This document shows positions 1 to 35,487 of a stretch of 35,487 bases of DNA, piece after piece (position 1 is the stretch's first letter; each line of letters starts with the position of its first letter). The position numbers and the translations under genes were made by a program. The stretch comes from a virus. The notes below the pieces were generated by a model. It worked only from the letters and a program-made list of their open reading frames with translations, ran no database searches and was not told the DNA's origin. The stretch spans positions 1-35,487 of the IMG/VR virus record IMGVR_UViG_3300046167_000104; one strand, written 5' to 3'.

Positions 1-2091
1 ATGCAACCACAGCCAAAAGATCGTCGTGAAATCGAAAGCATCGTGCAGAATGCGATCAGCGAGGCCGTTGACTTCGTTGAGAGCGAGATCAGCGAAGACC
101 GCATCAAGGCGCAGCGCTACTACGACGGCGAGGTTGATATTGGCCACGAAGACGGTCGGAGCAAGGTTGTGGCCACAAAGGTACGTGATACCGTACGCTC
201 TGTGAAGCCAAGCCTGATGCGGATCTTCATGTCCACCGCGAGGCCGGTAGAGTTTATCCCGAAGGGGCCAGAAGACGTTGCATTGGCTGAGCAGGCCACC
301 AGCTACATCCAGCACGAGTTTACGCGTTTGAACGGCTACCGCGTGCTAAACGACGCCTTCCAAGACGCCATGGTGAAGAAGCAGGGCATCGTGAAGGCGT
401 ATTGGCACGACTATCCCGTGGCCGAGATCTACACCTACACCGACCTATCTGATGACGAATACACGTTTCTGATTCAAGAGGATAACGTGGACGTGATCGA
501 GCATACCATGGAAATGTCTATCGAAATCGACGAGATGGGCATGGACGTCGAGCTTCCCGTTCATTCGGCCAAGATTAGCCGCACGGAGATGAAGGGCGAG
601 CTGCGTATCGAAAGCATCCCGCCGGAAGAGTTTTTCGTAAACCGCGACTGCCGCTCATTTGATGACGCATATGTCGTGGCGCACCGCACAGACATGCGCG
701 TCGGCGATCTGGTCGAGATGGGTTTTGACTTCGAGGTCATCTCCAACCTGACGCCTTTCGACGGCACAAACGACATGTCTGGCGCAGAGGTTCTTGAGCG
801 CCAAGGCTACGAGGAAGACTTGTCAGACGAAGACGAGCTAGACCCATCCATGAAGCTTGTGGGCATCACAGAAGCCTACATGCGTATGGATGTTGACGGA
901 ACCGGCGTGCCGGTGCTGTACAAGTTTCTCTGCGGCGGCACATCATACGAGCTGCTAGACTTCATGCCGTGCGACGAGATCCCGTTTGCCAAGTTTGAGA
1001 TCGACCCAGAGCCACACAGCTGGTACGGACACAGCCTTTCTGAGTTGGTGGAAAACGATCAGGACGCCGCGACGTCTATTCTGCGCGGCATCTTGGATAA
1101 CGTGGCGATGACCAACAATCCGCGCATTGGGATTGTAGACGGCGCAGTAAATATCGACGATGTGCTGAACAACGAGATTGGCTCACTTGTGCGGATGCGC
1201 CAAGCCGGATCTGTGCAGGATCTCAGCGTGCCGTTTGTCGCCGGTCAGACGCTATCTGCGCTTGCGTATATGGATCAGCTCACAGAGCAGAAGACGGGCG
1301 TTACAAGCGCCTCTGTGGGGCTTAATCCTGACGCATTGCAGTCTACCACCAAGGCAGCCGTTCAGGCGTCTGTGCAGGCCGCTGCGGGCCAGACAGAGGT
1401 GATGGTGCGCAACTTGGCTGACGGCCTGCGTGACTTGTTTGGCGTCATGCTGCGCTTGATGAACAAGAACATGGACGAAGAGGTTATGATGCGGATGAAC
1501 GGGCAATATATCCCCGTCGATCCGCGTGTCTGGGATACGTCGATGGACATCAGCATTAACGTCGGGCTTGGCACTGGCCGCGAAGAAGAAAAGCAGATGG
1601 CATTGAACCAAGCACTGCAGATGCAGCAGATGGTTTACCAGCAATATGGCCCGATGAACGGCTTGGTGTCGTTGACCAATATCCGCAACACGCTGGCCGA
1701 CAGTCTGGCGCTGTCAGGCGTGCGCAATGCCGACCGCTACTTTGCGCCGATTACGCCGGAGATCGAGATGCAGATGCTGCAGATGCAGCAGCAACAGCAG
1801 GCCATGATGGCGCAACAGGGTCAGGCGCAAGATCCAAACGCCGCATTCCTGCAGGCTGAGCAGATCAAAGCGCAGGGCAAGATGCAGTCTGACATGATGA
1901 AGCTGCAGCTTGACGCCCAAAAGGCAGCGGCAGATGACGATCTCAAGCGCGATCAGATGGCTCAGGATCTCATGGTGGACGCAGCCAAGGTATATGGCCA
2001 ATACGGCACTGCCGTAGACGTGGCGCGCATCAAGGCCGAGCAGGATAAAGTTCGCATGATCGGCGGTATGGCTCAGGGTACACCACAGTGA
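1..2091 (+). CDS. Portal protein (P22/SU10-like podovirus type)
   Basis: This 696-residue protein would form the dodecameric portal ring through which DNA is packaged and ejected. The length, the acidic mixed alpha/beta N-terminal half, the helical middle and a very Gln/Met-rich coiled C-terminal part (about residues 585-650, with QMQQQQQ runs) match podoviral portals of the P22 type, which carry a long helical barrel. It is followed without a gap by a small protein, then scaffold and major capsid genes, the usual order. The ATG lies at the first base of the window; its ribosome-binding site appears to be at the other end (35477-35480) if the molecule is circular. The family call is by recognition of overall pattern and context. 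Confidence 0.88.
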   Translation: MQPQPKDRREIESIVQNAISEAVDFVESEISEDRIKAQRYYDGEVDIGHEDGRSKVVATKVRDTVRSVKPSLMRIFMSTARPVEFIPKGPEDVALAEQATSYIQHEFTRLNGYRVLNDAFQDAMVKKQGIVKAYWHDYPVAEIYTYTDLSDDEYTFLIQEDNVDVIEHTMEMSIEIDEMGMDVELPVHSAKISRTEMKGELRIESIPPEEFFVNRDCRSFDDAYVVAHRTDMRVGDLVEMGFDFEVISNLTPFDGTNDMSGAEVLERQGYEEDLSDEDELDPSMKLVGITEAYMRMDVDGTGVPVLYKFLCGGTSYELLDFMPCDEIPFAKFEIDPEPHSWYGHSLSELVENDQDAATSILRGILDNVAMTNNPRIGIVDGAVNIDDVLNNEIGSLVRMRQAGSVQDLSVPFVAGQTLSALAYMDQLTEQKTGVTSASVGLNPDALQSTTKAAVQASVQAAAGQTEVMVRNLADGLRDLFGVMLRLMNKNMDEEVMMRMNGQYIPVDPRVWDTSMDISINVGLGTGREEEKQMALNQALQMQQMVYQQYGPMNGLVSLTNIRNTLADSLALSGVRNADRYFAPITPEIEMQMLQMQQQQQAMMAQQGQAQDPNAAFLQAEQIKAQGKMQSDMMKLQLDAQKAAADDDLKRDQMAQDLMVDAAKVYGQYGTAVDVARIKAEQDKVRMIGGMAQGTPQ

Positions 2092-2330
2092 GCGCTGACA
2101 TCCGCATACAAGCCGATGACGCAAAGCGGCTAAAGAATGACACGGCGTTTCAGACGTTCGTGGACGATGTTCGTGAGGAGCAAATGCGTATCTTCGCCAA
2201 CAGCGCAGCCTCCGATATAGAGATGCGCGAGGAGGCGCACGCAATACTGCGTGCGTTAAACAAGATCGGTGACGCACTCGACGCTGCGATTGCAGCAGAG
2301 GTCATTTTAGATCGCAAACGAAGGAACTAG
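2088..2330 (+). CDS. Small conserved phage protein downstream of portal
   Basis: This 80-residue protein is mostly helical and charged, with no membrane segment or signal peptide. The start is GTG at 2088, overlapping the portal stop as GTGA, which implies translational coupling; a purine-rich stretch (AGGGT) lies about ten bases upstream. It sits between portal and scaffold, a place where many podoviruses carry a short helical protein of unknown role. I do not recognise a named family. A part in head assembly is inferred from position only. Confidence 0.7.
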   Translation: MSADIRIQADDAKRLKNDTAFQTFVDDVREEQMRIFANSAASDIEMREEAHAILRALNKIGDALDAAIAAEVILDRKRRN

Positions 2331-2334
2331 CACC

Positions 2335-3318
2335 GTGGAAGCGACTAGCCTAGATAATGCCGTAGAGGCAATGTTGGCCCCAGAGCCAAGTGAAGAAAAT
2401 CAAAGCGAAGCAGTGGAAGCAGCTGAAGCGCCAACTCAAGACGTTGAGAGCGAAGCAGTTGAAGATGTTGCGGAGGGCGATGATGACGTCGAGGCATCCG
2501 GCGAAGACATAGAAGACGCAGAATATGTCGAAGATGACCAAATTGATGACGACGACCTAGTAGAGGCGGCTGAAGACACCAACCTCATCCCCGTTAAAAT
2601 TAACGGCAAAGAAGAGCGTTGGACACTGGATCAGTTAAAGCAATCTGCGGCGGGTCAGGGTTACATCAATCAAAAAATGCAGGAAAATGCTGCCTTGGAA
2701 AAGAAATACAAGGAGCAGTCTCAGGCATTGGCCCAACAGCAGCAACAAGTCTTGGCTATGTATCAACAAGCCCAGCAAGGTGGTCTGCAAGCCCCAACCC
2801 CACCGTCGAAAGAGCTTTTTGACCAAGATCCAATTGGATACATGGAAGCGAAGCTCACATATGACGAGGCAAAGGCCGCGCACGACCAGCAATTAGTCCA
2901 GTTGCGGGGAATGCACCAGCAACAAGCGCAGCAACAGCAAGCGGCTAGACAAGCCTACCTTGCCGAGCAAGCGGAAGTGTTGAAGCAGTATATCCCCGAA
3001 ATCGCAGATCCCGACAAAGGCGAAAAGCTGAAGGCGGGCATCATAGACACAGGCGTTCACTACGGCTTCACGCCGGAGGAAATTGCTGGCGTGTCTGATG
3101 CGAGATATGTGCGGGCGTTAAACGACGCGCGTAAGTATCGTCAACTGGTTGCCAATAGGCAGAAGTCACAGTCAAAAGCTGATGGCGTTCGACCCGTTGT
3201 CAAAGCTGGTGCAAAGAAACGCCCAGACGGACAGGCTGCAACCCGTAAAAAAGCGCAACAGCGCTTGCAGAAGACAGGCTCAATCGATGACGCATTGAGC
3301 TTGATGTTAAAAAGCTAA
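2335..3318 (+). CDS. Putative scaffolding protein
   Basis: This 327-residue protein sits directly before the major capsid gene. The first ~80 residues are extremely acidic (Glu/Asp/Ala-rich), then comes a short folded segment (about residues 83-105) and a long Gln-rich coiled coil (about 115-200). The C-terminal part is basic (residues ~265-310, Lys/Arg/Gln). Acidic start, coiled-coil middle and basic C-terminus are typical of phage scaffolds, where the basic end binds the coat protein. The start is GTG at 2335, supported by AAGGAA eight bases upstream. There is no protease signature nearby, so the scaffold may leave intact as in P22; that is inference. Confidence 0.8.
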   Translation: MEATSLDNAVEAMLAPEPSEENQSEAVEAAEAPTQDVESEAVEDVAEGDDDVEASGEDIEDAEYVEDDQIDDDDLVEAAEDTNLIPVKINGKEERWTLDQLKQSAAGQGYINQKMQENAALEKKYKEQSQALAQQQQQVLAMYQQAQQGGLQAPTPPSKELFDQDPIGYMEAKLTYDEAKAAHDQQLVQLRGMHQQQAQQQQAARQAYLAEQAEVLKQYIPEIADPDKGEKLKAGIIDTGVHYGFTPEEIAGVSDARYVRALNDARKYRQLVANRQKSQSKADGVRPVVKAGAKKRPDGQAATRKKAQQRLQKTGSIDDALSLMLKS

Positions 3319-3338
3319 CTCCTTGAAAGGAAACGACA

Positions 3339-4295
3339 ATGGCCCAACCGGCAAATACATTCGACACATATGATTCCGTAGGAATCCGTGAAGATTTGGC
3401 AGATGTAATCTACAATGTAGACCCATCTGAGACACCGTTTTACAGCAAGTCTGCTAAAACAAAAGCTAAAAACACTCTGGTTGAGTGGCAAACACAAGCG
3501 TTGCGCGCGTCAGCCGTAAACGCTCACATTGAAGGTGACGCGACATCTGCCGATGCCGTTACGCCGACTGTGCGCCTCGGAGCGAGAACCCAGATTTTTA
3601 AGAACGCTGTGGTTATTTCCGATACCGATGAAGCGGTGGACAATGCTGGCCGCGCCAAAGAAATGGCGTACCAAACATTGCTTATCGCTAAAGAGCAGAA
3701 GCTCGACATCGAAAAGGCGCTTTTTGCAAATCAGGGAAACGTAGTAGGGTCTAACACTGCTGCGCGTAAAACTGGTGGTGTACCATCATGGTTGATTACA
3801 AACGTAAACTTCCAGTCTGGTAACTCTGGTGCAAACCCAACCGGCGACGGCTCAGACGCGCGTACAGACGATGGCACTCCAACTGCATTCTCGCAGGCCA
3901 AGTTTGACGACGTCATGCAGTCAATCTGGGAAGAAGGCGGCAAGCCAGATACAGTATATCTGTCAGCCTTCCAGATGAATGTTGCTCTGGGCTTCACTGG
4001 TAACAACAACCAGCGTTCAGCGGTACAAGCCGGTGACGAGACTGTGGTCAAGTCGCTTGCAGTCTACGTGACACCGTGGGGTACGGTTCAATTCATGCCG
4101 TCACGCGAAAACCGTAGCCGTGACGTGTTCGTGCTGCAGGACAACATGTGGGAATGCGCAGTATTGCGTGGAACCAAGAACGTTGCCTTGGCCAAAAATG
4201 GCGACAACACTACACGTCAGGTGACTACAGAGCTGGCGCTTTGCTCGAAAAACGAGAAAGCCAACGGCGCGATTTACGACAACACCACATCGTAA
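3339..4295 (+). CDS. Major capsid protein, DUF5309 (SU10-type, HK97 fold)
   Basis: This 318-residue protein builds the icosahedral shell. The N-terminus has the pattern of DUF5309 capsid proteins: TFDTYDSVGIREDL at residues 7-20, then DVIYNVDPSETPFYS and a KAKNTLVEWQT segment. The rest shows the mixed alpha/beta pattern of an HK97-fold shell protein, with a Gly/Asn-rich loop around residues 150-175. There is a clear AAAGGAAA-type ribosome-binding site before the ATG at 3339. It follows the scaffold and is followed by a strong hairpin (4305-4330), fitting a highly expressed head unit. No N-terminal propeptide is visible. Confidence 0.93.
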   Translation: MAQPANTFDTYDSVGIREDLADVIYNVDPSETPFYSKSAKTKAKNTLVEWQTQALRASAVNAHIEGDATSADAVTPTVRLGARTQIFKNAVVISDTDEAVDNAGRAKEMAYQTLLIAKEQKLDIEKALFANQGNVVGSNTAARKTGGVPSWLITNVNFQSGNSGANPTGDGSDARTDDGTPTAFSQAKFDDVMQSIWEEGGKPDTVYLSAFQMNVALGFTGNNNQRSAVQAGDETVVKSLAVYVTPWGTVQFMPSRENRSRDVFVLQDNMWECAVLRGTKNVALAKNGDNTTRQVTTELALCSKNEKANGAIYDNTTS

Positions 4296-4304
4296 TATAC
4301 TACA

Positions 4305-4330
4305 AGAGGGGGCGGCTTCACGCCCCCTCT
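4305..4330 (+). terminator. Strong hairpin after major capsid gene
   Basis: AGAGGGGGCG (4305-4314) pairs perfectly with CGCCCCCTCT (4321-4330) around a six-base loop, a 10-bp GC-rich stem. It starts ten bases after the capsid stop codon. The following bases (GCTTAACG) are not a real U-tract, so it could be a partial terminator or an RNA-stabilising 3' end that raises capsid mRNA level. Confidence 0.75.
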
Positions 4331-4348
4331 GCTTAACGAGGGATCGAC

Positions 4349-4540
4349 ATGAAAAAAGTTTTAGTTGTAGGCCACAAGGTTCACACGTCAATTGGCAAGC
4401 TGGTCAAAGGCGACAACGCCGAGCTGCCAAGCGCAGAGGTTGAAACGCTGATGCGCGTTCGCCCAGACGCAATGAAAGTGCTTGGCGATGTTGAGCCAGC
4501 GCCTGCACCCGCACCAACGAAACGCGCCAAGAAGAAATAA
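4349..4540 (+). CDS. Small basic-tailed protein after capsid gene
   Basis: This 63-residue protein has a compact N-terminal part (residues 1-48, beta/alpha pattern) followed by a Pro/Ala repeat (PAPAPAP, about 51-57) and a Lys/Arg-rich end (KRAKKK). GAGGG lies nine bases upstream of the ATG. No known family is recognised. The Pro-Ala linker with a basic tip suggests binding to DNA or to an acidic partner. The position right after the capsid gene suggests a head or head-completion protein; this is inference. Confidence 0.68.
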   Translation: MKKVLVVGHKVHTSIGKLVKGDNAELPSAEVETLMRVRPDAMKVLGDVEPAPAPAPTKRAKKK

Positions 4541-4543
4541 GAC

Positions 4544-4831
4544 ATGGCGAAGATTTCGGAAAATATCGACTTTGAGCATGACCACATGGTCATCAAGCAG
4601 CGTCACGACGTCAGCCAGTCGCTCAGAGACGCGCAGGCAGCGAAAGACGCTGGCATAGGCATGTCAGGCGAAAACCGGCTTGTTGGCTTCGTAGACGGCG
4701 CTGTGCTTGGCGCATGGCTCAAGGAGGCCGGTGTGTCATGGTCTGACACGGAGGCGGCCAAGGAGGTCGTCAAGCGCAAGATGATGTCAGGCGAGTTCGC
4801 CAAGATGCGCGTCTGGGAAGGGTCTTACTGA
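4544..4831 (+). CDS. Conserved hypothetical phage protein
   Basis: This 95-residue soluble protein has a His/Asp-rich N-terminal region (residues ~8-25) and a C-terminal segment containing Trp residues (about 59-92). No signal peptide or membrane helix is seen. It begins three bases after the previous stop with only a weak Shine-Dalgarno signal, so it is probably coupled to the preceding gene; its stop overlaps the next start (TGATG). I do not recognise the family; a structural role is suggested only by the head-gene context. Confidence 0.65.
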   Translation: MAKISENIDFEHDHMVIKQRHDVSQSLRDAQAAKDAGIGMSGENRLVGFVDGAVLGAWLKEAGVSWSDTEAAKEVVKRKMMSGEFAKMRVWEGSY

Positions 4832-5064
4832 TGGACGCTGACATGCTCTGGACGGCGGCATTGACTGCCGGATTGGGCCTGATCGGCTGGGTATTGAAGA
4901 GCGCTGTGGACGAGATGCAGCGCCTCAATATTCTGCTGAACAAGACCCGCGAAGAAATGGCTAAAGATTACGTCACCAAGGCAGACAGCACAGCCGTCAT
5001 GGCGCAGATCGTGGCGCGCTTTGATCGCATCGAAGAGAAAATAGACAGGCTAATGGAGCGATGA
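4831..5064 (+). CDS. Small membrane-anchored coiled-coil protein
   Basis: This 77-residue protein has one N-terminal membrane helix (about residues 7-24, Ala/Leu/Gly/Ile-rich) and then a charged helix (28-77) with heptad-like spacing that ends in a short repeat (DRIEEKIDRL). A short membrane anchor plus coiled coil is seen in phage lysis accessory proteins and in some virion proteins. It overlaps the gene before it by one base (TGATG). It opens a run of membrane proteins that leads to the holin and endolysin, so a lysis role (spanin-like or holin-associated) is possible but not shown. Confidence 0.65.
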   Translation: MDADMLWTAALTAGLGLIGWVLKSAVDEMQRLNILLNKTREEMAKDYVTKADSTAVMAQIVARFDRIEEKIDRLMER

Positions 5065-5067
5065 GCC

Positions 5068-5529
5068 ATGATAGATCCAGCGACCGCAATCATGGCAGCG
5101 TCCACAGCGTTCAACGCAATACGCAAGGGCTGCCAGATCGGGCGGGATCTGGAGGGCATGGCTGGCGATCTGGGGCGCTGGTCTAAGGCGATCAGCGACT
5201 TCGACTTTGCAGCGAAGCGCGTAGAAAACCCAAAATGGTATCAGAGCTTCGGCAGCGTCGAGCAGCAGGCGATGGATCTGTTTGTGCAGAAGAAGCAGCG
5301 CGAGAATATGCGCGACGAGCTGCGTAAGATGATTAGCGAAACGCTTGGCCCGTCTGCGTGGCAGGAACTGATCCGCATGGAAAACGAGATCCGGCAGAAG
5401 CAGAAGGATGCGATGTATAAACGCATCGAGCGCAAGGAAACGATCATTGCGTGGGCGGCTGGCTTGCTGCTGTTTCTGATTTGCGTTGGCGCGCTGTTTG
5501 GCTTTGTCTGGATTGCGGTGAGGCGCTGA
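5068..5529 (+). CDS. Tail-anchored membrane protein, function unknown
   Basis: This 153-residue protein has a largely helical, charged body (residues ~1-125) and one C-terminal membrane helix (about 127-149, Ala/Leu/Ile/Phe/Val-rich) ending in RR. This C-terminal anchor would hold the soluble part on the cytoplasmic face. The motif PKWYQSFGSVEQQAMDLF near residue 55 is, from memory, seen in proteins of marine phages, but no function is known to me. The neighbours are two other membrane proteins, so it may belong to the lysis group. Confidence 0.7.
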   Translation: MIDPATAIMAASTAFNAIRKGCQIGRDLEGMAGDLGRWSKAISDFDFAAKRVENPKWYQSFGSVEQQAMDLFVQKKQRENMRDELRKMISETLGPSAWQELIRMENEIRQKQKDAMYKRIERKETIIAWAAGLLLFLICVGALFGFVWIAVRR

Positions 5530-5783
5530 TGGCTGACGGTGTGAGCGGCATAGGCTCTGCACCGTTCAACGTGCAGTCGGACATACACCAGCAAACGCAG
5601 ACGCGCGAGCGTATAGAGGCGCATCTGGTGGAGCAGAGGGTAACAAAGGAGCATAGGGCCAACCACACGCATTTGGAGGCGCTTCGGGAGCAGAAGTTGG
5701 ATCTGGGCAACGGTTATGATAAGTTCGGCACCAAGACCAATGCTGACAGGCCGCAAGGCACTAACATCAACATAGAGGTTTGA
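5529..5783 (+). CDS. Small hydrophilic protein in lysis/structural run
   Basis: This 84-residue protein starts at the ATG at 5529, which overlaps the previous stop (TGATG); the frame is open further upstream but inside the previous gene. The protein is charged, with a helical middle (residues ~20-58, many His/Glu/Arg) and a polar Gly/Asn end. There is no membrane segment. It lies between membrane-protein genes and may be an assembly partner. The family is not recognised. Confidence 0.55.
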   Translation: MADGVSGIGSAPFNVQSDIHQQTQTRERIEAHLVEQRVTKEHRANHTHLEALREQKLDLGNGYDKFGTKTNADRPQGTNINIEV

Positions 5784-5785
5784 AT

Positions 5786-5983
5786 ATGACACCAGAGAAA
5801 CTAGACGCTTGGCGCATTGTTCCGCGCCTGCTTATCCTGAGTTACATGGTCGTGTTTTATCAGACGTGTAGCTGGTTCATGGCGCTTGATTTGCCAAACA
5901 ACGCGCAGGCAGGCTTTGTCAGCGTGATCGTGGGCGCCGGAGCGGCGTGGTTCGGTCTATATGTGAACGGGGGCAAGAAATGA
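5786..5983 (+). CDS. Two-helix small membrane protein (possible holin component)
   Basis: This 65-residue protein has two hydrophobic segments (about residues 14-33 and 41-58) and a short basic end (GGKK). The ATG at 5786 is preferred over a TTG six bases upstream because AGAGG lies at 5774-5778 with normal spacing and the TTG would overlap the previous stop. Size and two-helix hairpin form suit a small holin or antiholin. It overlaps the next gene, a 3TM-family holin, by four bases (ATGA), which supports a joint role in lysis. Confidence 0.62.
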   Translation: MTPEKLDAWRIVPRLLILSYMVVFYQTCSWFMALDLPNNAQAGFVSVIVGAGAAWFGLYVNGGKK

Positions 5984-6357
5984 GCATCCTGAGCGCCTTG
6001 ATCGGGCCTGCAACGGATCTCGCTGGCAAGTTTATCCAAGACAAGGATGCCGCTGCCAAGATGGCGCACGAGCTGGCCACGCTTGCCGACAAGCAAGCTC
6101 AGCAGGCCATGCTGGCGCAGATAGAGGTCAACAAAGCCGAGGCAGCTGGAAACTGGTTCCAAGCGTCGTGGAGGCCGCTCTGCGGCTATGTGTGCGTTCT
6201 CGGGCTGGCGGTCAACTTCCTGATCTCGCCAATAGCTGCGGGGTTTGGGTTCATGGTTCCGCAAGCCGACATGTCGGTGATGATGCCGGTGCTGACGGGT
6301 ATGCTCGGATTGGCTGGCATGAGATCATATGAAAAGGTTAAACAGGTGACGAAATGA
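5980..6357 (+). CDS. Holin, GTA-type 3TM family (PF11351-like)
   Basis: This 125-residue protein resembles the 'holin of 3TMs, for gene-transfer release' family. An N-terminal helix with FIQDKDAAAKMAHELA (about residues 18-33) leads into QIEVNKAEAA, then WRPLCGYVCVLGLAVNFL and a second hydrophobic stretch up to about residue 112. In the family the protein permeabilises the inner membrane to release the endolysin. The start is the ATG at 5980, overlapping the previous stop (ATGA). The next gene is an endolysin, overlapping by four bases. The same family serves alphaproteobacterial gene-transfer agents, one hint about the host group. Confidence 0.82.
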   Translation: MSILSALIGPATDLAGKFIQDKDAAAKMAHELATLADKQAQQAMLAQIEVNKAEAAGNWFQASWRPLCGYVCVLGLAVNFLISPIAAGFGFMVPQADMSVMMPVLTGMLGLAGMRSYEKVKQVTK

Positions 6358-6809
6358 CGTTCAAACTATCAGCACGCAGCCGCGATAAGCTGTCAGGCGT
6401 GGACGAGCGCATGGCGGCTGTCGTCCACAGCGCAATCCACAGAACCAAGATTGACTTCGGCGTCATCTGCGGGCTTCGCACCATCGAGGAGCAACGCGAG
6501 CTTGTGAAAAGCGGCGCGTCGCAGACGATGAAGTCGAAGCACATAGACGGGCTGGCCGTCGATCTCATGGCCTATGTCGGCCCGCGTGGATCGTGGGAGC
6601 TGAATTTGTATGACGATATAGCCGATGCGATGGCAGAAGCTGCGCGTGAGGTGGATGTGCCAATCAGGTGGGGTGCCGCGTGGACTGTGCCAAATATAGC
6701 ACAGTGGGATGGCACAATGGAGGACGCGATGAACGATTACATCGACACGCGTCGCGGGCAGGGCAGACGCCCGTTTATCGACGCCCCGCATTTCGAGCTG
6801 ATGATCTAA
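6354..6809 (+). CDS. Endolysin, M15-type L-Ala-D-Glu / D-Ala peptidase
   Basis: This 151-residue zinc peptidase would cut the peptide part of peptidoglycan at lysis. The M15 signature is visible: SKHIDGLAVDL with His63 and Asp70, and the second zinc motif DAPHFEL with His146. GLRTIEEQRELV (about 40-51) is the usual segment leading to the first zinc motif. It has no signal peptide, so release depends on the holin just upstream (four-base overlap). It ends at 6809, overlapping the stop of the convergent minus-strand gene. Confidence 0.9.
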   Translation: MTFKLSARSRDKLSGVDERMAAVVHSAIHRTKIDFGVICGLRTIEEQRELVKSGASQTMKSKHIDGLAVDLMAYVGPRGSWELNLYDDIADAMAEAAREVDVPIRWGAAWTVPNIAQWDGTMEDAMNDYIDTRRGQGRRPFIDAPHFELMI

Positions 6810-7186
6810 CCCAGCATCGCCTCAATGCTGTCATCCATAGCCTGCCGCGTAAACTCGGCGGGCCTTATGCGTACAGTTTTGCCGCTTGGCGCGTTGCGCA
6901 GTATAAACAATCGTATATCCAGAGCCACATACGCAAATATTTGCGCATCGCCGTTTGCGCGTGTGAACATATAGCATGGCTTACGTTTTCGATCACCGCG
7001 CGGCTCAAGGGTCGCCTTCACTTGCATCGTCAACAGCTCACCGCTGGCCGACTTAACCCATAGGTCATCGTCCTGCATGTCTACCCGATGGCAGCGTATC
7101 CCGCGCTGCTCTAGCTCGGCTGCTACGAGAAACTCGCCAGCACGTCCGACGTTGATGCTGTTGGCCACGCGCGCAACATACTGCAT
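6806..7186 (-). CDS. PD-(D/E)XK-type nuclease, lone minus-strand gene
   Basis: This 126-residue protein shows a plausible PD-(D/E)XK core: an N-terminal helix with Glu18 and Glu24 (GRAGEFLVAAELEQRGI), Asp41 in DDDLWV, and Gln55-x-Lys57 in MQVKAT. Such folds act on DNA as restriction-like or Holliday-junction enzymes. The start is ATG at 7186 (minus strand). An AT-rich stretch reading TATATAAAAT lies upstream on that strand and may be its promoter. It faces the endolysin, with overlapping stop codons. It could be a moron gene against host DNA or competing phages, or a recombination enzyme; the sequence does not decide. Confidence 0.75.
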   Translation of the reverse strand: MQYVARVANSINVGRAGEFLVAAELEQRGIRCHRVDMQDDDLWVKSASGELLTMQVKATLEPRGDRKRKPCYMFTRANGDAQIFAYVALDIRLFILRNAPSGKTVRIRPAEFTRQAMDDSIEAMLG

Positions 7187-7240
7187 TTAAACGATTTTAT
7201 ATAGAGGCGAAAAAAAGTTTCCGTCGTGTGCATTTTTTGC

Positions 7241-7268
7241 TTGCACCGTGCTGTGTTATCTTTATGTT
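7241..7268 (+). promoter_or_regulatory. Promoter for early operon with GTTAAC site
   Basis: TTGCAC (7241-7246), a 16-base spacer and TATGTT (7263-7268) read as a sigma70-type promoter. The sequence ATGTTAACA (7264-7272) overlaps the -10 box and recurs at other promoters of this genome. The next gene starts at 7294 with a GGAGG ribosome-binding site. Confidence 0.6.
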
Positions 7269-7293
7269 AACAATATAAGCAACGGAGGAAATC

Positions 7294-7848
7294 ATGTTTA
7301 CCAAATACGCAATCACCGTAATCGACACAGTCAGCACACTCGACGGGTCACGCAGCCACACTGCCGATAAAGCCTACTTCGAAAAGCTCAGCAGCTATAA
7401 TGGTTACTTGCACTCAAGCTCAACAGTAACCACAACCTTTGACAGTCAAGAAGCTGCCGAAAGTCTCATCGAAGAGTTGCCCGCCAGCCGCTCCGGCGAG
7501 TATAACAACAAATACGAATATGGTGTTGAAGCTATCGAATACACCCACGCAAATCATAGCGGATGGTCTGACGTACACCCATATGAGATCGTGCGCGTTG
7601 TATCCCCAAAGACAATCGAGATCCGCGTGATGGATGCAGAGCTGGACAAAAATTGGAAGCCAGAGATCATTGCTGGTGGCTTTGCTGGCCACTGCACAAA
7701 CCAAGGCGCTCAGAAGTGGGCTTACAAATCAAACCCTGATTACACCGTGATCCGCGCCCGCCTTCGCAAAGATGGTTACTTTCACTCAGCCAATGGCCGT
7801 CACGTTTTGTCAAAAACGCCTTACAAATTTCACGACTACAATTTTTAA
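7294..7848 (+). CDS. Conserved phage protein of unknown function, first early gene
   Basis: This 184-residue protein is soluble and polar, rich in Tyr, Ser and His. Its C-terminal half has a distinctive pattern: IVRVVSPKTIEIRVMDAEL (about residues 99-117), GGFAGHCTNQGAQKWAYKSNP and the end KTPYKFHDYNF. From memory this pattern recurs in proteins of many phages and bacterial genomes, with no function known to me. The ATG at 7294 has GGAGG nine bases upstream and lies just after a good promoter, so it is probably the first gene made after infection. A role in taking over the host is possible from position only. Confidence 0.72.
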   Translation: MFTKYAITVIDTVSTLDGSRSHTADKAYFEKLSSYNGYLHSSSTVTTTFDSQEAAESLIEELPASRSGEYNNKYEYGVEAIEYTHANHSGWSDVHPYEIVRVVSPKTIEIRVMDAELDKNWKPEIIAGGFAGHCTNQGAQKWAYKSNPDYTVIRARLRKDGYFHSANGRHVLSKTPYKFHDYNF

Positions 7849-7853
7849 CCAAC

Positions 7854-7867
7854 GGGGCTTCGGCCCC
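7854..7867 (+). terminator. GGGGC-UUCG-GCCCC hairpin between early genes
   Basis: A five-base GC stem closes a UUCG tetraloop just after the stop at 7848. There is no U-tract, so it is more likely an RNA 3'-end stabiliser or a weak attenuator than a full terminator. A similar hairpin occurs at 10435-10450. Confidence 0.5.
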
Positions 7868-7896
7868 ACAACTTAACCTTAACAGGAGAAACCATA

Positions 7897-8439
7897 ATGA
7901 ACCTTACGAACACACATGAATTTTTAATCACGCACATCACCGACAGCGGCACCGGCTTTGCGGTACGCACCGACAACGGCGAGAGCGTCCACATATCGCC
8001 GCGTCTGCTCCAGCAGGCGCACGCAAATCTCGACGACATCTGCACCGGCATCATCGTGCAGAACGCGGTCGAAGAGCAGCGCGAGCGCACGCCGTGGGTC
8101 GCCGCATATGTGCAGGAAAGACGCGCAGCGCGTGACGTGCTGGGCTTGGCGACTGACGTGCCAGCAGAGGCCGTACAAGCGCCCACCGAGGAGCCTAAGC
8201 CGATTGATTGGGCCGACGTCCAGCGCAAGATCCGATCGATGCTCCAGAGCGACGACGTGACGTATTGCGAGACGGCAGACATTGCCGACGTCGTTGACGT
8301 GGACACGCGCAAGCTATCGCAGCACCTCGAAAACATGCACGCACGCGGCGAGATATGCAAAGCGCATGTAAACCAGCGTGCAGGCCAGCAGCGCGCGTCG
8401 TTGGTGCTGTGGAGCATCAACGCGGATGTGTACAAATGA
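7897..8439 (+). CDS. Putative DNA-binding protein with C-terminal winged helix
   Basis: This 180-residue protein has an N-terminal beta-rich domain (residues ~5-60) with alternating hydrophobic residues, a Pro/Glu-rich linker (about 88-106) and a C-terminal ~70-residue segment with the pattern of a winged helix (AQ/T-rich helix, VDTRKLSQHLENMHARGEI, then a basic wing). It could bind nucleic acid and act as an early regulator. AGGAG lies upstream of the ATG at 7897. It is coupled to the following zinc-ribbon gene by an ATGA overlap. The domain call is by pattern and not by search. Confidence 0.62.
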   Translation: MNLTNTHEFLITHITDSGTGFAVRTDNGESVHISPRLLQQAHANLDDICTGIIVQNAVEEQRERTPWVAAYVQERRAARDVLGLATDVPAEAVQAPTEEPKPIDWADVQRKIRSMLQSDDVTYCETADIADVVDVDTRKLSQHLENMHARGEICKAHVNQRAGQQRASLVLWSINADVYK

Positions 8440-8585
8440 TCTGCGCAACCTGCGACGGAACCGGCTTCATCGATTTGCCGCGTTTCGTCAACACGCCGGA
8501 CAGCGACGCGTGGACAACGGTGCGCTGCCCAGAATGCCAAGACGAAGACGACTTCGACTGGCGCAATGAAGAGGAGGAAGAGTGA
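8436..8585 (+). CDS. Small zinc-ribbon protein
   Basis: This 49-residue protein has two Cys pairs, CATCDGTGF at residues 3-11 and CPEC at about 32-35, the CxxCxGxG style of DnaJ-like zinc knuckles, and ends in a run of Glu residues. The start is the ATG at 8436, overlapping the previous stop (ATGA). Small zinc ribbons of this type are common in phage early regions as adaptors for protein or nucleic-acid contacts. Its partner is unknown. Confidence 0.68.
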   Translation: MICATCDGTGFIDLPRFVNTPDSDAWTTVRCPECQDEDDFDWRNEEEEE

Positions 8586-8677
8586 TGGCCAAGTGGACGC
8601 AAGACATCATCATCGCCGCAGCGATTGCCGCGTCGGTGCTGGGCTGGATCGGCGCCGTCAGCATGGGGTGGATGTGA
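8585..8677 (+). CDS. 30-residue single-helix membrane peptide
   Basis: The short reading frame begins at an ATG overlapping the previous stop (TGATG) and ends in TGATG, which also opens the HNH gene. The peptide is MAKWTQD followed by a membrane helix of about 20 residues (Ile/Ala/Val/Leu/Gly/Trp). Perfect coupling on both sides supports translation. Function is unknown; small membrane peptides in early phage regions often act on host membrane proteins. Confidence 0.52.
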   Translation: MAKWTQDIIIAAAIAASVLGWIGAVSMGWM

Positions 8678-9369
8678 TGGGGGATGCAAGAAGAGAAATA
8701 CCCCCACAAGAAAGGCTCGCCATAAAAGACGCTTGGAACCACACTTGCGCATATTGCCGTAAAAAAATAACGGACAGCAAGGATGGCCAAATTGACCACA
8801 TAATACCAAAAAGCGCTGGCGGCGAATGTTCGCTTAATAATTTTGCTTTATCGTGTGTTCAGTGCAATAGAGATAAGTCTTCCAAAAGACTTCCGAGGTC
8901 TTATGAGGGATTGATGCTTACTGTGGCGGCAAAAAAAGCAGAAAAAGCGAGATCGCTTATGAAGCTTACGCGCACAAACAAGAAGAGACTTCTTGATGCG
9001 TTTCTTGTCGGTTTGTCTAACGTTATTGACCAATTCAAGTGCGAGGTGGACGAAGCTGAAATACCTATTAAGCTTATGGTCGATGGCGAAGTTTATTCAA
9101 AATCTTTAAATTTAAAGCTGAGAGGTTTTGTTTACGAAAAAAACAACAAGGGCAAATATGGCGCCCAAGGTGTAGCTGAAGCGGTCATGGATATTATGTC
9201 AACTTATTCGGGGCCAGCACCGTCGCCGGAAGTCACTAAAGAGGCGGCAAGGAGGTGCAAGGTAAGCACTAAGACAGCTCAAAGGGCTATCAGGCGATGC
9301 ACTGACGATGGCTTGATTGTAAGGGTTTCCCCGCAGATACTTATGAACGCGGGAGACATATTGAGATGA
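8677..9369 (+). CDS. HNH endonuclease with C-terminal helix-turn-helix
   Basis: This 230-residue protein has a standard HNH core with two zinc-binding Cys pairs: CAYC (residues 24-27), DHIIPKSAGG (Asp40, His41), the Asn-containing NNFALSC, and CVQCNRDKSSK. The C-terminal third has a winged-helix pattern (about 180-225, SPEVTKEAARRCKVSTKTAQRAI). It would cut double-stranded DNA at a recognised site. Codon use is clearly more A/T-rich than in its neighbours, which suggests a separately acquired homing-type or moron gene. It is nonetheless fused into the operon by one-base and four-base stop/start overlaps, so it is probably expressed with the early genes. Confidence 0.85.
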   Translation: MGDARREIPPQERLAIKDAWNHTCAYCRKKITDSKDGQIDHIIPKSAGGECSLNNFALSCVQCNRDKSSKRLPRSYEGLMLTVAAKKAEKARSLMKLTRTNKKRLLDAFLVGLSNVIDQFKCEVDEAEIPIKLMVDGEVYSKSLNLKLRGFVYEKNNKGKYGAQGVAEAVMDIMSTYSGPAPSPEVTKEAARRCKVSTKTAQRAIRRCTDDGLIVRVSPQILMNAGDILR

Positions 9370-9566
9370 CCCTAGCAGAACCCGTCTTCATGGCATTCGC
9401 CGTCTTTTCATCTGTAGACGAGTGCAAGGCGTTTGCGAAATACTACGACTTAGCGCGGATCTTTGAGCCGCAATGCGTTGAGATGGGCGGCAAGGCAGAC
9501 TACCGCCGCCCGTGGCCCGACGTCAGACCACAGCCACGGCCAACACAGGAGAATGAAAATGGCTAA
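9366..9566 (+). CDS. Small hypothetical protein
   Basis: This 66-residue protein starts at an ATG overlapping the HNH stop (ATGA). It has a hydrophobic first segment (residues 5-15), a helical middle and a Pro/Arg-rich end (about 46-62). No family is recognised. The first segment is too short and mixed for a certain signal peptide or membrane helix. Its GC-rich codon use matches the phage backbone and not the HNH gene before it, so it is probably an original member of the operon. Confidence 0.55.
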   Translation: MTLAEPVFMAFAVFSSVDECKAFAKYYDLARIFEPQCVEMGGKADYRRPWPDVRPQPRPTQENENG

Positions 9567-9789
9567 ATGGGATCTATCAAAACTGGAAAACAGCGCCAGC
9601 GTTGGCGCGCATATCGACGAGGACAGCAGCACGCCGACGCAGCCAACGCCGCTGATGCTGGTCATGTCGATCCGGCGCAAGGCAGACATCATGCGGATGG
9701 ACGCGGGGCGTGGCCCTGAGCGCCTGACGATCAAGCAGCGCGCCGAAGAGATCATGGCGCTCTGCGAGATGCTGGAGAAGCGGCTGTGA
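9559..9789 (+). CDS. Small hypothetical helical protein
   Basis: This 76-residue protein uses the ATG at 9559, chosen because AGGAG at 9547-9551 stands seven bases upstream. The N-terminus (MAKWDLSKLENS) is followed by a Thr/Pro linker and a helical, Arg/Met-rich C-terminal half (residues ~33-76). It overlaps the gene before it by eight bases and the next one by four (GTGA). Function is not recognised; the tight packing shows it belongs to the early operon. Confidence 0.6.
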   Translation: MAKWDLSKLENSASVGAHIDEDSSTPTQPTPLMLVMSIRRKADIMRMDAGRGPERLTIKQRAEEIMALCEMLEKRL

Positions 9790-10118
9790 CGGAACATATG
9801 ACCCCGCTGGAGCGCTGGAAGGAGCTGGCGATCATCGAGAACGCGCGCATGAAGCGCAGGCTTATTGGGCGCGATGACATGCACGCGTACGCACATAAGC
9901 CGTGGCCGCTGGAGAAGCTGCGCAAGGAGATCAAGCGCTGCCTGAGCAGGCATGGCGAGCTGTCTGTGGGCGACTTGTGCAGCATGATCGAGCAGGACGC
10001 CGTGCATATCGACATCGGGCTGAAGACCATGCGGGAGCGGCGCACAATCGTGAAGACGTCGTTCATCGAGGGCCAGCAGCTGTACCGGCTGCGCACGCAA
10101 GAAGAGTTCGCGTTTTAA
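9786..10118 (+). CDS. Small basic protein with possible winged-helix fold
   Basis: This 110-residue protein has GGAG at 9774-9777, eight bases before a GTG start that overlaps the previous stop (GTGA). The C-terminal 65 residues show a winged-helix-like pattern (EIKRCLSRHGELSVGDLCSMIE, then a KTMRERRTIVKTSF helix and a strand pair ending in LYRLRT). It is therefore a candidate transcription or replication regulator. A rho-independent terminator follows ten bases after its stop, so it ends the first early transcription unit. Confidence 0.62.
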   Translation: MTEHMTPLERWKELAIIENARMKRRLIGRDDMHAYAHKPWPLEKLRKEIKRCLSRHGELSVGDLCSMIEQDAVHIDIGLKTMRERRTIVKTSFIEGQQLYRLRTQEEFAF

Positions 10119-10127
10119 GCGGGAAAG

Positions 10128-10167
10128 GTTTGCGGAAAACTATTTTTACTTTTTCGCAAACTATTTT
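10128..10167 (+). terminator. Rho-independent terminator ending the first early unit
   Basis: GTTTGCGGAAAA (10128-10139) pairs with TTTTTCGCAAAC (10150-10161), twelve pairs with one G-U, around a ten-base loop. It is followed by TATTTT (10162-10167). The short direct repeat AAACTATTTT also occurs twice inside this element. Confidence 0.78.
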
Positions 10168-10178
10168 GCCTGTGGGGG

Positions 10179-10207
10179 TTGCAATCTCCTGATGTTAACA
10201 TTACGTT
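10179..10207 (+). promoter_or_regulatory. Promoter with two GTTAAC boxes
   Basis: TTGCAA (10179-10184), 17 bases, then TACGTT (10202-10207). Two GTTAAC sites overlap it: ATGTTAACA at 10192-10200 and ACGTTAACA at 10203-10211, eleven bases (about one helical turn) apart. This spacing suits a dimer-of-dimers repressor such as a ribbon-helix-helix protein. It drives the gene at 10235. Confidence 0.6.
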
Positions 10208-10220
10208 AACAGTATAGGAA

Positions 10221-10244
10221 ATCAGGAGGAAGATATGAAAATCA
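10221..10244 (+). repeat. 24-bp leader repeat, copy 1 (copy 2 at 10456-10479)
   Basis: The ribosome-binding site and first codons (ATCAGGAGGAAGAT, the ATG and AAAATCA) are identical over 24 bases at 10221-10244 and 10456-10479, in front of two unrelated 61-residue proteins. This points to duplication of a translation-initiation cassette or to recombination between short modules. Confidence 0.8.
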
Positions 10245-10420
10245 CTAAGGCAGCCATCCAAGCACTCGCAACGCAGTCGGTCAAAGACCAGTATGCTCTT
10301 GAGGTGGATAAAGTCATCTATCTGGAAAACGTAATTGATGCTGGCGGGTTCGATATTAGCTTAACTGATCGCCCAACGCAGTGGGATCGCTGCATCGAGT
10401 GGCTTGAAGCGGCAGTTTAA
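10235..10420 (+). CDS. 61-residue early protein, unknown
   Basis: This small protein has a mixed helical pattern, Lys-rich at its start (MKITKAAIQ) and acidic toward the end. It has an excellent ribosome-binding site (AGGAGGA) and its own promoter just upstream, so it is probably made in quantity early in infection. No membrane helix or zinc motif is present. No family is recognised; high expression of a tiny soluble protein suggests an inhibitor or modulator of a host protein, which is only a guess. Confidence 0.62.
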   Translation: MKITKAAIQALATQSVKDQYALEVDKVIYLENVIDAGGFDISLTDRPTQWDRCIEWLEAAV

Positions 10421-10434
10421 TCGCCACACGCAAC

Positions 10435-10450
10435 GGGGGCTGCGGCCCCC
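10435..10450 (+). terminator. GGGGGC-TGCG-GCCCCC intercistronic hairpin
   Basis: A six-base GC stem with a four-base loop lies between two small genes and directly before the second copy of the 24-bp leader repeat. There is no U-tract. It may tune expression or protect the upstream mRNA. Confidence 0.5.
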
Positions 10451-10469
10451 ACACCATCAGGAGGAAGAT

Positions 10470-10655
10470 ATGAAAATCAAGATTGAGCAAACCGTAGAGA
10501 TCACCGGCCACGATCTGAATGCTCTTCGCACTTACTTTGAAGAGATTAAGGAAGAGGGCGAAAATTTCCGCGATTGGTATAAGTCAACGTTCATTGCCTG
10601 TGGTTATGCATTTATGGATGAAAAAGCGTCCGAATATAATTGGGGGCGCGAATAA
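10470..10655 (+). CDS. 61-residue acidic early protein, unknown
   Basis: The start is ATG 10470, the one preceded by the AGGAGGA of the repeated leader; the frame is open upstream but without a signal. The protein is acidic (LRTYFEEIKEEGENFRDW around residues 20-37), aromatic-rich and soluble. Small acidic early phage proteins often mimic DNA or bind host enzymes, but nothing here proves such a role. No family is recognised. A hairpin at 10642-10665 overlaps its last codons. Confidence 0.6.
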   Translation: MKIKIEQTVEITGHDLNALRTYFEEIKEEGENFRDWYKSTFIACGYAFMDEKASEYNWGRE

Positions 10656-10665
10656 CTTTGCCCCC
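10642..10665 (+). terminator. Hairpin overlapping gene end, before next promoter
   Basis: GGGGGC (10642-10647) pairs with GCCCCC (10660-10665), followed by TCTTG. The stop codon of the preceding gene lies in the loop. It sits immediately before a promoter, so it probably separates two units. Confidence 0.5.
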
Positions 10666-10667
10666 TC

Positions 10668-10695
10668 TTGCACAATGTTAACGCGGCGTTATAGT
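10668..10695 (+). promoter_or_regulatory. Promoter of the ribbon-helix-helix gene
   Basis: TTGCAC (10668-10673), a 16-base spacer and TATAGT (10690-10695) form the best sigma70-like promoter of the early region. ATGTTAACG (10675-10683) lies in the spacer, where a bound repressor would block polymerase. The RHH gene starts 24 bases downstream, so self-control is plausible. Confidence 0.65.
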
Positions 10696-10718
10696 GGCCC
10701 AGACCAATGGAGGTAATT

Positions 10719-10880
10719 ATGAACACTGAGATGAAACAACTTGGATCGCGCATCCGCGCCGACGTCTTCGAGGCGCTGCGTGAGCTGTCAAAGCAGGAGC
10801 GCATCAGCATGGCAAGCCTGACGGAGCGCGCCATCCTGCGCCTGCTGGACGAGCATGGCGTGGACGTGCAGCGTGGATGA
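10719..10880 (+). CDS. Ribbon-helix-helix DNA-binding protein (Arc/MetJ type)
   Basis: This 53-residue protein starts at ATG 10719 with GGAGG at 10709-10713. After a short N-terminus comes GSRIRADVFEALRELS (a beta strand and helix A) and ISMASLTERAILRLLDEHG (helix B), the classic ribbon-helix-helix layout in which dimers insert a two-strand ribbon into the major groove. It could bind the palindromic GTTAAC site within its own promoter and at three other promoter regions of the genome. It overlaps the next gene by a few bases. The fold is clear by pattern; the target site is inference. Confidence 0.78.
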   Translation: MNTEMKQLGSRIRADVFEALRELSKQERISMASLTERAILRLLDEHGVDVQRG

Positions 10881-11154
10881 TGATTTCACACTGACGCCGG
10901 AGCAGCACGCAGAGATGTCAGCGGTTGCCAGCAACACGATGTCAGAGGCAAACGCGCTGATGCGTGACATGCTGTCGATCTGCGAGCGTACCGAGCTACC
11001 GGATCTCGCCAAGGTGTACGCGCTGGGCGCTGCGCTGCAGTCTGTGGTCGGCCACATGCGCGAAAACGACTGCGACGTGCAGGACGCGATTGCCATGACT
11101 ATGGGGATCATATTCGAGACGTACAGCACGCCCGACAAGGAGGACATGCATTGA
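10873..11154 (+). CDS. Small helical acidic protein, unknown
   Basis: I place the start at GTG 10873, which overlaps the RHH stop by eight bases; an in-frame ATG at 10855 would overlap by 26 bases and is the alternative. Neither has a strong Shine-Dalgarno. The product (93 residues from GTG) is helical and Met/Ala/Glu-rich, with a late hydrophobic helix (DAIAMTMGIIFETY). No family is recognised. It is followed by the RuvC-like gene through a TTGA overlap, and AAGGAGGA near its 3' end serves that gene. Confidence 0.58.
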   Translation: MDDDFTLTPEQHAEMSAVASNTMSEANALMRDMLSICERTELPDLAKVYALGAALQSVVGHMRENDCDVQDAIAMTMGIIFETYSTPDKEDMH

Positions 11155-11606
11155 GCATTGTGACTTGTGGCATAGACTGCGGCTACCGCACAGGCGGCGT
11201 GGCGCTGGTCGGTGAAAACTGGTCGGAGGTGCATGACCTGCCCGTCTACAGCGAGGGCGGCGTTGACGTCGTGGCGCTGATGGATATTCTCACGTCGGTG
11301 GATCGGCTCGATCACATATGGATCGAGAAGCAGCAGGCGATGCCAAAGCAGGGTGTCAGTTCGACGTTCAAGCTGGGGTATGCGTTTGGCCAGATCACGA
11401 CGACCGTGGCGCTGTCGCGCACGCGCTACACCATGGTGACGCCGGTCGTGTGGAAGCGGGCCATGAACCTGCCAAAGGATAAGGACGCGGCGCGTCGCAT
11501 GGCGCAGCAGTGGTTCCCCGACAGGGCGAGCGAGCTGAAGCGCAAGAAAGATGAACACAGAGCAGAGGCGCTGCTGATAGCGCTGTATGGAAGGGGGAAG
11601 GCGTGA
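11151..11606 (+). CDS. RuvC-like Holliday-junction resolvase
   Basis: This 151-residue protein shows the RuvC/RNase H-like pattern: CGIDCG with Asp9, the second acid Glu59 in DHIWIEKQ, a conserved-looking TPVVWKRAMNLPKDK segment (about 97-111) and a C-terminal helix with DEHRAEALLIALYG (Asp134, Glu139). Such enzymes resolve branched DNA, clearing junctions made by recombination before packaging. The start is TTG 11151, overlapping the previous stop (TTGA), with a very strong AAGGAGGA six bases before it. It is near the RecE-like and SSB-like genes, forming a recombination module. Confidence 0.82.
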   Translation: MSIVTCGIDCGYRTGGVALVGENWSEVHDLPVYSEGGVDVVALMDILTSVDRLDHIWIEKQQAMPKQGVSSTFKLGYAFGQITTTVALSRTRYTMVTPVVWKRAMNLPKDKDAARRMAQQWFPDRASELKRKKDEHRAEALLIALYGRGKA

Positions 11607-11869
11607 GCCGGTACAAGGATTTCATCAACAATTTAAAAATTGTTTACGACGAAAAAAGTGACGAACACTTCCTTAACATTGGCGCGGAGTTTTTTGATGC
11701 TGATATAAATAAGTTTAGCAAAAAAGAACGCGACCAAGTTTGGATGTGCCACATGCTTTTCGCTCAAATGGGAGACGAGTGCCAATTTTTAGACGGCGTA
11801 AAGAGCTTTTCCGGCGAGCACTTTGATGCGTTGCCAGAAGACTTATGGAAAAACGGGGAAACCACATGA
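11603..11869 (+). CDS. A/T-rich small protein inserted in the recombination module
   Basis: This 88-residue protein starts at GTG 11603 overlapping the previous stop (GTGA), with GGGGGAAGG upstream. It is acidic and aromatic (Phe/Asp/Lys-rich; DQVWMCHMLFAQMGDEC in the middle). Codon use is much more A/T-rich than in the genes on both sides, like the HNH gene, which points to recent acquisition as a moron. No family is recognised. Its small size, acidity and odd composition would suit a defence-counter or host-modulating protein, but there is no direct sign of this. Confidence 0.6.
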   Translation: MSRYKDFINNLKIVYDEKSDEHFLNIGAEFFDADINKFSKKERDQVWMCHMLFAQMGDECQFLDGVKSFSGEHFDALPEDLWKNGETT

Positions 11870-12666
11870 CCATATCGACAACCATGTCAAACGAGGAATA
11901 CCACCTGAGCGACGCGCTCAGCGCCTCTGGGGCCAAGACAATCGCCATGAAGTCGCTGGCGCATTACAAATATGCCGAGCGCAAGGAAAGCAGCGCATTC
12001 GACGTCGGCACGGCCACGCACACGCTGGTGTTTGAGCCGCAGCACGCAAGCACCGTATGGTGCGGGCCGGAGACGCGGCGTGGCAAGGATTGGACGCAGC
12101 ATAAGGCGGAGGCCGACGCCAACGGCGCGCTGCTGCTAACGGAGGGCGACTACAAGATCGCCGTGGACGCGGCAAACGCGGTGCGCAGCAACAAGGAGGT
12201 GGCCAAGCTGCTATCTGGCGATCTGATCTGCGAGGCCAGCATATTTGCGAAGGACACGCAGACGGGCGTGGATCTGCGCTGCCGTCCAGACGGGTGGCGT
12301 CGTGACATTGGGGCGCTGATAGATCTGAAGACAACCATAGCTCCAGACCCCGAAGGCTTCGCCAAGCAAGTGGCCAACTTCGGGTATCACATACAAGAAA
12401 GTTTTTATCGCAGGACGATGGGCCTGATCGGGGAGGAGATCGACAGGTTTATCTTCATCAGCGTGGGTAAGGAAGCGCCTTACCCCGTTGGTGTCTACGA
12501 GCTTGACTGGCGCACGCTCAACGAGGGCGACGCGGCAGTTCAACACGCGCTGGAGCAGTTTGCGATAGCGCGTAACACGGGCGTCTGGGGCTACGGGTAT
12601 GGGGAGCTGCAAACGCTCCAGATACCGCGCTGGGCGTTCAACTTCACCGCGTCACACGGCGCATAA
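11866..12666 (+). CDS. RecE-like exonuclease (DUF3799, PD-(D/E)XK)
   Basis: This 266-residue protein resembles the DUF3799/exonuclease VIII C-terminal family, which chews 5' ends of double-stranded DNA to give 3' tails for annealing. Visible motifs are an N-terminal EYH-type segment (NEEYHLSDALSASGAK), FDVGTATHTLVFEP (about 45-58), the metal-binding core Glu123, RCRPDGW (Asp142) and LIDLKTT (Asp153, Lys155), and a QVANFGYHIQESFYR helix. The start is ATG 11866 (ATGA overlap). The product is followed by an SSB-like protein; a separate annealase such as RecT or Erf is not visible. Confidence 0.87.
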   Translation: MTISTTMSNEEYHLSDALSASGAKTIAMKSLAHYKYAERKESSAFDVGTATHTLVFEPQHASTVWCGPETRRGKDWTQHKAEADANGALLLTEGDYKIAVDAANAVRSNKEVAKLLSGDLICEASIFAKDTQTGVDLRCRPDGWRRDIGALIDLKTTIAPDPEGFAKQVANFGYHIQESFYRRTMGLIGEEIDRFIFISVGKEAPYPVGVYELDWRTLNEGDAAVQHALEQFAIARNTGVWGYGYGELQTLQIPRWAFNFTASHGA

Positions 12667-12695
12667 CACAGGCACACAACGTCAAGGAGACAAAC

Positions 12696-13283
12696 ATGCC
12701 AATATCTTTCGGAGAAACATCAGACGCGAGCGGCGCGTATATACGGGTCAACCTTCCGCAGAACCGCTGGACGGTGAACAAGGGCGGCGATCCCGAAGTC
12801 ATCGACATGGCCAAGGGCATCGCAATCGACATTGCCAACGTGAAGTTTGGGTGGCTGAAGATCGCCGTCGGGATGCGCGACTGGCAGGAGTGGCCATCGC
12901 CTTCGCAGCCTCTTCCGAAGCCGACCGAAACAGACGCGGAGGGCAAGCCAGCGTATAAGCAGGGCTTCGACGTGGACTGCTGGATGTCGGACGGCACCAA
13001 GGCGCAGTTCAGCAATAACTCATACGGCACGGGGCAGTTTATTGCCAAGCTGTACAACCAAGCGGAAAACGCGCCGGAGTTCGCGCAGGGCATGGTGCCG
13101 GTGGTCAGCGTCACGACGTCCACGCCTGTCGTGGTTGGCAAGGGAACGTCATACGATCTGGGCTTCACTATTGCCAAGTGGATTGCGAAACCGGCAGACA
13201 GCACGCCGCCTAAGCCGGAGCCGGTGCCAACCGCAGCGGCACCCGTTTCCAGCGTGGTAGACGCAGACGACTTCGGCTTCTAA
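12696..13283 (+). CDS. Candidate single-strand DNA-binding protein
   Basis: This 195-residue protein is beta-rich with many conserved-looking aromatic and Gly residues (GWLKIAVGMRDWQEW near residues 50-64, GKGTSYDLGFTIAKW at about 148-162). It ends in a Pro/Ala/Val linker followed by an acidic tip with a terminal Phe (VVDADDFGF). An OB-like body plus flexible linker and acidic, aromatic tip is the layout of SSB and of T7 gp2.5. It lies between the RecE-like exonuclease and primase-helicase genes and has AAGGAG before the ATG. An annealing role is possible. The function is inferred from layout and neighbours. Confidence 0.65.
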   Translation: MPISFGETSDASGAYIRVNLPQNRWTVNKGGDPEVIDMAKGIAIDIANVKFGWLKIAVGMRDWQEWPSPSQPLPKPTETDAEGKPAYKQGFDVDCWMSDGTKAQFSNNSYGTGQFIAKLYNQAENAPEFAQGMVPVVSVTTSTPVVVGKGTSYDLGFTIAKWIAKPADSTPPKPEPVPTAAAPVSSVVDADDFGF

Positions 13284-13294
13284 GATAACAAGCT

Positions 13295-13318
13295 CCACGC
13301 CTGCTACGGCGGGCGTGG
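13295..13318 (+). terminator. Hairpin between SSB-like and primase genes
   Basis: CCACGCC (13295-13301) pairs with GGCGTGG (13312-13318) around a ten-base loop. The downstream bases (TTATAAC) are A/T-rich but not a clean U-run, so it is likely a partial terminator that lowers read-through into the primase gene. Confidence 0.5.
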
Positions 13319-13348
13319 TTATAACAAAAGTTAAAACGGGGAAGCGGG

Positions 13349-14839
13349 ATGAGCGTAAACTATTTTCAGAAGGTACGGGAAAGCGTCGTAACCGAGATCG
13401 GCATGGCGCCGCAGGGGCGTCGCAACGAGGCGCTGAACCTAGCGGCATACGCGCTGGGTCGGCACGCGCACATGGACGCCGCCAACATAGACAGCAGCGT
13501 CATAGACTTGCACACGGCTGCCAAGGCAATCGGGCTGCAGGAACACGAGATAAAGGCAACCATTGGCAGCGGGTTCAAGCGCGGCAGCGAAAACCCGAAG
13601 ACGCTGGAGAACGATGACGCGATGCCGTTTCAGCCGAGCGAGATGGATCGCCTGATCGTGCGCTTGGCCAGCAAGGATCTGCTGATCCGCGACGAGGAAA
13701 CGCGCGCCGAGAAAATCGCAAAGGCGCAGGCCGCGTGGGAGCGCAGCGTGCCAATATCACGCGAGAACAAGGACGCCGTCAGACCGGCGCTGCTGTACCT
13801 GAACAACCGTGGAATGCGCGCTGGCGTGGCGGAGGGCGTCGCGCGGTTCAGCCCCAGCTTATACGACGGGCCAGCGATACTGTTTCCCGCGACCAACGAG
13901 CAGGGCGAGCTGTGCGGCGTGCAGTCGGTGCTGCTGACGCCGGACGGGAAGAAGCGCGAGCATAACAACATAAACAAGTATTCACGCGGATCACTGGTCG
14001 GCAATGCCATGCGGATCGGCGATCAGCACGAGGGCGGCGCGATCATATTGGTCGAGGGGCCAGAGGACGCGCTGAGCGTGCGCCAAGCGATCATGGGCCA
14101 TGTGGAGGCGACAATCGTCTGCACGTTTGGCAAGTCGGGCATGAAGACGTTTAACGCGCCGCGCGCATCAGACGTCACGATCTGCGCAGACCCTGACCTC
14201 GACGTGGAGGCGGTGTCGGACGTGCTGCGCGGCGACGGCAGCACAGACGTCCACGTCGTGCGCTTCGACGCGCTGGGCGTGGAAAACGTAAAGGATGCCA
14301 ACGACTACCTGCAGGAAGCGGGCGCGGAGAAGCTGCGCGAGGCGCTGGCGCTGGCGAAGCCGGTCGAGGAAGTAAAGCAGGAGCGCATCGCAGGAGAGCG
14401 CCAGTGGCCAACCGCATACGAGCCGATAGATCCCGCAACAATACCGGCGCGGCGGTGGATCTACGGGCAGCATTACGTGCAGAGGCCATGTCAGCGTGCT
14501 GGCGTCGGCGGGCGGCGTCGGGAAGACGTCGCTGCAGATCGTGGAGGCTCTGTGCATCGGAACGGGCAAGCCGCTGCTGGGCGAGTCCATACACGAGCCG
14601 TGCAGGGTGTGGATCATCAACCTCGAAGATCCGCTGGAGGAGATGCAGAGACGCCTTGCGGCGGCGATGCTGCACTACGGCGTCACCGCCGAGGAAATAC
14701 GGGGGCGCTTGTTCCTCGACGCCGGCAGGAGCTTGAACATGGTGTTCGCCAACCAAGGGGCGCGACGGGATCGAGGTCAACGACGAAATGCTCGACTACA
14801 TGGCGGCCAAGATTAAGGAGAACGACATCGGCATGGTGA
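13349..14839 (+). CDS. Toprim primase part of a frameshifted primase-helicase
   Basis: The first 377 residues are a primase: an N-terminal helical domain, then a Toprim domain with ILVEGPEDALSV (Glu236) and CADPDLD (Asp281, Asp283), which bind metal for primer synthesis. No Cys zinc finger is visible. After Val377 (codon 14477-14479), just past RRWIYGQHYV, this frame loses sense (Arg/Gly-rich text to 14839), while the helicase continues one base later in another frame. One extra base at about 14480 explains it. With a second shift near 14760 corrected, a single 733-residue protein (13349-15552) would result. It could be a sequencing error, a real mutation or recoding. Confidence 0.82.
   Translation: MSVNYFQKVRESVVTEIGMAPQGRRNEALNLAAYALGRHAHMDAANIDSSVIDLHTAAKAIGLQEHEIKATIGSGFKRGSENPKTLENDDAMPFQPSEMDRLIVRLASKDLLIRDEETRAEKIAKAQAAWERSVPISRENKDAVRPALLYLNNRGMRAGVAEGVARFSPSLYDGPAILFPATNEQGELCGVQSVLLTPDGKKREHNNINKYSRGSLVGNAMRIGDQHEGGAIILVEGPEDALSVRQAIMGHVEATIVCTFGKSGMKTFNAPRASDVTICADPDLDVEAVSDVLRGDGSTDVHVVRFDALGVENVKDANDYLQEAGAEKLREALALAKPVEEVKQERIAGERQWPTAYEPIDPATIPARRWIYGQHYVQRPCQRAGVGGRRREDVAADRGGSVHRNGQAAAGRVHTRAVQGVDHQPRRSAGGDAETPCGGDAALRRHRRGNTGALVPRRRQELEHGVRQPRGATGSRSTTKCSTTWRPRLRRTTSAW
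14481..14760 (+). CDS. Helicase segment with Walker A (middle frame of split gene)
   Basis: This stretch encodes the N-terminal half of a RepA/AAA_25-type helicase: RGHVSVLASAGGVGKTS holds the P-loop, followed by LQIVEALCIGTGKPLLGE, VWIINLEDPLEEMQRRLAAAM and GRLFLDAGRSLNMVFANQG. It joins the Toprim part at 14479/14481 (one surplus base) and the helicase end at 14760/14761, where one G of a GGGG run (14757-14760) is surplus. A GTG at 14496 could start it alone, but it has no sensible ribosome-binding site, so it is not an independent gene in my reading. Confidence 0.75.
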
Positions 14840-15552
14840 TGATCGACCCGTGGGTTGGCGCGAACCAGATCAACGAAAACGACAACGTGGCCATGAACGC
14901 AGCCGTCGGTGCCGTGCGTAGCGTCTGCGACGAGACAGATTGCGCCGTGGCGCTGGTGCACCACATCCGCAAGGGCAACGGTGACGAGGCGACCGTGGAC
15001 AGCGTCAGGGGCGCGGGGTCGCTGATCGGGGCGGCGCGTGCGGCGCGGGTCATAAACAAGATCAGCGCGGAAGACGCGCAGAAGCTCGGCGTGTCAGAAG
15101 CGGAGAGCCTCGGCATATTCCGCGTGGACGACGGCAAGGCAAACTTGGCACCGCCAGCCGCGAAGGCGGTCTACCGGCGCATGGTGGGCGTGCAGCTGCC
15201 AAACATGGAATATGTCGGCGTGGCCACTGAATATGCGATGCCGGATCTCTTCGACGGCGTGTCGGCGCGCGACGCGATGAAGGTGCAGCGCGCGGTGGGC
15301 GACGCGGAAACGCAGGGCGAGCCGCTCCGCGCAAACGTGCAGGCCAAGACGTGGGTCGGCGTCACGGTGGCAGACGTGCTGGGGCTGGACTTGGAGAAGC
15401 GCCACGAGAAGGCGAAGGCCAAGGCAATCGTGGGCAAGTGGATCGAGAACGGCGTGCTGCGTAAGACGTCTGCGCCAAGCAAGCGTGACGGCAGGGAGGT
15501 GCCGTGCGTTGTGGTGGGTGACTGGATAACCGGAGAGGAGGCTGGGGTATGA
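14788..15552 (+). CDS. C-terminal helicase part of the split primase-helicase
   Basis: This segment is open from about 14761; the ATG at 14788 is internal to the helicase fold. It contains the Walker B strand GMVMIDPWVGANQINEND, the sensor-like CAVALVHHIRKGNG and SVRGAGSLIGAARAARVIN, matching RepA-like replicative ATPases, and then a C-terminal tail (about 180-254) with a helix-rich, possibly DNA-binding domain (TWVGVTVADVLGLDLEKRHEKAKAKAIV). The stop overlaps the next ATG (ATGA). If the frameshift at the G-run is real, this part would be separated from its P-loop and inactive, so an error or recoding seems more likely than a dead gene. Confidence 0.8.
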   Translation: MLDYMAAKIKENDIGMVMIDPWVGANQINENDNVAMNAAVGAVRSVCDETDCAVALVHHIRKGNGDEATVDSVRGAGSLIGAARAARVINKISAEDAQKLGVSEAESLGIFRVDDGKANLAPPAAKAVYRRMVGVQLPNMEYVGVATEYAMPDLFDGVSARDAMKVQRAVGDAETQGEPLRANVQAKTWVGVTVADVLGLDLEKRHEKAKAKAIVGKWIENGVLRKTSAPSKRDGREVPCVVVGDWITGEEAGV

Positions 15553-15773
15553 TGGCCAGCGAGATGGGTGGCGTTTGGGGCGTTTCCGCACGTTCCGCAC
15601 TTACCGCACTTACGGTGCGGCGTGGTGCCGAGGGTGCGGTAAATACGGCAAGAAATCTTCCGCCGCACCACTTGCATATATATATGCAAGGTGCGGAGAG
15701 AAGTGCGGGCGTATTTATTGAAGGTGCGGAGATTGTTTTATTGGGGATGCGTAGGGGGCATGGTCATGGTTAA
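15549..15773 (+). CDS. Possible small protein across the repeat array
   Basis: A 74-residue reading frame starts at ATG 15549, overlapping the helicase stop, with AGGAGG at 15536-15541 and seven bases of spacing, a very good initiation site. However, the coding text runs straight through the GTGCGG repeat array and the 20-bp palindrome and gives low-complexity sequence (SARSALTALT). It could be a leader peptide, a short real protein or a chance frame over a non-coding origin. I lean to doubt. Confidence 0.35.
   Translation: MMASEMGGVWGVSARSALTALTVRRGAEGAVNTARNLPPHHLHIYMQGAERSAGVFIEGAEIVLLGMRRGHGHG
15586..15729 (+). repeat. Array of nine GTGCGG/CCGCAC hexamers, candidate origin
   Basis: CCGCAC occurs at 15586, 15595, 15604 (three in a row at 9-bp steps) and 15663; GTGCGG occurs at 15615, 15634, 15691, 15703 and 15724. 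CCGCAC 15604 and GTGCGG 15615 form a hairpin with a five-base loop. The copies at 15663 and 15691 flank the central palindrome. Iteron-like arrays of this kind are typical of replication origins or operators. It lies just after the helicase gene. Confidence 0.65.
15671..15690. repeat. Perfect 20-bp palindrome in the array
   Basis: CTTGCATATATATATGCAAG reads the same on both strands and has an easily melted (AT)n centre. It is enclosed by CCGCAC (15663-15668) and GTGCGG (15691-15696), so the whole 34-bp unit is almost fully inverted, with a two-base bulge. It could extrude as a cruciform or be a dimer binding site. Confidence 0.85.
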
Positions 15774-16353
15774 GCAGAAAGGGCGTCGGCCTACGGCAAA
15801 GCAGATAGCGTCGAAGGGGACGTTCACGGTTGGTGAAAGGACGGAGCCTATACCAGCGGCAGTCTGGGGTCAGCTGGAGCCGCTGGATCGGGTGGCGAGG
15901 GAAATGACGGAGCGGTGGGGTGATACGCTGCCGTCGCTGGTATCGCCGGATCTGGCAGGCAAGTTCGAGGCAGCCTATGAGGCGCTGAAGGAGGCGGTCG
16001 TCGAGCGTGACGTCGTCAGGACGAACAAGATCGCCACGCAGCTCATGGCGGGGTGGAAGCGCATGGAAGCGGAAGCGGAGGGCGCGGGGCATAAGCCGCT
16101 GTCGCCGCACGCTTGGTGCGTGGAGCTGGATGGCGGGCAGATCGTGTGCTTCGCGCGGCAGGGATGCGCTGAGCTGCGCAAGCGGTATCCGCAGTGGGTG
16201 GTCTACTCGTTCGAGGATGCCGCGTGCGTGCTGAAGCAGCACTTCAGCGAGGCGTTTCTGCAGAAGGCGTTTGAGGCGTTCCCTAACGCGAAGGTGACGC
16301 GTGTGGTGGATGGACATGGAAACGATAACATAGAGGATGATATACCATGGTGA
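15766..16353 (+). CDS. Unknown protein with SSB-like acidic C-terminal tail
   Basis: This 195-residue protein starts at ATG 15766, chosen because AGGGGG lies seven bases upstream; an ATG six bases earlier is too close to it. The N-terminus is basic (KQKGRRPTAKQ), the middle helical (about 55-105), and a segment rich in Cys, Trp and Phe (about 117-165) follows. The last residues, NIEDDIPW, resemble the acidic tip of bacterial SSB (DDIPF type) that docks partner proteins. It may compete for or recruit host repair and replication proteins. The family itself is not recognised. Confidence 0.7.
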   Translation: MVKQKGRRPTAKQIASKGTFTVGERTEPIPAAVWGQLEPLDRVAREMTERWGDTLPSLVSPDLAGKFEAAYEALKEAVVERDVVRTNKIATQLMAGWKRMEAEAEGAGHKPLSPHAWCVELDGGQIVCFARQGCAELRKRYPQWVVYSFEDAACVLKQHFSEAFLQKAFEAFPNAKVTRVVDGHGNDNIEDDIPW

Positions 16354-16617
16354 CGAGGGAAGATATTTTACGCACGGCGGGTGACTTGATCACGGGCGAC
16401 AGGCAGCGGACGTATGGCTCCGCAAAGGCGTCGCACGCGACCGATTGCTGGCATGTGGTCGGCGTATCTCGGCGTGGACGTGACCGAGGTGGACGTGGCA
16501 GCGATGATGGTGCTGCTGAAGGTGTCGAGATCGCGCTCAAGCGATCATTCGGACAACTGGGTGGACGTGTGCGGTTACGCTGCGATAGCGGGCGAATTGG
16601 AGGCGTCAGGTGGGTAG
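16347..16617 (+). CDS. DUF6378-like protein, interrupted by a +1 frameshift
   Basis: The start (ATG 16347, AGAGGA nine bases upstream, overlapping the previous stop) gives TREDILRTAGDLITGDRQRTYG, the known start of this phage family. The second half, IAGMWSAYLGVDVTEVDVAAMMVLLKVSR and DNWVDVCGYAAIAGELE, is in the next frame. The switch falls at about 16436-16438: one surplus base after the His codon at 16434-16436 restores a continuous ~89-residue protein with normal spacing around the conserved Ser-His and Ile-Ala positions. Family function is unknown to me; many phages carry it near replication genes. It could be an error or a real disruption. Confidence 0.6.
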
Positions 16618-16735
16618 GGCAGCCTGCGGGGCGTTTAGGCGTCTCACAGCGGCTCTACGGGAGCGTGAGGGCGTGTTTAGCCTCTGCGGCAGACACGCCG
16701 ACGCTCAGACGCCCGCGCGCGAATACGCATTTTTT

Positions 16736-16752
16736 ACCAAATGGTCAAATTT
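16736..16752 (+). repeat. 17-bp repeat, copy 1 (copy 2 at 16882-16898)
   Basis: ACCAAATGGTCAAATTT and ACCGTTTGGTCAAATTT match at 14 of 17 bases, including an exact TGGTCAAATTT core. They flank the A/T-rich promoter stretch, so they may be binding sites for a regulator of the terminase and late genes. Confidence 0.6.
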
Positions 16753-16824
16753 TGCGATGTCGCAGCGCAGCAATATCGCCAACGATACAACCATAGATAG
16801 GTGTAAAACGCTAACATGCTGATA

Positions 16825-16852
16825 TTGCTACATAATAAATTTAACATAATAA
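16825..16852 (+). promoter_or_regulatory. Possible promoter for terminase/late unit
   Basis: TTGCTA (16825-16830), a 16-base spacer and TAATAA (16847-16852) in an A/T-rich patch read as a weak sigma70-type promoter. It would give a leader of about 190 bases that includes the C-rich hairpin before the small terminase gene. Confidence 0.4.
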
Positions 16853-16923
16853 CGATTATGCGATTTCAGCTGCAGATCCTGACCGTTTGGTCAAATTTAC
16901 CCCCCCCACTTCGCGCTTCGACG

Positions 16924-16958
16924 GGGGCGTGTGTGTATAGAAAAGCGCACACACCCCC
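16924..16958 (+). terminator. Long GC hairpin upstream of terminase genes
   Basis: GGGG-c-GTGTGTG (16924-16935) pairs with CACACAC-CCCC (16948-16958) with one bulged C, around a 12-base loop. The G-run could instead pair with the poly-C at about 16901-16908, so two structures compete. There is no U-tract. It may end early transcripts or regulate the late leader. Confidence 0.45.
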
Positions 16959-17042
16959 ATGGCCCCACACCCCCACACCCCCTACGCGCTTGCCATACCC
17001 ATGGCCCCGCGCTAAAATTTCCCGCGTACAAGGAGAAACGCA

Positions 17043-17534
17043 ATGGCAGGCAAGGCGTTACGCAAACGCATATTGACGGAGGTCGCCTCCAACGGCGGCG
17101 CAGATTGGCTCTTTGACCAGATCGCGTCCGGCATCACCGTCGCCGAGCTGGCACGCCAATACGGCTGCACGCGCAGCTATGTTAGCAGGAGCCTGAACAG
17201 CGTGCCTGAGTATGCGGCTGCGCTGACCAAGGCTCGCGGCGAGGCGGCGGATGCGCTGGTGGAGCAGGGCTTGGAGATGGTTGACGGGTTGAGCGGCGCC
17301 AGCAGCCCGACGGAGATCGCCGCCACGCGCGAGAAGGTGCAGTGGCGCAAGTTCATGGCTGGCTCGATGAATCAGGATCGCTACGGCACGCGCCCGCAGA
17401 GCAATGTCACGCTTTCCATTGGCGATCTGCACTTGGATGCGCTGCGCAAGTTTAGCTCCGACATGAAGCGCGTGAACAGCGACGCCGAAGCCGCCACGAT
17501 TGACGCGGAATATGTGGAGGTGTCGGATGAGTGA
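17043..17534 (+). CDS. Terminase small subunit
   Basis: This 163-residue protein would recognise phage DNA and load the large terminase. Residues 31-51 (ITVAELARQYGCTRSYVSRSL) form a helix-turn-helix of the type found in small terminases. A helical oligomerisation segment follows (about 60-115, including REKVQWRKFMAGSMNQDRYG), then an acidic C-terminal tail (YVEVSDE). AAGGAGA stands before the ATG at 17043. It overlaps the large-subunit gene by eight bases. The non-coding region just upstream is a natural place for the packaging site. Confidence 0.85.
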   Translation: MAGKALRKRILTEVASNGGADWLFDQIASGITVAELARQYGCTRSYVSRSLNSVPEYAAALTKARGEAADALVEQGLEMVDGLSGASSPTEIAATREKVQWRKFMAGSMNQDRYGTRPQSNVTLSIGDLHLDALRKFSSDMKRVNSDAEAATIDAEYVEVSDE

Positions 17535-18927
17535 AGCCAACCCGTTTGACGACTTCGTTGTCGAGTATTACGACGACCCCGTGCGCTTTGTGCGCGAGGT
17601 GCTTGGCGCCGACCCACTGCCATATCAGGCCGAGTTTCTGGCTGCCATTGCGTCCGGCGAGCGCAAGATCAGCGTGCGCTCTGGGCATGGCACCGGCAAG
17701 TCCACGTCTGCCAGCTGGGCGATGCTGTGGTTTCTGTTTCTGCGCTTCCCGAATAAGGTTGTCGTCACCGCGCCCACATCTGGCCAGCTCTTTGACGCGT
17801 TGTTCGCGGAGATGAAGCGGTGGATCAACGAGCTGCCGCCTAATCTGAAGGACATGGTCACGGTGAAGTCCGACCGCGTTGAGCTGACGGCGGCGGCCAG
17901 TGAAGCGTTCATCTCGGCCCGCACGTCTCGCGCCGAAACGCCGGAGGCGCTCGCCGGAGTGCATAGCGAGCATGTGCTGCTGGTCATCGACGAGGCGTCA
18001 GGTGTGCCGGAGAAGGTGTTTGAGGCCGCCGCTGGCAGCATGTCTGGCCACAGCGCCACCACGGTGCTGCTGAGCAACCCCACGCGATCCTCTGGCACGT
18101 TTTACGAGAGCCAGACGCGTCTCGCCGGCAGCTGGTGGACGCGCCGCTGGTCATGCGTTGACAGCCCGCTTGTTAGCGACGAGTTCGTTGACGAGATGCG
18201 CGCGCGCTACGGGGAGGAGAGCAACGCGTTCCGCATCCGCGTGCTTGGCGAGTTTCCGTTGGCAGATGATGACACGATCGTGCCGTACCACTTAGCCGAG
18301 GCCGCGATGCGGCGCGATATCGAGGTTGCGCCTAACACGCGCGCCGTGTGGGCGATTGATCCTGCGCGCTTTGGCACCGACCGCACCGCTTTCTGCAAGC
18401 GCGAGGGCAGCGTGATTACGGAGATCAAGTCGTGGCGCGGGCTTGACCTCATGCAGACCGTTGGCCGCGTGATGGCTGAGTATGATGCGCTGCCCCCGTC
18501 GCAGCAGCCCAGCGAGATCCTTGTTGACAGCATTGGCATAGGGTCGGGCGTCGTGGATCGGATGCACGAGCTTGGCGCCCCCGTGCGCGGCGTGAACGTC
18601 GCCGAGGCTCCCTCGATGAAGGAGACGTATAACAACTTGCGCACCGAGCTGTGGTTTAAGTGCAAGGCGTGGCTGGAGGATCGCTCGTGCAAGCTGCCCA
18701 GCGACGACGAGCTGCTGGCTGACCTGACCGGCATCCGCTACGCGTTCACGTCTTCTGGGAAGATGGCTGCCGAGAGCAAGGACGCCATGCGCAAGCGCGG
18801 CCTGCGCTCGCCTGACCTTGCCGATGCCGTGTGCCTTACGATGGCGTCAGACGCGGCAACGGCCCTGAGCGGGCCGATGTCACGTTGGCGTGGCGCGATT
18901 AAGCGCAATTTGCAGGGGATTGCGTGA
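17527..18927 (+). CDS. Terminase large subunit
   Basis: This 466-residue packaging motor has an N-terminal ATPase with Walker A GHGTGKST (residues 53-60), motif VVVTAPTSGQ, Walker B VLLVIDEAS (Asp155, Glu156) and the coupling motif LLSNPTR. The C-terminal RNase H-like nuclease has AIDPARFGTDRTAF (Asp278) and DLADAVCLT. The ATG at 17527 is chosen because GGAGG at 17516-17520 has six bases of spacing; the frame is open 27 bases upstream inside the small-subunit gene. The motor docks on the portal. A strong terminator lies about 100 bases downstream. Confidence 0.95.
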   Translation: MSEANPFDDFVVEYYDDPVRFVREVLGADPLPYQAEFLAAIASGERKISVRSGHGTGKSTSASWAMLWFLFLRFPNKVVVTAPTSGQLFDALFAEMKRWINELPPNLKDMVTVKSDRVELTAAASEAFISARTSRAETPEALAGVHSEHVLLVIDEASGVPEKVFEAAAGSMSGHSATTVLLSNPTRSSGTFYESQTRLAGSWWTRRWSCVDSPLVSDEFVDEMRARYGEESNAFRIRVLGEFPLADDDTIVPYHLAEAAMRRDIEVAPNTRAVWAIDPARFGTDRTAFCKREGSVITEIKSWRGLDLMQTVGRVMAEYDALPPSQQPSEILVDSIGIGSGVVDRMHELGAPVRGVNVAEAPSMKETYNNLRTELWFKCKAWLEDRSCKLPSDDELLADLTGIRYAFTSSGKMAAESKDAMRKRGLRSPDLADAVCLTMASDAATALSGPMSRWRGAIKRNLQGIA

Positions 18928-19026
18928 CCGCGTAAAAGCGTTTACCATCCCCCCCACATGGACAAGCGCTCCTGCTCGCGCTATCTATACCTCAAGCGAG
19001 TTTCCTCCCTGTCTCGCGCAACTTGG

Positions 19027-19068
19027 CCCCGCCGCGCACCTCCCATTGCGCGCGCGGGGTTTCTTTTT
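19027..19068 (+). terminator. Rho-independent terminator after terminase
   Basis: CCCCGCCGCGCA (from 19027) pairs with TGCGCGCGCGGGG (to 19059) with one bulge, around a short pyrimidine-rich loop, and is followed by TTTCTTTTT. This is one of the best terminators in the window and ends the packaging unit. A TATTAT at 19082-19087 may be the -10 box of the next unit. Confidence 0.85.
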
Positions 19069-19112
19069 GGCGTTTTAATGTTATTATGCTGGAAGATATA
19101 ACGGAGGTTACG

Positions 19113-19226
19113 ATGCCCAAAGTTGGATCGAAGCACTACGCGTACACGCCCAAAGGCATGGCGAAAGCCAAAGCCGCTGCCAAGAAGTCTGGCAAGAAGG
19201 TGTCATACGCGAAGAAGAAGAAGTGA
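19113..19226 (+). CDS. 37-residue Lys-rich miniprotein
   Basis: The start is ATG 19113 with CGGAGG seven bases before it; the frame is open upstream only over the terminator. The product, MPKVGSKHYAYTPKGMAKAK and then Ala/Lys repeats ending in KKKK, is extremely basic. Similar tiny proteins (PKVG.K.Y.YT.KG) are known to me from other marine phages, always near packaging or portal genes. It may bind DNA or be carried in the head. It overlaps the next gene (TGATG). Confidence 0.72.
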   Translation: MPKVGSKHYAYTPKGMAKAKAAAKKSGKKVSYAKKKK

Positions 19227-19411
19227 TGTGGACGGCGCTGCTCCTGCTTTGCAGCGTCGAGGGTAACTGCTTTTCGTTTGGCAGCCCCGTGATGCAGAGC
19301 GAGAGCCAGTGCATACAGTCCATACCGAGCGGCTTGAAATACGCGCGGCAGATGTTTCCTGCGTACCGCGCAACAGATTATAAATGCGTCCAGTGGGGCG
19401 AAGGAGCTTAG
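19226..19411 (+). CDS. Small secreted or membrane-anchored Cys-containing protein
   Basis: This 61-residue protein starts at ATG 19226, overlapping the previous stop. It has a hydrophobic N-terminal segment (MWTALLLLCSVEG) that resembles a signal peptide, and four Cys residues spread over the chain (about positions 9, 15, 29 and 55) that could form disulphides after export. It has no basic residues before the hydrophobic core, so export is uncertain. It sits between two Lys-rich miniproteins. No family is recognised. Confidence 0.55.
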   Translation: MWTALLLLCSVEGNCFSFGSPVMQSESQCIQSIPSGLKYARQMFPAYRATDYKCVQWGEGA

Positions 19412-19558
19412 ATGGCAAAGGGTTTATACGCCAACATCCACGCGAAGCGTAAGCGCATCGCTGCTGGGTCTGGCGAGAAGATGCGCAAGGTAGGCAGCAA
19501 GGGCGCGCCCACCGCGAAGGCGTTTAAGAAGGCCGCGAAAACCGCGAAGAAGAAATAG
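19412..19558 (+). CDS. 48-residue Lys/Ala-rich miniprotein (MAKGLYANIHAKR type)
   Basis: AAGGAG lies shortly before ATG 19412. The product begins MAKGLYANIHAKRKRIAAG and continues with Lys/Ala/Gly-rich text (GSKGAPTAKAFKKAAKTAKKK). This start (MAKGLYANI.AKR) is a well-known signature of tiny phage proteins found near structural genes in many genomes; the function is not established. A strong positive charge suggests DNA condensation or packaging help. It is the second of three basic small proteins in a row. Confidence 0.75.
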   Translation: MAKGLYANIHAKRKRIAAGSGEKMRKVGSKGAPTAKAFKKAAKTAKKK

Positions 19559-19559
19559 C

Positions 19560-19835
19560 ATGGCGCGCACGAAGGCAGAGAAGATCGCAGCAGCGAAAAA
19601 GCGCCACGGGTTTACTGCGGTGAATAAGCCGCGACGCGGTGGGCCGAAGAAGTTTGAAGTGCTGGCTGTTGAGGGCGACACGGTGAAGAAGGTTAACTTT
19701 GGCGATCCCAATATGTCCATCAAGAAGGATCAGCCCAAGCGCAAGGCGTCCTACTGCGCACGCTCCGGCGGCATCAAGGGCAAGTCGAGCAAGCTGAGCG
19801 CGAATTACTGGTCGCGCCGCGCGTGGGATTGTTGA
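19560..19835 (+). CDS. Basic small phage protein, DUF6321-like
   Basis: This 91-residue protein begins with a Lys/Ala-rich helix (residues 1-17). A body follows with FTAVNKPRRGGPKKFEVLAVEG, VNFGDPNMSIKKDQPKRKASYCARSGGI and YWSRRAWDC, a pattern known to me from a family of phage proteins (often annotated DUF6321) with no fixed function. FGDPNM and the C-terminal Cys/Trp motif are the recognisable parts; the two Cys (about 66 and 91) could bind a metal or pair. It completes the basic miniprotein cluster and leads into a large unknown gene. Confidence 0.78.
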   Translation: MARTKAEKIAAAKKRHGFTAVNKPRRGGPKKFEVLAVEGDTVKKVNFGDPNMSIKKDQPKRKASYCARSGGIKGKSSKLSANYWSRRAWDC

Positions 19836-19836
19836 T

Positions 19837-21519
19837 ATGGAACAGCTTTTTAACTTCTTCAGCAACGGCCAGCAGCGCCGCACCGCGCTTGACGAGCTGT
19901 TCGCTGGCTTAGAGCGTTACGTTCCCCCGAACCTACGCCCAGCGGTAGAGACGGTCGCCGAGATGAACCCCGTGCAGGGCCAGATGAACGCGATGACAGC
20001 AGGCGGCGTTGTCTTCGATCCCGATCAGACTGCGGAGGCGCGCAGGCGCGCTGCGCTTGATATGGGCGTCGAGATGGCGCTTGCGCTCACGCCTGCCGCT
20101 CTGGCTGCACGCGGATACCTCACGCCTATTCAAGGCGTCATGGAGGGGCTGCTTGGCGGCTCGCCCGCGCAGCAGCAGATCGCAGAAGATGCTGGCAAGC
20201 TTGCAGCAGACGCGTCCGGCTTAGCGCGTTCAGCGATCCAACTTGACCCCGACATGCTCAGCGAGATATTTCAGCGCGCTGGCGAAACAGAAGATTTAAG
20301 CGCGGCACGGGTTATGCTTGGATCTGATTACTTTGAGCCTCCGAGGGAAGGCGGCGGGCGCGCTAAAGATCCAGCCATGTTCACGCCGTTTTCTTTAAGC
20401 GCTAAGCAAAAAGACGCCCCATATAATTGGCGCGTTGAGGGCGAAACGCTTGAGGCTAATACGCCCCCAACGTTGATAACGCCAAGCCAAGACCAAGGCA
20501 AAACATTGTTTTTTGCTGCTGGCGACAGAACGGCTGGCGATGTTGAGATCAATAAGCTTGGAGACGTGACGTTAAAACGTCCTGTCAGGCTTTATGCTGG
20601 GCCAGAATATATGGATACCGGCGATGTTTGGGCATCACATAAGGGTGTGATGAAACCTAAGCAAAACGTATTGCTGCCGTTTGTTGAGGCTGGTGGCGAA
20701 GCAAAGCTTTCATACGCGCCAATGGGAGAAAGATCTGGAGATTTTGCGAAGCATCAGGGCGAGTTGTTTAGCGAGTATATGTATTCAGTAGATATGCCGA
20801 AAGATACCGTCAAATCTATAGACGACGAGCTGGCTAAAATTGTAAGAAAATATCAGGAAAAAACTTTAGCTTCAGAAAACAAGAAGCGAGCAAAGAAAGG
20901 TTTACCTGAGATCCAAGAGGCCGCCAACATGCCGATCCCAAGCGTGTCCTCCGATGCTTTCAGAGATTGGTTCAGCACGCAAAGCCCAGAGCAAATCAGA
21001 AAGCCATTTATGCAGCGGATCGATCAGGCTGACATGAAGGCGCTCGAAGGCGCGCCAGACGTCGGCTTGATCAGGTTTGGCACAACCAATCCTGATCTTG
21101 TGGATGTGGAAAGTTTCAGCGGCGGTTATAGGTTTGGAACGCCTGACGTGCAACGTGGCTTGCTGTCTGCGGATCACCCGTCATACGATACCAAATACGC
21201 TGCTGCTGAAGGCACAACATCTGGCACATATGGCACAAGTATTCCGTGGACAATTATGGCGAGAGATACGGCGCTCCCAAGGCTGAGAGACGCCGCATTG
21301 CAAAGCGGTTATCGCTTCGGGTCGAACACGCCCCCGCGAGACTATACGCTTCCATCAGACCAGCGCGTATTTACGATGAACCCAAACACAAGCCAGCTTA
21401 TGGATCAGCAGTTTGTTGAGGAAAGCTCAACATTTATGGATCTGGAAAAGCAGCTTGGTCGGCCAGCCGCGATAGAATACGCGCAAGGCTTGTTGATGAA
21501 TTACTTGAGGAATTATTAA
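19837..21519 (+). CDS. 560-residue protein of unknown function, mosaic composition
   Basis: The first ~150 residues are Ala/Leu-rich, with a hydrophobic stretch (about 78-95, MALALTPAALAARGYL), and use GC-rich codons. From about residue 155 the DNA becomes more A/T-rich and the protein more mixed, with beta-rich text (RPVRLYAGPEYMDTG, LSYAPMGERSGDF, FGTTNPDLVDVES). The join looks like a grafted domain. It is coupled loosely to the basic miniproteins. Large proteins with an amphipathic N-terminus and a grafted enzymatic part are often internal virion (polyvalent) proteins injected with the DNA; no catalytic motif is certain here. Confidence 0.7.
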   Translation: MEQLFNFFSNGQQRRTALDELFAGLERYVPPNLRPAVETVAEMNPVQGQMNAMTAGGVVFDPDQTAEARRRAALDMGVEMALALTPAALAARGYLTPIQGVMEGLLGGSPAQQQIAEDAGKLAADASGLARSAIQLDPDMLSEIFQRAGETEDLSAARVMLGSDYFEPPREGGGRAKDPAMFTPFSLSAKQKDAPYNWRVEGETLEANTPPTLITPSQDQGKTLFFAAGDRTAGDVEINKLGDVTLKRPVRLYAGPEYMDTGDVWASHKGVMKPKQNVLLPFVEAGGEAKLSYAPMGERSGDFAKHQGELFSEYMYSVDMPKDTVKSIDDELAKIVRKYQEKTLASENKKRAKKGLPEIQEAANMPIPSVSSDAFRDWFSTQSPEQIRKPFMQRIDQADMKALEGAPDVGLIRFGTTNPDLVDVESFSGGYRFGTPDVQRGLLSADHPSYDTKYAAAEGTTSGTYGTSIPWTIMARDTALPRLRDAALQSGYRFGSNTPPRDYTLPSDQRVFTMNPNTSQLMDQQFVEESSTFMDLEKQLGRPAAIEYAQGLLMNYLRNY

Positions 21520-21668
21520 TTGCGCTCTTCGTCAACAATATCGCGTATTACCTCCATGACGTTTGGCGGCAAGTCATCTGACGTGCCTTGTATCATAAAC
21601 GCCAAAGATAATATTCCTGCAACAAGCGGATCTGTTAGATCAAGTTCTGTATCATCTACGTCAATCAT
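21516..21668 (-). CDS. Small acidic minus-strand protein
   Basis: A 50-residue protein (MIDVDDTELDLTDPLVAG and on to DDLPPNVMEVIRDIVDEERN) starts at the minus-strand ATG ending at 21668, with GGGAGG five bases upstream. It is very acidic and helical, with a short hydrophobic middle. The frame is open further upstream, but the ribosome-binding site decides this start. Its stop overlaps the stop of the plus-strand 560-residue gene. It is one of only two minus-strand genes and has a likely promoter of its own. Confidence 0.6.
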   Translation of the reverse strand: MIDVDDTELDLTDPLVAGILSLAFMIQGTSDDLPPNVMEVIRDIVDEERN

Positions 21669-21691
21669 GCTATCCTCCCATGTAGGGGTGA

Positions 21692-21720
21692 ATGTTAACA
21701 CAGTGATAAAGGCAACACAA
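21692..21720 (-). promoter_or_regulatory. Divergent control region with ATGTTAACA
   Basis: On the minus strand, TTGTGT (21720-21715), 17 bases and TAACAT (21697-21692) can serve as a promoter for the small acidic gene. ATGTTAACA occurs on the plus strand at 21692-21700, overlapping this -10 box. The same element as in the early promoters suggests shared control. The plus-strand adaptor gene starts at 21720. Confidence 0.42.
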
Positions 21721-22340
21721 TGCCCATAACAACATACGCAGAGCTGCAATCCAGCATAGGCGACTTCCTTGACCGCGATGACCTGACGAGCGTCATCCCG
21801 ACGTTTATTTCGCTGGCTGAGGCAGACATGAATCGCCAGATACGCCACTGGCGTCAGGAGAAGCGCGCCACGGCCAACATCGATACGCAGTATAGCGCCG
21901 TGCCGTCTGACTTTTACGAGGTCATACGGATGTATATTACCTCCGGCAACACGCAGCCGCTTGAGCTTATGAGCCAGTTTCAGCTGCTGGAGCGCAAGCA
22001 GCGCACGGCCAACGCAACATACGAGCCACGCTACTACGCGATTACGGCTGGCGAGATCGAGGTGTTCCCCGTTCCCGATGGCACATATGCGACGGAGCTA
22101 TATTACTACGCCAAGATCGGCGCGCTGTCTGATAGCAACACGTCTAACTGGCTGTTGGAATACTTCCCCGACGCGTATTTGTATGGCGCTCTGTCGCATT
22201 CTGCGCCGTATCTAAAAGACGATGCGCGCCTGCAAGTGTGGTCATCTTTGTATGCGAACGCGATTGGTGGTATAAACACAGACAATGATAAAGCGAAATT
22301 CGGCGGTTCTGGTCGCCGCATGAAGATAAAGGCGTATTGA
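21720..22340 (+). CDS. Head-tail adaptor protein (SU10-adaptor-like)
   Basis: This 206-residue protein begins TTYAELQSSIGDFLDRDDL, followed by IPTFISLAEADMNRQIR, the recognisable start of the helical adaptor/tail-tubular family that sits below the portal in SU10-like and related podoviruses. LPSDFYEV-like and ITAGEIEVFPVPDG segments and a C-terminal helical part (YLYGALSHSAPYLKDD) complete the pattern. A dodecamer would connect the portal to the nozzle. It is the first tail gene after a control region and is followed two bases later by the next tail gene. Confidence 0.85.
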   Translation: MPITTYAELQSSIGDFLDRDDLTSVIPTFISLAEADMNRQIRHWRQEKRATANIDTQYSAVPSDFYEVIRMYITSGNTQPLELMSQFQLLERKQRTANATYEPRYYAITAGEIEVFPVPDGTYATELYYYAKIGALSDSNTSNWLLEYFPDAYLYGALSHSAPYLKDDARLQVWSSLYANAIGGINTDNDKAKFGGSGRRMKIKAY

Positions 22341-22341
22341 G

Positions 22342-22722
22342 ATGAGCTTCACCAACACCTTCGAGACAACCGTTCTTACATGGTCGTTTACCACCAACAG
22401 CGCGACACGCCCGACCGAGTGGCACACCGCGCTTTACACCGTTGCGCCTGACGATACTGGCGGCGGCACAGAGGTATCAGGCGGCGGCTACGCGCGTCAG
22501 GAGACTGCGTTTACCGTGTCAGGCAATACCGCGTCAAACACATCCGCTGAAGAGTGGCCCGTCGCCACGGCGGGATATGGCACCGTTGTTGCTGTGGGGA
22601 TCTTCGACGCGTCATCTGGCGGCAATTTGCTGGCCTACGCCAACCTGACCGCCAATAAGACGATTGACACGGGCGACGTGTTCCGCATTCCTGCGGGCGA
22701 TCTCGACATCACGCTAGACTAA
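22342..22722 (+). CDS. Beta-rich tail/decoration protein
   Basis: This 126-residue protein has a helical start (SFTNTFETTVLTW) and then a beta-rich body, with THE text ALYTVAPDDTGGGTEVSGGGYARQ and GIFDASSGGNLLAYANLTANKTIDTGDVFRIPAGDLDITLD. This is a widespread phage protein pattern, usually annotated as tail-fibre or minor tail protein. It lies between the adaptor and fibre genes and overlaps the following repeat protein (TAATG). It may form a trimeric beta knob on the tail or head; the exact place is not shown. Confidence 0.75.
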   Translation: MSFTNTFETTVLTWSFTTNSATRPTEWHTALYTVAPDDTGGGTEVSGGGYARQETAFTVSGNTASNTSAEEWPVATAGYGTVVAVGIFDASSGGNLLAYANLTANKTIDTGDVFRIPAGDLDITLD

Positions 22723-23438
22723 TGACGTATCGCAGCGGCTACGGGCGAAGCACCTACGGCAGCTACAACTACGGCTTGGACGGCGCTATTATTGGCGCTG
22801 CCTCCATTGTTGCCGTCACGTCTGCCACCGCCGCCGCGTCTGTGCGCGTTCGCGGCGCGGCGTCGATCATCGAGACGGTTACGACCACCGCGTCTGCTGC
22901 TGATCGCGTTCGAGAGGGCAGCGCCACCATTGCCGTCGCCGCAACTGTTGCCGCGTCTGCCACGCGCGTCAGGGAGGCGTCTGCCACGATTGCAGCGTCT
23001 GCCAGCGTTACGGCTGCCGCTGAGCGCGTGCATATTGGCTCCGCGTCCATATCCGCTGCTGCATCTGTTGCTGCGTCTGGTCTGAGGGTTCGTGATGGCG
23101 CTGCTGCGATTGCTGTGCAGGCGTCCACAACGGCAAGCGCCGTTGCGATATTCGAGGACAGCGCCACCGCCGCCTGCGTAGCAACTGTCAGCGCCACATG
23201 CAACCGCGTGCAGAATGCTGCGTCGGTTATCGCCTGCGCGGCGTCTGTGGTCGCAAATGGTCGCAAAAAGTGGGAGCCTGAGCCTGACACGCCTGAGACG
23301 TGGACGCCTGTTGCGGAAAACAGCAAAACGTGGCAAGATGCGGGCAGCACGCCAGAAAGCTGGGCGGCTGTATCCCCCACATCGACGGATTGGACACCGG
23401 CATCAGCTTCAAGCGAAACTTGGGCCGATGCGGCATAG
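22722..23438 (+). CDS. Repeat protein: eight 20-residue Ala/Ser/Val repeats plus Trp repeats
   Basis: This 238-residue protein has a Tyr/Gly/Ser-rich N-terminus (GYGRSTYGSYNYG), eight regular 20-residue repeats at residues 22-181, most of them opening with RVR or RVx and continuing with Ala/Ser/Thr/Val, and a C-terminal segment of spaced Trp residues (ETWTPV, KTWQDA, ESWAAV, TDWTPA, ETWADA, one about every 10 residues). Such repeats favour a long fibrous fold (beta-helix or stack). The context between adaptor and tail-fibre genes suggests a fibre shaft or fibre connector. The repeat number could vary by recombination. Confidence 0.72.
   Translation: MTYRSGYGRSTYGSYNYGLDGAIIGAASIVAVTSATAAASVRVRGAASIIETVTTTASAADRVREGSATIAVAATVAASATRVREASATIAASASVTAAAERVHIGSASISAAASVAASGLRVRDGAAAIAVQASTTASAVAIFEDSATAACVATVSATCNRVQNAASVIACAASVVANGRKKWEPEPDTPETWTPVAENSKTWQDAGSTPESWAAVSPTSTDWTPASASSETWADAA
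22785..23264 (+). repeat. Eight 60-bp coding repeats
   Basis: The region codes for eight 20-residue units (each 60 bases) with the consensus R-V-R-x-x-A/S-A-x-I-A and then Ala/Ser/Thr/Val. DNA identity between units is only partial, which suggests old duplication with drift. The first and sixth units lack the RVR start. Confidence 0.8.
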
Positions 23439-23447
23439 GAGAATGAC

Positions 23448-25625
23448 ATGGCAGATACGACAACAACGGCATATGGCTTAACGAAGCCAGAGGTAGGCGC
23501 GTCAGAGGATACGTGGGGAACGAAGATAAACACAGACTTCGACAGCCTCGACACGATCATCAACGCGATTGGCGGTAAGACCGCTGCCGGAACACTGTCG
23601 TATGCAGATAGCGCGAAGCTGGTTACAACGTCGGGCGGGGTGACAGTCACCGGCCTAACGACCACGACTGACCTAACAGCCACAGGCACGACAACCTTAG
23701 CTGGCGCAAGTACATCAGCGGATATTACGTTTGGCGATAACGACAAAGCCATCTTCGGTGGCACAACGTCTGAGCTTCAGATTTATTCTGATGGATCGCA
23801 TAGCTATATCTCAGATCAAGGCACGGGGAATATTAAAATTCTGGCCGATGATTTCGTGCTAAAAAACTCGGCTGACACGGCTAATATGATTGTAGCCTTA
23901 ACGGGCGGCGCTGCAACGCTATACCATGATGGCGACACTCGGCTCGCCACCACCAGCACAGGTGTAGACATCACTGGGACTTTGACCAGCGATGATATAT
24001 CTATTGCAGATAGTTCTCCGACATTGTTGTTTAACAGAACTGACAGAGCAACAGACAATAAGATTATACGATTTGCACACGATGGTGAAGATTTTCAACT
24101 TCAGTTAGCCAATGATGCTGTAAGTTCAGTCACTCCTGCTATTGCTATTAATAGAACTGGAATGACGCTTGATAGTATAGCTTTTTATGAGGACACAGGC
24201 ACCACGCCAAAGTTCTTCTGGGATGCGAGTGCTGAGAACTTGGGGATTGGTACGAGTTCGATACAGTCTAATGTAAAAATGCAAATAGTAGGTGAAGATG
24301 GTTCTTCTGGTGCATCTGCCAACGTTGCTGCAAATGAACTGTTTGTGGACAACAACGGAAATGCAGGTGTTACAGTTGGCACATCCAACACTGGAGTGGG
24401 GTATTATGCCTTTGCTGATAGTGATGTGGCATTGCGAGGCGGCATCTTTTACAACCACACAGATGATGCAATGGGTTTCCGTGTTTTATCCGAAGAAGCC
24501 ATGCGCATCGACAGCAGCGGCAATACTCATATTGGCGGTACTACATCTGTAACCACAGCCGTGACTGGCGATAATGTAGCCCCTAAACTTATTGTAGAAG
24601 GTACAACTGCAACAAGCATTGCTGTTCTGCGTCAAGATACATCTATTGTATCTGGCAATTCTCTTGGCTCTTTAGGCTTTTACGGCACTGACACAACAAG
24701 TAATACACCTACGCCATTAGCTGGTATTCAAGCGCTTGCATCTGGCACACATGCGGCAGGTGATAATCCAACAGACTTACGGTTTTTCACAACGCCTGAC
24801 GGTAATTCTACAATGGCAGAAGCCATGCGCATCGACAGCAGCGGTAACTTGCTGGTGGGGACTACTAATAAAAACATTCGTGATAGCTCGACTGAGGAAG
24901 GTATGGTGTATCGTAATGGCCTAACCTTAGATATTAACACTAGTGCTGCACCAGTCATTATTATGAACCGTGTAGGCAATTCGGATGGCGACATTGCCTT
25001 GTTCCGCAAAGACGGCGCAACGGTGGGGAGTATTGGGTCTATAAGTGGGGCTGTTTCTTATATAGTTCTTGATCCTAGAACAAACGGCTCTGGTATTCGT
25101 GGCACAACAAATGGTCTTTTGCCTGCAAACCAAACAGGTGCTGCAACTAATAATCATGTTGATTTAGGTTCAGATAGTAACGCATTTAGAAACCTCTACC
25201 TGTCTGGCGGTGTATACCTTGGCGGCACTGGGTCGGCTAATAAGCTGGATGACTATGAGGAGGGGACTTGGACGCCTACGTTTGCAGTAGGAACTAACAT
25301 AACTTATAACAGCCAATCTGGCACTTACACTAAAATTGGTCGAAAAGTATATGTGACGGGTTATATGGACGTCAGTAACAGTGACAGCGACAGTTCGGCT
25401 ATCCAAATTGATTTACCGTTTACAGGCAGCAGCGGGAGTGAGGCTGCTCTGTTTACTCTAGGTAGGTATTTTAGTTTTCTTGGGGCTAAATCTACAGAGG
25501 TAAGAGCTTGTAGATTTACAGGGTCAAGACTTGTTCTTCAGGAAGATACTGGCACCAATATTACCTATAATGAAGTAGCTTCCTCTGGCGTATTTCAGTT
25601 CGCTGCTGCATACGAAGTTTTATAA
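23448..25625 (+). CDS. Tail fibre / host-recognition protein
   Basis: This 725-residue protein has an N-terminal virion-anchor pattern ([29 protein letters not shown]), then long beta-rich repeats with motifs such as AMRIDSSGN (about residues 350 and 460), and a C-terminal domain starting EEGTWTPTF and containing [13 protein letters not shown], typical of marine phage fibres. It would bind the host surface. Codon use is more A/T-rich than the tail genes around it, as expected for a region exchanged between phages. AGGAG stands seven bases before ATG 23448. The C-terminal part would decide host range. Confidence 0.87.
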
Positions 25626-25629
25626 CCAC

Positions 25630-25647
25630 CCCTGTTGGATCACAGGG
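25630..25647 (+). terminator. Hairpin after tail fibre
   Basis: CCCTGT (25630-25635) pairs with ACAGGG (25642-25647) around TGGATC, just after the fibre stop codon. There is no U-tract; it may be a weak terminator or mark a module border. Confidence 0.45.
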
Positions 25648-25678
25648 TAGTCAGTCCAACCATCACAGGAGATAAAAG

Positions 25679-25930
25679 ATGGCACTAACAGAAGAAACAG
25701 TACAAGACAAAATAGAGATCGTAGGCGACTTCAAGCACGTTCAAGTTAGAACCGCAGTCGTCATCAAGCGTGACGGTGTAGAGATTAGCCGATCCTTCTC
25801 ACGCCATGTCGTTGCACCAGATGCAGACATCACAGGTGAAAGCACAGAGGTGCAAGCCATATGTAACGCAGTTCACACCCAAGCGGTCAAGGATGCCTAT
25901 GCCGCACACTTAGCAGCACAGGAGGTATAA
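25679..25930 (+). CDS. Small tail-fibre-linked protein
   Basis: This 83-residue protein has two beta segments (IEIVGDFKHVQVRTAVVIKRDGVEISRSF) and a helical C-terminus (EVQAICNAVHTQAVKDAYAAHLA). It follows the fibre gene and has AGGAGATAAAAG before its start. Small proteins of this pattern are common behind fibre genes in marine phages; they could be fibre chaperones or minor structural parts. No catalytic motif is visible. Confidence 0.68.
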   Translation: MALTEETVQDKIEIVGDFKHVQVRTAVVIKRDGVEISRSFSRHVVAPDADITGESTEVQAICNAVHTQAVKDAYAAHLAAQEV

Positions 25931-25932
25931 TT

Positions 25933-26244
25933 ATGGCTGTAACTTACACTTGGACTATTCCCACCCTAGAGCGCCACACATCAGATGGTGGCGTTTACAT
26001 TGCACATTGGCGCTGCACAGGCGTTGATGACGATGGCAACACAGCATCTAGCTATGGCACCTGTGGCTTAACCTATGATGCCTCTGCTGCTGACTTCACG
26101 CCGTATGCCGATATTACTGAGGCTCAAGCGCAAGGCTGGGTCTGGGGTCATGTATCACAGGATGATACTGAAGCTGCTATTGCGTCTAAGATTGATGCGA
26201 TAGTTAATCCAACGTCTGCCTCGGGTACACCTTGGGCAGCATAA
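25933..26244 (+). CDS. DUF7936-like small phage protein
   Basis: This 103-residue protein has the recognisable text TIPTLERHTSDGGVYIAHWRCTG, SSYGTCGLTYDASAADFTPYADITE and QGWVWG, then a helical end and GTPW near the C-terminus. The pattern is known to me from a phage family often labelled DUF7936, placed near fibre genes. The start is ATG 25933 with GGAGG at 25921-25925. Tail-fibre attachment is suggested only by its neighbours. Confidence 0.72.
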   Translation: MAVTYTWTIPTLERHTSDGGVYIAHWRCTGVDDDGNTASSYGTCGLTYDASAADFTPYADITEAQAQGWVWGHVSQDDTEAAIASKIDAIVNPTSASGTPWAA

Positions 26245-26261
26245 CTTGAAAGGAAATCAAC

Positions 26262-26468
26262 ATGGCTGAAGACAAAAAGGTCATTACGATTGACGATGTA
26301 GAATACACTGAAGATCAACTGAGCGACACTGCAAAGATGTGCATAAACCACATCAATTCGCTAGACCAGAAGATCGGCTCTGCGCAGTTTAACTTGGTGC
26401 AGCTTCAGATGGGCAGGCAGGGCTTCATGGCCGAGCTGAAAGCCTCCCTTGAGCCTGACGCGGAATAG
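26262..26468 (+). CDS. DUF6447-like small helical protein
   Basis: This 68-residue protein has a beta start (KKVITIDDVEYTEDQLSD) and a coiled helix (INHINSLDQKIGSAQFNLVQLQMGRQGFMAEL). This matches, from memory, the small DUF6447 family of phage proteins, with FNLVQLQ.GRQ.FM as its most typical part. It ends the fibre module; a strong terminator follows 25 bases after its stop. Its role is unknown. Confidence 0.75.
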   Translation: MAEDKKVITIDDVEYTEDQLSDTAKMCINHINSLDQKIGSAQFNLVQLQMGRQGFMAELKASLEPDAE

Positions 26469-26493
26469 CCGCGCAGCATAGCAAAAACGCTAG

Positions 26494-26516
26494 GGGCAGC
26501 AAAACGCTGCCCTTTT
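26494..26516 (+). terminator. Rho-independent terminator ending the fibre unit
   Basis: GGGCAGC (26494-26500) pairs with GCTGCCC (26506-26512) around AAAAC, followed by TTTT. It overlaps the start of the next promoter. Confidence 0.85.
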
Positions 26517-26543
26517 GCGCATCAAATGGTCATGTGTTACACT
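26515..26543 (+). promoter_or_regulatory. Promoter for nozzle and ejection genes
   Basis: TTGCGC (26515-26520), 17 bases, then TACACT (26538-26543) lies at the base of the preceding terminator. The next gene starts 31 bases downstream. This makes 26575 onward (and, across the junction, possibly the portal and head genes) a separate late unit. No GTTAAC site is present here. Confidence 0.6.
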
Positions 26544-26574
26544 GCGGCAAGCGCGCAACACCAACGAGGCAACG

Positions 26575-28056
26575 ATGGCCCTGATTAGATTAGACGTACC
26601 CGCTGGGGTTTACCGCAACGGCACCGACTTGCAGAGCATGGGCCGCTGGCGCGATGCCAGCCTGATACGTTGGATCGACGGCACGATGCAGCCAGTCAAA
26701 GGTTGGCGCAAAAGATCCGACACGGCAACCGCTGCAATCACGCGCGGCATGACAACGTGGATCGACAACAGCAGCGACCGCTGGATTGCTGCCGGAACAT
26801 ATAACAAGCTTTACGTCTACAACAGCGCAGGAAACCAATTCGACATTACGCCGAGCGGCCTGACCGCTGGCCGCGAAGACGCTATAGCGTTTACTGGATA
26901 CGGCGGCGGTTTATTCGGCAGCTACGCATACGGCGTTGCGCGGCCAGACACTGTACGCATCCAGCCAGCGACCGCTTGGGCGTTGCAGCCGTGGGGCGAA
27001 TACTTGCTGGCCAATAACGAAGACGACGGCAAGGTTTATGAATGGCAGCTTAACACCGGCACGATTGCCGCGCAGGTCGCCAACGCGCCAGTTAATAACC
27101 GCAGCATTGTTGTCACGGCAGAGCGCTTTTTGATGTGTCTCGGCGCAGGCGGCAATCCGCGCCTTGTGCAGTGGTCTGACCGCGAAGACAATACGACGTG
27201 GACGCCTGCCGCGACAAACGAGGCTGGCGATCTTGAGCTGCAGACGAGCGGGCAGATTATGGCTGGCGTGAATGTTCGCGGGCAGACGCTTATCCTGACA
27301 ACGACAGACGCGCATGTGGCCAACTATATTGGCCCGCCATATGTGTACGGCATTGAGCGCGTTGGCGCAGCCTGCGGGCTTGCGGCTAATCTTGCATATG
27401 CCAAGGTTGACGCTGGGTGCTTCTGGATGGGCGTGCATGCGTTTTACGCCTACACCGGCGGCGGCGTGCAAGAGATCCAGAGCGACGTGTCTGACTACGT
27501 GTTTAACGACATCAACCGCGCGCAAATCAGCAAGGCGTTTGCCATGTCAAATGGCGACTTTGGCGAGATATGGTGGTTCTACCCGTCCAGCTCATCAAAC
27601 GAAAACAACAGATACGCCGTGTATAATTACGTCGAGAACACGTGGTCTATTGGCGAGCTGGCGCGCACGGCAGGATCTGACTCCGGCACATTCAGGCAGC
27701 CGATGATGTTTGATCCGTCAGACAAGAAGATATACGAGCATGAGATCGGGTTCGAGTATGGCGGCCTGACGCCGTTCGCGGAAACTGGCCCGATTATGCT
27801 TGGCACCGGCGATAACGTCATTAGCGTGACGGAGATGATCCCAGACGAAAAAACGCAAGGCGATGTCAGCGCTACGTTTAAGACGCGTTTCTATCCAAAC
27901 GGCACCGAGAGATCATACGGGCCGTTTAGCATGGCCAACCCAACCAGCATGCGCTTCACTGGCCGTCAGGTGCGGATGCGCGTTGACGGGGCAAGGCTTG
28001 CCGACTGGCGCGTTGGCATAAACCGACTGGACACTGTTGCGGGTGGACGTAGATGA
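26575..28056 (+). CDS. Tail nozzle / P22 gp10-like stabilisation protein
   Basis: This 493-residue protein starts at ATG 26575 with GAGG five bases upstream; the frame is open 60 bases further up, but only over the promoter. It opens with IRLDVPAGVYRNGTDLQSMGRWRDASLIRW, the hallmark start of P22 gp10-type proteins, and continues with repeated Trp-containing beta blades (for example WIDNSSDRWIAAGTYNKLYVY), which suits a beta-propeller. In podoviruses six copies close the tail below the adaptor ring. It overlaps the next gene (ATGA). Confidence 0.85.
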   Translation: MALIRLDVPAGVYRNGTDLQSMGRWRDASLIRWIDGTMQPVKGWRKRSDTATAAITRGMTTWIDNSSDRWIAAGTYNKLYVYNSAGNQFDITPSGLTAGREDAIAFTGYGGGLFGSYAYGVARPDTVRIQPATAWALQPWGEYLLANNEDDGKVYEWQLNTGTIAAQVANAPVNNRSIVVTAERFLMCLGAGGNPRLVQWSDREDNTTWTPAATNEAGDLELQTSGQIMAGVNVRGQTLILTTTDAHVANYIGPPYVYGIERVGAACGLAANLAYAKVDAGCFWMGVHAFYAYTGGGVQEIQSDVSDYVFNDINRAQISKAFAMSNGDFGEIWWFYPSSSSNENNRYAVYNYVENTWSIGELARTAGSDSGTFRQPMMFDPSDKKIYEHEIGFEYGGLTPFAETGPIMLGTGDNVISVTEMIPDEKTQGDVSATFKTRFYPNGTERSYGPFSMANPTSMRFTGRQVRMRVDGARLADWRVGINRLDTVAGGRR

Positions 28057-28715
28057 CGCAGCAGTACCGCGCACCAGAGCCGCAGGGCGATGACTGGAAG
28101 TCATGGGCGCGGCGCATGATGCTCTATCTTGGTCAGACGCGATCACCGCTTGTGCAGCAGACGGGCGGCGAAAGCGCAGCAGAAGATGGCGTGCTGATGT
28201 GGGATCGCACAAACTTGTATCCCGTTGTCAGCAAAAACGGCGAGTGGCGGCAGATCGTGCTGGAAGATGGCCACGCTGATTTCATCCTGACGTCAGACGT
28301 CACGCCTGTTGCCGCCAACACGGCGTACAAGCTCACATATGACGCGCCCATCGGCAATGACGGCATCACGCAAGGCACGCCAGCGTCGCGCATCGTGTTC
28401 GAGGAGGCGGGCCAATATGTTGTATCGTTCTCGGCGCAAATATCATCAACGTCAGCCAGCACTGTTCACTTCTATTTCTGGCCAAGCGTCAACGGCACAA
28501 ACGTGGCAGACAGCGGCATGACCACTGCGCTGCACCAGAATAACGCCACGCTGATCACGTCGCGCACGCAGATATTCACTGTTGCGGCGAATGACTACTT
28601 GGAAGTGAATTACATGATCGACAGCACAAGCGGCTTTCTGAATTACACCGCAGCGTCTTCGCCGGTGCCAGCAATACCCGCGTCAACCTTAGCAATTACG
28701 AGGCTTCATGGATAA
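28053..28715 (+). CDS. Tail-associated protein with jelly-roll-like C-terminal domain
   Basis: The first ~70 residues of this 220-residue protein are polar, with a short helix (DWKSWARRMMLYLG). The rest (about 85-218) is beta-rich with PVAANTAYKLTYD, EEAGQYVVSFSAQISS and a hydrophobic end, similar to C1q/TNF-like trimeric knobs used by phage head fibres and tail tips. It overlaps the nozzle gene (ATGA) and the following gene by eight bases. A trimeric accessory fibre or tail needle tip is likely from this layout. Confidence 0.68.
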   Translation: MTQQYRAPEPQGDDWKSWARRMMLYLGQTRSPLVQQTGGESAAEDGVLMWDRTNLYPVVSKNGEWRQIVLEDGHADFILTSDVTPVAANTAYKLTYDAPIGNDGITQGTPASRIVFEEAGQYVVSFSAQISSTSASTVHFYFWPSVNGTNVADSGMTTALHQNNATLITSRTQIFTVAANDYLEVNYMIDSTSGFLNYTAASSPVPAIPASTLAITRLHG

Positions 28716-29070
28716 AGAGCTGGAGAGATGCCGTGACTGGATTGAGGCTGCCTTGGAGCATTCCGGCGGCACGCATGACTTCATCGACGTGGCCGAAGGT
28801 ATATACAAAGGAACGATGCAGCTCTGGCCCACGCCGAGGGGGTGCATAGTGACCGAAATAGTGGTATATCCGAGAAAGAAAGTTTTAAACGTGTTTCTTG
28901 GCGGCGGCGAGTTGGATCAGATTTTAGAAATGCATGAAGATGTGATAGCATGGGCAAAAGCGCAAGGATGCTCTGCGTTGACCATGACGGGCCGGTTTGG
29001 CTGGAAGAAACCACTGAAGGCGCATGGCTGGGTGCCACTGCACGCCTCATATGTGAAGGAGTTTGAATAA
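28708..29070 (+). CDS. GNAT-like phage protein (T7 gp13-like context)
   Basis: This 120-residue protein has a helix start (LERCRDWIEAALE), beta segments (MQLWPTPRGCIVTEIVVYPRKKVLNVFLGGG), a helix (DVIAWAKAQGCSALTMTG) and RFGWKKPLKAHGW. This arrangement resembles the N-acetyltransferase-like fold of small phage proteins near internal virion genes, where T7 has gp13. The acetyl-CoA-binding loop is not clearly present, so it may be structural and not an enzyme. It lies between tail genes and the ejection-protein block and ends in TAATG with the next gene. Confidence 0.68.
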   Translation: MDKELERCRDWIEAALEHSGGTHDFIDVAEGIYKGTMQLWPTPRGCIVTEIVVYPRKKVLNVFLGGGELDQILEMHEDVIAWAKAQGCSALTMTGRFGWKKPLKAHGWVPLHASYVKEFE

Positions 29071-31025
29071 TGGCAGGCGGCAAAGGCGGGTCAACAACGT
29101 CATCAGTTACGATCCCAGAATACATTGAAGAGGCTGCGCGCCGTAACTTGGCAAAGGCCGAAGGCATTAGCCAGATTGGCTATGTGCCGTATTTCGGGCC
29201 AGATGTTGCCGCGTTTACGCCGTTTCAGCAGGCGGGCTTCCAGCAAACCGCTGACGTTGCGTCTGCATTTGGGTTAGGAACGCCAACAACGCAAGCTGAT
29301 ATTATGGGCGGCATGCCGGAGCCAACACAGTTTGCTGGCGGTGTACGCGGATATAGCGCAGCTCCATTGTATCAGCAGGCTGTTGACGAGCTTGCCGCGC
29401 AGCGCCCAGCGCAGGCGCAATACATTGAGAGCTTCTTCATTGATCCCGTGACAGGCCAAGCAGGAACACGCGTGCAGCCTGCTGTGGATTACAGCACTAT
29501 GGGTACGATGGCAGACATCAGAGCGGCAGATCGTGCAAACGAGTTGGCGATTGCGCAGGCGCAGGCAGCTGCGGGGCCGCAAAATGTTACGTTTGAGACT
29601 ACAAGCTTTGCTGCCAACCCAAATTTGGCTGTGCAGCCTAATGATCAAATATTTAATATCGCGCCGCCAGAGGTTCAGATTGCTCAGCAAATAATGGCAA
29701 CTGACCCCACAAACCCGCAATACAATGAGGCGTTTCAAACCGTTTACGATTACCAAGCAGCGCAAGCAGCGCAAGATCCGACAGGGCAGTCAACTGGGCT
29801 TGGCATAACGCCGGAAATAATTGATGCAACAGGTGTTGATGCATTTTTGCCGCCAACAGTTCCCAGCGACTACACATTAGACCCCGCAATTAGCGCAGCG
29901 ATAGATGAGATTGGGTATACGCCGATAGAGGGAAGGCCACTTGCTGAAGGCGAGCAGGCAATATTGGGGTTAGCGCCGCAAGACGTTTATAATATAGGCG
30001 AAGCCGGAGAGTTCAGCACAGCAGCCGCCACCCCAGAAATAGACTACGGAGCATATTTAACGCCAGTGTCACAGCCCACTACGTCAGACCCGCTCTATGA
30101 CGCTTTGGGCGCGGCAAATCAGGCGGCATATTCGCCGTCACCAAATGCGCAGGCTTCCACGGTGATTACAAACCCCGCCGAAGGGATAACCGACACAAGC
30201 GAAGCGTCAATGGGCCAGCAGGTAATGAGCGATATTGAAGGGGGTTTAATTGGCTTGGCGGCGAATACATTGCTTGGTCAGATATTGCTTGATGACTCCT
30301 ATCAGGTTGGTGGTGTAAATAACCCGATTGAAAACCCGACCGTTGCAGAGATGATTGCCGCAGCGCCGCCAAACATGGTTTATGACGCGTCAACTGGCGC
30401 ATACCTTGCATCAAGCAATGATAATGACACGCCAATTATATCAACTCCAGCCTCAGACTCAGGTAATTTTTTATCAGGCGGCGGCGCAGATGGTGTTGGG
30501 GATTTTGGCGCTGTTGGAGACTTCTTTGGCTCGATTGGAGACGCTTTAGGGATTACCGATTATGCGGGTGAAGCTGAAGAATTAACCGGAACGCCCGCTG
30601 CTGCGATAGCCCCTCCCGTAAAGCCTACAGCTGGCGGCGGCGGTGGCGGTGGTGGCGGTGGCGGTGGATTAGACACCGTGCTTTGCTCTGCATATTACAG
30701 CCTCGGATACTTGCCGCGCGAAATCTGGCGCTTAGATCAGCGCTACGGCGTGTGGCTGCACCGTAATGATCCTGAGCTTATGGAAGGCTATCACGCGTGG
30801 GCTGCTCCACTGGCTGAGTATATACAGAAGGATACACGCGGGGCTAAAGTCGCTCGCGCAGTTATGTGGCCCATTGTTAAGGCGTGGGCGGCAGAGATGG
30901 CGCATAGGCAGCGCCCAGAGAAGCACAAGCCGAATGTGGTCGGCAAAATTATTATGGCGATTGGCGAGCCGTTTAGCCGCGTGTGCGGCATGCTCAAGCC
31001 CCGCGCAATACGAGGAGAAGCATAA
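29070..31025 (+). CDS. Ejection (internal virion) protein with poly-Gly linker
   Basis: This 651-residue protein is rich in Ala, Pro, Gln and Thr over the first ~520 residues, with repeated low-complexity text. It then has a run of 12 Gly (DNA 30633-30668) and a compact C-terminal domain (residues ~534-651): LCSAYYSLGYLPREIWRLDQRYGVWLH and helices with several Trp. The C-terminal domain occurs, from memory, as a module in other phage virion proteins. Its place before two more ejection proteins and a lytic transglycosylase supports an internal virion role. It overlaps both neighbours by one base (TAATG). Confidence 0.75.
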   Translation: MAGGKGGSTTSSVTIPEYIEEAARRNLAKAEGISQIGYVPYFGPDVAAFTPFQQAGFQQTADVASAFGLGTPTTQADIMGGMPEPTQFAGGVRGYSAAPLYQQAVDELAAQRPAQAQYIESFFIDPVTGQAGTRVQPAVDYSTMGTMADIRAADRANELAIAQAQAAAGPQNVTFETTSFAANPNLAVQPNDQIFNIAPPEVQIAQQIMATDPTNPQYNEAFQTVYDYQAAQAAQDPTGQSTGLGITPEIIDATGVDAFLPPTVPSDYTLDPAISAAIDEIGYTPIEGRPLAEGEQAILGLAPQDVYNIGEAGEFSTAAATPEIDYGAYLTPVSQPTTSDPLYDALGAANQAAYSPSPNAQASTVITNPAEGITDTSEASMGQQVMSDIEGGLIGLAANTLLGQILLDDSYQVGGVNNPIENPTVAEMIAAAPPNMVYDASTGAYLASSNDNDTPIISTPASDSGNFLSGGGADGVGDFGAVGDFFGSIGDALGITDYAGEAEELTGTPAAAIAPPVKPTAGGGGGGGGGGGGLDTVLCSAYYSLGYLPREIWRLDQRYGVWLHRNDPELMEGYHAWAAPLAEYIQKDTRGAKVARAVMWPIVKAWAAEMAHRQRPEKHKPNVVGKIIMAIGEPFSRVCGMLKPRAIRGEA

Positions 31026-32122
31026 TGGCTGGACAAGGTGCAAAAGGTGGCGGTCAGGTAGCGATGCCAGTAGCAGGCGCAGGGCCGCAGCTCGGTATGA
31101 TGCCAATCGCCCCGACAGCGCAACCGGCAGCGCAGCCCGCGCCGCCTGCATTGGCCCCGACTGCTGGGTTTAACGTAAACCAAGCAGCGGCTGGCGCATT
31201 GCAGCAGGCGATGGGAACCGCGCAAAGCGGCCTCGGTTTCACGCCACGCCAGATCGAGGCGGTCGGATATACGCCAGCCCAGCAAGCCGTCGCCGGACAG
31301 CAAACTGGCTTCGCATACCAGCCATCGCAGGCAGCGGCTCAGCAGCTCGCAACGACTGACATCAGCCAGTATCAGTCGCCGTATCAGCAGGAAGTCATCG
31401 ACATGACCATGCGCGATATTGCGTCTGCGCAGGAAAAGGCGCTCAACGTGCAGGGCGCGCAAGCCCAGCGCGCAAGAGCGTTTGGCGGGTCACGCCAAGG
31501 CGTTGCCGAAGCAGAAACGCGCGCGCAATACGGGCAGCAGGCGGCAGACGCGGCGGCGCGTTTACGTCAGCAAGGGTTCCAGCAGGCGATGGGCGCGGCT
31601 CAGTTCGACATTGGCCAGCGTGCAGCAACGGAAGCGGCAAACGTCGCGGCGCGTCAAGCTGCCGAGCGCTTTGGCGTTGGATCGCTGCAGCAGGCGCAGG
31701 CGGCAAACATTGCTCGCGGCCAGCAAGTTCAAGCATCCAATGTGGCGGCGCAAAACGCTGCTGCGCAATACGCGGCTCAGCAGGCGGCATCTGCTCAGGC
31801 GCAAAACTTGGCAGCGCAGCAATCCGCAATGGGTACGCGTTTGGGTGCGGCAGGGCAGCTCGCTGGACTTGGCCAGCAGGCATTCGGCACTGGCCAAGCG
31901 ATCCAGCAGCAGCAGATGCAGCAGGGTCTTATGCAGCAAGGATTGCAGCAGGCGCTTATCGACGCGGCGCGCGGCCAATATGCTGGCTACACAAGCGCGC
32001 CAATGGCGGCGCTTTCAGCCCCATTGGCGGCGTTGCAGATGACGCCAAGCCAGTCAACGACAACGCAGTCAATGCAGCCGGGTCTGTTCAACTATCTACA
32101 GCTTGGCGCAAGCATGTTTTAG
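31025..32122 (+). CDS. Ala/Gln-rich ejection protein
   Basis: This 365-residue protein starts at ATG 31025, overlapping the previous stop (TAATG). The first ~60 residues are Pro/Ala/Gly-rich. A long helical, Ala/Gln-rich coiled region (about 95-330) follows, with SRQGVAEAETRAQYGQQAA and many QQA steps. A short hydrophobic C-terminus (GLFNYLQLGASMF) closes it. Long helical Ala/Gln-rich proteins in this place form the ejected channel or core in T7-like phages (gp14/gp15 role). This role is inferred by position and composition. Confidence 0.75.
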   Translation: MAGQGAKGGGQVAMPVAGAGPQLGMMPIAPTAQPAAQPAPPALAPTAGFNVNQAAAGALQQAMGTAQSGLGFTPRQIEAVGYTPAQQAVAGQQTGFAYQPSQAAAQQLATTDISQYQSPYQQEVIDMTMRDIASAQEKALNVQGAQAQRARAFGGSRQGVAEAETRAQYGQQAADAAARLRQQGFQQAMGAAQFDIGQRAATEAANVAARQAAERFGVGSLQQAQAANIARGQQVQASNVAAQNAAAQYAAQQAASAQAQNLAAQQSAMGTRLGAAGQLAGLGQQAFGTGQAIQQQQMQQGLMQQGLQQALIDAARGQYAGYTSAPMAALSAPLAALQMTPSQSTTTQSMQPGLFNYLQLGASMF

Positions 32123-32131
32123 GGGTGGTAG

Positions 32132-33556
32132 ATGGATTATCGTCAAGCAGCCAGAGACGCGGCACGCAAGTACGGGATAGACCCCGAAATGTTCCTGCGC
32201 CTCATACAGCAGGAGAGCAGCTTTAGGCCAGACGTCGTAAGCCCGAAGGGCGCGATCGGCCTCGGACAGCTTATGCCTGCGACGGCCAAGGAGCTTGGCG
32301 TGGACCCAACAGATCCAATGCAAAACTTGGAAGGCGCTGCAAAGTATCTAAGCCAGCAGCTCAAGCGTTTTGGAGATCCGTCGCTTGCGCTGGCCGCGTA
32401 TAACGCTGGGCCAACGCGTGTGGCCAGACTTGGCAGGGTGCCAAATATTGCGGAAACGCAAAACTATGTGAAGACGATTTTAGGAGAAGGGCAAACCAAG
32501 ATGGCAACTCCAATGGATAGGGCGCGCGAAGAAGAGCTGCGCATGCAGATGCTGGCCAGCGGAACGGCCCCACAAGCAGCGCCACGCGCGCCACTGTCAG
32601 CGCTACGGCAGGATCGCCCGCAGGCAGCGGCAGCGCCGCAGCAGCGCAGAAGCGGCTTCGGCGGCATCATGGATTACCTTGGCAAACGAAGCCCGACAAC
32701 CGGCCTAAGCAGAGCGGAACAATTTGCTGCGGCGCTCGATCCGCTCATCATGCCGGAGCTGCGGGCTGGCGAGGCGATCAGGGCGCGCGGCACGCAGCGG
32801 CAGGCTGAAGCGCGTAAGAATAAAACGATGGAATACTTGGCCACGCAGGCCGCTACCGATCCTCTGGCCGCTCAGATGCTGGAGATGGCGCGCGCCACGG
32901 GCGACGTCGGGGGCGCTGTGTCAGCGTTAATGCAGCAGCGTCTAAAAGGGCCAAAAGATACATTTAAAGACGTGCAAGCTTTGCGGAAAGAGTTTACGGG
33001 CCTGTCGCGTATTAAAAACTTTTCTGACGTTACAGAGGCGTACACGCGCATCATTAAATCGGCTAAAGATCCCAGCGCCGCTGGAGACTTGGCGTTGATC
33101 TTTAACTATATGAAAGTGCTAGACCCAGCTTCAGTTGTTCGTGAGAGCGAATTTGCGGCTGCCGCAAAAGCTGGTGGCCTTGGCCCCAGAATACAAGCTG
33201 CTGTCGAGCAGATTGAGAAAGGCACAAGACTTGCGCCAGAGCAGCGTGCAGACTTTGTTAACCGCGCCACGCAACTTTATCAGGGCGCAGAAGAGCAGGC
33301 GCGGCCAATTTATCAGACATACGAAGAGATCGCTACTGCGCGCGGCTTTGACCCCAAGAAGGCGCTTCCTGAGTTTGGCTACAAAGGTGAGCTATACCAG
33401 TCGCCGCCTGAGTTTATTCCGGCCCCCACGCCTCCCGTGCCGGCTGGTGCAACGGCAAATGGCCAGCCATTAACGCAAACGCAGTGGGAGGCAATCTGGC
33501 GCAGCAAAACTGAGGAAGAGCGCAAGAAGTGGCAAGAGACGGGGAGCTTTAACTAA
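32132..33556 (+). CDS. Ejection protein with N-terminal lytic transglycosylase (SLT)
   Basis: The first ~115 of 474 residues are a soluble-lytic-transglycosylase domain: [23 protein letters not shown] with catalytic Glu28, [16 protein letters not shown], and [13 protein letters not shown]. It would cut the cell wall locally so that phage DNA can pass, as T7 gp16 does. A Pro/Ala/Gln linker (about 125-185) follows, then a long helical region (about 195-420). It has GGGTGG before ATG 32132 and overlaps the next gene (TAATG). Confidence 0.88.
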
Positions 33557-35460
33557 TGGTTGATTTTACGGCAGACCTTGCAGCGGCAGGCCCAGAAACA
33601 CCGACGCAGCGCACCAGAGCGTTTGCGCAGGGCGTTACGTTTGGCTTCGCGGATGAAATCGAAGCGGCAATCAGGTCAACGCTTTCACCGCGTGAATATG
33701 ATGATCTGGTCGCGGAAACCAGAACGGCGTTGGCCGAATACCAGCAAGCCAGACCCGCAGAGGCTTTCGCCGCTGAGCTTTCCGGCGCAGCCCTTCCCGC
33801 CATCATTGGGTCGCTGTTTACGGCTGGAGCTGCTGGCGCTGGAACGCTTGCGAGTTTAGCGTCTAAGTTTCCGACGATGGCCAAGGTTATCGGGGTTGCG
33901 GCTCCCAAGTCTCTGGTCGGCGCTGCAACCGTTGCAGGCGCTCAAGGCGCTCTGACGGGTATCGGAAAAGGTGAAGACGTTAGCGAGCGCCTTACGGGCG
34001 GCGTGATTGGCGCAGGCATAGGCGCAGCAGGCGGCGCAGGCATGTATGCTGCGGCAGAGCCAGCAAAGCGTGCGCTTGTTGGCGTTGTAGACTTTGCGCG
34101 TAGAAAGCTTGGCGGTCGAGGCGCTAAAGTTGTAGAGACAGAGCTTCAGCGTCTGGCCGCAGAAAGCGGCATGAGCGTTGACGAGATTGTGGAGGGCGTT
34201 GCGTCTGGCCGCATCATGGCCGAGAATAAAACGCTTTTAGACGCTGTGCGTGGCTATCGTGCAACAGGTGGCAGAGCCGCTGGCGAATTGCGCGAAGTGC
34301 TGGAGCGCAGGCCGGAGCAAGGCCGCCAGCAGACTATGGCAGAGATGCAAAGATACCTGTCAGACGTGGACGACCCAAACATTCTGCGCGGGATGAGGGC
34401 CACAGAGGCAGAGGCCAAAGCAGCCGAGACTGCGGCGTATGCGCCGTTTAAGACGCAGCCAGCGCCGGAGAATGTAACGTCAACACTGTCCGAAGCATTG
34501 CGCAGGGTGCCGTCAGCGGCCAAGGAAGTCGAAGAGGCGTTGCTGGCGTCCACTGGCCAGAAGCCGTTTTTCTCTGTGTCAAAGGATGGCGAGGTTTTAT
34601 TTACGCGCCAGCCGTCAGTTGCAGAGGCAGAGGCTGTGCGTCGCGCTCTATCTGGCACAGCCAGAGCGCGCTATCAGGCTTCGCAAGGCGTCGCTGGCGA
34701 GGCTATATCAGAGCTTGAAACAGGGTTGCGCGGCGCGCTTGACGTTGCGACGCCAGAGCTTGCCGCGACGCGCGCTCAGGCGGCGACAGTCAGAGGCGCA
34801 CGCGAGGCATTTGAGAACGGCCAGAAGGCGTTGGCTAAGACGCCTGACGCAGTGGCTGTCGAGTTCGCTGACGTCATGGCGAAGGGTGACGCCGCCGTGA
34901 AGGCGTACCGTTCTGGGGTGATGCAAGCCCTGCGCAACCGTATGTCCATGGGTTCTCGAAAGAGCATGATGGGGGCCTTGGCTGACCCACAGCGAAAGGA
35001 AAGCCAGATCCTGTCAATCGTGATGCCGGAAGACGCGTTGCCTGCCTTGATGGCCAGAATAGAACGTGCTGCGGGATCGCAAGCTGCGGCGTCATCTATC
35101 CTTGGCGGGTCGCAGACTGCGATAACAGGAGCGCAGGCAGCACGTCAGGGAAGAGACATTGGGGCCGGTGAAGTCGCCGAGGCTTTGACGTCGCCCAACG
35201 TGATGAATTTAATGCGCCTTGCCGGAAAGTTTGTCCAAAGGTCAGCGCCACAGCTCACCGACGCCCAGCGCCAGCAAGTTGTGCGCGTCTTAGTGTCTGA
35301 AAGCCCCGACGTTGTGCGCAACGCGCTGCAAGACGAGAGCGGCATGATGGCTTTGCAGCAGGCTATCGACCGCATTCTTGGCGCAGCGCAAGCCGGAGCG
35401 CAGCGCGCGGCTCCTGTGATGGCTCCGCAACTGATTGAGCAAATGACGCAAACGCGGTAA
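33556..35460 (+). CDS. Ejection protein with glycine-zipper membrane segment
   Basis: This 634-residue protein has an N-terminal text RTRAFAQGVTFGFADEIEAAI (residues 19-39), a pattern seen in several phage virion proteins. An Ala/Gly hydrophobic stretch (about 70-97) and a Gly-zipper segment (GGVIGAGIGAAGGAGMYAAA, about 148-167) suggest membrane insertion. A long helical, Ala/Glu/Arg-rich region and an SAS-rich end follow. Membrane insertion would let it form part of the channel across the cell envelope during DNA entry. It is the last gene; the portal gene follows across the junction of the window ends. Confidence 0.72.
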   Translation: MVDFTADLAAAGPETPTQRTRAFAQGVTFGFADEIEAAIRSTLSPREYDDLVAETRTALAEYQQARPAEAFAAELSGAALPAIIGSLFTAGAAGAGTLASLASKFPTMAKVIGVAAPKSLVGAATVAGAQGALTGIGKGEDVSERLTGGVIGAGIGAAGGAGMYAAAEPAKRALVGVVDFARRKLGGRGAKVVETELQRLAAESGMSVDEIVEGVASGRIMAENKTLLDAVRGYRATGGRAAGELREVLERRPEQGRQQTMAEMQRYLSDVDDPNILRGMRATEAEAKAAETAAYAPFKTQPAPENVTSTLSEALRRVPSAAKEVEEALLASTGQKPFFSVSKDGEVLFTRQPSVAEAEAVRRALSGTARARYQASQGVAGEAISELETGLRGALDVATPELAATRAQAATVRGAREAFENGQKALAKTPDAVAVEFADVMAKGDAAVKAYRSGVMQALRNRMSMGSRKSMMGALADPQRKESQILSIVMPEDALPALMARIERAAGSQAAASSILGGSQTAITGAQAARQGRDIGAGEVAEALTSPNVMNLMRLAGKFVQRSAPQLTDAQRQQVVRVLVSESPDVVRNALQDESGMMALQQAIDRILGAAQAGAQRAAPVMAPQLIEQMTQTR

Positions 35461-35487
35461 GATGCACGAAACGAATAGGACATAAAA
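35461..35487 (+). promoter_or_regulatory. Ribosome-binding site for portal across the ends
   Basis: AGGA at 35477-35480 is followed by CATAAAA and then, if the ends are joined, by the portal ATG at position 1, a normal seven-base spacing. No other gene starts at this site. The 26-base gap between the ejection gene and portal has no terminator, so they can share a transcript. Confidence 0.7.

What the first reader, a model, noticed from the sequence alone, without database searches (positions are those of the whole stretch)
19837..21519. 560-residue mosaic protein with a grafted C-terminal part
Seen: codon use changes to A/T-rich at roughly residue 155, where the protein also changes from Ala/Leu-rich helical to a mixed enzyme-like chain. 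Inference: an injected protein with a swapped effector domain. The fold is unknown to me, so it is a good place to look for new enzyme activity against the host.
Basis: partly seen in the sequence, partly recalled or inferred. Interest (0 to 1): 0.5.

Follow-up and report, generated by a model that had tools for sequence, protein, structure and literature searches.

The report
Phage cargo protein with swappable effector
A marine bacterial virus carries, beside its packaging and head genes, a protein whose front part stays nearly constant between close relatives while its back part is exchanged among several unrelated modules, which looks like a socket for interchangeable injected weapons; the module in this virus belongs to a family I found in neither Pfam nor PHROGs.

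Summary
The 560-aa protein is a real mosaic: GC3 is 0.70 in codons 1-146 and 0.50 after. In six close relatives with both flanks 92-97% identical, the segment from about base 20,275 (codon 147) to the start codon of the next gene (21,720) is replaced as one cassette. Of 74 loci with the N-terminal module, 73 could be clustered by their C-terminal parts, into seven clusters. One is an ADP-ribosyltransferase (PF18760). On a tree of N-module DNA the types intermix among near-identical phages; the window's nearest row there carries the ART.

The window's own module ('domain A') matches no family convincingly in Pfam, PHROGs or PDB sequences, yet occurs in 87 distinct proteins, 55 with packaging or head genes nearby. 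Two AlphaFold models give YTH (PUA-superfamily) domains as top structural matches, at modest Z.

Best reading: a virion-packaged, co-injected protein with an exchangeable effector. Packaging, injection and activity are inferred, not shown. It resembles MuF polymorphic toxins and polyvalent proteins, but has no detectable MuF domain and mostly no room for a downstream immunity gene.

The parts
19837..21519 (+). Mosaic cargo protein gene, 560 aa
19837..20271 (+). N-terminal module, codons 1-145, constant between relatives (95-100% aa identity in near relatives that carry type B or C modules, 45-70% in wider ones)
20272..20280 (+). Left junction of the exchanged cassette (around codon 147)
   Evidence: (blastn ends at window 20275-20276)
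20422..21456 (+). Domain A core (about residues 196-540), alpha/beta; AF2 pLDDT 80.7, pTM 0.78 for residues 150-560; conserved D230, G255, D302, R388, P407, R413, H447, Y450
21157..21165 (+). GLL tripeptide at residue 441 (others at residues 104 and 551)
21516..21668 (-). Small convergent ORF, 50 aa, acidic, with a Shine-Dalgarno-like GGAGG (read by eye) in the 200-nt gap behind the type A560 gene; possible but unproven antitoxin
21719..21720 (.). Right junction of the cassette, at the start codon of the adaptor gene
21720..22340 (+). Head-to-tail adaptor (SU10_adaptor PF24175, E 6e-38), right flank of the cassette
17500..18927 (+). Terminase large subunit, in the upstream flank

Best explanation
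The gene encodes a virion cargo (ejection) protein with two parts. The N-terminal ~146 residues are a constant module that I infer docks the protein in the capsid or carries it out with the DNA. The C-terminal part is an effector cassette exchanged by recombination between the end of the N-module and the start of the adaptor gene, so that near-identical phages carry different effectors: domain A here, an ART in the nearest row of the N-module tree, other modules elsewhere. The effector would act in the host at the start of infection, on host metabolism or defence. Domain A is a family absent from the libraries searched; its predicted fold has a YTH/PUA-like core, and it has an invariant D plus near-invariant R, R, H and Y, so I think it most likely binds or modifies a nucleic acid or nucleotide. 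Shown: the mosaic, the cassette, repeated swapping, the family, the gene neighbourhood, the predicted fold. Inferred: packaging, injection, effector role, nucleic-acid target.
For: Cassette borders and flank identity in six relatives. Seven C-terminal clusters on one N-module family, 73 of 74 loci clustered. On the N-module tree all labels together need 21 changes where 10 is the least possible; type A560 needs 7 changes for 7 rows; a starred clade of 17 rows holds A560 7, B 7, C 3; the window's nearest row is the ART-bearing L018 at 97%. ART-PolyVal in the same slot, 32.5 bits over cut-off 31.2. Domain A fused to InPase and, in long forms, to a Phage_L5_gp82-like domain (4 of 33 members). 55 of 87 distinct domain A proteins have a terminase, portal, adaptor or capsid gene in the stretch held, at E<=1e-4, and 42 at 1e-10. 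Type B's first half is a remote domain A: hhalign probability 98.1%, E 9.4e-14, the 12 other profiles at most 1.3%. Models: L012 domain pLDDT 91.8, window domain 80.7; YTH chains head both VIA lists.
Against: No virion proteomics or injection data for this phage. Foldseek finds no PDB match at E<=0.001 (best 0.58). Best Z of 7.4 and 5.8 lie in the range the tool calls common without true kinship. The EVE profile comparison gives 0.6%. The YTH aromatic cage was not tested. Types are not random on the tree: they are more clustered than shuffled labels (21 changes against a mean of 36.6), so part of the pattern is plain inheritance. In L024 and L026 the right flank is also divergent (68-80% over short pieces), so there the exchange is not confined to the cassette. 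32 of 87 domain A proteins had no recognised head gene nearby. The modules without a known relative, domain A included, could be structural. The N-module has no match better than E 0.9 in sequenced phages, so no isolate supports it.
Confidence: 0.6

Rival explanations
1. It is a phage polymorphic toxin used against competing bacteria or phages, like MuF toxins, with a cognate immunity gene.
For: Constant N-terminus with variable C-terminus including an ART; a small ORF lies in the 200-nt gap behind the type A560 gene.
Against: The gap from effector stop to adaptor start is 9 nt or less (overlaps included) in 46 of 62 loci where it was measured, leaving no room for an immunity gene directly downstream (immunity genes elsewhere were not sought). 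No integrase family among 30 window proteins scanned. The ORF in the gap at L012 looks unrelated by eye.
Confidence: 0.12
2. It is an ordinary structural or head-completion protein whose C-terminal part is hypervariable, with no effector function.
For: Its position before the adaptor gene; in phage phiM5 a particle-detected GDSL hydrolase lies one small gene before 'tail tubular protein A'; BFVD relatives include one named 'structural protein'.
Against: Modules without detectable similarity and of very different length (whole proteins 358-848 aa) replace each other, one of them a recognised ART-PolyVal.
Confidence: 0.2
3. Domain A is an accessory or internal-core domain that helps packaging or ejection, and only the ART types are effectors.
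For: Domain A is the commonest module (40 of 74 loci), occurs with only a short N-terminal piece in many phages (355-386 aa forms), and in type B sits between the N-module and a further domain.
Against: In type C proteins it is absent and an ART takes its place, so the slot does not need it; a copy elsewhere in those genomes is not excluded, as the contigs are partial.
Confidence: 0.25
4. The mosaic is an assembly artefact of metagenomes.
For: All close relatives found are uncultivated viral contigs.
Against: The same cassettes with the same junctions recur in contigs from many metagenomes, also in 34.6 and 41.4 kb contigs of type B.
Confidence: 0.03

Closest known systems
MuF polymorphic toxins of temperate phages (PMC5576092, passages read)
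   Same: Phage packaging-module location; constant N-terminal domain with variable C-terminal toxin domains, ARTs among them.
   Different: No MuF family found; no integrase found; mostly no gap for an immunity ORF; phage with SU10-type capsid and adaptor proteins.
Polyvalent proteins of phages (PMC5512222, passages read)
   Same: Shares domains (ART-PolyVal, and InPase in a relative); encoded beside virion genes; predicted there to be packaged and injected.
   Different: Here mostly one cassette at a time in a fixed slot, rather than an accreted chain; domain A matches none of the Pfam models above cut-off; that paper's main text does not hold the words YTH, PUA, ASCH or EVE domain.
YTH / EVE domains of the PUA superfamily (PMC7641849 and PMC7897488, search listing only)
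   Same: Top structural matches of two models with 28% sequence identity to each other.
   Different: No sequence-profile support for EVE; modest Z; only 123-156 residues of models of 332 and 411 residues aligned in the YTH rows.
T4 Alt, an injected head-packaged ART (passage of PMC5512222)
   Same: Working model: packaged in the head, enters with the DNA, acts on host proteins.
   Different: No relation to domain A was tested or seen; recalled as a fixed, not swapped, protein.

Membership tests
MuF polymorphic toxins | N-terminal MuF domain | tested here: not met
   Pfam scan of P0001 up to E 1 lists no MuF family; sequence level only
MuF polymorphic toxins | Variable C-terminal toxin domains on a constant N-terminus | tested here: met
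   (variability; toxicity itself untested)
MuF polymorphic toxins | Small immunity ORF directly downstream | tested here: inconclusive
   Not met in 46 of 62 measured loci, where the gap is 9 nt or less, overlaps included; in the window's own type the gap is 200 nt (7 of 7 measured) and holds a small convergent ORF of unknown role
MuF polymorphic toxins | Temperate phage | tested here: inconclusive
   No integrase family at E<=1e-3 in 30 window proteins; the record is linear and may be a fragment
Polyvalent proteins | Several different effector domains in one chain | tested here: inconclusive
   The window protein has one C-terminal module; relatives have ART alone, domain A plus InPase, domain A plus gp82-like
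Polyvalent proteins | Packaged in the virion and delivered with the genome | not testable with these tools
   Only neighbourhood evidence
ART-PolyVal (type C relatives, not the window) | Match above the PF18760 cut-off | tested here: met
   32.5 bits against 31.2 for P0005, the one type C protein scanned
YTH/EVE (PUA superfamily), for domain A | PUA-like fold | tested here: inconclusive
   7yz8_A Z 7.4, rmsd 4.1, 151 aligned; 4wqn_A Z 5.8, rmsd 3.8, 142 aligned
YTH/EVE (PUA superfamily), for domain A | EVE sequence profile | tested here: not met
   hhalign probability 0.6%; one of 31 members hit PF01878 at E 0.013, and a rescan of 10 of the 31 did not show which
YTH domain | Aromatic cage for the methylated base | not tested

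The most novel reading that the evidence does not exclude
Apparently virulent marine podoviruses keep a dedicated effector socket beside the packaging genes, where whole host-attack modules are exchanged between near-identical phages; domain A is a new PUA/YTH-like injected effector that reads or processes modified nucleic acids of the host; and a short GLL motif, enriched in these cargo proteins, marks them for loading into the capsid.
Probability: 0.15. Interest if true: 0.85.

Novelty: new variant of a known kind. Interest (0 to 1): 0.62.

Why it matters
If the constant part is a delivery module, it gives a ready handle for finding unknown phage effectors: whatever sits behind it is a candidate. 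Here it exposes several modules for which I found no known relative, one of them (domain A) spread over phages with different portal and terminase types and fused to an InPase domain in one. Near-identical phages that differ in this cassette would be natural pairs for testing what a single effector does to host range or defence escape.

Tried and rejected
Pfam, PHROGs and PDB-sequence searches of P0001 and of domain A members gave only weak, scattered hits. The full protein found one sequenced phage (MW202675, 24.7%, E 3e-3). A seven-sequence alignment (A1) was too diverse to scan a collection with. Domain A as an ART: not supported; hhalign with the ART modules gave 0.2%. Domain A as an EVE domain by sequence: not supported. 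Foldseek against PDB: no significant match. An EVE search in nine viral records found nothing. A PF18760 search of the window found nothing, but its controls were silent too, so it shows nothing. A pattern-based domain A scan of genome contigs (84,980 species by the tool's description) gave 1 relative, on a 20.6-kb contig; the scan rests on two peptide patterns, so it can miss many. In a literature search, 'GLL motif' had 0 occurrences in each of the 8 papers listed, of 9,240 that held at least two of the four terms.

Full report
WHAT IS THERE. The window is a linear virus record of 35,487 bases of a podovirus-like phage: portal protein, SU10-type major capsid protein and Sf6-type small terminase, SU10-type adaptor and GP4-type gp80, large terminase. 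No integrase family was seen among 30 window proteins scanned. The gene of interest, 19837-21519, lies between the large terminase and the adaptor.

THE OBSERVATION. The composition break is real: GC3 0.699 for codons 1-146 and 0.500 for 147-560; no shuffle of 1000 reaches the best change point, which is at codon 116. Types B and C break in the same way (C-terminal GC3 0.42 and 0.40). Some resident late genes are as A/T-rich, so the decisive evidence is comparative.

THE SWAP. A search of viral contigs with the whole protein gave 30 loci. Reading them in frame showed one N-terminus joined to different C-terminal parts: type A (560 aa, as in the window), type B (781 aa), type C (469 aa). blastn places the borders at window ~20275 and 21719-21720, the second being the start codon of the adaptor gene. 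In L013, L022, L027 (type B) and L019, L020, L028 (type C) both flanks are 92-97% identical; in L024 (B) and L026 (C) only the left flank is. Nearer whole-gene relatives of type A exist (up to 100% identical protein). A wider scan with an N-module alignment gave 74 loci. Their C-terminal parts fall into seven clusters: domain A 40 loci (type B included), ART 13, a 780-848-aa protein group 11, a 575-aa group 5, a 412-aa group 2, and two single ones; one locus was too short to cluster. The ART label rests on PF18760 for one member and on similarity to it for the rest; the two singletons look ART-like to me by eye, from recalled motifs. On a tree of 55 N-module DNAs (window plus loci; identical and short rows dropped) the types A560, B and C mix within one starred clade of 17 rows, and the window's nearest row is a type C at 97% identity. 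All labels together need 21 changes, minimum 10; shuffled labels need 36.6 on average, so there is inheritance as well as exchange. The tool flagged long branches and uneven base composition in some rows, a few of them in this clade.

THE MODULE IN THE WINDOW. Residues ~150-560 match nothing convincing in Pfam (best E 0.03, below cut-off), PHROGs or, as a 31-sequence profile, PDB sequences (best E 0.52). In sequenced phages a relative (P0002) finds four records: Phage C72C1, MW202675, MW202879 and Roseobacter phage CRP-902. In the loci fetched, the family comprises 87 distinct proteins, some cut by contig ends, on many N-termini; one of them is the single hit in bacterial genome contigs. Of the 87, 55 have a terminase, portal, adaptor or capsid gene in the stretch held at E<=1e-4 and 42 at 1e-10; 32 do not, because none lay within it or none was recognised. 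Type B carries a remote copy followed by another domain (hhalign 98.1%). Over 30 representatives under 70% identity, D230, G255 and P407 are 30/30, R388 and Y450 29/30, R413 and H447 28/30, D302 27/30 (window numbers found by matching that alignment to A3).

FOLD. AlphaFold gave a confident model of the L012 domain (pLDDT 91.8, pTM 0.87) and a fair one of the window's (80.7, 0.78). In BFVD both match phage proteins, 17 each at E<=0.001, six of them 1231-1489 aa long. In PDB, Foldseek finds nothing significant. That two models of sequences with 28% identity agree, with a clear drop behind, is suggestive; Z below 8 is not proof. The two models share most of their alignment rows, so they are not fully independent. 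EVE sequence profiles give no support.

HOW IT PROBABLY WORKS. Inference: the protein is packed into the head via the N-module, leaves with the DNA, and domain A acts in the fresh host. The lack of room for a downstream immunity gene in 46 of 62 measured loci fits a protein that acts on cells already doomed, rather than a toxin used by lysogens. What domain A does is open; a nucleic-acid or nucleotide target is my best guess, at about one in four.

WHAT IT IS LIKE. It works like a polymorphic toxin, and its alternative modules include a polyvalent-protein domain; but MuF membership fails on the MuF domain, and the immunity gene is mostly lacking. I file it as a new variant of a known kind.

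A SIDE RESULT. The tripeptide GLL occurs 56 times in 34 representative cargo proteins against 10.5 expected by shuffling; LLG 20 against 10.4, LGL 4 against 10.2; in 39 control structural proteins GLL 3 against 6.2. Outside the N-module it is 42 against a mean of 9.3 and a maximum of 20 in 200 shuffles. Shared ancestry within families is not removed by this test, and 12 of the 34 proteins have no GLL.

Noticed in passing
window 19837-21519; loci: Tripeptide GLL, often GLL[DENQSY] and often near the C-terminus (last 16 residues in 13 of 27 chosen proteins), is about fivefold enriched in cargo proteins and not in control structural proteins; a possible loading or processing motif.
   Followed up: partly
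L005:4691-6001, L013:1972-3282: An extra 436-aa gene inserted directly before the mosaic gene in some relatives, ART-like by eye (no significant Pfam hit for the L005 copy); not at this place in the window.
   Followed up: partly
L022:4478-4987 (-), L019:260-706 (-): Minus-strand genes inserted just after the terminase gene in a type B and a type C relative, with a Cys/His pattern resembling papain-like proteases by eye (no Pfam hit for the L022 one); not at this place in the window.
   Followed up: partly
window 19113-19835: Three consecutive small very basic ORFs (37, 48, 91 aa); DNA around 19395-19558 is 73-75% identical to stretches in Roseobacter and Synechococcus phages (rows listed).
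   Followed up: no
window 21516-21668 (-): Small acidic convergent ORF with a Shine-Dalgarno-like site behind the type A gene; a different-looking minus-strand ORF at the same place in L012.
   Followed up: partly
L136:3143-4582, L150:3191-6349: Domain A on other N-termini: in L136 one resembling, by eye, the N-terminus of the inserted 436-aa protein; in L150 one that looks ART-like by eye (no Pfam hit for L150).
   Followed up: partly
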